A stretch of 55,061 nucleotides of DNA, taken from positions 1-55,061 of the forward strand of contig JAJZZA010000017.1 in the NCBI GenBank assembly GCA_021797825.1, read 5' to 3'. The stretch is from Bacillota bacterium. GTDB taxonomy: Bacteria; Bacillota; Sulfobacillia; Sulfobacillales; Sulfobacillaceae. Of the stretch, positions 1 to 55,061 are shown in pieces. The notes under the pieces were generated by a model. That model was not told where the DNA came from. It made no database searches and saw only the letters and a program-made list of their open reading frames with translations. A program made the position numbers and the translations under genes. Within the stretch, counting starts at the first letter, position 1. Each line of letters starts with the position of its first letter.

Positions 1-111
1 CGTCCGTTCGTCGGGCACCAACGTTCCTTCGCGTTCCCATCGCCGTAATGTCGAGGGGGTGACTCCTAAAAATTCTGCAGCTTCTCGAATGCCAACAAGT
101 TTTCGTTCCAT
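1..111 (-). CDS. IS607-type serine recombinase (TnpA), 5' end only
   Basis: The first 37 codons of a gene that runs off the left edge. It starts at ATG 111. The N-terminus is a MerR-like winged helix-turn-helix: VGIREAAEFLGVTPSTLRRW is followed by EREGTLVPDERT. This is the usual N-terminal DNA-binding segment of IS607-family TnpA, where a serine recombinase domain normally follows; that domain lies outside the window. No Shine-Dalgarno sequence precedes the ATG. Instead a good promoter ends six bases before it, so the mRNA may be leaderless. A MerR regulator or phage excisionase is the alternative, but the VPDERT segment fits IS607 best. Confidence 0.7.
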   Translation of the reverse strand, partial: MERKLVGIREAAEFLGVTPSTLRRWEREGTLVPDERT

Positions 112-117
112 GGATAA

Positions 118-146
118 ATTATACAACAATGTCTATCCATAGGCAA
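118..146 (-). promoter_or_regulatory. Promoter for the IS607-type gene, probably leaderless
   Basis: On the minus strand a TTGCCT -35 box (141-146) and a perfect TATAAT -10 box (118-123) are separated by exactly 17 bases. Only six bases (112-117) lie between the -10 box and the ATG, so transcription should start at or next to the start codon. This placement is seen directly; leaderless translation is inference. Confidence 0.6.
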
Positions 147-246
147 GGCTTTAAGGAACGGTTGAAACCCTTCCCCCAAGGTTAGCGTCTTCATGCCGCC
201 GCGTCTTCCGAGTGACGGTCCGCGATGTCCGCGGGCCCCACTGGTC

Positions 247-1776
247 TTAACCCAAGGCATTTTCCCCAAGCGTCTGTACGCCGATTCCGCCACGACGGGT
301 TAACGACCAAGCCAGACCCACCAGCAACCCGGCGACGGCCAACAAGGCAAGCCCGAGGATGTTCTGCGGAACTACCCCGCTTCGCTGAAGACCCACGAAC
401 AACAGAGCCCCCCCACCCAAACCAGCAGCGATGGCGCCATAGCGGCGAAACGCCCAAAGCCGCGCCATAGCCAGGATGACAAAGCTTGCTGTCGCGGCAG
501 CCCACATGGGATTAATTCCACCGACAAAATGTGTGGGAGAAAATCCGGTCAGGGCATTTAGACCGATCCCTACCACCACACCGCCCACCATGGAACTTAA
601 GACTGCGGACTCGTTGATGTCCTCCCACAAAAACAACGCCACGGTGGGAACCACAATCGCCGCGTTACGCAGCGTCAACCCGAAAACCCGCCACCACGCC
701 ACTTCGGCAGGACGCCATAAGGCATAGCCAATCATCAGCAGCCCTTCGACCACCAGTGCCACTTGCGTCCACCGTTTGACCGATCGGCCACGGAAAACGT
801 CCCCATCCAGACTCACGGCTCCAGAAAACAGCAACGGCCCACACCACGTCAGAGCTAGCGCCCACATCGACAACCCCACGGTAATGGTGAACGCCGGCGA
901 ACTGTGCTGTAGCAATAGCGCGGCATAGGCGACCAATCCTTCCATTCCTTTGCCACCCATGACGAGACGCGTCACGATGCCCAGCCAGGTGCTGACCCCA
1001 ATGACCCCCAGCAGCACGATGGTCGACAGCCAAACCGCCCACTGCGCGCGCCGACCGTCTCTCGCTGCCGCCACGGTTTGAATTTCGGCTTGGGCTGAAA
1101 ACACGTTGAGCATATTCATCCCAAACCAGACCCAAACCAACCCGTGACCGATTCCAAACCAATGCCAGTAAGCAGGCGGGACCGAGGCGGGATGAACGAT
1201 GGACACATGGGCCAGTTTCCACGCCGCAAGCATCAGTCCGGAACATACCATCGCTAAATTGAGGCCTTGCGTACGAGCCAGAGAGACCAAACCGGCAAAC
1301 TGGATGTAGAGGATCAGTGCCGCGGTGGTCACCGCTAGGCTGACCCAGAGCGGCCAGTGAAACGCCACATGCAAAAAAACTCCGGCTGCCAAGGCATTAG
1401 ATAGAGCAAAAATGGGAAAAGTCGCACCAATCACCAAGCCCGAAAGCCGTTGAACCCTGGGACCGAAGGTTTTTCCTAGCAAAGCACTATTAGACGTGTA
1501 ACCTCGTTGTCGGAACCAAGGGATGAGCAGGGAGACCATGACAGACATGGTAGCCACCGAGACCCCAAACCATATCGCGGAAATTCCTGACGCATAGGCC
1601 GTGTCAATCTGCACCACAATCAAAGATGAACTCCACAAAGCGACAACCATCAAAAAAACCGTCCATGAGCCCAATTGCCGGCCCGCATCATGATAGGCTT
1701 CCTGGGCAACCGAGCGCCGGCAACCCAAGAACACCAATATTCCTGTATACAGAAAAAAGGCTCCAATCATGGCCAT
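247..1776 (-). CDS. Sodium:solute symporter family (SSS) transporter
   Basis: A 509-residue protein made of about a dozen long hydrophobic segments, starting at ATG 1776 six bases after GGAGGGG. The layout and the early segment LVFLGCRRSVAQEAYHDAGR, followed by WSSSLIVVQIDTAYASG, resemble SSS (SLC5-like) cation-coupled transporters, which take up sugars, carboxylates or amino acids with Na+ or H+. The substrate cannot be read from sequence. It is transcribed away from the next gene cluster and towards the IS607-type fragment, with no obvious operon partner. The C-terminal region after TM12 is short and polar. The family call is moderate because the core motifs are divergent. Confidence 0.68.
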   Translation of the reverse strand: MAMIGAFFLYTGILVFLGCRRSVAQEAYHDAGRQLGSWTVFLMVVALWSSSLIVVQIDTAYASGISAIWFGVSVATMSVMVSLLIPWFRQRGYTSNSALLGKTFGPRVQRLSGLVIGATFPIFALSNALAAGVFLHVAFHWPLWVSLAVTTAALILYIQFAGLVSLARTQGLNLAMVCSGLMLAAWKLAHVSIVHPASVPPAYWHWFGIGHGLVWVWFGMNMLNVFSAQAEIQTVAAARDGRRAQWAVWLSTIVLLGVIGVSTWLGIVTRLVMGGKGMEGLVAYAALLLQHSSPAFTITVGLSMWALALTWCGPLLFSGAVSLDGDVFRGRSVKRWTQVALVVEGLLMIGYALWRPAEVAWWRVFGLTLRNAAIVVPTVALFLWEDINESAVLSSMVGGVVVGIGLNALTGFSPTHFVGGINPMWAAATASFVILAMARLWAFRRYGAIAAGLGGGALLFVGLQRSGVVPQNILGLALLAVAGLLVGLAWSLTRRGGIGVQTLGENALG

Positions 1777-2602
1777 TGCTAACCCCTCCCATAACTAGAC
1801 TTGATTATTATAAGTACCGGTTTGCTATTTTCTAAATGGCATGCGAAACACGCATAATCACACCGCTGGTGGTATCGGGAGGCCAGCCAAGGCGGTCATC
1901 TTGCCGCCCGTCCGCCGTCCTGTGAAAGACCGTCCGGTAGCGTTCGCGGACCCCTGCTAGAACCCCGTCCGATTAGCAACAACATGACATAACTCGAAGT
2001 TAATAGGTGACGGATAAGATTGATGCGCCGTTCAGCGAGTAGTTAGGGCCGCAGTCCGACACCAATTTGGAATTAGGTAGTAAAACGGGGTCGCATATCC
2101 GCCAGCCAAGAAGACCTCCTCACCACCATACCCTCCGGTGGTAAAAGGTAGCAGACGCAGAATGTTCTCAGAAACCTTGCCGTGCTCACCAGCGCCGCAA
2201 GGTCGATCGCCCGGCGAAAGACGTTGGCACAGACCACCCATGTCCACCTGAGCGCGGGAATCCACCCCGTACTCGGCTTCTCCCTGTTCAATGCAAAATC
2301 ATCTGCCAGTCAGCCACCAGTCCGCGCCGGATGTCTCACCGATTTATCAAACACTTATGAAAGACGCTACCCCAAAGCTCGTTACCGGTCGGGGGATCCT
2401 CATGTCCGTTTGACATCCGGAGATTCTGGTGGAATTGCTCGAGTCCGTGGGTTTCGATTGCTCAGGTGCGCATAACGCCGGTTCATAAACCGACGCCGGG
2501 GATAGGCCTGCGCAGGCTCCCGACCATCGGTAAACACGGCTCAAACGCATAGCCTTGGTCGAACGCATCCGACGCGCTATAGTGTGATTGCGAGGTGAAC
2601 TC
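1777..2602. other. Gene-poor stretch, no supported gene
   Basis: About 826 bases between the SSS transporter gene and the DoxX-like gene. Several short open frames exist (for example 2073-2291 minus), but none has a ribosome binding site or recognisable motif. The patchy frames on the minus strand may be an old, unrecognisable gene remnant. Confidence 0.4.
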
Positions 2603-3031
2603 ATGCGATACTGGATGTTGATCATTAGAATCGTCGACGGCGGCTACTTTGTATGGCGGGGAATACACAAATGGCTGGTTCCCCCCGCCACCTGGCTGAT
2701 TCCGCGGGTAACGCCCGCGTTGCCTAGCACCCCTCTGGCCCCGATCATCCGAAAGTTTGTCTATCCCCATCTGATCGCGTTCGGACTGGGTCTGGGAACC
2801 CTGGAGGTTTTGGCCGGATCACTCCTGGTGATACACGTGTTCAGGCGAGGCGCCGCCGCTGTTCTGGCAATCCTGAATACCGTTTTCCTCTTAACACTAG
2901 GATTCGTCGAACCCCACGACCTGGAGTTGAACCTGCTCATGGGTATTTTGAACCTTATGTTTGCCACCCGGGCGCTTGACGAGACGGGGCGCCGCAATCG
3001 CGCAGCCCTTCCCGGCCAAGGCAAGCGGTGA
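2603..3031 (+). CDS. Small DoxX-like integral membrane protein
   Basis: A 142-residue membrane protein with about four hydrophobic helices and a charged C-terminal tail. ATG 2603 is chosen because an AGGTGA ribosome binding site sits five bases upstream; an upstream in-frame TTG at 2588 has none. The early GGYFVWRGIHKW segment and the late VLAILNTVFLLTLGF helix recall the DoxX/DoxD group, which includes subunits of the thiosulfate:quinone oxidoreductase of acidophiles. The match is by overall shape, so function is open. It converges on the oxidoreductase genes and has no operon partner. Confidence 0.5.
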   Translation: MRYWMLIIRIVDGGYFVWRGIHKWLVPPATWLIPRVTPALPSTPLAPIIRKFVYPHLIAFGLGLGTLEVLAGSLLVIHVFRRGAAAVLAILNTVFLLTLGFVEPHDLELNLLMGILNLMFATRALDETGRRNRAALPGQGKR

Positions 3032-3215
3032 CGGTCCGCGTCGCCGCTTTTCGGGAGAGGCTTTGCCTTCTCACCCCCGGTTGGGGCATCCCCGCTCACG
3101 GCCGCTGAGGTTGCCACCTAGCCCCGCAAGACAGGGGGGCGGCGTACCCGGTGGGATTACCCCCGGCCGTGCCTGCACCCCCATACCAGGACCATACGGC
3201 CAGGCGGGCAACCGT

Positions 3216-4076
3216 CTAGAGATTTGCCACGATCTCTCGCCAAATCCCGTCGTCAAGTCCGAGTGGTTGTTCCGCTAACGGAACCCCTCCAAAACCGGGA
3301 ATCTTGGTATGATACGGCTCGGAGTCTCCTCGAAAAATCACTCCCGTGACCATCTCGTCCAGCTCCACGAGGCGGGAGAAAGCGGCCGCCCGATCCCCGG
3401 GTTGATACGTGGCATCCTCATCCAAATTGAAAAGTGAGGACTTATATAAATCGTAGGTGTCCTCCTTGTTGTACGTTACACAAGGCGAGAGCACATTGAC
3501 CAGGGAAAACCCGGGATGACGGATAGCGTCTTCGATCAGATGCGCAAGTTGCCCTTGCCAACTGGAGAACCCCTGCGCAATGTACGTGGCCCCAGCCGAC
3601 AACGCAAGCATCAACGGGCGCACGGGCTGCTCGATATTGCCCGAAGGCGAGGTATGGGTTCGAAAGCCACGGGCGGACGTGGGCGAAGTTTGCCCCTTGG
3701 TCAGACCATAGATGTGATTGTCCATGACAATGTAGGTGACGTCCGGGTTCCGCCGGATGGTGTGCAGGAAATGTCCCATGCCAATCGCGTAGGCATCGCC
3801 ATCCCCCCCGGCAACCAACACGGTAAGTTTCGGATTGGCCAGCTTGACACCCATGGCCGCAGGCAGGGTCCGGCCGTGCGTGACATGGAGGTTATACGAA
3901 TTGACATAATTGCCGATTTTTCCGGAACAACCGATTCCGGCCACAATGACCGTCGTCTCCGGCTGGGCCCCCACTGCGACCAGGGCCTTCTGCATCGCAG
4001 CCAACACCCCAAAATCCCCGCAACCCGGACACCACCATGATTTTTCCCCGGTCTTGAAATCTGCTGGCGTTGCCAC
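3216..4076 (-). CDS. korB: 2-oxoacid:ferredoxin oxidoreductase, beta subunit
   Basis: The thiamine-diphosphate subunit of a 2-oxoacid:ferredoxin oxidoreductase, 286 residues, the usual length. It carries WCPGCGDFG near residue 15, GIGCSGKIGNY, the ThDP/Mg motif GGDGDAYAIG followed by DNHIYGLTKGQTSPTS, and a late SPCVTYN. The cysteines in WCPGCG, GCSGK and PCVTYN match the four-cysteine [4Fe-4S] set of this family. The start is GTG 4076, which overlaps the alpha-subunit stop by one base (TAGTG), so translation is coupled. A longer open frame upstream lies inside the alpha gene and is not used. The likely substrate is 2-oxoglutarate or another 2-oxoacid; the sequence alone does not settle it. 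Confidence 0.9.
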   Translation of the reverse strand: MATPADFKTGEKSWWCPGCGDFGVLAAMQKALVAVGAQPETTVIVAGIGCSGKIGNYVNSYNLHVTHGRTLPAAMGVKLANPKLTVLVAGGDGDAYAIGMGHFLHTIRRNPDVTYIVMDNHIYGLTKGQTSPTSARGFRTHTSPSGNIEQPVRPLMLALSAGATYIAQGFSSWQGQLAHLIEDAIRHPGFSLVNVLSPCVTYNKEDTYDLYKSSLFNLDEDATYQPGDRAAAFSRLVELDEMVTGVIFRGDSEPYHTKIPGFGGVPLAEQPLGLDDGIWREIVANL

Positions 4077-5830
4077 TATCCTGTCACCCCCGTTGGCGCT
4101 CTTAAGGTCTTCAGGTACACGAACACATCCTCGGTGGTAAAGGGAATCCCGTCGTATTTGAGCAAACTTGAAAACCGCGCATCCGCCACCCCATGCTGGC
4201 GCAACAAAGTCATTAGCTGACCGGTCGCGTTTTGCTCGACCACGATGACGCGGTCGGCCTCGGCCATGGCGCGCTGCGCCAATTCCACCGGAAAAGGCGC
4301 CAGCGTACGGACCCAAATGGCCGATACAGCCCGGCCCTCTTCAGCAAGCTGACGCTGCACGTCCCGCACCACCCCGGCCGTCGCGCCGATGGCGACGAGG
4401 GCGATTTCTGCCCGCATTGGGCCCTGGACTTGCAGTCCGGGACGCATATGATGCACATCGTTCAGTTTTCTCCAGCGTTTGTCCATCATCGCCTGTCGAT
4501 TGGTTGGGTTCTCGGTCACCTTGCCGAACGTGTTGTGCTCCGATCCGGTCGCCAAGTACTGGCCGAATTTTTGACCCGGTACGGATCGAGGCGAAATCCC
4601 GGTGTGGGTTATGCGGTACCGTTCGAATCCGGGTTGACCCAATCCTCCCAGTTCATCCACTGACATCCGGCGAGAGGCGTCCACGGCCAGACCTCGCCAC
4701 TGCAAGCTCGCTCGGTCGATGCCTTGGGTGTTGAGCCCCAGCGACAGGTCGCTCGCGATGAGTACCGGGGTTTGCAGTGAATCCGCCAAATTAAACGCCT
4801 CAAATCCGTCCGCAAAGGCTTCGTGAACCGAGGATGGAGCCAAAACCACGCGCGGGCCCTCACCATGCCCCCCATAAATCAGCGCCATCAAGTCGGACTG
4901 CTCGTCCTTCGTAGCCATACCTGTGGATGGCCCCGCGCGTTGGGCATCCACGACCACAACCGGAATTTCCGCCATGGAGGCCAACCCAATCGCTTCTTGC
5001 ATTAAAGAAAGACCTGGGCCCGAAGTGGCGGTCATGGCCCGCACGCCGGCGAATCCCGCTCCGATAGCGGCCATAATGGACGATAGTTCATCCTCGAACT
5101 GGACAACGGCGCCGCCAACACGGGGAAACCATTCGATCAACGTCTCCATGATGTCTGTGGCTGGAGTAATGGGATATCCGCAAAAAATGCGGCACCCTCC
5201 TGCCAAAGCTCCTAATGCCAATGCCGTGTTGCCGGTAATGACCATCCGATCGGCCGGGGAGGCATTGGGCAGATTAAGCACGGGGACGTCGGCAATATGC
5301 TCCTGGACATACCGATACCCCTCTTGCACGGTATTCCAATTGGCCTCCACAATCTCGGTCCCCTTGCGGGCGAAACGCCGCTTGACCTCATTCATAAACG
5401 GCTCCAACGGCAAGCGAAATATTGCCGCCGACGCACCCACAGCGGCCATGTTGCGCATCACCGGTCGTCCAAACCGTTTGGCAATCTCGGTCAATGGCAC
5501 GGGGACCAATGAAATTCCCTCGGATCCCACCGGCAATGCCGGTTTGAAACTGGTGTCGGCTAGTACGCACCCCCCGGCCGGCACTTCACCGATATTGAGC
5601 ATAATCGTGTTTTGATCGAGAGCGACCAACAAATCGGTGCGAATGGCCGCCGATTCCACGGGCTGGCCCGAAAAGCGAATCTTGTACGTGGTGTGTCCGC
5701 CTTTAATCCGGGACGCAAATGTTTTGTATCCGTACACGTAGTACCCTATGGCGTTTAGCGCGCCCGCCAGCATGTCTCCGGTCGAGTCGATGCCCTCTCC
5801 CTGTTCGCCGCCAATTTTCCAACTAATCAT
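4076..5830 (-). CDS. korA: 2-oxoacid:ferredoxin oxidoreductase, fused gamma-alpha subunit
   Basis: A 584-residue fused gamma-alpha subunit. The N-terminal gamma domain (about residues 1-190) opens with KIGGEQGEGIDSTGD and carries SRIKGGHTTYKIR. The alpha part begins near residue 200 with GNTALALGALAGG and then FCGYPITPATDIMETL, a hallmark of this family. The ATG at 5830 follows a strong purine run (GGAGGGGAAAGGGG). About 50 further in-frame codons upstream lack family similarity. With the beta gene it forms the two-gene KorAB type that couples oxidative decarboxylation of a 2-oxoacid to ferredoxin reduction in the cytoplasm. No ferredoxin or delta-subunit gene is adjacent. Confidence 0.9.
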   Translation of the reverse strand: MISWKIGGEQGEGIDSTGDMLAGALNAIGYYVYGYKTFASRIKGGHTTYKIRFSGQPVESAAIRTDLLVALDQNTIMLNIGEVPAGGCVLADTSFKPALPVGSEGISLVPVPLTEIAKRFGRPVMRNMAAVGASAAIFRLPLEPFMNEVKRRFARKGTEIVEANWNTVQEGYRYVQEHIADVPVLNLPNASPADRMVITGNTALALGALAGGCRIFCGYPITPATDIMETLIEWFPRVGGAVVQFEDELSSIMAAIGAGFAGVRAMTATSGPGLSLMQEAIGLASMAEIPVVVVDAQRAGPSTGMATKDEQSDLMALIYGGHGEGPRVVLAPSSVHEAFADGFEAFNLADSLQTPVLIASDLSLGLNTQGIDRASLQWRGLAVDASRRMSVDELGGLGQPGFERYRITHTGISPRSVPGQKFGQYLATGSEHNTFGKVTENPTNRQAMMDKRWRKLNDVHHMRPGLQVQGPMRAEIALVAIGATAGVVRDVQRQLAEEGRAVSAIWVRTLAPFPVELAQRAMAEADRVIVVEQNATGQLMTLLRQHGVADARFSSLLKYDGIPFTTEDVFVYLKTLRAPTGVTG

Positions 5831-6297
5831 GCCGCAACCCCTTTCCCCTCCAGTGCTTGTGGTTAGGAAAGAAAATTTATGACACTCTTGTCGGGAACCA
5901 TGGCCCTGGCCCAGGCTCTCGCTTGGCGAATCCGCGAACGGCCAACGACTCCCACCAGTAATCACTCCACGTGCCACCTTGTCTATAATAATCGACAGCA
6001 GCCGAAGGTGTACGTACCCCTTTTACCCGCATACAGATAGGGCTCGTGCGATATGGATTCGATTTTCAAAACGCCGCGTATCATTCGCATAAATTTCATT
6101 CGGAGTATACCACCTTTCATCGGCGTGGTCATCGTCAGAACGACCCATAAAATCGTCGGGAGTGGAAAACTTCAACCCCGCGAATGTTTCACTTCGAATC
6201 CTGTGACCTTCGCTACAACCGGACAATAACCTCAGGCGCCTTTACCGAGCTAATTCCATTCACCAACATGCGAATACCACATTTTAGGATGCATTCG
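5831..6297. other. Intergenic stretch upstream of korA and the antitoxin remnant
   Basis: A divergent intergenic region of 467 bases. A 67-codon minus frame at 6023-6226 has no ribosome binding site or known motif. Nothing else is supported. Confidence 0.4.
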
Positions 6298-6527
6298 GTG
6301 GAAGTCATCAATATGCACGAGGCTAAAACACACCTACCTCCATTGATCGAGAAGGCGCTTGATGGAAACGAGGCAATGCTTGTTCGGGCAGCCACCCCGG
6401 TAGCGGGACTCGTTCCGTATCGTCCGGTTCGAAACCGGTCCGCGCGTCAGGGCGTATGACGATGTCGGAGAGTTTCGATGAGCGGTTCTCTGACCAATTG
6501 TCAAAGCTCTGGATCTCACGAGAATGA
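6298..6527 (+). pseudogene. Phd/YefM-type antitoxin, frameshifted
   Basis: From GTG 6298, with AGGA eight bases upstream, the frame reads VEVINMHEAKTHLPPLIEKA and continues to ATPVAGLVPYRP. This is the conserved N-terminal body of a prevent-host-death (Phd) antitoxin. It stops early at 6457-6459 after 53 codons. The expected C-terminal toxin-binding tail appears in another frame from 6456 (ESFDERFSDQLSKLW, like the usual FDEPLPD..L.LF) and ends at 6527. One indel near 6440-6456 therefore breaks the gene. The truncated N-terminal half could still bind DNA, but it lacks the toxin-neutralising tail. Confidence 0.7.
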
Positions 6528-6530
6528 ATC

Positions 6531-6922
6531 GTGAGCCGACTTCTCGATACCCTTCATTTCTGTGGTGGATTACTGATTCACTGACTCCTTCTTCGTGGCG
6601 CGCGCTGAGCACTGGCCAATGGCATGATGAAATATTCCCCAGTGCGGTCAGCGTGTAGGAAGTGGCGATTAAAATCGTTAGCGGACGGCTCAACCTCGAA
6701 CTCCGCAGCAATGTGTCTATTTTCGCGACTGAATAGGTGCGTGAGAACACCATGACGTCGCTCCCCGGCGAGATGGTTGATGCGGTGGCCGGCCTTGGAT
6801 TGCCTCCCATTCATAAAGACCCGTTTGACACGATGTTGGTCGCCCAGGCCGCTACCCCTGATACGTTTCTTGGGCAAACCCTGTGGCATTTCTCTGGTCG
6901 CGTCCCGTTGATCGACCGTTAG
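6531..6922 (+). pseudogene. PIN-domain (VapC-type) toxin, broken
   Basis: Directly after the antitoxin, GTG 6531 begins VSRLLDT, the usual VapC start. After an indel near 6551 another frame reads FLWWITDSL and then SAVSV-stop-EVAIKIVSGRLNLE. The in-frame TAG sits exactly where the family has tryptophan (SAASVWEIAIK), so a TGG to TAG change is likely. A third frame preserves LPPIHKDPFDTMLVAQA, the conserved C-terminal PIN segment, but the end after AQA is unrelated. PIN toxins are RNases; this copy cannot be made as one chain. Confidence 0.7.
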
Positions 6923-7379
6923 CCGCAAAGGGCGGAAATGCCACGCTGGCGTTGGCTCCCAATTTTCCCACCAAATTCGGGCGTAAAGCGCCAGCCCTCC
7001 ATTCGTCCCCGGACGGGGGTTCTGTCTAGGGAATCTCAACACACAGACCATGACCAACACAGCGATTCGCCCGTCCGTTAAGAATTAACCACTGGGTGTG
7101 CTGACCCAGAGCGTGCATCAACATCTTCGTCTTCTCTAAACCCCGGACCGCCTGCCGCAGGGCCGGAGCACTGTGACCGAAGGCCTCGTGACAAAACGGG
7201 TACTTTCCGTGTACGCCAATTGGACAACTGCCTGATCAGGCTTGTGCTCCCGGCTCGACGCAGTTGCCATCAAACGACAACCCCTGCTCATCGATCAGTC
7301 AAACGTTCTGTGATCAAGAATTACTTCGTTAGCAACCGCAAGCACCGGTTCCGCAAGCTGAAACTCTTCCCAAATAAGC
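6923..7379. other. No supported gene; possible remnant frame
   Basis: Between the toxin remnant and the prepilin cluster there is only one notable open stretch, on the minus strand from about 7215 down to 7026. It includes GLEKTKMLMHALGQHTQWLI. It has no start or ribosome binding site and I do not recognise it; it may be transposase or other debris. Confidence 0.3.
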
Positions 7380-7411
7380 AGGGATTGGGAAGCCTAAGCT
7401 TCCCAATCCCT
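7380..7411 (-). terminator. Perfect 14-bp hairpin after the prepilin cluster
   Basis: The arms 7380-7393 and 7398-7411 are perfectly complementary around a CTAA loop. The hairpin begins two bases after the stop codon of the last minus-strand prepilin-like gene, as a terminator would. The following minus-strand bases are only modestly T-rich (TGCTTATTTGG), so it may work as an mRNA 3'-end stabiliser or a weak terminator. Confidence 0.6.
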
Positions 7412-7413
7412 GG

Positions 7414-7782
7414 CTATGAGACGGATACCCTTTCGGCAATCCAGTCTGCTGTCTTGGCCCCCAACGCGCTTGGCACCTCCATCTTTCCTGAAGCGGTGAT
7501 GTGATACTGTCCCGGGGACCCGGATTCGCTATATGAACTCAGGCGAAACGGAGTCGTCCCTAGCCCGGCTTGCACCGCCACGGTGTACGCGGTCGCAGTC
7601 GTCACACGATTCGCTCGGGAGGCGGCGATGGCTGCGTCCATCATGGCTTGTTGGAGTTGTTGGTGGCGAAGAATGGTCAGTCCCGCCCCAAACGTTAGCC
7701 ACAAGCCCGTCATTCCCACAGTCAGGATGAGCAATCCGATGAGCGTGCTATTACCACATCGGGAAGTGATGCAACACGACAA
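7414..7782 (-). CDS. TadE/TadF-like pseudopilin (third gene of Flp cluster)
   Basis: A 122-residue protein with a short leader, then RCGNSTLIGLLILTVGMTGL and a second hydrophobic stretch. A glycine lies just before the hydrophobic helix, as in pseudopilins, although the +5 glutamate is replaced by isoleucine. The start is taken as TTG 7782, because AGGAGG lies exactly five bases upstream; no ATG or GTG fits. That ribosome binding site lies inside the glycine-rich end of the preceding gene, and the two genes overlap by 32 bases, so they are translationally coupled. A hairpin follows the stop. A minor pilus component is the likely role. Confidence 0.55.
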   Translation of the reverse strand: MSCCITSRCGNSTLIGLLILTVGMTGLWLTFGAGLTILRHQQLQQAMMDAAIAASRANRVTTATAYTVAVQAGLGTTPFRLSSYSESGSPGQYHITASGKMEVPSALGAKTADWIAERVSVS

Positions 7783-8206
7783 TGGTCCCTCCTCCCCCTC
7801 CGCTGGTTGCACCACCTGTGCCGGTGAAGGGAAGAACGCTGGCCACTGTCCGTTGTACGACAATATGGCCAATTTTCTCCGAAGCCAACAAGAAGATCGG
7901 TGCCGTCACCGACACGGTGGCAATGGTGCCAGACTGCGAAAACTGTGTCGTCACCGGAAACGGGTAGCCATCCGCGGCCATGGTCCGCTGCACGGTGGCG
8001 GTCGCCGTCGTCGTGGGCGCACCGTTGGCCCATTGCAGAACCCCATTGTTGGCCGCTTGCCCCACCGCATAATTTTCCATCACTAGTGACAACACGGTAA
8101 TCAAGCCTACTGCCAAAAAGATCAGAACGGGTAGCACGAGCAGAGTTTCCAAGAATGCGTTACCTGCTAGGGGATGGCGTTGAGGTTCGACGTGATCTGG
8201 CCAAAT
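7751..8206 (-). CDS. tadE: TadE-like pseudopilin, start unresolved
   Basis: A TadE-type protein. GNAFLETLLVLPVLIFLAVG contains the prepilin-peptidase pattern G|xxxxE followed by a hydrophobic helix. The mature part ends in a Gly-rich stretch. The start must lie upstream of base 8164 to include the cleavage glycine. Between there and 8206 the frame has no ATG, GTG, TTG or CTG; the ATT at 8206 is the nearest possible start and gives a 15-residue leader. An in-frame ATG exists at 8353, but that would be within the pilin gene. Initiation may therefore be unusual, or an indel may exist. Start coordinates are tentative; the domain call is firm. Confidence 0.6.
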   Translation of the reverse strand: MWPDHVEPQRHPLAGNAFLETLLVLPVLIFLAVGLITVLSLVMENYAVGQAANNGVLQWANGAPTTTATATVQRTMAADGYPFPVTTQFSQSGTIATVSVTAPIFLLASEKIGHIVVQRTVASVLPFTGTGGATSGGGGGTIVVLHHFPMW

Positions 8207-8361
8207 GCGTTGACCAAAGAATTTCGCAAGGCCTCGATCGGCAATATCATAGCCAGCACCACAATGATGATCCAAATGCCGTTTTCGATAAAAACGTTCC
8301 CGTGAGTTTGGCCGAGCCACGTGTAAATCCGACCAGTCCATCTGTGTATCCATGATTTCAC
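8167..8361 (-). CDS. flp: Flp-type prepilin
   Basis: A 64-residue protein from GTG 8361, eight bases after GGAGG. It has a basic leader of about 21 residues, the cleavage pattern HG|NVFIE with glutamate at +5, then a hydrophobic helix (NGIWIIIVVLAMILP) and a short tail. This is the architecture of Flp/Tad major pilins. The mature chain would be about 43 residues. It heads a three-gene set with two pseudopilin genes. The Tad motor and platform genes are 18 kb away in this window, and no prepilin peptidase gene is visible. Confidence 0.65.
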   Translation of the reverse strand: MKSWIHRWTGRIYTWLGQTHGNVFIENGIWIIIVVLAMILPIEALRNSLVNAFGQITSNLNAIP

Positions 8362-8882
8362 ATGATCGCCTCCCGACTCTATTCCGCGTCCAACGGACGT
8401 GGTAGGAACAGAATAGGGGAAATACGGGGGGGAGTTCCTATCCTTCTCTAAAACCATTCGGCAAGCACTGACACCACTCGCTGTCCAGAAGGTTAGGCTC
8501 CTCCCCGGGTCGGTGCCAACCCGGCTTGCTTCGAGCTTATTACCGAATCACCCCACCCCCAATTTTCGTGGGATTCCAAGCAATGAACCGGCCATACCAA
8601 GAGAAGGCTGGCGCAAGTGAGTTCTTGGCCGTCCGCCCTTACCGGGGCGTGCGCGGGTTATTCGCCACACTGATTGAGCATGGTGACGCGGCGGGGTTTC
8701 CTCCCGCCCCGGTTGTCCGGGGACGCATGACGCACGGTGCCGATTAGACTCCGTGACACACGCCCCCAGGGCATCCGCTTTGAACCCGGTCGTGATCAGG
8801 GATCCGGTGGTAAGCCCCCATTCGCGGCGCAAGCCATGCACAATGTCCCGTTCATCGTTTCCGCCCGGGGGTCCAACATGTG
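8362..8882. other. No supported gene
   Basis: About 520 bases upstream of the pilin gene and downstream of the amidohydrolase gene. Open frames on both strands (for example 8548-8907 minus) lack ribosome binding sites and recognisable motifs. The pilin promoter should lie near 8365-8450, but I see no clear boxes. Confidence 0.4.
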
Positions 8883-9743
8883 CTAACGGGCTTGCAGACG
8901 GTCCCAAAGACGAGCTCCGTTAAGCTGCATCCATGCCTCTTTCGTGGCGGCAGTGATGGGGAGATTTTGCATTTCGGCAATGGCCCGTCCAAACGACATG
9001 ATAGGCCAATCCGTGGCAAACAGAACCTGTTCACGGAGAACATTCTGTCCGAAATGCAACAACATTTCCCATCCCGACCCGGGCACGGCCAGATACTTCG
9101 GGGCAAGTCCACCTAGTTCGATATAGACGGTGGGGTGTTTACGGGCTATCGCCACCATATCCGCAACCCATGGCCACGCGCCATGGCAGGCAATGATCGT
9201 TAAATCCGGAAAGTCACAGGCGATCGTATCGAGATATAGCGGATGGTCGTAGTTCAGTGAATGTCGTCGCGAATAGTTGATGCCGGTATGCAGAGCGACC
9301 GGAATCCCCAGCGCCTCCGCTTCCGCGTAAAGCGGGTACAGGTGCCGGTCCACCGGTTCCATCTCCAGAAAGCACGGCTGTAGGTTGAGTCCGCGAAGAC
9401 CCAATTCGTAAGTCCGTCGCAGTTCAGCCACGGCAGAACGAATGCGCGAGGTATTGACCGTGGCAAACCCGATAAAGGTGTCCGGATGCCTCATCTGCAG
9501 TTCCAGAACATGCTCATTGAGACGGTGTGCGTCCTCCTCGGGAAATTCCCGTTCCGCGTGCAGAAACGCCCGCGCCACATCGTTATTGCGCATCTCGTCC
9601 ATCAGGTTTTCATCCGTCGCCCGGTAGTGGTCTCCGTATTGGATTACCTGGTTGTACTGCTCCATGTACGAGGGGAGCTCCAAAGGACGCAGATCGGAGT
9701 TCCGGTCGGGTAGGGTGACGCGAACACGAGCATCAACGATCAT
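8883..9743 (-). CDS. Amidohydrolase_2 (ACMSD-like) family protein without the N-terminal HxH
   Basis: A 286-residue TIM-barrel hydrolase or decarboxylase of the amidohydrolase-2 group. ATG 9743 is preceded by GAGGGAG with a four-base gap. Recognisable parts are GIPVALHTGINYSRRHS (metal His), LTIIACHGAWPWV and the final metal Asp in FATDWPIMSFGRA. The usual N-terminal metal-binding HxH is absent: the protein begins MIVDARVRVTL. It may still bind one metal or have a changed mechanism. It is the last gene of an operon behind an APC permease and a PaaK-like CoA ligase, which suggests catabolism of an aromatic or other carboxylic acid. Confidence 0.75.
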   Translation of the reverse strand: MIVDARVRVTLPDRNSDLRPLELPSYMEQYNQVIQYGDHYRATDENLMDEMRNNDVARAFLHAEREFPEEDAHRLNEHVLELQMRHPDTFIGFATVNTSRIRSAVAELRRTYELGLRGLNLQPCFLEMEPVDRHLYPLYAEAEALGIPVALHTGINYSRRHSLNYDHPLYLDTIACDFPDLTIIACHGAWPWVADMVAIARKHPTVYIELGGLAPKYLAVPGSGWEMLLHFGQNVLREQVLFATDWPIMSFGRAIAEMQNLPITAATKEAWMQLNGARLWDRLQAR

Positions 9744-9764
9744 AAGACTCCCTCTTTTCCACAC

Positions 9765-11054
9765 CTAGTAGGTGCGTTCGATATACCGCGTCTTGCCCTC
9801 AGCCGGGGGGAGACTAGCCAGGGCGCAAGGCCGGATGTCGCACGGTGCATGCAGCGAATCCGCCATAAGCTTTTGCAAGCGCGCTACGGCGGTCTCCAGA
9901 TTTGTGGAATCGATCTCCACCTGGATAGTGATTCGATCCAGGGCACCCGGTCTATCGACCAAAATCCGGAACTCACCGAACTCCGGGCCAGCTCGCCGTA
10001 TGACCGTGTGAATGGCCGACGGAAAAACGTTTACCCCTCGCACCCAGAGCATATCGTCGGCCCGTCCCAGCACTTCGAACCGGAGCGACTTCCTTCCACA
10101 CTGACAGCCGTCCGTGCCAAGTATCCGTATATGGTCTCCAGACCGATATCTCACTAAGGGACTGGCCTCTCTGAAGATGGTCGTAAAAACCGCTTCCCCG
10201 GAAACCCCTGGACCAATCCGCACGGGTTCGTTGGTATTCACGTCGATCAGCTCCATGATGAGCTCGGGCGCTCCCACAAAGTGCAAACCCTGACGCGCAT
10301 CGCATTCCGAAGCGAACTGGGACAGCACTTCCGAAAGCCCATAGTTGGCATTCATCGGTGTTAGACCGAAGAGGTCACGTAATTGTTTTTGGACCTCTGG
10401 AATCGCGGCTCCGGGTTCCCCGCCAAAAAATCCCTTTTTGATACCCAGTTCTTTCGGGTCCAGATTGTAATCATCCTGCAATGTCCGGGCCAGGTGCAGC
10501 GGGTAGGAGGGCGTGGTGTGCATCGCAGTCGGGCGGAGAATCTTGGCCAGCTCGATAAATGTGGCCGTCGCATGGACGCCGATGGGGACCACGGTTGCCC
10601 CTAATTTTTCCCCACTGAGATGGTCGGTCACGCCCCCCGAATACATCGAGTAGTTAAATACGTGAAAAACGATGTCTTCCGGACGAAGTCCGGCGGTCCA
10701 CAACGCCCTCGCTCCCACCTCCGCGATGATGGCCGCATCGTGTTGGGTCAAGGCGGTCAGGAGGGGTTTGCCTGTCGTACCGCCAGTCCCGTGAATGCGG
10801 ATAATGTCGGTCATCGGAACGGCAACGTACCGTCCCAGCGGCGGGTAGGCGGCTTGCTCGGCCGCCAATTCTCGTTTCCAGAGAAAGGGAAGGTGTTGAA
10901 GTTCTTCCAAAGAGCGCAACGCGTCTTTAGGCAGCCGGTCAGCATAAAACCCATTGCCCCGCAGACGGTTGAGCAACCCGTTCAGGCCTTCCAAGTGCCG
11001 CGCCTCCAGCTCCCTCATCGATAACGTCTCAAGGTCCGGGTCCCACAACAACAT
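9765..11054 (-). CDS. Phenylacetate-CoA ligase (PaaK)-like AMP ligase
   Basis: A 429-residue AMP-forming CoA ligase of the PaaK size class. The nucleotide-binding P-loop is IIRIHGTGGTTGKPLL near residue 90. Later come FGGEPG, NANYGLSEV and a C-terminal domain with LVRYRSGDHIRI, CQCGRKSLRFEVLGRADDM and GVNVFPSAI, all typical of PaaK-type enzymes. It should activate an aryl or related carboxylate to its CoA thioester in the cytoplasm. The ATG at 11054 is one base after the permease stop, so the genes are co-translated. The exact acid is unknown; no paa ring-oxygenase genes are present. Confidence 0.85.
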   Translation of the reverse strand: MLLWDPDLETLSMRELEARHLEGLNGLLNRLRGNGFYADRLPKDALRSLEELQHLPFLWKRELAAEQAAYPPLGRYVAVPMTDIIRIHGTGGTTGKPLLTALTQHDAAIIAEVGARALWTAGLRPEDIVFHVFNYSMYSGGVTDHLSGEKLGATVVPIGVHATATFIELAKILRPTAMHTTPSYPLHLARTLQDDYNLDPKELGIKKGFFGGEPGAAIPEVQKQLRDLFGLTPMNANYGLSEVLSQFASECDARQGLHFVGAPELIMELIDVNTNEPVRIGPGVSGEAVFTTIFREASPLVRYRSGDHIRILGTDGCQCGRKSLRFEVLGRADDMLWVRGVNVFPSAIHTVIRRAGPEFGEFRILVDRPGALDRITIQVEIDSTNLETAVARLQKLMADSLHAPCDIRPCALASLPPAEGKTRYIERTY

Positions 11055-11055
11055 G

Positions 11056-12474
11056 TTACATCACTCTTTCTTCCGGAGCTTCCGGAACGAGCGTCGCGAT
11101 GTTGTCCGCTGTAAGCCGCCGGCTCATCGCAGTGTAGGACAAGGCCAGTCCCAAGACCAGCCATATTCCCACAATCCACGGGCCTAAACTAATCGGGTAA
11201 GGCGGATAAGGCACCACCGAGGCATAAAGGGGCAACAACATCAATGCGATGGCTACCAGGGGCACCACGATGTGCAAGAGAACATTACGTTCGGCCCGAA
11301 ATTCCCGATTGTAGGCCACGATGGTCGATACGGCCCCCCCGATGATGTAATAGGCAATAATCACCAAAATGGTGACTATCTCTCCATCCCAGCCGATGGC
11401 GTTCAGTGGTCCGCCCTGCCACAGCCCAATTGCGATGGCGAACACGACGCTGAACAACGCCTGAAACCAGATGGCCACGGTAGGGGTTTTGAATCGCGGA
11501 TGCAGGGTAGCCGTGACCGCAGGTAGGGCGTTCGCTCTGCCCATGGCATACATAACCCTGGTCACTGCCGAGGCCGAAGAATTTATCACCGCGATGGATG
11601 AGTTGAGTACCGCAAACAACATGATCACTTCGGCAAAGACAGAGATCTTGCGCGATAACACCACCCAGGAGTCAGCGTTATAGGTAGCCATATGGGTAAT
11701 GCCGGTTTGGGCCAAACCCGCATACGTCGTCAACAAATAAAAAACCCCGACCAACACCGGAGCCATAATCAGCACACGTTCTACAAAGGACCGAGGTTGA
11801 CGCGTTTCTTCGGCCATGGGAACCACCGCCTCAAAGCCTATGAACGCAAAGATCACCCAAATCATCCCCAAGAAAATTCCGGACCACCCATGCACCGCGA
11901 ACGTGGGGGTAAACGCCTCCAGGGTATTGTGTGATCCGGGTTGTGCCATGAAAAGCAGGGCCAGAACGCTGAATACCAAAATCTCAATACTGCCCAAGAT
12001 AACCCCTGAACGCATAGACACCCCCACACCCCGGTACATCAAAATATACACGAAGAGTGCGGCCAGGATGACCCATAGCCAAAACGGCGTATTCACATGG
12101 ACAAGCGCCAAAATCTGTTGCGCGGAAAATGCGACGCCCCACAATCCCAAGGCTGGCGTTAGATTCTCGGCCAACAAGATACTCCACCCGATGAGAAAGC
12201 CGGCTCGGGGCCCCAAGGTCTTGCTGCCGTAAGTGTAGAATCCGCCAGCCGACGGATACTTCTTGGCCAGTTGCCCCACCGTCATGGCCAACAGCAGGAT
12301 TGCAATTCCCGCCAGGATAACCGAAAGCGGAAGCCCCCCGGCAGCAAATGCCGCCGCTGCGGGAATAGCCAGCAGCACGCTGAATCCGGGCCCCATATGG
12401 GTGATGGACTGAAACAACAGCGAACTGTATCCCACATCTTGCTTGAGGCCATCATTTTCCAGACGGTTCACCAT
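11056..12474 (-). CDS. APC-family amino acid/organic acid permease
   Basis: A 472-residue, twelve-helix permease of the amino acid-polyamine-organocation superfamily, with GPGFSVLLAIPAAAAFAAGG near the N-terminus and IWVIFAFIGFEAVVPMAEET in the middle. The upstream ATG at 12483 lies directly against the GAGGAG box, so the second ATG at 12474, nine bases from the box, is the better start. It is the first gene of a permease, CoA-ligase and amidohydrolase operon. The import of the substrate used by those enzymes is the natural inference. A shared near-palindrome with the TetR gene lies about 170 bases upstream. Confidence 0.8.
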   Translation of the reverse strand: MVNRLENDGLKQDVGYSSLLFQSITHMGPGFSVLLAIPAAAAFAAGGLPLSVILAGIAILLLAMTVGQLAKKYPSAGGFYTYGSKTLGPRAGFLIGWSILLAENLTPALGLWGVAFSAQQILALVHVNTPFWLWVILAALFVYILMYRGVGVSMRSGVILGSIEILVFSVLALLFMAQPGSHNTLEAFTPTFAVHGWSGIFLGMIWVIFAFIGFEAVVPMAEETRQPRSFVERVLIMAPVLVGVFYLLTTYAGLAQTGITHMATYNADSWVVLSRKISVFAEVIMLFAVLNSSIAVINSSASAVTRVMYAMGRANALPAVTATLHPRFKTPTVAIWFQALFSVVFAIAIGLWQGGPLNAIGWDGEIVTILVIIAYYIIGGAVSTIVAYNREFRAERNVLLHIVVPLVAIALMLLPLYASVVPYPPYPISLGPWIVGIWLVLGLALSYTAMSRRLTADNIATLVPEAPEERVM

Positions 12475-12813
12475 TTTTTTCATCTCCTCTTAATACATCA
12501 AGTTTCTCGACTGCCTCCCGTTCCGCGGTCATTGGCGAGAGGTTGCCCGATCCCTCTGGCTGGTGGGGAAAAACATCTCTTTAGTGGGTGCCGTTCCGTC
12601 ATCCGTCGGGTCTTCGACTGCCTACTCTTTGTCGGTTTCCGGGGAATCTGTCGAACGCTCGATAGATTCCTGAGGTCACAAGACCACCCTCGCCGCGCAA
12701 TCGAAAGCGTCTTAGCAACAAATCAACCCATCTGCGCACCAGACTCAGCTGGTTCACCAGACTCAATCACGGATCCTACGGGGTACGGTCTACCAGACGA
12801 TGGCTGTCCCTGC
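12475..12813. other. Promoter region of the permease operon
   Basis: About 340 bases separate the TetR gene from the permease operon. The region holds a putative TetR-type operator (12652-12661). No -35/-10 pair was clear enough to mark. Confidence 0.4.
12652..12661. promoter_or_regulatory. Putative TetR operator upstream of the permease operon
   Basis: The near-palindrome CGAACGCTCG lies here, read as CGAGCGTTCG on the minus strand. The same ten bases (eleven with the preceding T) recur at 13447-13456, just upstream of the TetR gene start. Two copies at the two promoters that this regulator would be expected to control make an operator likely. Confidence 0.5.
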
Positions 12814-13434
12814 TCACGTCCTGCCCGCGATTGACCCCCATGCTCCCTCCCCGTTCGATACCCCCCGGATCGCCAGGGTGGCATACATTTCAGCAATCTG
12901 CTCCGCGGAATAGCGCCCGGTCTGGCGGTACCAGCCGATCACACCGGTCGCCATCGACAACAACGCATAGCTGGCGATGTTGACGTCCGCTACCCTAAAG
13001 ACTCCGGACGCCTTCCCCTCATGCAGAATGTTCTTAAACATCTGCTCATACTCATCTCTAAGGGATTTTATGGTGGTACGACTTTCATCGGACAAAGCCC
13101 GCATCTCCGTGTCGACGATCGTGGCCTCCTCAGGAAACTCGCAGTGAAAACACACATGAAACCGCACGGCCTCGTACAACTGCTCTCTAGGACCATCCAT
13201 TGCCGACAACCGTCTTTCCAGTCCCCGGATGAGCCTCAGCAAGACAGATGACATGATGTTCGCCAACAACGCCTCTTTGGATGGGAAGTAATAGTATAAC
13301 GTCGGCATTTGGATGCTGACCTGGGCTGCAATCGTGCGCATGGAGGTGGCGTGGAAACCCGCCGAGTAAAATAGACGGGCGGCTACCGCATAGATTTCTT
13401 CACGCCGGATTTCGGAGGAAGTCTGCAACACCAT
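12814..13434 (-). CDS. TetR/AcrR-family transcriptional regulator
   Basis: A 206-residue regulator with a typical TetR N-terminal HTH (about residues 7-55: EEIYAVAARLFYSAGFHATS, then MPTLYYYFPSKEALLANI) and a helical ligand-binding domain. Two in-frame ATGs exist; 13434 lies seven bases after AAAGG and is preferred over 13440. It lies upstream of and in line with the permease/PaaK/amidohydrolase operon. The TetR class commonly represses acyl-CoA or aromatic-acid degradation genes and responds to CoA esters, which would fit this operon. A putative operator lies just upstream of its own start. Confidence 0.85.
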   Translation of the reverse strand: MVLQTSSEIRREEIYAVAARLFYSAGFHATSMRTIAAQVSIQMPTLYYYFPSKEALLANIMSSVLLRLIRGLERRLSAMDGPREQLYEAVRFHVCFHCEFPEEATIVDTEMRALSDESRTTIKSLRDEYEQMFKNILHEGKASGVFRVADVNIASYALLSMATGVIGWYRQTGRYSAEQIAEMYATLAIRGVSNGEGAWGSIAGRT

Positions 13435-13446
13435 CACCATGCCTTT

Positions 13447-13456
13447 CGAGCGTTCG
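13447..13456. promoter_or_regulatory. Putative TetR operator at its own gene
   Basis: CGAGCGTTCG, flanked as CCTTTCGAGCGTTCGGTAGG, lies about 13 bases upstream of the TetR start codon. It shares eleven bases (TCGAGCGTTCG) with the site upstream of the permease operon. Its position suggests autorepression. Confidence 0.5.
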
Positions 13457-13681
13457 GTAGGATTTTGTACAGTGGGGCATATTCGCTGTTACTAGTGCAA
13501 ATTCCTTCTTTTCAGACTCGTCCGACAGAAAAACTTTTCGATCTGAGCCGGTGTGCGGTGCGAGGCTTGCTAACAAGTCCGCGCCATGCTGCACCGCCAG
13601 ATGAGGCGGACCCCTCCAAACCGCTCTGAGGGGAGCTTTCAAACGATCGTCAGCGACTGAGGATAAAAGGCTTGGTCATAA
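13457..13681. other. Non-coding stretch before the intron-like element
   Basis: Nothing recognisable; short frames only. Confidence 0.4.
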
Positions 13682-14082
13682 GCGCGACGGAAAAGGCGGA
13701 ACCGACTCCGTCAGGTGACTGGGGGAGTTGAACGCAAGGGAACCGTTGCCGGCGTCGAAAGCGTAGGGACGTCATCAAAACCGGGGGATAGCATTTTGTC
13801 ACAGTTCAGCCAATCTTTCACTGGACGGACCCCAAAATCCGGGTGCCCCTCGAGCGTCATGGTGTTGTGATGTTGGCGTTCTTAGTCTATCGGGAATCCC
13901 GATAGCTGAACGAGGGAGGTGAAGATCTCCGATAATCAGCGAAATACGGCACACCAGGCCGACCACTGGTTTGGCTGTGAGCCATACTGAAATGGACAGC
14001 CGGATGCGCTAAGAAGTGCCAATCCGGTTTCGAGAGGAGAGACGGGGAAACCGCGCCAGTGACGCCCTGTCTCTTCCTCTAC
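13682..14082 (+). ncRNA. Probable group II intron remnant without ORF
   Basis: Bases 13996-14031 read as a domain V: AGCCGGATGCG, an AAGA-type loop, then a bulge and ATCCGGTTTC, with the AGC catalytic triad at the start of the 5' arm. A domain-VI-like imperfect hairpin follows (arms GGAGAGACGGG and CCCTGTCTCTTCC) and ends in CTCTAC, a common bacterial group II intron 3' end. Upstream, GAGTTGAACGCAAGGGAAC and GTCGAAAGCGTAGGG resemble domain I segments. A perfect hairpin lies at 13887-13905. The 5' end (GCGCGACGG at 13682) is a guess. No reverse transcriptase remains, so it would need help to move or splice. Confidence 0.45.
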
Positions 14083-14788
14083 GGTTCAGCGGTGGCCGGC
14101 ATGAAGACGGCAGCCCCGCACGCAGGCTCCGGCGTGGAACGTGGCACCCTCGACTATGATGGCAAAACTGGTGGTAGTGAGAAAGCCTCGAAATTATAAT
14201 CTCCTGGAGCATTTAAGGCGAAGACTTGGATGGGTCATGATTGCGGCCAGCGCCGCCGAAGCCGGGGGCCACCACCCATGTCGCCAAAAAAGAGAGCACA
14301 CAACACACACAAGCCCAAAACCGATTCTTCGTGGGGCTAGACCTTGCGGAGGGCGGAATTGTGCCAGTTCGCAACGGTCGGCTTATCGCGCCGCACCGAA
14401 CGGTGAGTGACGGGGATTGTTATTGGAAGCAATCTATGGCAACGTGGTTTTGAAGAAAACCCGCCACTTATGACGGAACGGGTAAACGTCGTCCACGGAA
14501 ATCCCGGGATGGTCGGATGATTTCGCCAAAAGGAGTGATGGGTGTTCTTAGTTATTGGGTTTACCGGCCCAATGCATGCTTTTCACCCTGTAGATCTGGG
14601 GGGTGTCATTCTTCGGCACACAATTTCGTGGTTGACAATCGTGCCTATGCTTTTGTATCCGCACGGCCTATGAGTACAATGGCCAAAAGCTGTTGCCAGA
14701 AGCGATAATCGTTGCATTATGACGCGAACATGTTTTGTAAACGTTAATCGCGGGTATTATTAATGGTGTGAGGGGTGACACTACCATA
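14083..14788. other. No supported gene downstream of the intron-like element
   Basis: About 700 bases up to the DeoR-type gene. Small frames such as 14241-14453 plus lack ribosome binding sites. The DeoR promoter should be near 14700-14770 (TTGTAA and TATTAT occur but with poor spacing). Confidence 0.4.
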
Positions 14789-15550
14789 ATGAACAAAGGT
14801 CTTACGACCAGACGGCAGAAAATTTTAGATATGGCGATACAGCATGACTCGGTGCGTGTAGATGATTTGGCACAGATTTTCAATGTCTCCACAGAAACGA
14901 TTCGGCGGGATCTGGACCGCATGGCTGCCGAGGGGCTGTTGGTGCGGACGCATGGAGGAGCCATCCTGCAGTTTGAATCGGAAGCACAACGATCTTACGC
15001 TCAACGAGAGGTTCTTCGATCTGATGCTAAGCAACGGATGGCGGTCGCGGCTATAACCAAACTTCCGACAGCGGGTTCAGTTTTGATTGATGCCGGAACG
15101 ACCACCACGGCCATCGCGGAACGCATGCCCAACAATCCTCATCTCAACATCGTGACCAACGCTTTGACCGTTGTCTATGCGCTCGCCAAGAACCGGTCAC
15201 AGGCTCAACTGCTGGGGGGCACTGTCCGGTGGGAGAGTTTTGCGGCCGTTGGACCCCGAACCATTATGCAACTTCATGATATGACTTTTGATGTCGCATT
15301 TATTGGTTGTAATAGCATGGATGTGCATGGTTTCTACACAGCTATAGAAGAAGAGGCTCTTAGCAAGGCAGCGATGGCCAGACAATCGCGCACTGTCATC
15401 CTGGTTGCTGACGGGGCAAAATTTCGCACTCCCGACTTTGCGCGGATCGGCAGCTGGGATATGATTCATAGCCTGATTACGGATGGACCGGTTCCCCTGA
15501 ATATTTTATCCACGTTGCATGCCAAGTCGGTTGAATTGGTGCTCGTATAA
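14789..15550 (+). CDS. DeoR/GlpR-family transcriptional regulator
   Basis: A 253-residue DeoR-family repressor. The N-terminal winged HTH (TTRRQKILDMAI, VRVDDLAQIFNVSTETIRRD, HGGA) is followed by a ribose-isomerase-like sensor domain with DAGTTTTAIAERM and NALTVVYAL. ATG 14789 is chosen, with GAGGGGTGA ten bases upstream; a GTG at 14768 is less well placed. Such proteins usually sense a sugar phosphate and control sugar uptake and kinase genes. The PfkB-type kinase (convergent) and the MFS transporter lie next door, so control of those is the natural hypothesis. Confidence 0.85.
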   Translation: MNKGLTTRRQKILDMAIQHDSVRVDDLAQIFNVSTETIRRDLDRMAAEGLLVRTHGGAILQFESEAQRSYAQREVLRSDAKQRMAVAAITKLPTAGSVLIDAGTTTTAIAERMPNNPHLNIVTNALTVVYALAKNRSQAQLLGGTVRWESFAAVGPRTIMQLHDMTFDVAFIGCNSMDVHGFYTAIEEEALSKAAMARQSRTVILVADGAKFRTPDFARIGSWDMIHSLITDGPVPLNILSTLHAKSVELVLV

Positions 15551-15848
15551 GGATGGAGTTCGGCGCAAACCCGTTACGCATGGGCTGTTGGGACGGCGCT
15601 AGCCATCATTGGTCCCGATCCGCTCGGCGGACTGTTGTGGCAAGAGCTTATTCGGGAGGAGACTGATGTGAGTTGTGGTCGCGACCTGGAGAAATTGCCG
15701 TCAACACGGACGGACGTATGAATGGATGCGGTAGGTTAGCGCAGGTTTTGCCACGGACTGGCTCTTCGGGCTATCAGTCGCCTAAAACCCGCTACCATTT
15801 ACCACAGGGTAGAGTCAGAACGAACTGTCTTTATTCAATGTGCCAATG

Positions 15849-16787
15849 TCAATCCTGAGATACAGTCCCCGCTTCAATTATCTTAATTTGTGGGAATACG
15901 GCAGCCACATCGTCTAATGCTATTTCCGGCGTAATGCTTTTGGCATTCACGACCGAGCAAGCAGCAGCAAACTGCACTGCATATACCACATCCGAAGTGC
16001 GCACCCAGGCTGCGGCAACCCCGGCTAAATACGCATCACCCGACCCAGTCGGATTAATAGCGTCAACATGTGGCACGGCAATATCAATGAATCGATTTCG
16101 ATAACGCAACAGGGATCCTTTGTGTCCGCGAGTTACGATTAGTAGCTCAATGTTAGACAACACATTACTCGACATCATTTCCCGAAGATCGCCTCGACCT
16201 AACCCCAATCCTCGAAACTCGCGTTCGTTCACTTTAACCAACCATGGTTGACCTTTTAGGGTTTGCCACAGTGGCTCCCCGTGACAATCCACCATCGCCG
16301 TAACAGTTTTTGTCTTTCGTTTTACTTCTTGAAGAATATCGAGGTAAAAATTCGGGTCGACTCCCTCGGCGAGGCTCCCGCCAAATATTAGAACATCATC
16401 ATTTTGTATTTCATCTACCACTGTTTCTTGCAACCGGTGTTGTTCTGCCCTACCAATGACGGGTCCTTTCTCATTAATCACGGTGACGTGATGTAACTGT
16501 TCTTCGATGTAAATGTTACATATGCGTGTATCCTCTTTTACCTGCACGCAATGGTTCACGATGCCAAGCCGAGCACATTCGCTATCCAAATACTGACCTG
16601 TTAATCCTCCTAAGAACCCATAAAGTCGAACTTGGTGTCCTAACGTACGCAAAAAGCGAGCTACATTAAATCCTTTTCCGCCCGCCGTGACGCAACTGCT
16701 TACAGGCCGATTCACCTCACCTAAGACGATCGCATTCAACACATGAGTTCGGTCCATGGCGAGGTTACCCGCGACAACATGGATCAC
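15849..16787 (-). CDS. PfkB-family sugar-phosphate kinase (1-phosphofructokinase/tagatose-6-P kinase type)
   Basis: A 312-residue ribokinase-superfamily enzyme. Signature 1 is VTAGGKGFNVARFLRTLG and signature 2, with the catalytic Asp, is NPTGSGDAYLAGVAAAW, the form found in 1-phosphofructokinase and tagatose-6-phosphate kinase. GTG 16787 follows GAGGAGGAG by eight bases; the longer open frame upstream is ignored. It would phosphorylate a sugar phosphate with ATP in the cytoplasm. The gene converges on the DeoR regulator and lies downstream of the MFS transporter on the same strand with a 460-base gap. No PTS genes are nearby, so the source of the phosphorylated sugar is unclear. Confidence 0.82.
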   Translation of the reverse strand: MIHVVAGNLAMDRTHVLNAIVLGEVNRPVSSCVTAGGKGFNVARFLRTLGHQVRLYGFLGGLTGQYLDSECARLGIVNHCVQVKEDTRICNIYIEEQLHHVTVINEKGPVIGRAEQHRLQETVVDEIQNDDVLIFGGSLAEGVDPNFYLDILQEVKRKTKTVTAMVDCHGEPLWQTLKGQPWLVKVNEREFRGLGLGRGDLREMMSSNVLSNIELLIVTRGHKGSLLRYRNRFIDIAVPHVDAINPTGSGDAYLAGVAAAWVRTSDVVYAVQFAAACSVVNAKSITPEIALDDVAAVFPQIKIIEAGTVSQD

Positions 16788-17247
16788 AACCAGTCTCCTC
16801 CTCTGACAATGTTTATAACTCGGCTTTGGGTTCATCACGAGCAACTGACCATTTCGAGTCGGTGCAATTCGGAACTCCACCAGAGCTTGCCCTCGCAGCA
16901 GGATAATGTGTCTGGTTTACACTCGTGAGAGCTTGCCTTAAGCGCAACCCGAGCGAATCTTCCATACCGCTTAAGAGAACTCCCAACCGCTCAAGATTTT
17001 TTCGCCCAAGCGGTTGGGATCCCCCGTTTCCCCTTTTTTGGGGTCTTCGCATGACTACGGTGCGAAAGGGGAATACGCGAGCAGTAAGACGCATACATCG
17101 TCAGATGAGTCAGGCGATCATCCCTTTATTGTTTAGATGCGAAGCGACCCTCACTGCCTCGTTTGTGAGAGGGATTCGGCGCCATATTCTTGAAAAATGG
17201 CCTCCGACCAAGCTCTCGATGGGTGTCGTGAAATAACACCCGTGAAA
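16788..17247. other. Intergenic region between MFS gene and kinase gene
   Basis: About 460 bases. It holds one 10-bp perfect inverted repeat (16982-17018) and no supported gene. Confidence 0.5.
16982..17018. repeat. 10-bp perfect inverted repeat with 17-base spacer
   Basis: CCCAACCGCT at 16982-16991 pairs with AGCGGTTGGG at 17009-17018. There is no T-run after either arm, so it is not a standard terminator. It lies upstream of the PfkB kinase gene and downstream of the MFS gene, so an operator for the DeoR regulator or an RNA hairpin is possible. Confidence 0.45.
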
Positions 17248-18609
17248 CTATCCGCTTGCCAATTCCCGACCTTTGGGTTCAGGGGCCAACCACAGCGTCA
17301 GACCCATCCCGACCAGGTCTAAGACCCCGAACATCACGAGTGCGGCGGAGAGTCCAACGTGGGCGACAAAAATCGGCAGCACGAGAATACCGATTAACGC
17401 GCCCACCCGTGAGGATGCCGTAGCAAACCCATGGCCCGTAGCCCGCACCGATGTCGGGAAGACTTCCCCCGCATACACGTAGGTTAATTGCCCCGGCCCT
17501 TGATCGACCAACTGCACGATAATAAACATGGTTAAGAATAACCCGAATGCTGGATGATGCAACAGCCCAGTGATGATAAACGTGACCCCCAGCCCCAGAA
17601 ATCCCAACGATTGCAACCATTTCCGCCCGACTCTGTCGACCAAGAGCCACACCACGGCAATTCCGACGAGGGCGAAGGCCATGATTACCATTGACGCGAC
17701 CACGGAGGACGTCATCGTCGAACCTTTCAACATGGCGAAGATCGTCGGGGTAAACACTATCGTTGCATAATTGCCGACATCAAACACCATCCAGGTCAAC
17801 GAAGCGAACAGCGTTAGACGAATCAAGTCTCTGTGAAACAGTCGACCAAAGGCGGCCAATCTTTTCACCGGCTCGGTGTTCAGCCCGCCCCCGTCCTGCG
17901 TGTTGAGAGCGACCCCCGCATCCTTAGCGACTTGCTCGGCCACAGCCATTGCCTTGTCTTTTTGTCCGCTGGCGAGCAACCACCGAGGGGATTCAGGAAT
18001 GGAGCGGCGGCCCCAAATCACCAAAACAGCCGGAATGGCTCCAGACGCGAGCATCCACCGCCACGCATTCGGCCCCGTGTGCAACAGCAATAGGCTGACC
18101 AAATATGACGCGAGACCACCCACCACCCAAAACGCAATGGTGGTGACCATGAGCATACCGCGTCGGCGGTTGGGAGAAAATTCTGCGGTAAGAGTCGAAG
18201 AAATCGGATAGTCTGCGCCAAGGCCTACTCCCAAAAGAAACCGGAAAACGATCAGTTGGATCATGTTTTGCGAAATGGCGGCCAACAATGCAAAAACCAC
18301 AAAGAATACCAAATCCAATAAGTACATGGTTCGCCGACCGAAACGATCCGTGAGATTGCCAAAGATGAGCGAGCCTAACAACATCCCTACGACCGCGGCT
18401 GAACCCACCAGCCCCAGCAAAAACGGCGACGGGTTAAATTGGGGTTTGATGAATAGCATGGCCACCGAAATGATAGTAAGGTCATAGCCATCTAGAAACA
18501 ACCCCATGGCCGACAATAAGGTCAAACGGCGGATAAATTGACTGACCGGTAAATCTCCAAAATTTGTTCCGCTACCGGTCGATGGCGGATTCTGCACCAT
18601 TCTCCCCAT
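17248..18609 (-). CDS. MFS transporter, sugar-porter-like
   Basis: A 453-residue, twelve-helix major facilitator. It carries GNLTDRFGRRTMYLLD between TM2 and TM3, PESPRWLLASGQ after TM6 and LLVDRVGRKWLQ between TM8 and TM9, the signature set of sugar porters and related metabolite:H+ symporters. The first ATG (18618) lies against the GGGAGG box; the ATG at 18609, nine bases after it, is preferred. Substrate is unknown; its closeness to the DeoR and PfkB genes suggests a sugar or polyol. It has no operon partner downstream within 460 bases. Confidence 0.82.
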   Translation of the reverse strand: MGRMVQNPPSTGSGTNFGDLPVSQFIRRLTLLSAMGLFLDGYDLTIISVAMLFIKPQFNPSPFLLGLVGSAAVVGMLLGSLIFGNLTDRFGRRTMYLLDLVFFVVFALLAAISQNMIQLIVFRFLLGVGLGADYPISSTLTAEFSPNRRRGMLMVTTIAFWVVGGLASYLVSLLLLHTGPNAWRWMLASGAIPAVLVIWGRRSIPESPRWLLASGQKDKAMAVAEQVAKDAGVALNTQDGGGLNTEPVKRLAAFGRLFHRDLIRLTLFASLTWMVFDVGNYATIVFTPTIFAMLKGSTMTSSVVASMVIMAFALVGIAVVWLLVDRVGRKWLQSLGFLGLGVTFIITGLLHHPAFGLFLTMFIIVQLVDQGPGQLTYVYAGEVFPTSVRATGHGFATASSRVGALIGILVLPIFVAHVGLSAALVMFGVLDLVGMGLTLWLAPEPKGRELASG

Positions 18610-19581
18610 CTTACGCATCCTCCCTTAAAACGTCGGTTGAATCCATTTTCCAGCCTAGATGAAGTCCTCCTTAAAGGCGAAAGCACAGTAGGTGAAATTT
18701 AACAGGATGTGAACCCGTACGCACCGACAAGAAGTCCACAAATCAACAATATCTTCTTAATTATGCCACGGTGATCATCATTGCATTGTTGTTTTGTGTG
18801 GTCTTCATTATACTTTGATGGTGTTTCGGTTGCAAGTATGTTCGCAATATACCGACGTTTCCAAAATGACACCCCGTTGCGGTAATCGAATTCCTGTGCA
18901 CCAACTCGAAAGCAGAACTTCGATACCAGCCTGAGTGATGGAATCAAATACCGGATGGACATGGGGTGGAAGACCGGATATGGGCGCTAGATGAATCCAT
19001 TATCGACCGACCCGTCCCGAATCCTGGTGAGCAATCCGCACAAGCGGACCGGCGCAACCTGGTTGAATCCCGGTCCTCACGGCATTTCCCCCCATACGTC
19101 GCCGCGACAGCTGCCTGTTGTCACGAGACACGGGAGTTTGTCCGTCCACGCAGGCGAACGGCCGCCGGACGGGCAGATTGTCATGCACGATATATCTAAA
19201 TCGTCGCTGGTCCCCTGCGGGGTTCCCGACGTTGAGGCAGGTCTAGTCCCCAGGGCATGGTCGCCGTCGGCAGACGGCCTGGCCATCGCGTCGCACCAAG
19301 CCCTCTGCGCTGCCTCTTGGGACCGGAACCGGCACCGCCAACCTCCGCACTCACCGCTTGGTGAATGTGACCCCTTCTGATCCTGGTGGTCCACCGCAAT
19401 CTCACGTTCTCTATTGACTTCCGAGGACCTTTGTTCGAGACCTTGCGCGTAGCGATTCCTCGGATTTCGGCACCCATCCTCTGTTAAGACCCGGGGAATC
19501 CACGGAGTCCGCCTGTCTTGACACCCTGCAAGTGGTGAACGGTTTTCGGAAAGTCGGCGGAGCAAACCGAAAATCGCGTAG
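18610..19581. other. Long stretch without a supported gene
   Basis: About 970 bases. It has an AT-richer part (18710-18860) and a GC-rich part with overlapping open frames on both strands (19077-19565 minus, 18991-19380 plus). None has a ribosome binding site or a motif I know. The GC-rich part could be decayed mobile-element sequence. Confidence 0.35.
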
Positions 19582-19617
19582 TATAATCGGGATAGGCTTC
19601 GCGAAGGAGGTTTAGAG
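19582..19617 (+). promoter_or_regulatory. -10 box and strong ribosome binding site of the 76-residue gene
   Basis: A perfect TATAAT lies at 19582-19587; no good -35 box is visible at the proper distance. AAGGAGG follows at 19604-19610, ten bases before ATG 19621. Together they support the small gene as real. Confidence 0.5.
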
Positions 19618-19620
19618 ACG

Positions 19621-19851
19621 ATGAGTCTGGACTGTCAGCATCTTCGGGAACAGTGCCATGTCATTTTGGCGTTGCTGGATGACATTGACCGTTATGGTTG
19701 CGAAGGATATACGTATGTTGACACCAACCATTCCCTCAAAGAACGCCTGATGCATACGGTTGACGCGTTAGAGCAGTCGCTTGATCAAGATTCCGCGCCT
19801 CCCCTGCCAACCCCGTCAACCCGCTGGCGTCAGGTTCCGGATGCGGGATAG
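19621..19851 (+). CDS. Small hypothetical protein, 76 residues
   Basis: A short, acidic, soluble protein with an N-terminal helical region (LREQCHVILALLDDIDRYG), a tyrosine-rich turn (CEGYTYVDTNHS), a second helix (LKERLMHTVDALEQSL) and a proline-rich tail. A strong GGAGG ribosome binding site and an upstream TATAAT support expression. I do not recognise a family. It has no operon partner; the aquaporin gene starts 470 bases later. Confidence 0.55.
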   Translation: MSLDCQHLREQCHVILALLDDIDRYGCEGYTYVDTNHSLKERLMHTVDALEQSLDQDSAPPLPTPSTRWRQVPDAG

Positions 19852-20284
19852 CCGGCATCGAACTGCAATTTCAGGCAGTTGCACGGATTCATGCCGACGC
19901 GACGGCACGAGAAGCCGCTCCCCCAGGCGGAACACCGCAGGTGAGCGCCCAGAGAAGCGACTTCCCTTTGCCCCTCGCGAGAATTCGTGGAGAAGTCCCC
20001 ATGGAGGGTGGGCGAACCCGCTCCAAGAATCTTGGCCTTTGACGATTTCCAGAGGCCTCACCGCGTTGGGATTCCGGTGAAGTTACCGGCAATCGAGGGC
20101 GTGCGAGAATGACCGCGGAGTGCAGCGCAACACCGCGGCCTGCGTTGAAAGCAGCGCGTGCTCAGTGATGCCAGCCTATCCCCAGACGGCCCGGTGAGGC
20201 GGCGCCGGCATCACGGCCGAACTCGTGCCAGTTGGAACCTGGACTATTTCGCGCCCATTGCCCAAGGACCCCAAGAAAACTGAG
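19852..20284. other. No supported gene
   Basis: About 430 GC-rich bases between the small gene and the aquaporin promoter; only short, motif-free frames. Confidence 0.4.
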
Positions 20285-20313
20285 TTGACGCATAGTCTTA
20301 ACTGTCCAACAAT
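20285..20313 (+). promoter_or_regulatory. Promoter of the aquaporin gene, possibly leaderless
   Basis: TTGACG (20285-20290) and AACAAT (20308-20313) are 17 bases apart. Only seven bases separate the -10 box from ATG 20321, and no Shine-Dalgarno sequence is present there, so the transcript may start at the ATG. Confidence 0.45.
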
Positions 20314-20320
20314 ACTTCGT

Positions 20321-21133
20321 ATGGAGAAGAAGGGAACGCTGACGAAGCCCTGGTTCAATTTAGCCTTATCAGAATTTATCGGCACCGCCCTGTTAATTGC
20401 CGTGGGATGTTCTTTTGTGGTGCTTGATTTCGCCTCAGGGAGTCCGATGGTGCATGCCGTGCCGAACGCCGGTTTGCGGCGCGCCATTACTGGGTTCTTG
20501 TTTGGATCCGCTGGAGGTCTCATAGCTCTGTCCAAAGTCGGCAAAGCGAGCGGCGCTCACATTAACCCAGTCGTCACACTGGCATTTTGGCTACAACACA
20601 AGATGTCGGGGAAACTGGCCATGCTTTACGTCCTTGCGCAATGCGCCGGAGCCATTACTGGAGCCTACGCACTGACGATGTGGGGTGCTTGGGCCGCCAG
20701 CACCCATTATGCCGCGACGATTCCCGGTCCAACCGGTAATATCATTGCAACGGGCGGCGAAGCCGCCGCCACTTTCTGCCTTATCGTGGGGTTGTTTCTG
20801 TTTTTGGGTCACCACCGGATACGCCGTTTCACCCCAGCCCTGTTTGCCCCGCTGTATGCCGTAATGGTTTATCTAGAAGCACCGCTGTCGGGAACCAGTA
20901 CCAATCCTGCGCGGAGTTTGGGGCCAGCGCTGGTGTCGCACGTGTGGACAGGATGGTGGGCATATTGGATCGGGCCAACGTTTGGCAGCGTCCTCGCGGT
21001 TGCCTTTCTGTCAGCCGTCATGCCACTTATTAATTGGGAGGTGGAAGTGGCCAAATTATATTACTTCCATCATGATCCCCACGGGGTGTTTCACCGATCA
21101 TCCCGCTCTACCAGCTCCATGGGTGTAGGTTAG
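20321..21133 (+). CDS. MIP-family aquaporin/glycerol-type channel
   Basis: A 270-residue channel with six helices and the two half-helix loops of the MIP family. The first loop reads SGAHINPVVTL, with NPV in place of the canonical NPA. The second reads GTSTNPARSLGPAL with a normal NPA. The arginine after the second NPA (selectivity filter) is present. Start is ATG 20321; the open frame extends upstream but without family similarity. It would conduct water or small neutral solutes across the cytoplasmic membrane. It stands alone. Confidence 0.85.
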   Translation: MEKKGTLTKPWFNLALSEFIGTALLIAVGCSFVVLDFASGSPMVHAVPNAGLRRAITGFLFGSAGGLIALSKVGKASGAHINPVVTLAFWLQHKMSGKLAMLYVLAQCAGAITGAYALTMWGAWAASTHYAATIPGPTGNIIATGGEAAATFCLIVGLFLFLGHHRIRRFTPALFAPLYAVMVYLEAPLSGTSTNPARSLGPALVSHVWTGWWAYWIGPTFGSVLAVAFLSAVMPLINWEVEVAKLYYFHHDPHGVFHRSSRSTSSMGVG

Positions 21134-21651
21134 TTGCGTGCAATGGTTGAATCGACAGGAAGATCTCCAGTTGTTGTCCCGGCCAGGCGTTGCGCCAGCT
21201 GACCATGCAAGGGATGACCCGTGCAGTGACTACCCACAGTGGCCCACATTCTAAGGAAATGACCGCGCCATCTAACCCAGTAGGGTTGAGACCGGCGTTT
21301 AAGGGGCAGGCCTCCCCCCCAACCTGGTTTGCCAGCATCTATGGGTGAACCGTGGGGTCGGTTCGATAGCAGCTCGCCCGCTGGCCGCGTTGGGTCTCTG
21401 GATGGATGTTCGGAAGACCGTATGGTGGTCCGCTGGACCTCGGTGTCCTAGACGAAATTCTATGACGTAACGTCTTAAATCGCCCCAATCGAAAAACACC
21501 GGGTTAGACACGGTGTCGAGTCCAAGGACTGCCGCAATGACTCCCCGCACAACGCTGCCCGGTTTTGTCCCCGCCTGGGCGCTGTCGCGTCCAGACGGGG
21601 AATGCGGGGCACTTCGCTCCACGCACGGGGACAGGCGAGACACAGCCCCCA
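21134..21651. other. No supported gene
   Basis: About 520 bases between convergent genes. Minus-strand frames at 21108-21338 and 21299-21724 have no ribosome binding site or known motif; they may be debris. Confidence 0.4.
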
Positions 21652-22335
21652 TTACTGGGATTGCGGTTTGGGCAGATAAGGCTCCAACGCGTGCGCGAGT
21701 TGGGCTACTGGCATCGACTGGCACCAGACTCGGCCGGGCCCAGCGAGCGCAGCCAAAAACAGTCCTTCGTCTCCAAAAATGCGATTACGGATCCCCCGCA
21801 CCGTGGTAATGCTAAAATCAACGCTGCTCTCGAACATTCCCACGTGTCCGGGATGCACCAACAGACGCTGGCCCGGGTTCAAGTCGTAGGTGACAATCTC
21901 CCCGGACAGTTCCACCCAAGCCGTACCGCGCCCCTCCAATTTTTGCAGGACAAAGCCGTCCCCGCCGAACAGTCCGGCTCCAAGACGTCGCTGAAACCCG
22001 ACGGAGATCTGAATTTCGGGAGTGCCGGCAAGAAAGCCTCGCGCGTGGACTAACACCGGTCTGCCGGACACGACCGACGTCTCGAGAATTTGGCCCGGGA
22101 GCGTCGCCGCGAACGCGACGCTGCCGGGTCCGCTGAAAGTCGTCCAAAACCATCCACCGCCTCCAACGGCACGGCGGACGGCCCCAAATATGCCGCCATG
22201 GTCGAGCGCAGTCGTCTGCATTCGTACGCTGTCACTCATCCAAGATAGGCGGCCCGCCTCGGCAACAATAGATTCGGCGCCAACCAGGCCGATTTCCAAC
22301 ACAGGTAACGTTGTGCCATGAATTCTTGCTTCCAT
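21652..22335 (-). CDS. AIM24/TIGR00266-family protein
   Basis: A 227-residue beta-rich protein. The N-terminus (GTTLPVLEIGLVGAESIVAE followed by AGRLSWMSD) and the FLAGTPEI and LQKLEGRGTAWVELSG segments match the AIM24 (TIGR00266) family. That family folds as a beta-prism-like barrel and has no known catalytic role in bacteria. ATG 22335 is chosen because the family similarity begins there, although the nearest GGGAGG is about 30 bases upstream. The glycine-rich FGGDGFVLQ segment is typical. It stands alone; function unknown. Confidence 0.75.
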   Translation of the reverse strand: MEARIHGTTLPVLEIGLVGAESIVAEAGRLSWMSDSVRMQTTALDHGGIFGAVRRAVGGGGWFWTTFSGPGSVAFAATLPGQILETSVVSGRPVLVHARGFLAGTPEIQISVGFQRRLGAGLFGGDGFVLQKLEGRGTAWVELSGEIVTYDLNPGQRLLVHPGHVGMFESSVDFSITTVRGIRNRIFGDEGLFLAALAGPGRVWCQSMPVAQLAHALEPYLPKPQSQ

Positions 22336-22789
22336 CGTAGGGGCACCAGCAAGATGGTGCCGCACCTCCCTTCTTGATGGAAACATGGCCTTGGAATCCC
22401 AGGCCGACATTGAGCACGTTGATGCGGGGCAGAGTGGTTGAGTTCCGTCTCGATTGTATCTCGGGCCAAGCCAGGACGCCATACATTCGATAAACAAATG
22501 CGCGGCAGCCGATTGTAAGAGCACCCGCGCAGGCTACGCTCCAAACATCCCGCGCCGAGACTTGGAGGCTCACTATTGGCACGGGTTGATGTTGAGGGAC
22601 ACCGTGTGATCCGGGTCCGCAGGCAACGCCTTAACTCCCGACGCCGGGAAATCCTTTAACTGCGTCGACCCGGGCCTCCGAAGCCAGCACATGCTGGCCC
22701 CGAACGATACCAGCGACAGACCTCGGGGCCATCTTAAGCAAGTCAGTGGATGATGGGGTGTGGTTGCCGCTGGTTACCGGCGATGCGCC
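22336..22789. other. No supported gene
   Basis: About 450 bases between two minus-strand genes. Overlapping minus frames at 22232-22582 conflict with the AIM24 gene and show no motifs. Confidence 0.4.
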
Positions 22790-25081
22790 TCATTTCGGAC
22801 GCAGCCGAAACCAGGAATGCGTCTTCATCCCGGGACCCAACGGAAAAAATTGACCGTTGAGATAGGGTTCCAGCAAATTATCATATTGAGCGGATAAAGG
22901 ATGACCCGATTGACCCGTAAGATGCACCGCGACACTCTCCTCCGGTCGCGCGGCCAGCATAATTTGACGGTAACTCGGCATAAACGACACCAGGCGAGGC
23001 CACGGCAACTCGGGATCGAGCGCAAATGCCGCCTGCCGCGGCGTATACAAGTCCCCTGCTATGGGAAGATTTCGTCGCCCAAACAGCGGTTTGAGCAATT
23101 TCACCTGGGTGAAAGGATGAAACCCTTCGGCTTGATGCGCCTTGCCCCAACTCCATTGGGCCAGGTCGGGCCCAAACCAATGTTTCCCTGTCTGGGTTGC
23201 CCGTTCGACTGCGGTAAACAAGTCGATGGTTTCCCACAAAGAAAGCACGAGCGGTCCGATACGTTCTCCCAAAAGGACCCAAAGACGTTCGGGAAACGGA
23301 TGGGTTCCCGGCACACCTGGTTTAACGTCGTAAAAAAACGGCTGGTCGAGGACCTCCTTTAAAGATCTGGGCAACGCCTCCAGCATGAAAAGATACAATG
23401 CCGTGACAGCCGGGCTGTCGGATGTAGCTTGGCCGTCGAACGATGCCAACAATCGTCGCCAGTTTTCCGGCAGCGCACTCCATTGGCGAAGTTTACCCGC
23501 AATTTGGTCCAGAGGTGCGGAATAGACATCCATTTGAATTTTGGCGAAACTATCCCGATCATGCAAAGGCTCCGCCGTCAACAGGGCCTCAATGCGTTTT
23601 GCGCGATGACCTAGGCTAAAACGGCCAAATACAAAAACATCGGCCTCTGGCCCTACGACCGCGTTATTAGCGGTAATCGCGTAACCTTGAGCCGGATCCA
23701 GCATTCGGGGCACTTCCGCCCAATCAACCCATCCCGTCCACTGGGTACTCTTGGTATTGCCATTCACGCAGCCAACCCAGGGACCGTTCCCGCGGGTAGG
23801 GATGCGCGCCGCGCACGCATATCCGATATGGCCGTCGCGGTCAGCATACACAAAGTTTTGCGCCGGGACCCACCACTCTGCCAAGGCGTTCACAAAACTT
23901 TCCCAGTCATGCGCCCTATTCAAGCGGAGTATCGCTTGCATGATCGGCAACGGCTGAAAGCCCGTCCAAGCCAGAGCGATCTTGCAACCATCCACGTCTT
24001 CGTGAATTATCGGCCCAACATGGGAGTCGTAACATGGCAGAACGTGATCAGGTTTGCCACGCACCTGAAAAATCTCTTGCCGCTGCGTAAGGGAGGTTTG
24101 CTCTCCATCCAGCATGTACGTCAACCCATCTGACTCCATATGAATCCGGTAGAGGTCTTGCACATCGGGATCGACATTGGTAACACCCCAGGCGAGATCG
24201 TGATTTTGCCCGATGATAATCCCCGGCGCACCGGGCAAGGTGGCTCCGAAAGCCGCCAGCGAACCGCCTTCAATAAACATTTCGTACCATATGGAAGGCA
24301 ATTGCGGCATCAAATGCGGATCGTTGGCCAACAACGGCGTTCCATTCTTGCTATGCGCCCCGTCTACCACCCAGTTGTTGGACCCGACGCCAATCGTGCC
24401 CCAAGCCAGCGGACTGCCGGTTCCCGGTATGATGGTGATATGCGGCACTCCCTCCAGAGGTCCGAATAGCCACTCCCGTATCTCCCGCATCTCCTTAACC
24501 TGTTCATATCCCCACTTGGCAGTCCAGATGGTGTTCAGCGTCCACGCCAACTGATAGACCAAGAGATTGCTGTCATCAACCGTCCAGGGCCGCAAGGCCT
24601 GCTTGAGAAAGCGATATTCGGGAGGGAGCGGATTTTGGCCAAAAGCCAGGTTGACTCCTTTGACGTACGCATCCGCGCATTGCCGGGTATCCTCGGTCCA
24701 AGTCCCGGAAGCTTTTTTCGCCCAGTAGGACAAATTCAACCGGCGCATAAAATGGTCATAGGGCACCGCGCTCTCACCCACCAGTTCCGCCAATTGCCCG
24801 GCTGGGACTCTCCGCGATAAATCCATTTGAAAAGCCCGTTCACGTCCATGCAGATACCCTTGCGCGAACAACGCATCGAACATAGACTGCGCATCGATGC
24901 GGGGAACCCCAGCCTCATCCCAGCGCACTTCCACCGGGTGATCCAAACCCTCTTGCACCAGCACTTCTTTAGCCATCTTAGGTGGCGGCTTTAGGATTCC
25001 GAGCCAGGTGAACAAGTGGCTGGTCCGGCGAAATCCCCGTAAATGAAAATCCGCGCCGTCTTTGGGTCGTCGCAACGTCAT
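22790..25081 (-). CDS. Penicillin acylase-family Ntn hydrolase
   Basis: A 763-residue precursor of the penicillin G acylase / acyl-homoserine-lactone acylase family. The early part has GVPRIDAQSMFDALFAQGYL and HGRERAFQMDLSRR. The autocatalytic cleavage site is GVGS|NNWVV with the new N-terminal nucleophile Ser at about residue 234, followed by LLANDPHLMPQLPSIWYE. It would cleave amide bonds. No clear signal peptide is seen, so it may be cytoplasmic, unlike most relatives. ATG 25081 follows GAGGTGAG closely. It stands alone. Substrate unknown; the acyl-peptide, beta-lactam or AHL class cannot be separated by eye. Confidence 0.85.
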   Translation of the reverse strand: MTLRRPKDGADFHLRGFRRTSHLFTWLGILKPPPKMAKEVLVQEGLDHPVEVRWDEAGVPRIDAQSMFDALFAQGYLHGRERAFQMDLSRRVPAGQLAELVGESAVPYDHFMRRLNLSYWAKKASGTWTEDTRQCADAYVKGVNLAFGQNPLPPEYRFLKQALRPWTVDDSNLLVYQLAWTLNTIWTAKWGYEQVKEMREIREWLFGPLEGVPHITIIPGTGSPLAWGTIGVGSNNWVVDGAHSKNGTPLLANDPHLMPQLPSIWYEMFIEGGSLAAFGATLPGAPGIIIGQNHDLAWGVTNVDPDVQDLYRIHMESDGLTYMLDGEQTSLTQRQEIFQVRGKPDHVLPCYDSHVGPIIHEDVDGCKIALAWTGFQPLPIMQAILRLNRAHDWESFVNALAEWWVPAQNFVYADRDGHIGYACAARIPTRGNGPWVGCVNGNTKSTQWTGWVDWAEVPRMLDPAQGYAITANNAVVGPEADVFVFGRFSLGHRAKRIEALLTAEPLHDRDSFAKIQMDVYSAPLDQIAGKLRQWSALPENWRRLLASFDGQATSDSPAVTALYLFMLEALPRSLKEVLDQPFFYDVKPGVPGTHPFPERLWVLLGERIGPLVLSLWETIDLFTAVERATQTGKHWFGPDLAQWSWGKAHQAEGFHPFTQVKLLKPLFGRRNLPIAGDLYTPRQAAFALDPELPWPRLVSFMPSYRQIMLAARPEESVAVHLTGQSGHPLSAQYDNLLEPYLNGQFFPLGPGMKTHSWFRLRPK

Positions 25082-25426
25082 TCTCACCTCTTCTGAAATT
25101 CTACACTCAAAGCCCACTCTACAATTCCGTGAGTATTTTGACTATATGGCCCATGCATCCTTTCTATGAAACATCCCATTCAGGCGACCGCGCTGCTCCC
25201 CATCTCCGTCGATACGTGAGAGGTCTTCGCCAAACGAGAGACCTGGCGGCCACGCGACATAACAAAACGAGCGACCTTTAGTCTGCAAGATGTCCCCTAT
25301 GCGCCCCAGCGTGCCTCCGTGTCGCCGTCGTATTGCCAGGTCCCGTTTCGGACGGGGACGTGCCGACCCGGACTCGGCGCGGCAAGCACAGCGAATCTGC
25401 CATTTGATCGGCAACGGCAGTTGCCA
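25082..25426. other. No supported gene
   Basis: About 345 bases between the acylase gene and the small plasmid-type gene. A long minus frame crosses it (25278-25961), but that frame overlaps the conserved small gene in another frame and is rejected. Confidence 0.4.
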
Positions 25427-25708
25427 TTAATATTCTTCCGGCAGTAAAAGGGTGGTTGCAGCGCGGTCCGCTTCGGTTATGATCCAGACGGTCCAGGGCG
25501 GATTGCGATTTTTGTACACGGAGAAGAGACGCAATCCTGCACGCAACGCCAAGTCGTTTTCCTGCCAGTCTTCTACGCCGATTTCTCCCCAATCCCCGGT
25601 CGCATGCCGGACCAAAAGCTGACCCAGAGGCACCGGATGCCGTTGAGTCAAAGCCAGAATCCCCGGCGTACAATAGATGCTTCCCAAGGCAAACCCGCAG
25701 CTTGACAT
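25427..25708 (-). CDS. Small conserved plasmid-type protein
   Basis: A 93-residue protein with VPLGQLLVRHATGDWGEIG, a repeated acidic middle (DWQENDLALRAG), and the ending VWIITEADRAATTLLLPEEY. I know this pattern from small proteins, often annotated only as plasmid-related, that occur on plasmids and in integrated elements of many bacteria; their function is not established. ATG 25708 is preceded by AAAGGAG about eight bases upstream. It lies 340 bases downstream of the TadC gene and marks the left side of the Tad/T4SS block, which fits an element origin. Confidence 0.65.
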   Translation of the reverse strand: MSSCGFALGSIYCTPGILALTQRHPVPLGQLLVRHATGDWGEIGVEDWQENDLALRAGLRLFSVYKNRNPPWTVWIITEADRAATTLLLPEEY

Positions 25709-26049
25709 CAGCCTGCTCCTTTACGATTGCATGCACCGATCCCCATATTGGACGCCCGTTCAGACCGAAGGCGCGCACCGGTTGTGCCAAATCCGCACCG
25801 GTCCCCTTATTCTTTGGCCCGCTGTCCCCCGCTCGCATCGCTAACGGATCATGTCCGCCAAACACGGGGGCGTCGGCAATAGACAATCTGCGATCTGCGA
25901 TGGTGTCAGCCGACGCCGCGCCATCGTTTGGCGATGGGTTGTTCGGTTGGTTCACCGCCAATATGGCAGTGCCGTTTTCTTTTCAGTAGACACCCCTGTG
26001 GCGTTTGCCCGGTGTGCCACACGGTTTTGGGGGATGAACGTGTTGCCGG
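25709..26049. other. Spacer between TadC gene and the plasmid-type gene
   Basis: About 340 bases. A minus frame from TTG 25961 is open but has no motif or ribosome binding site; nothing is supported. Confidence 0.4.
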
Positions 26050-26697
26050 CTAAAGCGTCAACCATCCACTTTGGAGCATGTCCGCCATCGGCGCCACGAA
26101 CATCGCCAACACGTTCACCAGCAGGACAGCGGGAATCACGGTAAGCCACAAAGGATCTTTTTGCCGCTGCAGTTCTTCCTCCAGTTGAAGCCGGTCTTCC
26201 ATCTCTTCCGCCTGGACCAACGTGTCCTCGGGCGATAGGCCGTGCCGGGCACCGTGCAGCATCATGGCGGAGACGATCTCACCTTCCGGTCCCGGGTATT
26301 GTCGGCGAAACGTGGTCAAGCCGTTATGATGGTCGCGCGCACTCGCCAAACCAAACGCCAGCTCCCGCAGGTTTTTGGAGAGGCCGGGCTCGGCCGGCAT
26401 GGAGGCGTCCACCGCTTGCCAAAACGTTAATCCCGCCGAAAGATATACAGCCAACAACCGCCAAAATCTGACCAAATCCCGGCGACTGCGCTGCAACACC
26501 GTGCGGCCACCGCGAACTCGGCGACGTCCCAGCAAAGCCACGCCGGTAAGGGCGACCACCGTCCCGTCGGTCAACGTAGGGTTTATCACCAAGCCCGGCA
26601 ACAACCCGGCCCACGCCCATCCCCAGCCCAACCGACGCTCGTCGCCGAGATAGCGCTGCAGCGCCACGGCGATGAGAAACGCGCCCAACGCACTCAT
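26050..26697 (-). CDS. tadC: TadC-like inner-membrane platform protein
   Basis: A 215-residue protein of the type II secretion F / TadC class, with N-terminal membrane helices, a cytoplasmic helical domain (LVRFWRLLAVYLSAGLTFWQ, then LRELAFGLASARDHHNGL) and a final helix pair (LTVIPAVLLVNVLAMFVAP). The start overlaps the TadB stop by four bases (ATGA). With TadB it forms the membrane platform of a Tad-type machine, on which the TadA ATPase acts. It is shorter than many TadC proteins at the N-terminus. Confidence 0.7.
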   Translation of the reverse strand: MSALGAFLIAVALQRYLGDERRLGWGWAWAGLLPGLVINPTLTDGTVVALTGVALLGRRRVRGGRTVLQRSRRDLVRFWRLLAVYLSAGLTFWQAVDASMPAEPGLSKNLRELAFGLASARDHHNGLTTFRRQYPGPEGEIVSAMMLHGARHGLSPEDTLVQAEEMEDRLQLEEELQRQKDPLWLTVIPAVLLVNVLAMFVAPMADMLQSGWLTL

Positions 26698-27395
26698 CGG
26701 GATTCCGCTCGCTTGCGGATTTGGACGGCTAGTGCACCCATGGCTAGAACCGTGACCAACCCCACTCCCAACACCACCGCGTGCCCCAACGCGGTGCTCA
26801 TCAAACTGTGGTAGAACGAGGGAATCACCCCGGCGAACATCACCAAAATGCCATAAGGAGCAAATGCCAAAATCTGAATGGTGGCCCGTTTCGCCGCCTC
26901 GTCCAGATGCCGCTGAAATCGTCGTCTGCGGTCACGCGCAATCTTGCTGATAGCCTGTTTAATCACGGGTTCCAACGCCCCGCCATGCTGTTTGGCGCGG
27001 TGTGCAACCTGCCCCACCACGGTAAATGCCTCAATGCGCCATTGGTCCGCCAGGTTCGCGAGCATGCCTTCCGCATCGCGCGCGCGCACGACCGACGAAT
27101 AACCCAAATCCTCCAGGGCCAACGCCAGGGAACCGCGTTGTGGCAAAAGGCGCGCCAGTTGACGCAATGTCAATTCCGCCTGCTGCTCGTCACGATCGCG
27201 CTGTCTCTCGAAAATCGCGGCCTTTTGCACCAATCCCAGGCCCCAGCCAGCCAGCAACGCCGACAGCATCAACCACGGATTGCGGGCCGGGATTGACAGC
27301 GCCCAGGCCGCACCCGGCCACCAATCCGCGCTGTCGGTCATCCAGGCGTGAACCAACAACCCGCTGGCCACCGATAGCAATATGATTGTGACCAT
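26694..27395 (-). CDS. tadB: TadB-like inner-membrane platform protein
   Basis: A 233-residue GspF-like protein with two N-terminal helices, a cytoplasmic segment with LTLRQLARLLPQRGSLALAL and QVAHRAKQHGGALEPVIKQA, and two C-terminal helices (IQILAFAPYGILVMFAGVIP). This is the TadB layout. ATG 27395 lies two bases after the TadA/CpaF stop (TAGCAATG), so the three genes tadA, tadB and tadC are one translational unit. Confidence 0.72.
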   Translation of the reverse strand: MVTIILLSVASGLLVHAWMTDSADWWPGAAWALSIPARNPWLMLSALLAGWGLGLVQKAAIFERQRDRDEQQAELTLRQLARLLPQRGSLALALEDLGYSSVVRARDAEGMLANLADQWRIEAFTVVGQVAHRAKQHGGALEPVIKQAISKIARDRRRRFQRHLDEAAKRATIQILAFAPYGILVMFAGVIPSFYHSLMSTALGHAVVLGVGLVTVLAMGALAVQIRKRAESR

Positions 27396-27397
27396 TG

Positions 27398-28600
27398 CTA
27401 CTCTCCCATTCTGACAAAGCGGGGCGCCCCTTCAGGACGAAATTGCCAAACCAAACTCATTTCGCCGTTGGGTCCCACCCGTTGGACCGAATCGACCCGG
27501 CGCTCGCCGGACGAACTGCGCACGGTATAGATAATGATGTCGACCGTTTCCAAGATTTGGGCCACCAGCGCGTCGTATGGAATGCGCGTCTGGCTGTGCA
27601 ACGCCATCCGGGCGACGCGATAAATCGTTCGAATGTCGCCCCCCGCGCTGTGGACCGTGCAAAGACTCCCCGGGTGGCCGGTGCTCATGGCTTCGAGCAA
27701 TTCCAGCGCCTCCGCGCCCCGGACTTCCCCCACGATGATTCGGTCAGGGCGCATCCGCAAGGCGTTGACGACCAGCGTATGAACCGTTTGTTGCCGGTGG
27801 GCTTCCAAGCTCACCACATGGGGATGAGTGAGATTCAGTTCCCGTACGTCCTCGATCGTGATGAGACGTTCATTGGCCGGAATGGCTGTTGTCAACAGCC
27901 GCAACAGCGACGTCTTACCGGATCCTGCTCCGCCCGCCACCAACATGTTCTGTCGAGCCCTCACCCGGTCCGCCAAATCCATCCAGAGTTCCTCCGACAG
28001 GGCACCCAGCCGCAGGTAGTCTTCGAGCGCCAACGGCGTGCGCGGAGCACGGCGGATTGTAATGGTAGGCGTTTCAGCCACTGGCGGCAGTACACAATGA
28101 ATGCGCGAACCATCGGACAGCTGAGCATCGCACAAAGGATGCTCCGTATTAAGTTCCCGGCCAGCCCGGGTGGCTAGCCGTTGCGCCAATAATGCTACCT
28201 CCGCCGTATCCACAAAGGCGAGATCGCGCGGTTCGATGTGGCCTCCCACCTCACAAAAACTGGTGGTGCCGTTGACCATGATTTCTGTCACGTGCTCATC
28301 CATCAAGGCCGCATCAAGCGGACCCAGACCGGTCAACTGGTTCAACAGCGAGCGCTGATAGAGAGGCAATAACGCGGGGGTCACCTGGCTGTCCTCGCGA
28401 AGCACGGTCTCGACGGCCCTCTGGAGCTGATCGAGCCGCTCCCGATCCCAGACCAAGTGCGACAGCGCCTCCGGAAACCTCTCCTGTAGCGTTGTCCGCC
28501 ACCGCGCCGTCCATTGCCCCAGCACCATGGCCTCTTGGGCTCCGCTTTCTTCCACGGCCGAGCCTTCCTGCGGCCGCCACACATATACTGCCTTGGCCAT
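27398..28600 (-). CDS. tadA: TadA/CpaF-type secretion ATPase
   Basis: A 400-residue member of the CpaF/VirB11 ATPase family. An N-terminal domain ([17 protein letters not shown]) precedes Walker A GGAGSGKT at residues 223-230, the Asp box [11 protein letters not shown], Walker [20 protein letters not shown] and the His box [14 protein letters not shown] 28600 is six bases after GAGGAGG; the open frame upstream is not used. It would power pilus assembly or substrate transfer with TadB/TadC, and, given the neighbouring VirB4-type ATPase, may play the VirB11 part of a T4SS-like machine. Confidence 0.88.
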
Positions 28601-29317
28601 TGCCATCCTCCTCGTGAGGTCTGCCGATTCCGCGCCACGCGGTAATTCGAGCATAGCCAATGGCCCTGCCCGGCATCCTGTCACGATGAGACCAGTCCTT
28701 CGACATCTGCCGCTGGCGGCCTAACCCGCAAACCTGCGCCCACGGCCGCACGGCGGCCCCGCGCTCATGTTTCGACGCAATTACCGGGGATCCCGCTCAG
28801 CGGGTTGCGGCAGGAAAACTCATCAGGCTCAGTTCGATGATGCTCCTGGCAGCGGTCTCCCATGACCCGAAAGAAGACTCACCGGGACTCGGCAAGACAC
28901 CCCCCGCCTGGCCGGGAGATGGACTGCGACGGGTCGGCACAACTTAACGCAGTCCTTCGCTTCCTGCGTTAAGTTGTGCCGCCAGCCGCTAACCGGTTGA
29001 TCCTCCCCCGTCGACAACGGCCCCCCCGGCGTTGGATTTCGGCATTGACCCCGACCGTTATGCGTCGCCTTGCCATGGTCCGCCTGCACCCAAGGCTGGT
29101 TGTTGCCCCTACCCGCATGACCGCCGTCAAAATCCCACCCCGCGCGGTGTGGCCAGCCCATGGCTCGCTGATTTTGCCGGCCGGAGCGCGCCGCAAACCC
29201 CTGGCCCCATTTCTAAACAAAACTTCAGTCGAAAATCAGCCGAATTTTAGTTTCACCGGTTACAAAAGAGATAGGCCCTGATCAATCCGGGACCTACGCT
29301 GTAATAGGAGGACCCAC
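28601..29317. other. Divergent promoter region between tadA and the export operon
   Basis: About 720 bases between the minus-strand tadABC genes and the plus-strand adaptor gene. It holds the perfect 17-bp inverted repeat at 28936-28980. The first 100 bases upstream of tadA contain no clear promoter; no gene is supported. Confidence 0.5.
28936..28980. repeat. Perfect 17-bp inverted repeat, 11-base loop
   Basis: GGCACAACTTAACGCAG (28936-28952) and its exact complement (28964-28980) flank TCCTTCGCTTC. Neither side is followed by a T-run, so it is not a typical terminator. It lies alone in a 720-base gap between divergent operons inside a conjugation-like block. A transfer origin hairpin, a recombination site or a dimer-binding operator are the options. 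Confidence 0.6.
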
Positions 29318-30817
29318 ATGAGCATAGCCCAACCCCCGCGCCGATCAATTTGGCGACGGGTGCCCATGCCCCGCGTCGCGTTGTTAACGGCCGGGACCGC
29401 TGTTTTACTGGGTGGCACCACCTATGCCGTGGTGCAATCCGCAAAACCTCCGGTGCCAGTCCACTACTTAACCGCGACAGTAAAGACCGGCAGCCTGTCG
29501 CTTACGGATTCGTCCACGGGAGAAGTGGTGCCTGCGCAACAGGAGACCATCACCGTCCCCAACACCGCCACGGTAATCAGCATGCCGGTAAGCGTCGGTC
29601 AAATCGTGGCGACCGGCCAAACGTTGGCCACCCTTGCCGACCCGTCCCTGGTCACTCAACTCGCTCAAGATCAAGCGACTGTGCTCAATGATCAAAACCA
29701 AGTCAATCTCTTAAGCTCATCCAACTATCAAGCCTCAGAGTACGACGCCATCGCCCAAGCCCAGGATACGTTGGCACAGGCCGAGGCCACCCTTGCCGCC
29801 GATCAATCCGCCGGCAACATCGCGGCGTCCGCCAGCGGCACGCTGACTTTGTCCATCAGTGCCGGCCAAGCCGTATCCCAAGGACAAACCCTGGCCAGCA
29901 TTGGAGGAACCGCGGTGACCGCGCCGTTTAGCGGAACCATCAGCAACGTGGCGGCGTCATCGGGTTCCGCTGTCTCCGCTGGCCAACCGTTGATGACAGA
30001 AACCTCTCCCGCGCAAAACGCGAAAATCCTAAGCGATCAAGCGCAAATTGCGGGCCTTAAGAGCCAGTTGGCCAAACTGCAGGCCACCAACGGCACAGCT
30101 CAACAGGCGGCCGCTTTGGCCCAAGCCAAAGCCCAGCTCGCCCAAGCCAATCAGACGCTGAAAGCCGTCCAATCCCAGGTCAATCAATTAACCATCACAG
30201 CGCCTTATCCGGGTGAAGTGGTGGCAACCACTCCTGCTGCCGGCGGGGGACAAAAACTGTTAACCTTGGCGAGCACCCAAATGGATGTCACAATCCCCAT
30301 TCCGGAAACCCAAATCTCCCAAATTCGTGTCGGCCAACCCGTGTCGGCAACCCTGCCCGCTTTCCCGGGGAAGACATTTGCCGGAAAGATCCTGTCGATT
30401 TCTCCGATGGGAACGTACACCAACGGGGTATCCACATTTCAGGCAACAGCCGGCTTAACGGCCCCGAGCAGCGTGCGCTACGGGATGAGCGCCAATGTCA
30501 GCGTGACGGTCGAAACCGTGTCCAACCGCCTTTTGGTGCCCCTCGCCGCCCTTCATAGCACCGGATCCCGGTACTACGTGGCGATCCTCTCCGGAGGCCA
30601 ACCCCATCGCGTCCCGGTCAAACTGATTCTGCAAGGATCTTCCCAGGCGGCGGTAACCTCGCGACGCCTTAAGGCGGGAGCCAACGTGATTACCGCCACC
30701 CTGAGCTCATCCAACCAGAAGCTGAAGCTTCGCGCCCGCGGGAAAGCCGTGCATGGACGCGGCAAGGCCGGCCGCAAACCGGGGGGAGGCAAGGCGGCGG
30801 GAGGCAAGAAGCCGTGA
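29318..30817 (+). CDS. HlyD/MacA-type membrane-fusion (adaptor) protein
   Basis: A 499-residue adaptor with a basic N-terminus, one membrane anchor (VALLTAGTAVLLGGTTYAVV), a lipoyl/barrel-sandwich half, a long helical hairpin rich in Ala/Gln (about residues 105-290) and beta-barrel domains. It ends in an unusual tail rich in Lys, Arg and Gly from about residue 470. ATG 29318 follows AGGAGG by six bases. In a single-membrane cell it would extend outside the membrane and work with the ABC exporter encoded by the next two genes. Its stop overlaps the next GTG by four bases. Confidence 0.82.
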   Translation: MSIAQPPRRSIWRRVPMPRVALLTAGTAVLLGGTTYAVVQSAKPPVPVHYLTATVKTGSLSLTDSSTGEVVPAQQETITVPNTATVISMPVSVGQIVATGQTLATLADPSLVTQLAQDQATVLNDQNQVNLLSSSNYQASEYDAIAQAQDTLAQAEATLAADQSAGNIAASASGTLTLSISAGQAVSQGQTLASIGGTAVTAPFSGTISNVAASSGSAVSAGQPLMTETSPAQNAKILSDQAQIAGLKSQLAKLQATNGTAQQAAALAQAKAQLAQANQTLKAVQSQVNQLTITAPYPGEVVATTPAAGGGQKLLTLASTQMDVTIPIPETQISQIRVGQPVSATLPAFPGKTFAGKILSISPMGTYTNGVSTFQATAGLTAPSSVRYGMSANVSVTVETVSNRLLVPLAALHSTGSRYYVAILSGGQPHRVPVKLILQGSSQAAVTSRRLKAGANVITATLSSSNQKLKLRARGKAVHGRGKAGRKPGGGKAAGGKKP

Positions 30818-31491
30818 TTCGGATAAAGAACCTCATCAAAGACTATCCCATGGGGCGGGAAACGTTTCGCGCCTTGCACGGCGTGTCGTTTCACATTGCG
30901 CAAGGCCGGCTGGCCGCCATCATCGGGCAAAGCGGGTCGGGAAAAACCACGCTCTTGAACATCTTAGGCGGTCTTGACACGCCGACCGCCGGCGAGTATT
31001 GGCTCGACGGCAAACTAGTCAGCCAATTTGATCAGGTGGATTGGTCGCACGAACGAAACCACACCATCGGGTTCGTTTTTCAGTCGTTCAACTTAGTCCC
31101 GGCCCTGAGCGCCAGGGACAATGTCGCCATGCCGCTCATTTACCGCCGGGCCCCGCTGAAAACCCGCCGCCGTTTGGCCGAAGAGGCGCTTCGCCAGGTG
31201 GGCCTGGGCGATCGTCTGCACCATCGTCCCACGCAGCTCTCAGGGGGTCAACAGCAACGGGTCGCCATCGCCCGGGCGCTGGTGGGCAATCCCCCTCTGA
31301 TCCTGGCGGATGAGCCGACCGGAAACTTGGATTCCCATACCGGCGAGGAAATCATCGAACTGTTGCGCCATTTGAATCGTCAAGGCCATACGGTGGTCAT
31401 TGTCACCCACAGTCCTGAGGTGGCCAGCCAATGCCAGGAGATCTTTCGAATGCAGGACGGACGACTGGTCGCGTCCGAAGCCACTGGATAG
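30814..31491 (+). CDS. MacB/LolD-type ABC transporter ATP-binding protein
   Basis: A 225-residue ATPase with Walker [18 protein letters not shown] near residue 38, Q-loop [10 protein letters not shown], signature [15 protein letters not shown], Walker [16 protein letters not shown] and the H-loop [10 protein letters not shown]. This is the MacB/LolD subgroup that drives mechanotransmission-type exporters. It starts at GTG 30814 in the GTGA overlap with the adaptor gene. It pairs with the FtsX-type permease that follows after ten bases. Confidence 0.88.
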
Positions 31492-31501
31492 GAGGAACCG
31501 C

Positions 31502-32665
31502 ATGAGTTGGTCGGATGCACTTAGAGTGGCCTGGTCGGGCATGTGGGGTTCAAAACTGCGGTCGCTGCTCACCATGCTGGGGGTGATTATCGGTGTCGCG
31601 GCGGTTATTGTGCTGGTGGCCATCGGAAACGGCGCGTCCCAGGCGGTATCTTCCCGAATTGAAACGCTCGGCAGCAATTTGTTATTTGTCACACCGGGGG
31701 GCGGCACCACGTTCACCGCCAGTCAGGTCGCCGCGATCCAGCATGAGCTGCCGATGACTGCGCTGGTGGTCCCCGAGTTAAATTCCGGAGGCAAGGTTTC
31801 CAGCGGCACCACGGTCGGGCCCGCCGCGTTGACGGGCACGACCCCGCAATATCCCGCGCTAGGCGGCATCTCCATCGCCTATGGCAGCTTTCTCACCGCG
31901 CAAAACCTGACGGCCCTGCAACACGTCGCGGTGCTCGGCGCCAATCAGGCGCTAACCTTGTTTAACGGTTCCAATCCGGTCGGTGAGCACATCACCATTT
32001 TGGGCCAAACCTTCCGCGTTATCGGCGTCTTAAACCCCGTCGGGCAAGGACCTGGCGCCAGTCAGGACAACACCATTTTCATCCCGCTACCGGTCGCGGA
32101 ATTTCTTGTCGGTTCGGATTCGCTCAGCAACATTGTGGTAAAAACCTCATCGCCCACCGCCGCCTCCTTGGCCGACTCGCTGCTTACCAACCTCTACACC
32201 AACCAGTATGGGGCCAATGCGGTGACGGTCGCCTCCGAAGACCAAGTCCTCAGCGCACTCTCCGCCACCCACGCCACCTTTACCGATCTGCTGGCCGGCA
32301 CGGCCGCCATTTCGCTGCTGGTGGGGGGGATCGGGATCATGAACATCATGTTGGTCTCGGTTACCGAACGGACCCGGGAAATCGGGATTCGCCGCGCTTT
32401 GGGCGCTACCCGCGAGGACATCGTGCTGCAATTCCTGCTCGAATCGATGACCATTAGTCTCACCGGCGGACTGATTGGCATTGCCCTCGGCTTCGGTCTG
32501 ATGCGGCTAAGCCCGCTCATCCTGAAATCCCCGGCTGTTTTCTCTCCGGATTCGGTCGTCCTCGCGTTTGTCTTCAGCACGGCGGTGGGCCTGGGATTCG
32601 GCCTCTACCCCGCCATCAAAGCATCCCGTCTGGATCCGATCGACGCCCTGCGGTATTCCGGCTAG
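31502..32665 (+). CDS. MacB-type ABC permease (FtsX domain)
   Basis: A 387-residue permease. One N-terminal helix (LTMLGVIIGVAAVIVLVAIG) precedes a large extracellular domain, followed by three C-terminal helices with GGIGIMNIMLVSVTERTREI and GIRRALGATREDIVLQFL, typical of MacB/FtsX. ATG 31502 follows AGGAGG; the longer frame upstream overlaps the ATPase gene and is not used. With the adaptor and ATPase it makes a complete MacAB-like exporter for peptides, lipids or drugs. Its stop codon shares CTAG with the stop of the converging CpaE-like gene. Confidence 0.85.
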   Translation: MSWSDALRVAWSGMWGSKLRSLLTMLGVIIGVAAVIVLVAIGNGASQAVSSRIETLGSNLLFVTPGGGTTFTASQVAAIQHELPMTALVVPELNSGGKVSSGTTVGPAALTGTTPQYPALGGISIAYGSFLTAQNLTALQHVAVLGANQALTLFNGSNPVGEHITILGQTFRVIGVLNPVGQGPGASQDNTIFIPLPVAEFLVGSDSLSNIVVKTSSPTAASLADSLLTNLYTNQYGANAVTVASEDQVLSALSATHATFTDLLAGTAAISLLVGGIGIMNIMLVSVTERTREIGIRRALGATREDIVLQFLLESMTISLTGGLIGIALGFGLMRLSPLILKSPAVFSPDSVVLAFVFSTAVGLGFGLYPAIKASRLDPIDALRYSG

Positions 32666-33630
32666 ACTTGCGGGGCGCGAGACCCGGGACGCGGCCGCCA
32701 CCATTTCCGGAGACGGGCGTCATCCGGAACCGACGGCTGCATCGGCACAATCTCGGCTCCGGCCTCGGCCAGGGTCCGTTCCAAACGCGGCGGCAGCCGC
32801 GGGGCCGGGTGCACCGCCGTGAAATGGACCTTCTCTTGATAGAGCCGCACCATGGCGATCAGGTGTTCCGCGGCATAGGGCGGCGTCTCGGCGGTTATGC
32901 TCAGCACCACCGCTGGAACCCGTGCCAGCACGCTAGCGGCATGGTAGGTGCGCGGGTCCCCTCCCAAGTCCCACCCTTGCCATCCTTGCCGGTGGTCGAA
33001 GAGTTGCTGGATGTCGGTAGGGTCGGGTCTCTCGGTCGGCACGTGCCAAGGAGGGGGAGCCGGGGTAAGCCACCCCAGGCGTGTTGCCTGCGGCCGCAAG
33101 CGCTCAAACGGAAAGGATGGCCGGCCCGCGGCCAACGGAAGATGGGCCACGGTCAACACAGCTTGTTGCCAGTCAAAATCCACCCATCCCCCCGTTCCGT
33201 AAAGGCGTCTGGCGCCCTCACTCAGCCAATTCACCACAGCCAACCGATTCGGATAAGGATGGGCCGTCACCAAACCAAACAAGGCCGGCACCGTCCATTC
33301 CGTTTCACGCGTGGAGATCCAGGCGACGATTTGCTCCCCGGTCACCTCGCCCGCCAGCACCGTCATCTGTTCGCCCAGGCTGGAGGGCAGACGCTGGGTT
33401 TGGCCTTCCGACACCCATAAAGTCCAGCGAGTATTGGGGGTTTGACGGACGGTTTCCTCCAGCTCCGGCCAATCGGGAAATCCTGCCACATTCTGGCCGA
33501 GGAAAATGCGTTCCGCCTCCCCTGCCGTACGGCGCACATCTCTCCACTGATCGGCCACCCGGATCGCAACCGGATCCTGATCGGCCGCAAATCGGTTCAA
33601 GGCTTCGTGCCCCGAGGCCATGAGGATCAT
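32662..33630 (-). CDS. TadZ/CpaE-position protein lacking Walker A
   Basis: A 322-residue soluble protein. It has no P-loop. The C-terminal part (LARVPAVVLSITAETPPYAA, then EHLIAMVRLYQEKVHFTAVH) looks like the late half of a MinD/ParA-like fold as in CpaE/TadZ, and the gene sits directly after the CpaB-like gene, as cpaE does in tad clusters. The start overlaps the preceding stop by four bases (ATGA). The assignment rests mainly on position and fold impression. If right, it is a degenerate, non-ATPase TadZ; otherwise it is an unknown partner of the machine. Confidence 0.4.
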   Translation of the reverse strand: MILMASGHEALNRFAADQDPVAIRVADQWRDVRRTAGEAERIFLGQNVAGFPDWPELEETVRQTPNTRWTLWVSEGQTQRLPSSLGEQMTVLAGEVTGEQIVAWISTRETEWTVPALFGLVTAHPYPNRLAVVNWLSEGARRLYGTGGWVDFDWQQAVLTVAHLPLAAGRPSFPFERLRPQATRLGWLTPAPPPWHVPTERPDPTDIQQLFDHRQGWQGWDLGGDPRTYHAASVLARVPAVVLSITAETPPYAAEHLIAMVRLYQEKVHFTAVHPAPRLPPRLERTLAEAGAEIVPMQPSVPDDARLRKWWRPRPGSRAPQV

Positions 33631-34187
33631 GATGTCACCCCGACTAATGACACGGTCCCTTTGGCCTTCACCCGGTCAAAAGCCAAGGCTTGCGGCATGG
33701 TCAGAACCACCTCCACGCTGCCCCCACCCGATCCCAGCAAACTGGAGGAGGGGGCGTTGACAACCGGGACCCCACCGGACTGCCACAAGAGCCCCTTCGA
33801 TCCCATTACCAGCACATTAACCCGTCCACCGGCCCGAGCCACTCCCAGATCCCCGGAAGAGGCCGGAGACACGGCCACAATCACGCCGTGCCCCGGTCTC
33901 GGGCTCAACATCGCCGGAGCCAAGATTTCACCCGGAACCAACGCCATTCGCGCATACTGGCCTAAGGCGACGGAGACCGCCTCGACCTGCGAGACCGGTT
34001 CCCAGCGAATATCGCGGGCTGTCACCGGGATGCCGGGTGCCAGATATTGCGTCAGCACCGGAACCACACGCAAGGCTTGCGCGTGCTGATAAAGACTCAG
34101 CGAACAAAACACGACACCGGAAACCAGCAGCGACAACGCCCCCGCTTTGGGTGGACGCCGGAAAAACGGCAACTTCACACCGTGCAT
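33627..34187 (-). CDS. CpaB/RcpC-like SAF-domain protein
   Basis: A 186-residue protein with one N-terminal membrane anchor (SLLVSGVVFCSLSLY) and a SAF-like domain: VVPVLTQYLAPGIPVTARDI and MALVPGEILAPAML. A C-terminal region contains GGRVNVLVMG, as in the CpaB/RcpC family. ATG 34187 is preferred to the in-frame TTG at 34196. In Tad systems CpaB acts between membrane and cell wall; in a Gram-positive cell it would be anchored facing outward. It lies 27 bases after the VirB4-like gene and overlaps the CpaE-like gene. Confidence 0.65.
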   Translation of the reverse strand: MHGVKLPFFRRPPKAGALSLLVSGVVFCSLSLYQHAQALRVVPVLTQYLAPGIPVTARDIRWEPVSQVEAVSVALGQYARMALVPGEILAPAMLSPRPGHGVIVAVSPASSGDLGVARAGGRVNVLVMGSKGLLWQSGGVPVVNAPSSSLLGSGGGSVEVVLTMPQALAFDRVKAKGTVSLVGVTS

Positions 34188-34214
34188 GGCAGTCAATCCT
34201 TTCTTAGGCTGTAC

Positions 34215-35894
34215 TCAGTCGGAAACGGGAGCGCCATCGCGTTTGGTGCGGTCAATCACTTGGATTTCCGCCGGGGAAGCAACAATTTTCAAAGCGACTT
34301 GACTGTCTTCCACCATCAACAGTCCCTCCCCGCGTCCGGCATATTGCACGGTTTCCGTGGCCCCTTCATGCAATCGCAAGAGTTCCGAGACTTCGGCCAG
34401 GCTCTCCGGGTGCTGACGCAACAACAATACCGTGGGTGCATTGCGCAGACACACCTCTGCCGCCCGGTACCTGGTAAAATCGCTGATGTCCTGAGTTAGC
34501 AGCGACAGAGCCGTCCCCCATTTTCGGGCCCGTCGAAACAACGCCTCCAAATAGGAAGAGGTCTCCTCATCATTCAAGAGATGCCAGGCCTCATCTAAAA
34601 TGACCAGACGCCGCTGACCGCCCATCCCCCGGATGATCCGCTCGGACACCGCCAGGTAGGCCGCCCCTTTCAACCGATCGGACAAACCGCTGAAATCAAA
34701 GACTTCGAAAGGCACCGGAGTGGGCGGCCCAGGCGGAGCAACCGCGCGCCAGCGGCTGACCAATGCCTGAAATCGATCTCCCGCCACGGCCTCGTCATCC
34801 TGCAGCAGAACCTGGATGTCGTCCGCCGACAGCAAGCTCTGACCCGGGGGAACGAATCCGGTGCGTCGACTGGTATGGTGCCATATCGCCAACTCCACCC
34901 GTTCTCGGTACCGCGCGACGAAATCCGCATCCAGCCGCCTCAAAAATCGCACCAGAAAGTCGGCTTGACGCTCGACATCCTCGGCTCCCCCTTCCGTCAG
35001 TTCGAAGGGGTCCAACGGCACCGCGCCCCCTTCCCCCAGCCGCCACACCTTGGCACCCAGCGACTCTAAGCTCCGGTACTCGCCTTCGGGGTCCACGATA
35101 GTCACCGCAATCCCGCGGTAGCGGCTGCGAATGGCCTCCAGTTTGGCAGCAAAACTCTTGCCGGCGCCCGACCATCCGATAGTGATGGAATGGGGTGCGG
35201 CCAACTGAAACCGATCCACGATGACTAAAGACTGATTGCGTTGATTTAATCCCCAAGCCTGGCCTCGCGGATGGACGATGTCCTCCGACGAGAAAGGGAA
35301 CAGCGTGGCCCAGGCCTGACTGTCCATCTCCCGGATTTTTTCCGGCAAGCTGCCAATCGGCAGGGTTCGCGCCAAACCCGCCGTTTGCTGGAAGCGAAGC
35401 CTGCGCAGCACCATCAGCATGCCGCTGGCCAAACTTTCCAGCAGCGTGCTCGCCTCGTTCAACTCTTCCTCACTGCCTGCCCTAATCGTCACATAAAGGC
35501 CGACTTCCAATAGCCGCAGGTCGCCCCGTGCCAGTCCGTCGCGCAGCCGTTCCGCATCCTCAATCGCCGTCCCTTCCCCCGCGCGTCCGAGACCGCCACG
35601 TGCGCGATAGGCCTCCTGGATCCCCCGATTCCAAACCAGTCGGCGGTGCAACTGGCCCAGCACCGAACTGTTTTCCAACGGCGCCGTGTAAAACGACAGA
35701 GTCATCGGCCCGCTGAACCGCAGCAGCGGGTGAAACCATCCGGGCCCAACCGCCCGCGGATAAGCCACCACGGCGTAACTCCGCGTCCATTGGTTGCCCA
35801 AGGCGACTTTGTCCGCAAACAACCGAATCGCGTCGGGCCAAACCGCATCGATGGCATCACGCCGCGTTCGCCGCGGCCGCAATCCTAATCCCAC
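34215..35894 (-). CDS. VirB4/TraC-type conjugation ATPase
   Basis: A 559-residue ATPase. The N-terminal third resembles the middle of VirB4 proteins. Walker A GWSGAGKS is at residues 240-247, preceded by HSITI, and followed by VTIVDPEGEYRSLESLGAKV. Walker B is RRLVILDEAWHLL, followed by RKWGTALSLLTQDISDF. These are the hallmarks of T4SS VirB4/TraC proteins, not of Tad ATPases. It starts at GTG 35894, overlapping the previous gene by ten bases. The missing N-terminal domain is probably supplied by that previous gene, so VirB4 is split in two here. Confidence 0.85.
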   Translation of the reverse strand: MGLGLRPRRTRRDAIDAVWPDAIRLFADKVALGNQWTRSYAVVAYPRAVGPGWFHPLLRFSGPMTLSFYTAPLENSSVLGQLHRRLVWNRGIQEAYRARGGLGRAGEGTAIEDAERLRDGLARGDLRLLEVGLYVTIRAGSEEELNEASTLLESLASGMLMVLRRLRFQQTAGLARTLPIGSLPEKIREMDSQAWATLFPFSSEDIVHPRGQAWGLNQRNQSLVIVDRFQLAAPHSITIGWSGAGKSFAAKLEAIRSRYRGIAVTIVDPEGEYRSLESLGAKVWRLGEGGAVPLDPFELTEGGAEDVERQADFLVRFLRRLDADFVARYRERVELAIWHHTSRRTGFVPPGQSLLSADDIQVLLQDDEAVAGDRFQALVSRWRAVAPPGPPTPVPFEVFDFSGLSDRLKGAAYLAVSERIIRGMGGQRRLVILDEAWHLLNDEETSSYLEALFRRARKWGTALSLLTQDISDFTRYRAAEVCLRNAPTVLLLRQHPESLAEVSELLRLHEGATETVQYAGRGEGLLMVEDSQVALKIVASPAEIQVIDRTKRDGAPVSD

Positions 35895-36475
35895 GCCCAG
35901 TTCACCCCGGCCGGGAGGGGCTCGCCAGCCCCCAAACTCGCGTAGAGAAACCGGAAAATCTCCTCGGCATTTAGCGTCTTGATGCGGATTCCCAAAGGTC
36001 GCAGGCCCTGCGCCAGCATTTCCTTGCGTCGCGAAAGCTCCAGCTCAGCCTCATCCCACAAGACTTCGCCCCGCTGACGTGGACGCGAACGGGTGTCTAC
36101 TCCCTGCCAAGATAAAATCAAGAAGAACCGGCGGCGCAGCAGGTTGTTGATCGAGACCGTTTCTTGCACGAATTCGATGTAATCACCCAAGGAGGGGCGA
36201 AGGTGCGGCTCTAGATGTTCCTCATTGGCCTTAAGTGCTCCCAGATAATCATCCACCCTCAAAAAATCGGACCGGACCAACAGTTCAACCGGAAAGCTGA
36301 GGCCGTTAAGAAAGGCCGCGTAACCTTGCACCAAACGTTCTTGATCACGCGGGGAGCGCAGGGCAAAGTTCACCGGCACCGCCTCAATCACCGCCGTAAA
36401 ACGGTCTCTGCCAATCAGGCACATCCCCGGACCGACCGCCCGTATCGGGAAGATGCGATTAATGCCCACTGCCAT
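35885..36475 (-). CDS. VirB4/TraC N-terminal-domain protein (split VirB4)
   Basis: A 196-residue protein with FTAVIEAVPVNFALRSPRDQ, FLNGLSFPVELLVRSDFLRV and FFLILSWQGVDTRSR. This pattern matches the N-terminal domain of TraC/VirB4-type proteins of Gram-positive and archaeal conjugation systems. It has no P-loop. ATG 36475 is a few bases after GGGGTG; an open frame extends 51 bases further up. It overlaps the VirB4 ATPase gene by ten bases, so the two halves are made together. Confidence 0.6.
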   Translation of the reverse strand: MAVGINRIFPIRAVGPGMCLIGRDRFTAVIEAVPVNFALRSPRDQERLVQGYAAFLNGLSFPVELLVRSDFLRVDDYLGALKANEEHLEPHLRPSLGDYIEFVQETVSINNLLRRRFFLILSWQGVDTRSRPRQRGEVLWDEAELELSRRKEMLAQGLRPLGIRIKTLNAEEIFRFLYASLGAGEPLPAGVNWAWD

Positions 36476-36545
36476 AAGAAACACCCCGTGTTTGCATAGT
36501 AATTTTGATCCCGAAGCGCTCGGCACGGGCTCGTGTCGCTTAGCC

Positions 36546-36818
36546 TCAAGGCAGCAACAGACGACCGGACAAGTAAAACCGCGCCATTAACCATGCCCAC
36601 TCCGGCAGCGTACGGTCCGCAACCCGTCCCCAAGCCACCCCTGCCGCTGCCGACGACATACCACAAATCGTTGCCAGCCGCCACCGCAAACTCATCCCGA
36701 GGTGCCAGACCACCAAATCGCCCGCCAGCCCCGCAACAATCCACAGCAAATCTTGAACCCGCAAGCCAAACACCAGTTCGGGATCGCGAGACAAGGGTAG
36801 CGTCACAATCCGTGTCAT
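36546..36818 (-). CDS. PrgI-like small membrane protein (VirB3 analogue)
   Basis: A 90-residue protein with an N-terminal TRIVTLPLSRDPELVFGLRV, two adjacent helices (DLLWIVAGLAGDLVVWHLG and the Ala-rich segment after RWRLATICG) and a C-terminal amphipathic part. The PrgI family has this shape: a short LP-x-D/E motif, two helices, and a place directly before VirB4. ATG 36818 overlaps the TrbL-like stop as ATGA; ATG 36824 is the alternative. It would sit in the membrane and link VirB4 to the channel. Confidence 0.6.
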   Translation of the reverse strand: MTRIVTLPLSRDPELVFGLRVQDLLWIVAGLAGDLVVWHLGMSLRWRLATICGMSSAAAGVAWGRVADRTLPEWAWLMARFYLSGRLLLP

Positions 36819-37612
36819 CGCCATGGCCAGAATGCCGCCCTTCCACCCGTTCCCAGCAACCGCCGAAACTGCTCCGGCAATTTCGTCATATACCAGAGCA
36901 CGCCGACTGCCTCAAAAGGCGTCGCGAGCGAGCTGCCGCCGGTACCCGCCAGCCGCACAAACAACCAAAAGGCTCCCGCGTGCAGACTTTGGATGAAAAT
37001 CGCCGCCAGCAGTTCCCGGGCGGCATTGCGCAACAAGCTGTCATCCGCGCTTTGAATCCACCACACGGCCAGCCAGGGCAGCAAGGCGGTCAGCAAGAAG
37101 ATCTCGATGGTTCGCAGGGCATAAAACACGCCGAGATAAAACAACAGGGCGACCAGAACGGCCGCGGCCACCAGGGCGAACAACGGTGACAGCGTTAAGG
37201 CGCTTCCCGCCCATTGCGCGTGCCCCAGTTTGACTCCACCCAATTCCGCCACAATGGCATTGTTTATCGCCAGCAGTCCCTGTACCGCATAGAGTCCGCC
37301 GCCCGTTATGAGCGCCGCCGCGATCGCTCTGTGCAACACCACCGCAGGCGCGTGGCCTCCGGAATTGTCTCCCAATTCGGGCCACATGGCGCGCAGCAGG
37401 GCCCACACCAGCAGAACTCCCGACACCGCCCAAGCCAGGTTGCGGCTGAGCACATAGAGTGCGCTGGCCGCTTGCGCCCAGTTTACAGGCGCCAACACCA
37501 AATCCGTAAACAGTTGTCCACCGAAATGGATTAGATTGCTCCACAACCACCCCGCAATCGCATTAAGCACACTGGACACGGAGTGGGCGCCAAGCGCCTT
37601 AAGCAACGGCAT
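36815..37612 (-). CDS. TrbL/VirB6-like multi-pass membrane protein
   Basis: A 265-residue protein with about six helices: LAWAVSGVLLVWALLRAMWP, AIAAALITGGGLYAVQGLLA, LSPLFALVAAAVLVALLFYL and IEIFLLTALLPWLAVWWI. This layout and its place between a TrbC-like pilin gene and a PrgI-like gene match the TrbL/VirB6 channel subunits of T4SS. It overlaps the previous gene by 14 bases and the next by four. Confidence 0.65.
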   Translation of the reverse strand: MPLLKALGAHSVSSVLNAIAGWLWSNLIHFGGQLFTDLVLAPVNWAQAASALYVLSRNLAWAVSGVLLVWALLRAMWPELGDNSGGHAPAVVLHRAIAAALITGGGLYAVQGLLAINNAIVAELGGVKLGHAQWAGSALTLSPLFALVAAAVLVALLFYLGVFYALRTIEIFLLTALLPWLAVWWIQSADDSLLRNAARELLAAIFIQSLHAGAFWLFVRLAGTGGSSLATPFEAVGVLWYMTKLPEQFRRLLGTGGRAAFWPWR

Positions 37613-37832
37613 ACTGGATCAACTGGCGAATGGCATCCACCAGCAGAACCAACGCCAAGCCGACGGCGGCACGCGTCATCAGTTCTTTGGCGGCCTGCAC
37701 GCTCTTGGGGCTATGGGCAATCATGAACCGAATCCCGCCGTACACCATGACCAGTGTGAACACGCCCCCGGCAATGTCCACCAACATGGTGGTTAACCGT
37801 GTAACCGCGCTGAGCAATTGGGCTGTCGGCAT
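37599..37832 (-). CDS. TrbC/VirB2-like small two-helix protein
   Basis: A 77-residue protein with two hydrophobic helices (LTTMLVDIAGGVFTLVMVYG and AAVGLALVLLVDAIRQLIQY) around a short basic turn with the phrase GGIRFMIAHSPKSVQAAKEL. This is the VirB2/TrbC pilin shape. ATG 37832 lies eight bases after GAGGAGG; a longer frame upstream is not used. It is the first gene of the T4SS part of the block, so it should follow the operon promoter. Confidence 0.62.
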   Translation of the reverse strand: MPTAQLLSAVTRLTTMLVDIAGGVFTLVMVYGGIRFMIAHSPKSVQAAKELMTRAAVGLALVLLVDAIRQLIQYAVA

Positions 37833-38067
37833 GTCCTGACCCTCCTCGGCTACCCTCCCCGGAGCTTCTGGGTGTTTTTCTGTGGGAGGCGCTGGTTCTT
37901 GCAAAGTCCAGCGTAAGGACATGGTACCGACAACCCTGGCCAGGTTTCCTGCCTAAAATTTCTGGACAGTTCGACACTAGAAAAAACATCCACCTCAAAA
38001 ATCGGCACTGGGGGCCAATCCGCTCAAATGCGACGCCATTCGACATTACTACAGAACTTTGGGCAGG
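37833..38067. other. Promoter region of the T4SS part of the block
   Basis: About 235 bases between the VirB2-like gene and the thioesterase gene. It separates the accessory block from core genes. No repeat or attachment-site-like sequence was obvious. Confidence 0.35.
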
Positions 38068-38553
38068 TCACTGCGCGGACCGCTCGCGGTTTTTCAGGCG
38101 ATCGGCCCGACGCAGCTCGGCGGCATGAAACCGTTCGGTTTCTTGCGCGGAAGTCAGCAGCAAGGGCGGCACCGCGATGGGGCGGCCCCGCTCATCAAGC
38201 GCGACAAATGTTAAAAAGGCGGTCGACGTTATCCGCATTTCACCTGTGTTGAGATTTTCCCCCATCACATCCACTCCGATCTCCATGGAGCTGCGTCCCA
38301 CCCAGTTGACTTGAGCGGTCAACCGCACAACTTCTCCCACTTTGATCGGGTGCAGGAACTGAAGGCTGTCCATCGATGCGGTCACGACGACCTGACCGGC
38401 GTGGCGGTGTGCGGTAATGGCCGCTGCCAAGTCAATCCAGTGCATCACTTTGCCACCCAGAATATTGCCCAACGGATTCGAGTCTCCCGGGAGAACCAGT
38501 TCGGTCATTTCGGTTCGGGACTGTTGCACCGTTTTCCCCGTCGGTTGGCTCAC
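38068..38553 (-). CDS. Acyl-CoA thioesterase, hotdog fold (YciA/BACH type)
   Basis: A 161-residue single hotdog-domain enzyme. LPGDSNPLGNILGGKVMHWI followed by DLAAAITAHRH carries the typical NxxGxxxGG-like loop and catalytic Asp. Later come VVVTASMDSLQFLHPIKVGE and STAFLTFVALDERGRP. It hydrolyses acyl-CoA to CoA and free acid in the cytoplasm. GTG 38553 follows GGAG by eight bases; the open frame upstream is not used. It is monocistronic and divergent from the APC permease. Confidence 0.85.
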   Translation of the reverse strand: MSQPTGKTVQQSRTEMTELVLPGDSNPLGNILGGKVMHWIDLAAAITAHRHAGQVVVTASMDSLQFLHPIKVGEVVRLTAQVNWVGRSSMEIGVDVMGENLNTGEMRITSTAFLTFVALDERGRPIAVPPLLLTSAQETERFHAAELRRADRLKNRERSAQ

Positions 38554-38771
38554 ACTGTCTGCTCCTTTCGCACGCTGTACCGCATAAGGCCGGGCCATAC
38601 CGCCGATGCTAAGCGGGGTCCAGTCTTGCCCGTATCCGGACCGCGGCACATAAACCCCTTTCGGTGTTATCAAACCGAGAGGCTCATGTCAAATCACGCG
38701 ACAATTTTCTATTTCGACGGGTTGTCGTCCCGTCCTCTCCACAACCTTTGATAAAGGAGTGAACCACCGCC

Positions 38772-40247
38772 ATGACCGCGAAACGCTACGAACCCGTTGC
38801 CTCCCAAGACCAGCCGGCATCGGGCCGCCCACCACAGCGGCACCAGGAATTCCAACGGGACCTCACTGCTCCCACTCTAACCCTGCTCACTGTCGGCGGC
38901 GTGATGGGATCTGGGCTCTTTATGGCCAGTGGGCTGGCTATTCGCCAAGCCGGTCCTTCGGTGTTGTGGCTTTACGTGCTCGGCGCGCTGGCCATGTCCT
39001 GGGAAATCCGTGCGCTCGCAGAACTATCCATCGCGGTTCCGTCGCCCGGTTCCTTCCTTGTCGTCACCCGTACCGTGCTCGGTCCCGCCTGGCTTTTTGT
39101 GGCGGGCTGGATATTCTGGTTTTCGAGTGTGTTAACCATGTCCAGCGAGGTGACGGCAGCCGCCCTATTCACCCGCTACTGGTTTCCAGAAATTGCGCTT
39201 TGGATATGGTCGCTGTCCTATTCTGTGTTGATCGTGGCGATTAATTTTGTCAGTGTGCGCGGGTTTGGCGCCATAGAAGACGTCATGGCGGGAGTCAAGG
39301 CCCTGGCCGTACTGGCTTTTATCGCGGTGGGTGGACTAGCCTTGTTGGGAGGGCTTGGCTTGCGGCGCCGTCTGCCGGCCAATGCGCTCCATCTCGCACT
39401 CTTTCGGAGCGGATGGCTCCCGCACGGATGGCTGGGGGCTGCCCCCGCCTTGCTGCTGGTGCTCTTTGCCTATGCCGGCACCGGCGTCATCGGTTTGGCC
39501 GCAGCCGAGACCCAGGCTCCGACCGTCACTTTGCCCAAATCCGTCCGGCAGACCACGGCGCTCGTGGTGGTCATGTATCTGGGGTCGATTTTCATGATCT
39601 TGTCCTTGGTGCCTTGGAACCGGCAAACGGACACGGTCAGCCCGTTTGTGTCCGCTCTGCACGCGATTTCGCTCCCTTTCGCACCATTTGTGATGAATGT
39701 CGTGCTCCTGTTTGCGGTGCTGTCGACGATGAACGCCGCGCTTTATGCCAATGTGCGCGTCCTATACAGTCTGGCCAAGCAGGGAGAGGCTCCGAAAATC
39801 CTCGGACGCCTGAACGGCAAAGGACTGCCCGCCAACGCCACCTGGGCGAGCGCCGGCCTATTGGCGCTGACCATCCTGCTGGCCTATGTCCTCCCCAACA
39901 AGGCCTATGCCTACTTGGTGACCGCCACGGGATTTCAAGCCATGTTTATTTGGTTCGTCATTCTCTTGACCCAGCTTAGATATCGCAGGCATGTGGCCGC
40001 ACACACTAACCAAACACTTGGCTACAAGCTCTGGGGGAGCCCGTTTACCACCTGGTTTGTCATGGCGGTGGTTGTGCTGGCGTTGGTGTTGTCTCCTTTG
40101 GCGCAGGGCGAATTGTTTGGCGCCATCATTGGCTCGGGCGGCATTCTGGCTGCTTGGCTGATATGGTGGCTGGTTCGGCGCCGGCGGCCGGACGACCCGG
40201 CCCCGACAATCCCCCCCGCCCCGCAAGCGGACGGGGCTCGCCGCTGA
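38772..40247 (+). CDS. APC-family permease
   Basis: A 491-residue, twelve-helix APC-superfamily amino acid transporter. GGVMGSGLFMASGLAIRQAG in TM1 is the substrate and sodium site. LVLFAYAGTGVIGLAAAETQ is in the TM6 region, and NAALYANVRVLYSLAKQGEA and APKILGRLNGKGLPANA lie after TM8. ATG 38772 follows AAAGGAG. The end of the gene abuts a decayed IS4 3' part: the first remnant codon after the stop is in the next base. The last residues (RRRRPDDPAPTIPPAPQADG) are low-complexity. Confidence 0.85.
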   Translation: MTAKRYEPVASQDQPASGRPPQRHQEFQRDLTAPTLTLLTVGGVMGSGLFMASGLAIRQAGPSVLWLYVLGALAMSWEIRALAELSIAVPSPGSFLVVTRTVLGPAWLFVAGWIFWFSSVLTMSSEVTAAALFTRYWFPEIALWIWSLSYSVLIVAINFVSVRGFGAIEDVMAGVKALAVLAFIAVGGLALLGGLGLRRRLPANALHLALFRSGWLPHGWLGAAPALLLVLFAYAGTGVIGLAAAETQAPTVTLPKSVRQTTALVVVMYLGSIFMILSLVPWNRQTDTVSPFVSALHAISLPFAPFVMNVVLLFAVLSTMNAALYANVRVLYSLAKQGEAPKILGRLNGKGLPANATWASAGLLALTILLAYVLPNKAYAYLVTATGFQAMFIWFVILLTQLRYRRHVAAHTNQTLGYKLWGSPFTTWFVMAVVVLALVLSPLAQGELFGAIIGSGGILAAWLIWWLVRRRRPDDPAPTIPPAPQADGARR

Positions 40248-40890
40248 CAATTCTCCCGCTGCATCCCGGTGACCGTGCGGATCACGCCCCAACGGGCCCA
40301 CGCACTCCACCGGCAGGGAACGCCCGTGCCGGTTGGTACGGAACTGCACCTGCGCGTCGTCACATTGGCGTTGCCCGCCGGCGCAATCGAAACGGTGATC
40401 ACCGACCTGGCGGACGAGACGATCCCGCCCGTCGCAATGCCCGCGCTTTGCTGTCGCCGGTGGGGACTGAAGACGCATGATGACGACTTCCAGTACAAGT
40501 TCGCAGTCGAGAACTTTTCCGGCCAGACGCCATCCGTGAGGGAACCAGACTTGCCTGCGACGGTCTGGTTGTCCAACCTGGCGTCGGTCGCCGAACACGC
40601 GGCCCACGCCGAAGTGCGCGCCCGGCTCCCAACGCCCCCCATAAATATGAAGAATACCGCATCAACCCCGACATGTTCATCGGGAAAATGACAGATCAGG
40701 TGATGCGGATCGCGTTGATCGCCGATGCCGCCCAACGCGCTGTGGCCTTCCCACGGCTCCTCCGCCAACTAGCCCGGAACCTGATCGCCATCCGTCCGGG
40801 GCGCCGTGCGCCCCGCAATAAGACACCCCGCAGAAACCAATACTCCCAGAATCGGAGGCGATGCTTGTAAGCGGATCCTTAACCTGACAG
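40248..40890 (+). mobile_element. IS4-family element, 3' remnant
   Basis: The C-terminal part of an IS4-family transposase: LADETIPPVAMPALCCRRWG then HDDDFQYKFAVENFSGQTP in one frame to about 40640. After an indel another frame carries YRINPDMFIGKMTDQVMRIA and continues to RRNQYSQNRRRCL with a stop at 40870. The element ends with GGATCCTTAACCTGACAG at 40890. The 5' half is missing. The end and tail are nearly the same as in the copy at 54.82 kb, so both belong to one IS family, and this one is dead. Confidence 0.75.
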
Positions 40891-41008
40891 CCTTGCCCCC
40901 TTAGCCCGGCCCGGGGCGGGGTGGCGAAACCGCCGCATCCCAACCCTGGGCCGCCCCCAAAACACCCAAAACCAGCGGAACTGCGACCATGACTTTATGA
41001 AAACTCTC

Positions 41009-42373
41009 CTAGACCCTTCTCAGCACCATCGACGACACCACTTCCACGTGGTCCGTTCGGGGAAACATGTCAACCGGGGCAACGCGCTGCAGCTGATAGC
41101 GAGGACTCAAAGCGGCCACATCCCGTGCCCAGCTGTCGGGATTGCAACTAACATAGACCAAGCGGCATGGTGCGAGCGCCAGCAGCGCATCGACCATCTC
41201 GGGTCGCAAGCCGGATCGCGGCGGATCCATGATGACGGCGTCGGGAACCGCCTGCCCCGATGCCACCCAGCGCGCCACCACCCGCTCGGCCTCCCCGGTT
41301 TCGATGGTCACGGCGGTGAGCCCGTTTTCTCGAAAGTTCACCTGGGCATCCGCGATGGCTGCAGGATGAACCTCGATGGCGCGCACCCGGCGCGCATGTC
41401 GGGAAGCCAGCGCTGCCAGAGTTCCCACTCCCGCATACAAGTCCCAAATCTCGTCCACCATCCCCAGCCCGTCCATCGCCAACTGGTATAAGACTTCCAC
41501 CTGCCGTGGGTTGACTTGGAAAAACGAGGTGAAAGACATCCGAAAACGCATATCCAGAATCTGGTCGAACAGGTGGGTGGCGCCGCTTAGCGGTAATGTC
41601 TGCGGCCCCAGCACACGGTTGGTATTGCCGGGATTGAGATTGATCCCGACGCCGACCAGATGGGGAGCGGCCGCTAGTAAATCGGTGGCAAAATCCTGCA
41701 ACACGTTTGCCGGGGGACGATGCGCCGCCACCAAAAGGGCTAAACTCGCCTGCTGCGCGCGGGAACTGCGAACCAAAAGATGGCGGAGCACACCCGTTCC
41801 GGTTGCGGGATCGTAGGGCGCGAGGCGATGCTTCTGGGCGGCACGGGCGGCAACCGCCAACACCTCATTGACCAGCGGATCCTGGATTGCACAGGACGGC
41901 ACCGGCACCACTCGATGCGAACCCCGCTGATAGAGGCCGAGCGTCGGTTCGCTGGCGTTTCCTCCCCAGGGAAATTGCCCCTTGTTGCGATAGCCATACG
42001 GGTCATCGGCGCCCCGGATGGGTTCCACCGGCGGCCCCTCGATTCCCGCGATACGGCCCAGTGCCTGCCGCACCCGATCCTCCTTATAGGCCAGTTCCTC
42101 GGCGTAATTCCAGTGTTGCAGGGCGCATCCGCCACACTCCCGGTACACCGCACACGGCGGCGTAACCCGCGCGGGGCTGGTGCGCTGCCGGGCCGTCGCC
42201 ACCGCCCGCACAAAACTCCGGCGGATCTCAGTGACTGTGGCCGTCACCTCTTCACCCGGCAAGCCGTCCGCCACAAATGCCAGCTGGCCGGCATCCAACC
42301 GGCCGACCCCCTCCCCATTCATCCCCATCCGGTCGATTTTGAGGTTAAGGGCGTGACCCACCTGCACGGTCAT
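41009..42373 (-). CDS. rlmD: 23S rRNA (uracil-C5)-methyltransferase, RlmD/RumA type
   Basis: A 454-residue enzyme of the RumA/TrmA family. An N-terminal TRAM domain precedes the cluster-binding CAVYRECGGC...C set; the fourth cysteine lies in VPVPSCAIQDP. The SAM-binding part is WDLYAGVGTLAALAS, and MDPPRSGLRPEM and VYVSCNPDSWARD contain the catalytic cysteine. It should methylate a uracil in 23S rRNA. ATG 42373 follows GAGGG and overlaps the preceding stop by four bases (ATGA). The Gram-positive order gatCAB-ORF-rlmD is conserved around it. Confidence 0.88.
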   Translation of the reverse strand: MTVQVGHALNLKIDRMGMNGEGVGRLDAGQLAFVADGLPGEEVTATVTEIRRSFVRAVATARQRTSPARVTPPCAVYRECGGCALQHWNYAEELAYKEDRVRQALGRIAGIEGPPVEPIRGADDPYGYRNKGQFPWGGNASEPTLGLYQRGSHRVVPVPSCAIQDPLVNEVLAVAARAAQKHRLAPYDPATGTGVLRHLLVRSSRAQQASLALLVAAHRPPANVLQDFATDLLAAAPHLVGVGINLNPGNTNRVLGPQTLPLSGATHLFDQILDMRFRMSFTSFFQVNPRQVEVLYQLAMDGLGMVDEIWDLYAGVGTLAALASRHARRVRAIEVHPAAIADAQVNFRENGLTAVTIETGEAERVVARWVASGQAVPDAVIMDPPRSGLRPEMVDALLALAPCRLVYVSCNPDSWARDVAALSPRYQLQRVAPVDMFPRTDHVEVVSSMVLRRV

Positions 42374-43206
42374 CCGCTGCCCTCGCAGTCGGCCACCGCC
42401 GACCTGCCGCGATCGGCCCAACCATCCCCCATCGTCAACCGCCAACCCCAGGCAACGGGCATCCGCGGCTTGCCACGAAACCCCCGCCAGAGCGGCAAGG
42501 GTGCCCTGGCAGAAACCTCGGCCAGCAGCGGCCGAGCCGTTAGGCCGTGGGGATATGCCGGCGGCGCGCAGTCCACCGCTTCCCCGAATACCGCCGCGCA
42601 GGCCGCGTTCAGCACCCCGGAACGGGGCAACCGCGTCATCAGCCGGTTTATGCCGTACGGCGCCTCATGCCTGGGTTCGAGAAAAAGAGGGCCTTCCGAC
42701 GTCGAAGCTGCATCCGCGCCGACTGCAACCAATGACGGGTTCCCCTCCGCGCCAGGCGCCTGCAACCCGGGGCGGCGATCAGGCTCGACGGGCCCCGTGG
42801 GCCTGCTCCCGACTACCCCGGGGCGGCATGACAACATCGTTAAGGCCTGACGTCCGTTCCGGCCGGACTCGTCGCCCATCGCGCGCCATGCGCCGTCCGC
42901 CAGCAACCCCCAGCGCTTGCCTATCGCTCGATCAAGCCCCGCGAGATAGCAGAATCCCCGCCAAAATTTCTGGGCGGTGGCCGGTCGGCTCCCGTCCGCC
43001 AGAGGCCACCAGCGCCGCGCGTCAGGTCCGCCCCGGGGCCACGCCACTGCGGTCGGAGCGAGAGCGGATCGCGCCTGGCTCAAGTCGTCCGCCGGCGCCG
43101 CGTCGGCATGCGATGAATATGCCCATCTCCGCAACACGTGCCGTCCGGTGCCCCCGCGAAATTCTCCGGTTTTTCGCGGTGCCACCTTAGGGGGTTGTCG
43201 CTCCAT
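42370..43206 (-). CDS. Hypothetical protein between gatB and rlmD
   Basis: A 278-residue, Arg-, Ala- and Gly-rich protein with no family I recognise. ATG 43206 is six bases after GGAGG inside the end of gatB (20-base overlap), and its stop overlaps the rlmD start by four bases. Both junctions show it is translated as part of the gat-rlmD chain. In Bacillus the position between gatB and rlmD is held by the diacylglycerol kinase gene dgkB; this protein lacks the usual GGDGT motif. The central part reads WWPLADGSRPATAQKFWRGF and MTRLPRSGVLNAACAAVF. A real but unknown, perhaps fast-evolving gene is the best reading. Confidence 0.55.
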   Translation of the reverse strand: MERQPPKVAPRKTGEFRGGTGRHVLRRWAYSSHADAAPADDLSQARSALAPTAVAWPRGGPDARRWWPLADGSRPATAQKFWRGFCYLAGLDRAIGKRWGLLADGAWRAMGDESGRNGRQALTMLSCRPGVVGSRPTGPVEPDRRPGLQAPGAEGNPSLVAVGADAASTSEGPLFLEPRHEAPYGINRLMTRLPRSGVLNAACAAVFGEAVDCAPPAYPHGLTARPLLAEVSARAPLPLWRGFRGKPRMPVAWGWRLTMGDGWADRGRSAVADCEGSG

Positions 43207-44662
43207 ACTCGGCCTCCAGGATTTCCTTTAACACCGCGTTGGCCAGCTCGGGCTTGGCTTGCCCGCGGGTTCGCTTCATCACTTGACCGACCAAAAAGGC
43301 CAACGCCTTGGATTTACCCCCCAAGTAGTCCTGCACCACCCCGGGATTCCCCTGCAGCACCTCGCGCACCACGGCTGCGATCGCCGACTGATCGGTAATT
43401 TGGCTCAGGCCGAGGCTTTGAACCAAATCGGGCGCGCGCTCTCCCGTTTCAAACATTTTTTCCAGGATCTCTTTCGCCATCCGGCCGGAGATGGTTCCCG
43501 CCAACAGCAATTTGAGAAGTTCAGCCAGCCTCGCCGGGGGGACAGCAGATGACGCAAAACCCTGGCCGGCGGCATTAATCAGACGAGCCACATCCGATAG
43601 CATCCAGTTGGTTACCAGACGCGCATCCGCGACCAAACTCGTCGCTTCCTGCCAATAACCAAACGCCGCGCGGTCTTGAACCAACACCTCGGCTTCGCGT
43701 GCGGGTATGCCCTGCGCCCGCAGCATCTGCCGAATCGCGTCGGGCAACACCGGCAATGCCCGCTTTTGTTGGTCAATCCAGGTCTCTGCCAAGACCAGCG
43801 GCGGCAGGTCCGGTTCCGGAAAATAGCGATAGTCGTGCGCCTCTTCTTTGCTGCGCTGGCTGTAGGTGCGACCGCTGGCATCGTCGAATCCGCGCGTTTC
43901 CCGCACGATGCGCCCGCCCTGGCGCAACAGGTTGCTCTGCCGCTCAATCTCATATTCGATGCCGCGCTGCACATTGCGAAAGGAATTCACGTTTTTTATT
44001 TCGGACCGGGGCAAATCCTCCACGTCCCCGGTGTAGCCCGCCGGCCGCAGCGAGACGTTGGCGTCGCACCGCATAGAACCCTCTTCCATGCGGAGGTCGG
44101 AAATATCCAGATAGCTCAGGATGGTTTTAAGTTCGGTCAAGTAAAGGCGGGCTTGATCGGCCGATCGCAAGTCCGGCTCGGAAACAATTTCAATCAATGG
44201 CACTCCGGCCCGATTCAAGTCGACCAGCGACCCGCTCGCATCGCCTAGCCGCTCACCCAAGTGGTTAAGTTTGCCGGCATCCTCCTCGACATGAATACGG
44301 CGAATGCGAATGCGCCGCGCCGCGCCGTCTTCCGTCATGGTGAGCGCGCCATGCTCGGCCAATGGCTGGTCAAACTGCGAAATTTGGTAGGCCTTGGGCA
44401 GGTCGGGATAAAAATACTGCTTACGATCGAACTTCGATATGGTGTGGACTTGGCAGTCAAGCGCCAGTGCCGCGCGAACGGCCAGGGCAATTGCAGTGCG
44501 GTTGAGAACCGGCAGAACACCGGGCATACCGAGACAGACGGGGCAGGTCTCGGTATTCGGATCCGCTCCAAATTGCGTCGAACAGGAGCAAAATAGCTTC
44601 GACGCCGTGTTTAGTTCGACATGCACTTCCAGACCGATAATGACATCAAACGCTGGCATCAT
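43187..44662 (-). CDS. gatB: Asp-tRNA(Asn)/Glu-tRNA(Gln) amidotransferase subunit B
   Basis: A 491-residue GatB. IGLEVHVELNTASKLFCSCS and NTETCPVCLGMPGVLPVLN carry the zinc site cysteines, followed by FDRKQYFYPDLPKAYQISQF and MRCDANVSLRP. The C-terminal tail domain is helical (GatB/YqeY). It binds tRNA and phosphorylates the mischarged residue in the GatCAB complex. ATG 44662 overlaps the gatA stop by four bases; an ATG directly next to it and an upstream frame are not used. Confidence 0.93.
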   Translation of the reverse strand: MMPAFDVIIGLEVHVELNTASKLFCSCSTQFGADPNTETCPVCLGMPGVLPVLNRTAIALAVRAALALDCQVHTISKFDRKQYFYPDLPKAYQISQFDQPLAEHGALTMTEDGAARRIRIRRIHVEEDAGKLNHLGERLGDASGSLVDLNRAGVPLIEIVSEPDLRSADQARLYLTELKTILSYLDISDLRMEEGSMRCDANVSLRPAGYTGDVEDLPRSEIKNVNSFRNVQRGIEYEIERQSNLLRQGGRIVRETRGFDDASGRTYSQRSKEEAHDYRYFPEPDLPPLVLAETWIDQQKRALPVLPDAIRQMLRAQGIPAREAEVLVQDRAAFGYWQEATSLVADARLVTNWMLSDVARLINAAGQGFASSAVPPARLAELLKLLLAGTISGRMAKEILEKMFETGERAPDLVQSLGLSQITDQSAIAAVVREVLQGNPGVVQDYLGGKSKALAFLVGQVMKRTRGQAKPELANAVLKEILEAEYGATTP

Positions 44663-46122
44663 GACATTGTCCCCCCCAACGGCCAATTCGGCTCAATCGC
44701 CACCGTCTTCTCGCAGAGCTCGGCGATGGCCAGCAAACGGCCGTCCGCTAGCGGCGGAGCCATCCACTGCAACCCGACCGGCAATCCGTCGGCCACTCCG
44801 ACAGGAACCACCAAGCTCGGAATACCCGCCAAGTTCGACGTCACCGTGAAAATGTCGGAGAGATACATTTGCAAGGGATCCGTTTCCCGTTCACCCAACC
44901 GAAACGGCAAATCGGGGGTGGTCGGAGTGGCAATCACGTCGACCTCCAAAAACGCCGTATCAAAATCCTGTCGGATAAGCGTCCGAACTTTTTGCGCTTT
45001 GAGATAATAGGCATCATAATAGCCGGCGGACAGGGCATGCGTGCCGAGCAGTATCCGCCGTTTGACTTCTGCGCCAAAACCCTCGGCCCGCGTGGTTTCA
45101 TACATGTCAAGCAAATCCCGGCCGCCCGCCCGCATCCCGTAGCGAACCCCGTCGTAGCGCGACAGGTTGGACGACGCCTCCGCCATGGCAATCAGATAGT
45201 AGGTTGAAATCGCATAGGGCGTATGCGGCAAGCTGACTTCCACCAGTCGCGCGCCGCTTGACTCCAGCCGGTCGAGCGCGTGCGCCACGACAGATCGGAT
45301 GCGGCGGTCGGTCCCGTCCCCGAAATACTCCCGGGGCAGCCCAATACGAAGTCCGTTAAGACTGACCGCCTCGTCGAGCCCCTCGCCGGCATCCCCCTCA
45401 AGTGCGGTCGAATCACACGGATCGGAACCGGCGATGACCCGGTACAAGAGACGCGCGTCGGCCACCGTTCGCGCCAACGGGCCAATTTGGTCCAGGCTGG
45501 AGGCAAACGCGATCAGCCCGAAGCGCGACACGCGCCCGTAGGTCGGCTTCATCCCCACCACGCCGCAATAGGCGGCGGGCTGGCGAATCGACCCGCCCGT
45601 ATCCGACCCCAATGCCAACGGCACCATGCGGGCCGCCACGGCTGCCGCCGACCCACCGCTAGAGCCCCCTGGCACCCGGGTCAAATCCCACGGGTTACGG
45701 GTGGGATGAAAGGCGGAATGCTCCGTCGACGACCCCATCGCAAATTCATCAAGGTTGGTCTTGCCCACAATCAGCGCCCCGGCTTGCCGCAGCCTGGCCA
45801 CCACGGTCGCATCGAAAGGGGCCCGAAAACCCTCCAAGATGCGCGATGCGGCCGTCGTCGGCATGTCGCGGGTCACCACGTTGTCCTTGACCGCAACCGG
45901 CACGCCCGCCAAGGGCAAGGTCCGGCGCTGAGCGGCAGGCAAGTTGTCCACCGTTGCCGCCGCCCGCCGGGCACCGGACTGCTCCACATGCAAAAAGGCG
46001 CCGACGTCGCCGTCATACCGTTCGATCCGCGCGAGCGCCGCATCCACGACTTCCCGGGCCGAAATTTCCCCGTCGCGAACCGCCGCGGCAATACGGCCCG
46101 CCGTCCAGTCTGTGGTTGTCAC
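44659..46122 (-). CDS. gatA: Asp-tRNA(Asn)/Glu-tRNA(Gln) amidotransferase subunit A
   Basis: A 487-residue amidase. [20 protein letters not shown] contains the catalytic Lys, and the Ser/cis-Ser site is in [20 protein letters not shown] and [13 protein letters not shown]. It releases ammonia from glutamine for GatB. It starts at GTG 46122, eight bases after GGAGG, and overlaps gatC by four bases. Confidence 0.94.
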
Positions 46123-46427
46123 GTCGGTTGTCCTCCCTCGCCATCCATAATCTGCGGCACAAAAAACATCTGGGCCGCCACTCGCGGTCCGTTGCGCAGT
46201 GCCTCTTGGGGCGGCAGCGAGGCGCGCACGCGGTCATCGCGCATAGGAGCCGACACCGGAATCACGTGCATCGTCGGCTTGATGGCTGCAGTATCCAGGG
46301 CCTCCAGCTGACTGACATACTCCAGAACTCGGTTGAGCGTCTGGCAAATCGTCGGCAACTCATCGTTCCCCATCTTGAGCCGGGCCAGTCGCGCAACATA
46401 CCGGACATCATCGTCCGACAGGCTCAT
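46119..46427 (-). CDS. gatC: Asp-tRNA(Asn)/Glu-tRNA(Gln) amidotransferase subunit C
   Basis: A 102-residue GatC with LSDDDVRYVARLARLKMGND, VLEYVSQLEALDTAAIKPTM and a C-terminal ...FFVPQIMDGE tail, which wraps GatA. First gene of the gat chain. The ATG at 46427 is seven bases after GGGGAG; ATG 46433 overlaps that site. A TACAAT -10-like box is at 46455-46460. Confidence 0.9.
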   Translation of the reverse strand: MSLSDDDVRYVARLARLKMGNDELPTICQTLNRVLEYVSQLEALDTAAIKPTMHVIPVSAPMRDDRVRASLPPQEALRNGPRVAAQMFFVPQIMDGEGGQPT

Positions 46428-46479
46428 GATCATCTCCCCTTCCTAATCGGACAAATTGTACCCTGGGTGAGAGGCCGCC

Positions 46480-46508
46480 AAAAAAAGCTGAGCCCCCAGC
46501 CGCCCAGC
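46480..46508 (-). terminator. Intrinsic terminator after oppF
   Basis: On the minus strand GCTGGGC and GCTCAGC form a seven-pair stem (one G-T) around an eight-base loop, followed by seven Ts. It lies 22 bases after the oppF stop and before the gatC promoter. Confidence 0.75.
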
Positions 46509-46529
46509 CCCTTAAGCCAACCCGGGCCG

Positions 46530-47534
46530 CTACCGGAAATGGCACGCGACCCAATGCGCGGATTCCGATTCTTTTAACAACGGGCGATCCGTCTTGCATA
46601 GGTCCTGCGCGATGGGACAGCGGGTATGAAAGCGGCAACCGGCAGGGGGATTGACCGGACTCGGCACATCCCCTTGCAAAATGATCCGCTCGCGCCGCAC
46701 CGCCGGATTAGGAATCGGAATCGCGGAGAATAGCGCCTCGGTATAGGGATGGCGGGGCCGCTGATAGATGGCTTCCGCCCCGGCAATCTCCACCATCGCC
46801 CCCAGGTACATCACCGCCACCCGGTCGGAAATATGGCGCACCACATTTAATCCGTGCGCGATAAACAGATAGGTTAGCCCGAATTCCTTTTGGAGATCTT
46901 CAAACAAATTCAAGATTTGGGACTGAATCGACACGTCCAAGGCCGACACCGGCTCATCCGCGACAATCAACTTGGGATTGACGGCCAAAGCTCGGGCGAT
47001 GCCAATCCGCTGCCGCTGCCCGCCCGAAAATTCGTGCGGATAACGCCGCATCTGGTAAGACGCCAGGCCCACCACTTCAAGCAATTGACGCACCCGGGCC
47101 TGCCGTTGGGCGCGGTCTCCCAGGCGGTGGATGACCAACGGCTCTTCAATAATCTCTCCGACCGACATTCGGGGATTCAAGGATCCAAACGGATCTTGAA
47201 AGACGACTTGCATTTGCCGGCGTATCGCCCGCAGCTGCCGCTTGCCCATTTTGAGGATGTCCTGGCCTTCGAAATAGACTTCCCCCGAAGTCGGTTCGAT
47301 GAGGCGCAACACGGCGCGTCCCAACGTGGTCTTCCCGCACCCGGATTCTCCCACCAGACCCAGTGTTTCCCCCCGGACCAAGTCAAAGCTGACCCCGTCG
47401 ACCGCTTTGACCTTAGTTGGTGGGCCGGACAGCACTCCGCCCCGGCTCGAAAAATATTTGGTCAGGTCTTTCACCGACATCAAGATGTCCCCGGCGGCAT
47501 CGGACTCTTGCCGGTTTGCTGGCACCACACTCAT
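46530..47534 (-). CDS. Oligopeptide/dipeptide ABC transporter ATP-binding protein (OppF/DppF)
   Basis: A 334-residue ATPase. Walker A is [21 protein letters not shown]-loop [15 protein letters not shown], signature [15 protein letters not shown], Walker [18 protein letters not shown]-terminal oligo-peptide domain has [15 protein letters not shown]. It pairs with the OppD-like protein to energise a peptide importer. ATG 47534 overlaps the preceding stop (ATGA) and follows GGAGG. No permease or binding-protein gene is adjacent. Confidence 0.88.
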
Positions 47535-48529
47535 GATATCGCCTCCCTCCCCTGAGAATCGGTATGGAGCCAGCAGCTGACCTTTCGATTCTCTCCGGTC
47601 TCGAGCAGAACGGGACGATTCTCGCGGCAGACATCCATCACTTGGGGACACCGGGGAGCAAATGCGCACCCCTCGGGCAAGTGCAGGAGATTGGGAACCG
47701 TGCCTTCAATCACATGCAGGCGCAAACCCCGATCCTGATCAATGCGGGGGATGGATTCCAATAATCCCATGGTATACGGGTGAAGCGGTTGCCGGAAGAG
47801 GTCCCCGGTGGGGGCCTCTTCGACCACCTTGCCGGCATACATGACGGCCACGCGGTCCGCCATATCGGCGACGACGCCCAGATCGTGGGTTATCAGCATA
47901 ATGGCCGCGTGAAATTTCTTTTTGAGATCTTTCATCAATTCCAGAATCTGCGCCTGAATGGTCACGTCGAGGGCGGTGGTAGGTTCGTCCGCGATGAGCA
48001 GCAAGGGATTGCAAGACAACGCCATGGCAATCATCACCCGCTGTCTCATCCCCCCGGACATTTGGTGGGGATACTCTTTGACCCGCTGCTCCGGGGAGGG
48101 GATGCCGACCAAACGAAACATCTCAATCGCCCGCTGCCAGGCTTCCCGCTTGGAAACTTTCTGATGCAGAACCACCGCCTCGGCAATCTGGTCACCCACC
48201 GTATACACCGGATTGAGGGAAGTCATGGGCTCCTGAAAGATCATGGCGATATCGTTCCCGCGAATTTTTCGCATTTGAGATGGACTCTTCTTCAGCAGAT
48301 CTTCGCCGTGAAACATGACTTCGCCGCCCACGATCCGACCGGGCGGTTCGGGTATCAGCCGCATAATCGAAAGGGAAGTCACGCTCTTGCCTGAACCCGA
48401 TTCCCCGACAATCGCCAACGTCTCTTCCTGGTTCAGAACGAAGCTCACCTCATCGACCGACTTGACGACCCCTTCGTCGGTAAAGAAATAGGTGCAAAGG
48501 TTCTTGACCTCCAATACTGGCGTGGGCAC
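47531..48529 (-). CDS. Oligopeptide/dipeptide ABC transporter ATP-binding protein (OppD/DppD)
   Basis: A 332-residue ATPase. Walker [22 protein letters not shown]-loop [15 protein letters not shown], signature [15 protein letters not shown], Walker [21 protein letters not shown] and C-terminal [19 protein letters not shown]. It starts at GTG 48529 after GGAGAGG. It forms a two-gene unit with oppF, ended by a terminator. The transporter's membrane genes must be elsewhere. Confidence 0.88.
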
Positions 48530-48701
48530 AGTGCCTCTCCTTCCCTGGGTCGGCGCGCTTCGCCCAGATTACATGATAAACAATCAAGTTCATCTGGGTT
48601 GGCGGCGCACGGATTGCGCCCTGGCGTCAAGTCGCGGGTTCATTATACGGCGCGGTTTTCTTCCCCGGCAATGGCGAGCGCGCACCATAAACGCCGGCGG
48701 G

Positions 48702-52870
<4,169 letters not shown>

Positions 52871-52896
52871 GGGACCCTCCCGATCATTCTCTGCCT

Positions 52897-52905
52897 ATTA
52901 TATCA
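52897..52905 (-). promoter_or_regulatory. Extended -10 promoter of pcrA-ligA
   Basis: On the minus strand TGATATAAT (TG-N-TATAAT) lies 27 bases before the pcrA ATG, with TATAAT at 52897-52902. No good -35 box is at the usual distance, which fits an extended -10 promoter. Confidence 0.55.
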
Positions 52906-53071
52906 CGGAAGGTCCGCCAACCCCTACTTCACCCAACATCCGGACCGACATGCCCCCAGGCAGTGCCCGGCCAGCATTGGGCGGTCACCACCGCCGCCCA
53001 GGAAAATCCCGCCCCCACAGCCGGGATCCTTTAGCCATTTACCGAAGGAAACTTCGAACCGAAAATTTTTT

Positions 53072-53365
53072 CTAGACCGCGCCGGTCATGCGATCCAGCA
53101 CAATCCGGTAGCCGTCGGCCCCAAACGAGAGGCAGCGTTTGACGCGGGAAATCGTCGCGGACGAGGCGCCGGTCACCCGCTCAATGTCCTCATACCTCTG
53201 GCCCTCGTCCAGCATGCGGGCTACCGCCATGCGTTGCGCAATCGATTGAATCTCACTGACGGTCAGGATGTCTTCAAAAAATGCGTAGCATTCATCCCGG
53301 GTTCTCAGTAACAGGACCGCCTCACACAATTGATCGGTTTCGCGATTCTTCAGTTTCGGATTCAT
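53072..53365 (-). CDS. yerC: YerC/YecD-type TrpR-like regulator
   Basis: A 97-residue all-helical protein of the TrpR-like YerC group: LCEAVLLLRTRDECYAFFED, LTVSEIQSIAQRMAVARMLD, GQRYEDIERVTGASSATISR and VKRCLSFGADGY. The HTH recognition helix is ASSATISRVKRCL. In Bacillota this gene lies near pcrA. It is monocistronic; ligand and targets are not established. Confidence 0.88.
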   Translation of the reverse strand: MNPKLKNRETDQLCEAVLLLRTRDECYAFFEDILTVSEIQSIAQRMAVARMLDEGQRYEDIERVTGASSATISRVKRCLSFGADGYRIVLDRMTGAV

Positions 53366-53639
53366 CTCTTCCGCTCCCCCACCCCAATCGCCCTTATGGT
53401 ATCACCAAACTTACGCGGCGTCACCGTGGACGTGTTGGCTTCCCGGCTCAGTTTGGGGCCGCGAAGCCAGGCGGCCCTCCCATCCCCAGCACTTTCACAC
53501 TGCAGAGATTTCACATTACTGCAGCAGGCTTTCATCATCCCCTGGCTTGGTTCTGGCAAATCCAAGCGGTCGTCCCCTTGGCCCAGGATGGCTTCAGCTG
53601 GAGATCACCCGTTTGCCGGCAGGCTTAGGGGCGTTGTTG
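53366..53639. other. Stretch between yerC and the Rpn remnant
   Basis: No supported gene; overlapping frames on both strands without motifs. Confidence 0.35.
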
Positions 53640-54408
53640 AAATCGGCAGACCTTCTGGGTCGGCATCAGGCGAATTGTGCATCCGTTTAACCGGGCCATT
53701 ACGGAAGAGTTCGCGGACGGCGCGCCACGGACCCAAACGGGACACCCTGGCGACTCTGCGCGATTTGCGCAACGGGGTCTTCGAGGATGTCAAGGCGGTG
53801 GGTCACCGAGTTGGAGCTGCTCAATCCACCTTTGGCCAAGAAAAACGAGCGCGACAAACTGGGCATTGGGGAGATCGCCGGCCTGCAAACCGGCAGCGGC
53901 CGCGAAGTGGAGGGGCCGGTAGCGCCCGACCCGGCCTTTAATTGTCGCCTGCTACAGTACGGGGCCAAGCTGCACACCCGGGCAAATTGCCGAGTGCGAG
54001 CCGTACGATAATTTGCCCGCCAGCATCACGGTCAACATGCTGGATGTTGGCATCCGGCCGGAAAGTGCCCATCACACGGTCTTCGGGGTGTGGGTACGGA
54101 TGGGGGCGGCTGAGCGATGCGTTGGAGTGCACTGGCTGGAGTTGCGGAAGGTTAGCCGGATATAACGGCGGAGTCCGCTGCCCTGATTGCAGCAGGTCGC
54201 GATGTTTGCCTGGGATGATAGTCTGCATGACCGCGCGCGGAGCAAAGCGGTCGCGCTGAGGATCCGTCTTCGATTATACCGCCCAGCGCATGCGCCGGGA
54301 ATTTCGCTGGCTGATGCTGGTCCGGACCGACGGGTATACCGCATATGCGCTAAATTAAGAAAACTAGGCATTGTCGTAAAGGACTTTCGGCACTCTATCG
54401 CGAAGTAG
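53640..54408 (+). pseudogene. Rpn/PD-(D/E)XK transposase-family nuclease, decayed
   Basis: Several frames carry consecutive pieces of an Rpn (PF12784-like) protein. VTELELLNPPLAKKNERDKL and AFNCRLLQYGAKLHTR lie in one frame to about 54010. Another frame continues PYDNLPASITVNMLDVGI and SAHHTVFGVWVRM. A third has VHWLELRK (54135-54160). A C-terminal LRKLGIVVKDFRHSIAK may belong to it. At least two indels break the gene, and the expected DGREVNVE nuclease core is scrambled. Rpn genes often lie with IS elements, as here. Confidence 0.65.
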
Positions 54409-54442
54409 TCGAGCAACTTTCGTGGATAGAGGTGACGGAGAA

Positions 54443-54820
54443 ATGCCCAAAACTTCCGCCGGTAGCAACCCATTAGAAGATCAGTGGGCGATTCTCCGCA
54501 ATTTCTTGCCGCCAGGATGGCAAGACGCGGCCTGGACGACAGGCGCCATTACCCGATTGCGGGCCATCCAGTCCGCCGCGGACCTCTTGCGCCTGATCCT
54601 GGTGTATGGCTGGAATGATTGGTCTTTACGCACGACGGCCGCTTGGGCGAAACGCACTGGCCTGGCGGACATGTCGGATGTCGCGGTGCTCAACCGCTTG
54701 CGCCACGCGCCTGCGTGGCTGGGTTCTATCCTGGCGGCATGGTTCCGCGCCCAAGGCATTGGCACCACCGTGAAGAGCCGATTCCGGCTCGTGCTGACGG
54801 ATGGGAGCACTATTCCAATG
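54443..54820 (+). pseudogene. IS4-family transposase, N-terminal half, disrupted
   Basis: From ATG 54443, after GAGGTGACGG, the frame reads EDQWAILRNFLPPGWQDAAW, later LILVYGWNDWSLRTTAAWAK, and RFRLVLTDGSTIPM with the first catalytic Asp of the DDE triad. At 54821 the reading is replaced by the terminal repeat of another IS4 copy in opposite orientation, which adds LSG and a stop. The rest of this gene would have to lie past the insertion, outside the window. The left end of the element is not clear. Confidence 0.7.
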
Positions 54821-55061
54821 CTGTCAGGTTAAGGATCCGCTTACAAACATCGCCTCCGATTCTGGGAATATTTGTTTCTGCGGGGTGTCTTATTGCGGGG
54901 CGCGACGCGCCCCGGACGGATGGCGATCAGGTTTCGGGCTAGCTGGCGGAGGAGCCGTTGGAAAGCCACATCGCGTTGGGCGGCATCGGCGATCAACGCG
55001 ATCCGAATCAAGTGATCTTTCATTTTCCCGATCAGAATGTTGTGGTTGATGCGGTATTCTT
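54821..55061 (-). mobile_element. IS4-family element, 3' end, continues beyond window
   Basis: The element begins with the terminal sequence CTGTCAGGTTAAGGATCCGC at 54821 and runs out of the right edge. It is inserted in another IS4-type transposase gene. Its end and last 60 codons match the remnant at 40.25-40.89 kb with few differences. The part seen here has no frameshift. Confidence 0.75.
54841..55061 (-). CDS. IS4-family transposase, C-terminal part (partial)
   Basis: The last 72 codons of a transposase: EYRINHNILIGKMKDHLIRI, ALIADAAQRDVAFQRLLRQL and a basic tail (PGRVAPRNKTPRRNKYSQNR). The stop is at 54841-54843. The N-terminal part with the DDE residues lies outside the window. The frame is open and clean, so this copy could be active. 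Confidence 0.75.
   Translation of the reverse strand, partial: EYRINHNILIGKMKDHLIRIALIADAAQRDVAFQRLLRQLARNLIAIRPGRVAPRNKTPRRNKYSQNRRRCL

Follow-up and report, generated by a model that had tools for sequence, protein, structure and literature searches.

Probable nested remnant of two group II introns behind an apparent ORF-less intron in a Sulfobacillaceae genome

In a Bacillota bacterium of the family Sulfobacillaceae (assembly GCA_021797825.1), the gap separating a TetR-family and a DeoR-family regulator gene contains DNA that resembles a group II intron without an open reading frame (ORF), and we asked what this resemblance represents. An earlier note, made from the letters alone, had placed a probable ORF-less group II intron remnant at 13682–14082 and suggested that, if complete, it could be mobilised by a maturase produced at another place. 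The motifs on which it relied are present: at 13995–14082 on the plus strand, a domain V (DV) hairpin showing the AGC triad and the AGCCGGATGCG arm is followed by a DVI-like hairpin and the CTCTAC terminus, and a domain-I segment upstream on the same strand (13603–13716) matches the Rfam model RF01999 with 46.4 bits. The element is a remnant as described, but its pieces belong to two introns, here called A and B, and not to a single ORF-less one. Our comparisons indicate that the locus is very probably a decayed nest of two group II introns, B inside A, with a scrap of an IS1634-family transposase gene.

The window, meaning all 55,061 nt analysed, constitutes the entire contig C117 (JAJZZA010000017.1) of a 3.59-Mb assembly in 156 contigs (genome G000). 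Its relevant features are as follows.

12814–13440, minus strand: TetR-family gene (Pfam TetR_C_24, 118.8 bits; TetR_N, 57 bits)
13551–13791, plus strand: 5′ part of intron A, the putative outer intron, with the 5′ end GTGTGC at 13551; domain I
13603–13716, plus strand: domain-I segment of intron A (RF01999, E = 2.6e-6 over the whole window)
13795–13901, plus strand: 107-nt piece from the C-terminal coding part of an IS1634-family transposase gene
13903–13945, plus strand: maturase-start stretch of intron B, the putative inner intron, in domain IV; 43 nt, at and just upstream of the start codon
13946–13990, plus strand: fused first and last maturase codons of intron B, with TGA at 13988–13990
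13995–14082, plus strand: DV and DVI of intron B (Rfam RF00029, 27.4 bits), with the 3′ end CTCTAC at 14077–14082
14083–14165, plus strand: continuation of intron A (82% over 84 nt to L026/L049)
14174–14194, plus strand: perhaps the final identifiable trace of intron A (90% over 21 nt to L049, at no better than E = 0.069)
14768–15550, plus strand: DeoR-family gene (Pfam DeoRC, 137.6 bits; HTH_DeoR, 64.6 bits)

Pieces of two intron lineages and a transposase gene

A 541-base query was compared with 61 genomes, namely the bacterium's own and 60 relatives (up to ten candidate places scored per genome), and found matches in 21 of the 61. These fell into separate blocks with differing sets of relatives. 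Block 1 (13563–13791) is 85% identical over 237 nt to genome G007, 81% to G030 and 78% over 243 nt to an intron on a Sulfobacillus acidophilus plasmid, and the best homology of intron A, to L026/L049, reaches E = 2e-69. Alignment with seven relatives places the 5′ end of A at 13551. The same type of intron resumes in block 2 (14083–14165), which is also 68–78% identical to loci L032, L050, L036, L038 and L055. Blocks 1 and 2 are 39 nt apart in L049, compared with 291 nt in the window; when 13796–14076 is omitted, the window is collinear with six of the seven aligned relatives, and the seventh, the second copy in G007, ends at a contig end short of block 2. The interval in the earlier note starts inside A's domain I and omits both the 5′ end at 13551 and the continuation at 14083–14165.

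DV and DVI of intron A were absent from 14083–14800 in Rfam searches at E values up to 10 and from the whole window in blastn searches with two A relatives, whose DV matched B's DV alone there (E = 0.11). Domain I of A scores 46.4 bits, above the RF01999 gathering score of 36 bits, compared with 109.9–118.7 bits for five matches in four loci of A relatives. This low score is no proof of decay, because the three other RF01999 matches in the same genome (contigs C99, C11 and C34) score alike, at 38.8–49.2 bits. These three are group II introns of similar type, with no blastn similarity to A at E = 1.

The 3′ portion of the apparent intron has other relatives. Block 3 (13903–13945) is 81–86% identical over 43–44 nt to L045, L046 and L058, and 87% over 30 nt to L048, with E values down to 4e-8, and in all four loci the homologous stretch runs into the ATG of an ORF. 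Block 4, from about 13967–13986 to 14082–14088, is 75–79% identical over 107–124 nt to introns in six genomes or sequence records (G016, G022, G003, G025, G038 and Paraburkholderia; E = 4e-15 to 5e-20, the best being L037/L046), and L042/L054, L043 and L053 match 55–69 nt of it. Both blocks occur in G016, G022, the G003 chromosome and a Paraburkholderia plasmid; block 3 alone was found in G039, and block 4 alone in G025, G038, G034, G018 and G009. Where both are found, a maturase ORF, annotated in the Paraburkholderia record, begins at block 3, and the blocks are separated by 1.49–1.50 kb (L046, L058) or about 2.9 kb (L045, L048). In the window, about 1.5 kb of this gene is deleted, with the junction at about 13966, known to within a few bases.

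Introns of the B type in G016, G022 and Paraburkholderia start with GTACGCCC and end with CTCTAC or CTCCAC, after which an open frame resumes in phase; we therefore place the 3′ end of B at 14082. Their 5′ half, from the 5′ end to block 3, is 607–638 nt long, and blastn searches of the 55-kb window with four B relatives did not find it (E = 0.019 for the best match elsewhere). Separately, the B-type intron in L048 (G003 chromosome, reverse complement, upstream of about 2190) appears to be without most of its 5′ half, as judged against the 5′ half common to the other three relatives.

A functional DV has an AGC triad, a 2-nt bulge and a GNRA tetraloop, and the branch point is a bulged A in DVI, 7–8 nt from the 3′ end. 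Of these features, the window retains the AGC triad and the bulge position; its tetraloop GAGA has become AAGA, with loss of the first G of the GNRA motif, both basal bases of the DV stem (G and C) are changed, and C stands at 14076, where six of six relatives have the branch-point A. In total, 7 of the 66 DV/DVI positions that are invariant in six B relatives are altered. Each relative itself carries 0–6 changes where the other five are invariant, with six in G025, and the nature of the changes therefore weighs more than how many there are. The RF00029 match was found at a relaxed threshold (E = 0.0042 in a 1-kb search) and scores 27.4 bits, compared with 60.6–63 bits in four B relatives. It thus formally falls short of the covariance threshold by which the earlier note proposed to judge DV and DVI (gathering score, 40 bits), but homology still marks the stretch as intron sequence.

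The place expected for B's 5′ half is occupied by something else. Positions 13795–13901 (block 5), with a left edge known to within a few bases, are 81% identical over 112 aligned columns to an ORF of 586–599 amino acids on contig C38 of the same genome. Its product matches the NCBIfam model NF033559 (transpos_IS1634) with 282.6 bits and gave nothing in Pfam at E = 0.001. Shorter parts of block 5 match G057 and G018.

Further along the gap, searches of 14166–14770 against the 60 relatives yielded nothing beyond a short repeat at 14314–14400. This 87-nt stretch is 81–82% identical to a sequence with six copies in G031, of which five lie no more than 170 bases from a contig start; it occurs whole or in part in G012, G001 and G033, and is probably a scrap of another mobile element. 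The sole ORF of at least 100 amino acids at a neighbouring locus, L070 (148 amino acids), looks like a sigma factor and fails to explain the repeat.

Nested origin and competing explanations

Homology to A starts again at 14083, immediately past the 3′ end of B, which argues that B inserted into A. Sequence of A thus lies on both sides of B, with an exact right boundary at 14082/14083; because the left boundary was lost with B's 5′ half, the precision of the insertion is evident on one side only. Sequence comparison shows what each piece is, that A resumes, which parts are missing and which bases of DV and DVI have changed; we infer the order of events, the mode of insertion and the absence of activity, as follows. 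Intron A would have inserted first. B, of a different lineage, would then have entered A, probably by reverse splicing, leaving its exact 3′ end at 14082. A later rearrangement involving an IS1634-family element may have put the 107-nt fragment in the place of the 5′ half of B together with about 39 nt of A. The 3′ half of A, with its DV and DVI, would have been lost at some point as well. The loss of about 1.5 kb of B's maturase gene could have preceded or followed the insertion into A.

A single complete or nearly complete ORF-less intron at 13551–14082, spliced and mobilised in trans like Thermosynechococcus TeI3 by a maturase from elsewhere in the genome, would account for domains that stand in the correct order on one strand, with domain I above threshold, and for the retention of both maturase ORF ends around a deletion of about 1.5 kb, an arrangement that PMC2882425 describes for TeI3. 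The host genome also holds at least 15 other DV matches. We nevertheless regard this reading as very improbable. Domain I and DV belong to different lineages: the relatives of domain I resume after DV and DVI, past the supposed 3′ end, and the 5′ half of the DV/DVI relatives is absent from the window. Movement by a maturase from elsewhere, as the earlier note envisaged, is contradicted by what is left, namely B without its 5′ half and A with no DV/DVI found, separated by an IS1634 fragment; mobility in trans is further countered by the mutated tetraloop and the lost branch-point A. The arrangement is unmatched elsewhere in the genome and in the 60 relatives, at up to ten scored places per genome. 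A chimeric ribozyme, with A's domain I working with B's DV, is conceivable as far as sequence can tell.

The idea of a true intact copy at another place in the genome was not borne out: a 701-base query returned only the locus itself and the IS1634 gene from the 3.59-Mb assembly. The absence of any other close copy of A or B argues against misassembly of intact copies. This genome gives 15 RF00029 matches at E ≤ 0.001, ten of which exceed the cut-off (scored: 150 of 255 candidates; the 15 do not include the window's own DV), and four RF01999 matches including the window's (150 of 301 candidates scored). Reverse transcriptase (RT) matches were all partial (three to RVT_1 on two contigs, two with an internal stop), and two of five GIIM matches contain an internal stop. 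For 11 of the 15 DV matches, a contig end is no more than about 130 bases away (C19, C24 at both ends, C149, C136, C134, C116, C141, C146, C71 and C88), so an intact intron could hide in the assembly gaps, and the assembly appears to be broken by intron repeats. The partial RT matches count against a single intron served in trans, although these contig ends fall in intron copies.

For intron B alone, we consider it unlikely, though less so than the preceding reading, that it arrived in A as an already ORF-less intron, mobilised in trans, and that only its 5′ half disappeared afterwards. The remnants of N-terminal and C-terminal codons abut at about 13966, and such an origin is possible because TeI3 has the same ORF-remnant layout; against it, the two blocks are at least 1.5 kb apart in L045, L046, L048 and L058, and a later deletion is equally simple. 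Finally, the DV/DVI score below the Rfam gathering score would be expected if the resemblance to an intron arose by chance, an explanation that is hardly tenable in view of independent homologies reaching E = 2e-69 for A, 5e-20 for the 3′ end of B and 4e-8 for block 3.

Under the nested origin, the resemblance of the fused pieces to one compact ORF-less intron is a coincidence. As wreckage of two introns with a transposase scrap, the locus is most likely dead and ordinary, and neither intron would be expected to splice or move. Two broken introns can thus mimic one compact ORF-less intron, and checking by covariance score alone would err both ways.

Insertion sites of the relatives

The relatives of A suggest where its lineage inserts. 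We considered 11 distinct A-type introns with placed 5′ ends, excluding truncated copies (L029, L031 and L041) and counting duplicate loci once. The active-site codons YADD or FADD of an RT frame directly precede five of them, and YADG precedes one more. The remaining five, like the window copy, have no such codons ahead, and two of these five, in L036 and L056, look to lie in another gene family. A search of 154 genomes of the class for ADD codons followed by one base and the A-type 5′ end gave eight matches in seven genomes, and the reversed pattern gave none in the 154. A decayed YADD site ahead of A itself is not apparent: the ADD pattern is unmatched in the window's own genome, and A's 5′ flank is, by eye, without ADD. 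The bare 15-base A-type 5′ end was found in 75 of the 154 genomes, mostly not following ADD; these matches are probably often due to chance, because a reversed control matches too.

In seven of the eight pattern matches, L104 being the exception, the upstream frame reads as a group II RT up to (Y/F)ADD, and five of these seven places are the same as among the 11 placed 5′ ends. The sites are in L047 (1700–4170, on CP003180.1), L102, L103, L105, L106 and L108; the intron in L108 diverges from the others soon past the first 15 bases. On the S. acidophilus plasmid, the upstream ORF covers RVT_1 positions 1–143 of 205 (90.1 bits) and reaches YADD at the intron. The inner intron carries a complete RT (RVT_1 positions 1–205, 136.9 bits; GIIM, 62.2 bits) and its own DV, and past it come a separate GIIM-only ORF (59.2 bits) and a further DV. 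G007 holds one A-type intron in an FADD site and another in a YADD site 1.2 kb further on.

B relatives follow the codons LW(Q/L)(T/S)D(I/F)(T/K)Y in L045 (reverse complement; 2372 and 6077), L046 (1077 and 3332) and L058 (1824 and 4112). The flanks before the introns of G016, G022 and Paraburkholderia read LWQTDITY, LWQSDIKY and LWLSDFTY, and the open frame continues in phase beyond the intron. Directly past it, Pfam finds the rve integrase core of a transposase, scoring 54.3 bits and starting at profile position 16 in G016, and 67.5 bits and position 19 in Paraburkholderia; the flank in G022 gave nothing at the Pfam cut-off.

We tentatively propose that A may be a dead member of a lineage in this class that homes preferentially into the YADD codons of group II RT genes, those of its own kin included, and so exploits, as a never-ending target, the site at which intron maturases are most conserved, which would make it a parasite of other introns. 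B's lineage might likewise home to codons around the first catalytic Asp of rve-type transposases. If the YADD-site preference holds, it would show mobile introns feeding on one another at their catalytic motif. No description of insertion at YADD codons was found in the literature searched, mostly papers available without subscription, within the accessible parts of sources including PMC2882425, PMC4424553, PMC4476101, PMC8919778 and PMC4649490.

Comparison with known nested introns

A decayed nested-intron remnant is an already known kind of thing. Nested group II introns are described for Thermosynechococcus (TeI4::TeI3), Methanosarcina acetivorans and Trichodesmium, and bacterial twintrons are often intergenic, according to PMC2882425, PMC4424553 and PMC4649490. 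Like those twintrons, the locus appears to place a group II intron within a group II intron; unlike them, its B lacks the 5′ half, its A lacks DV and DVI, and a transposase fragment stands in for part of what they lost.

The S. acidophilus DSM 10332 plasmid CP003180.1 (included in G003) carries the intron, at about 64723–66549, that aligns with A's 5′ part at 78% over 243 nt. In contrast to A, it has the complete RT/maturase ORF described above and a DV of 54.3 bits, and it sits within the RT gene of another intron, directly past the YADD codons. The counterpart of B is an intron on the Paraburkholderia sprentiae plasmid pl2WSM5005 (ltrA, WP_027193726.1), which is 77% identical over 113 nt to B's DV/DVI end and 84% over 44 nt to its ORF start. 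Unlike B, it retains a 5′ half starting with GTACGCCC, a 505-amino-acid maturase (RVT_1, 124 bits), the branch-point A and an RF00029 score of 62.1 bits.
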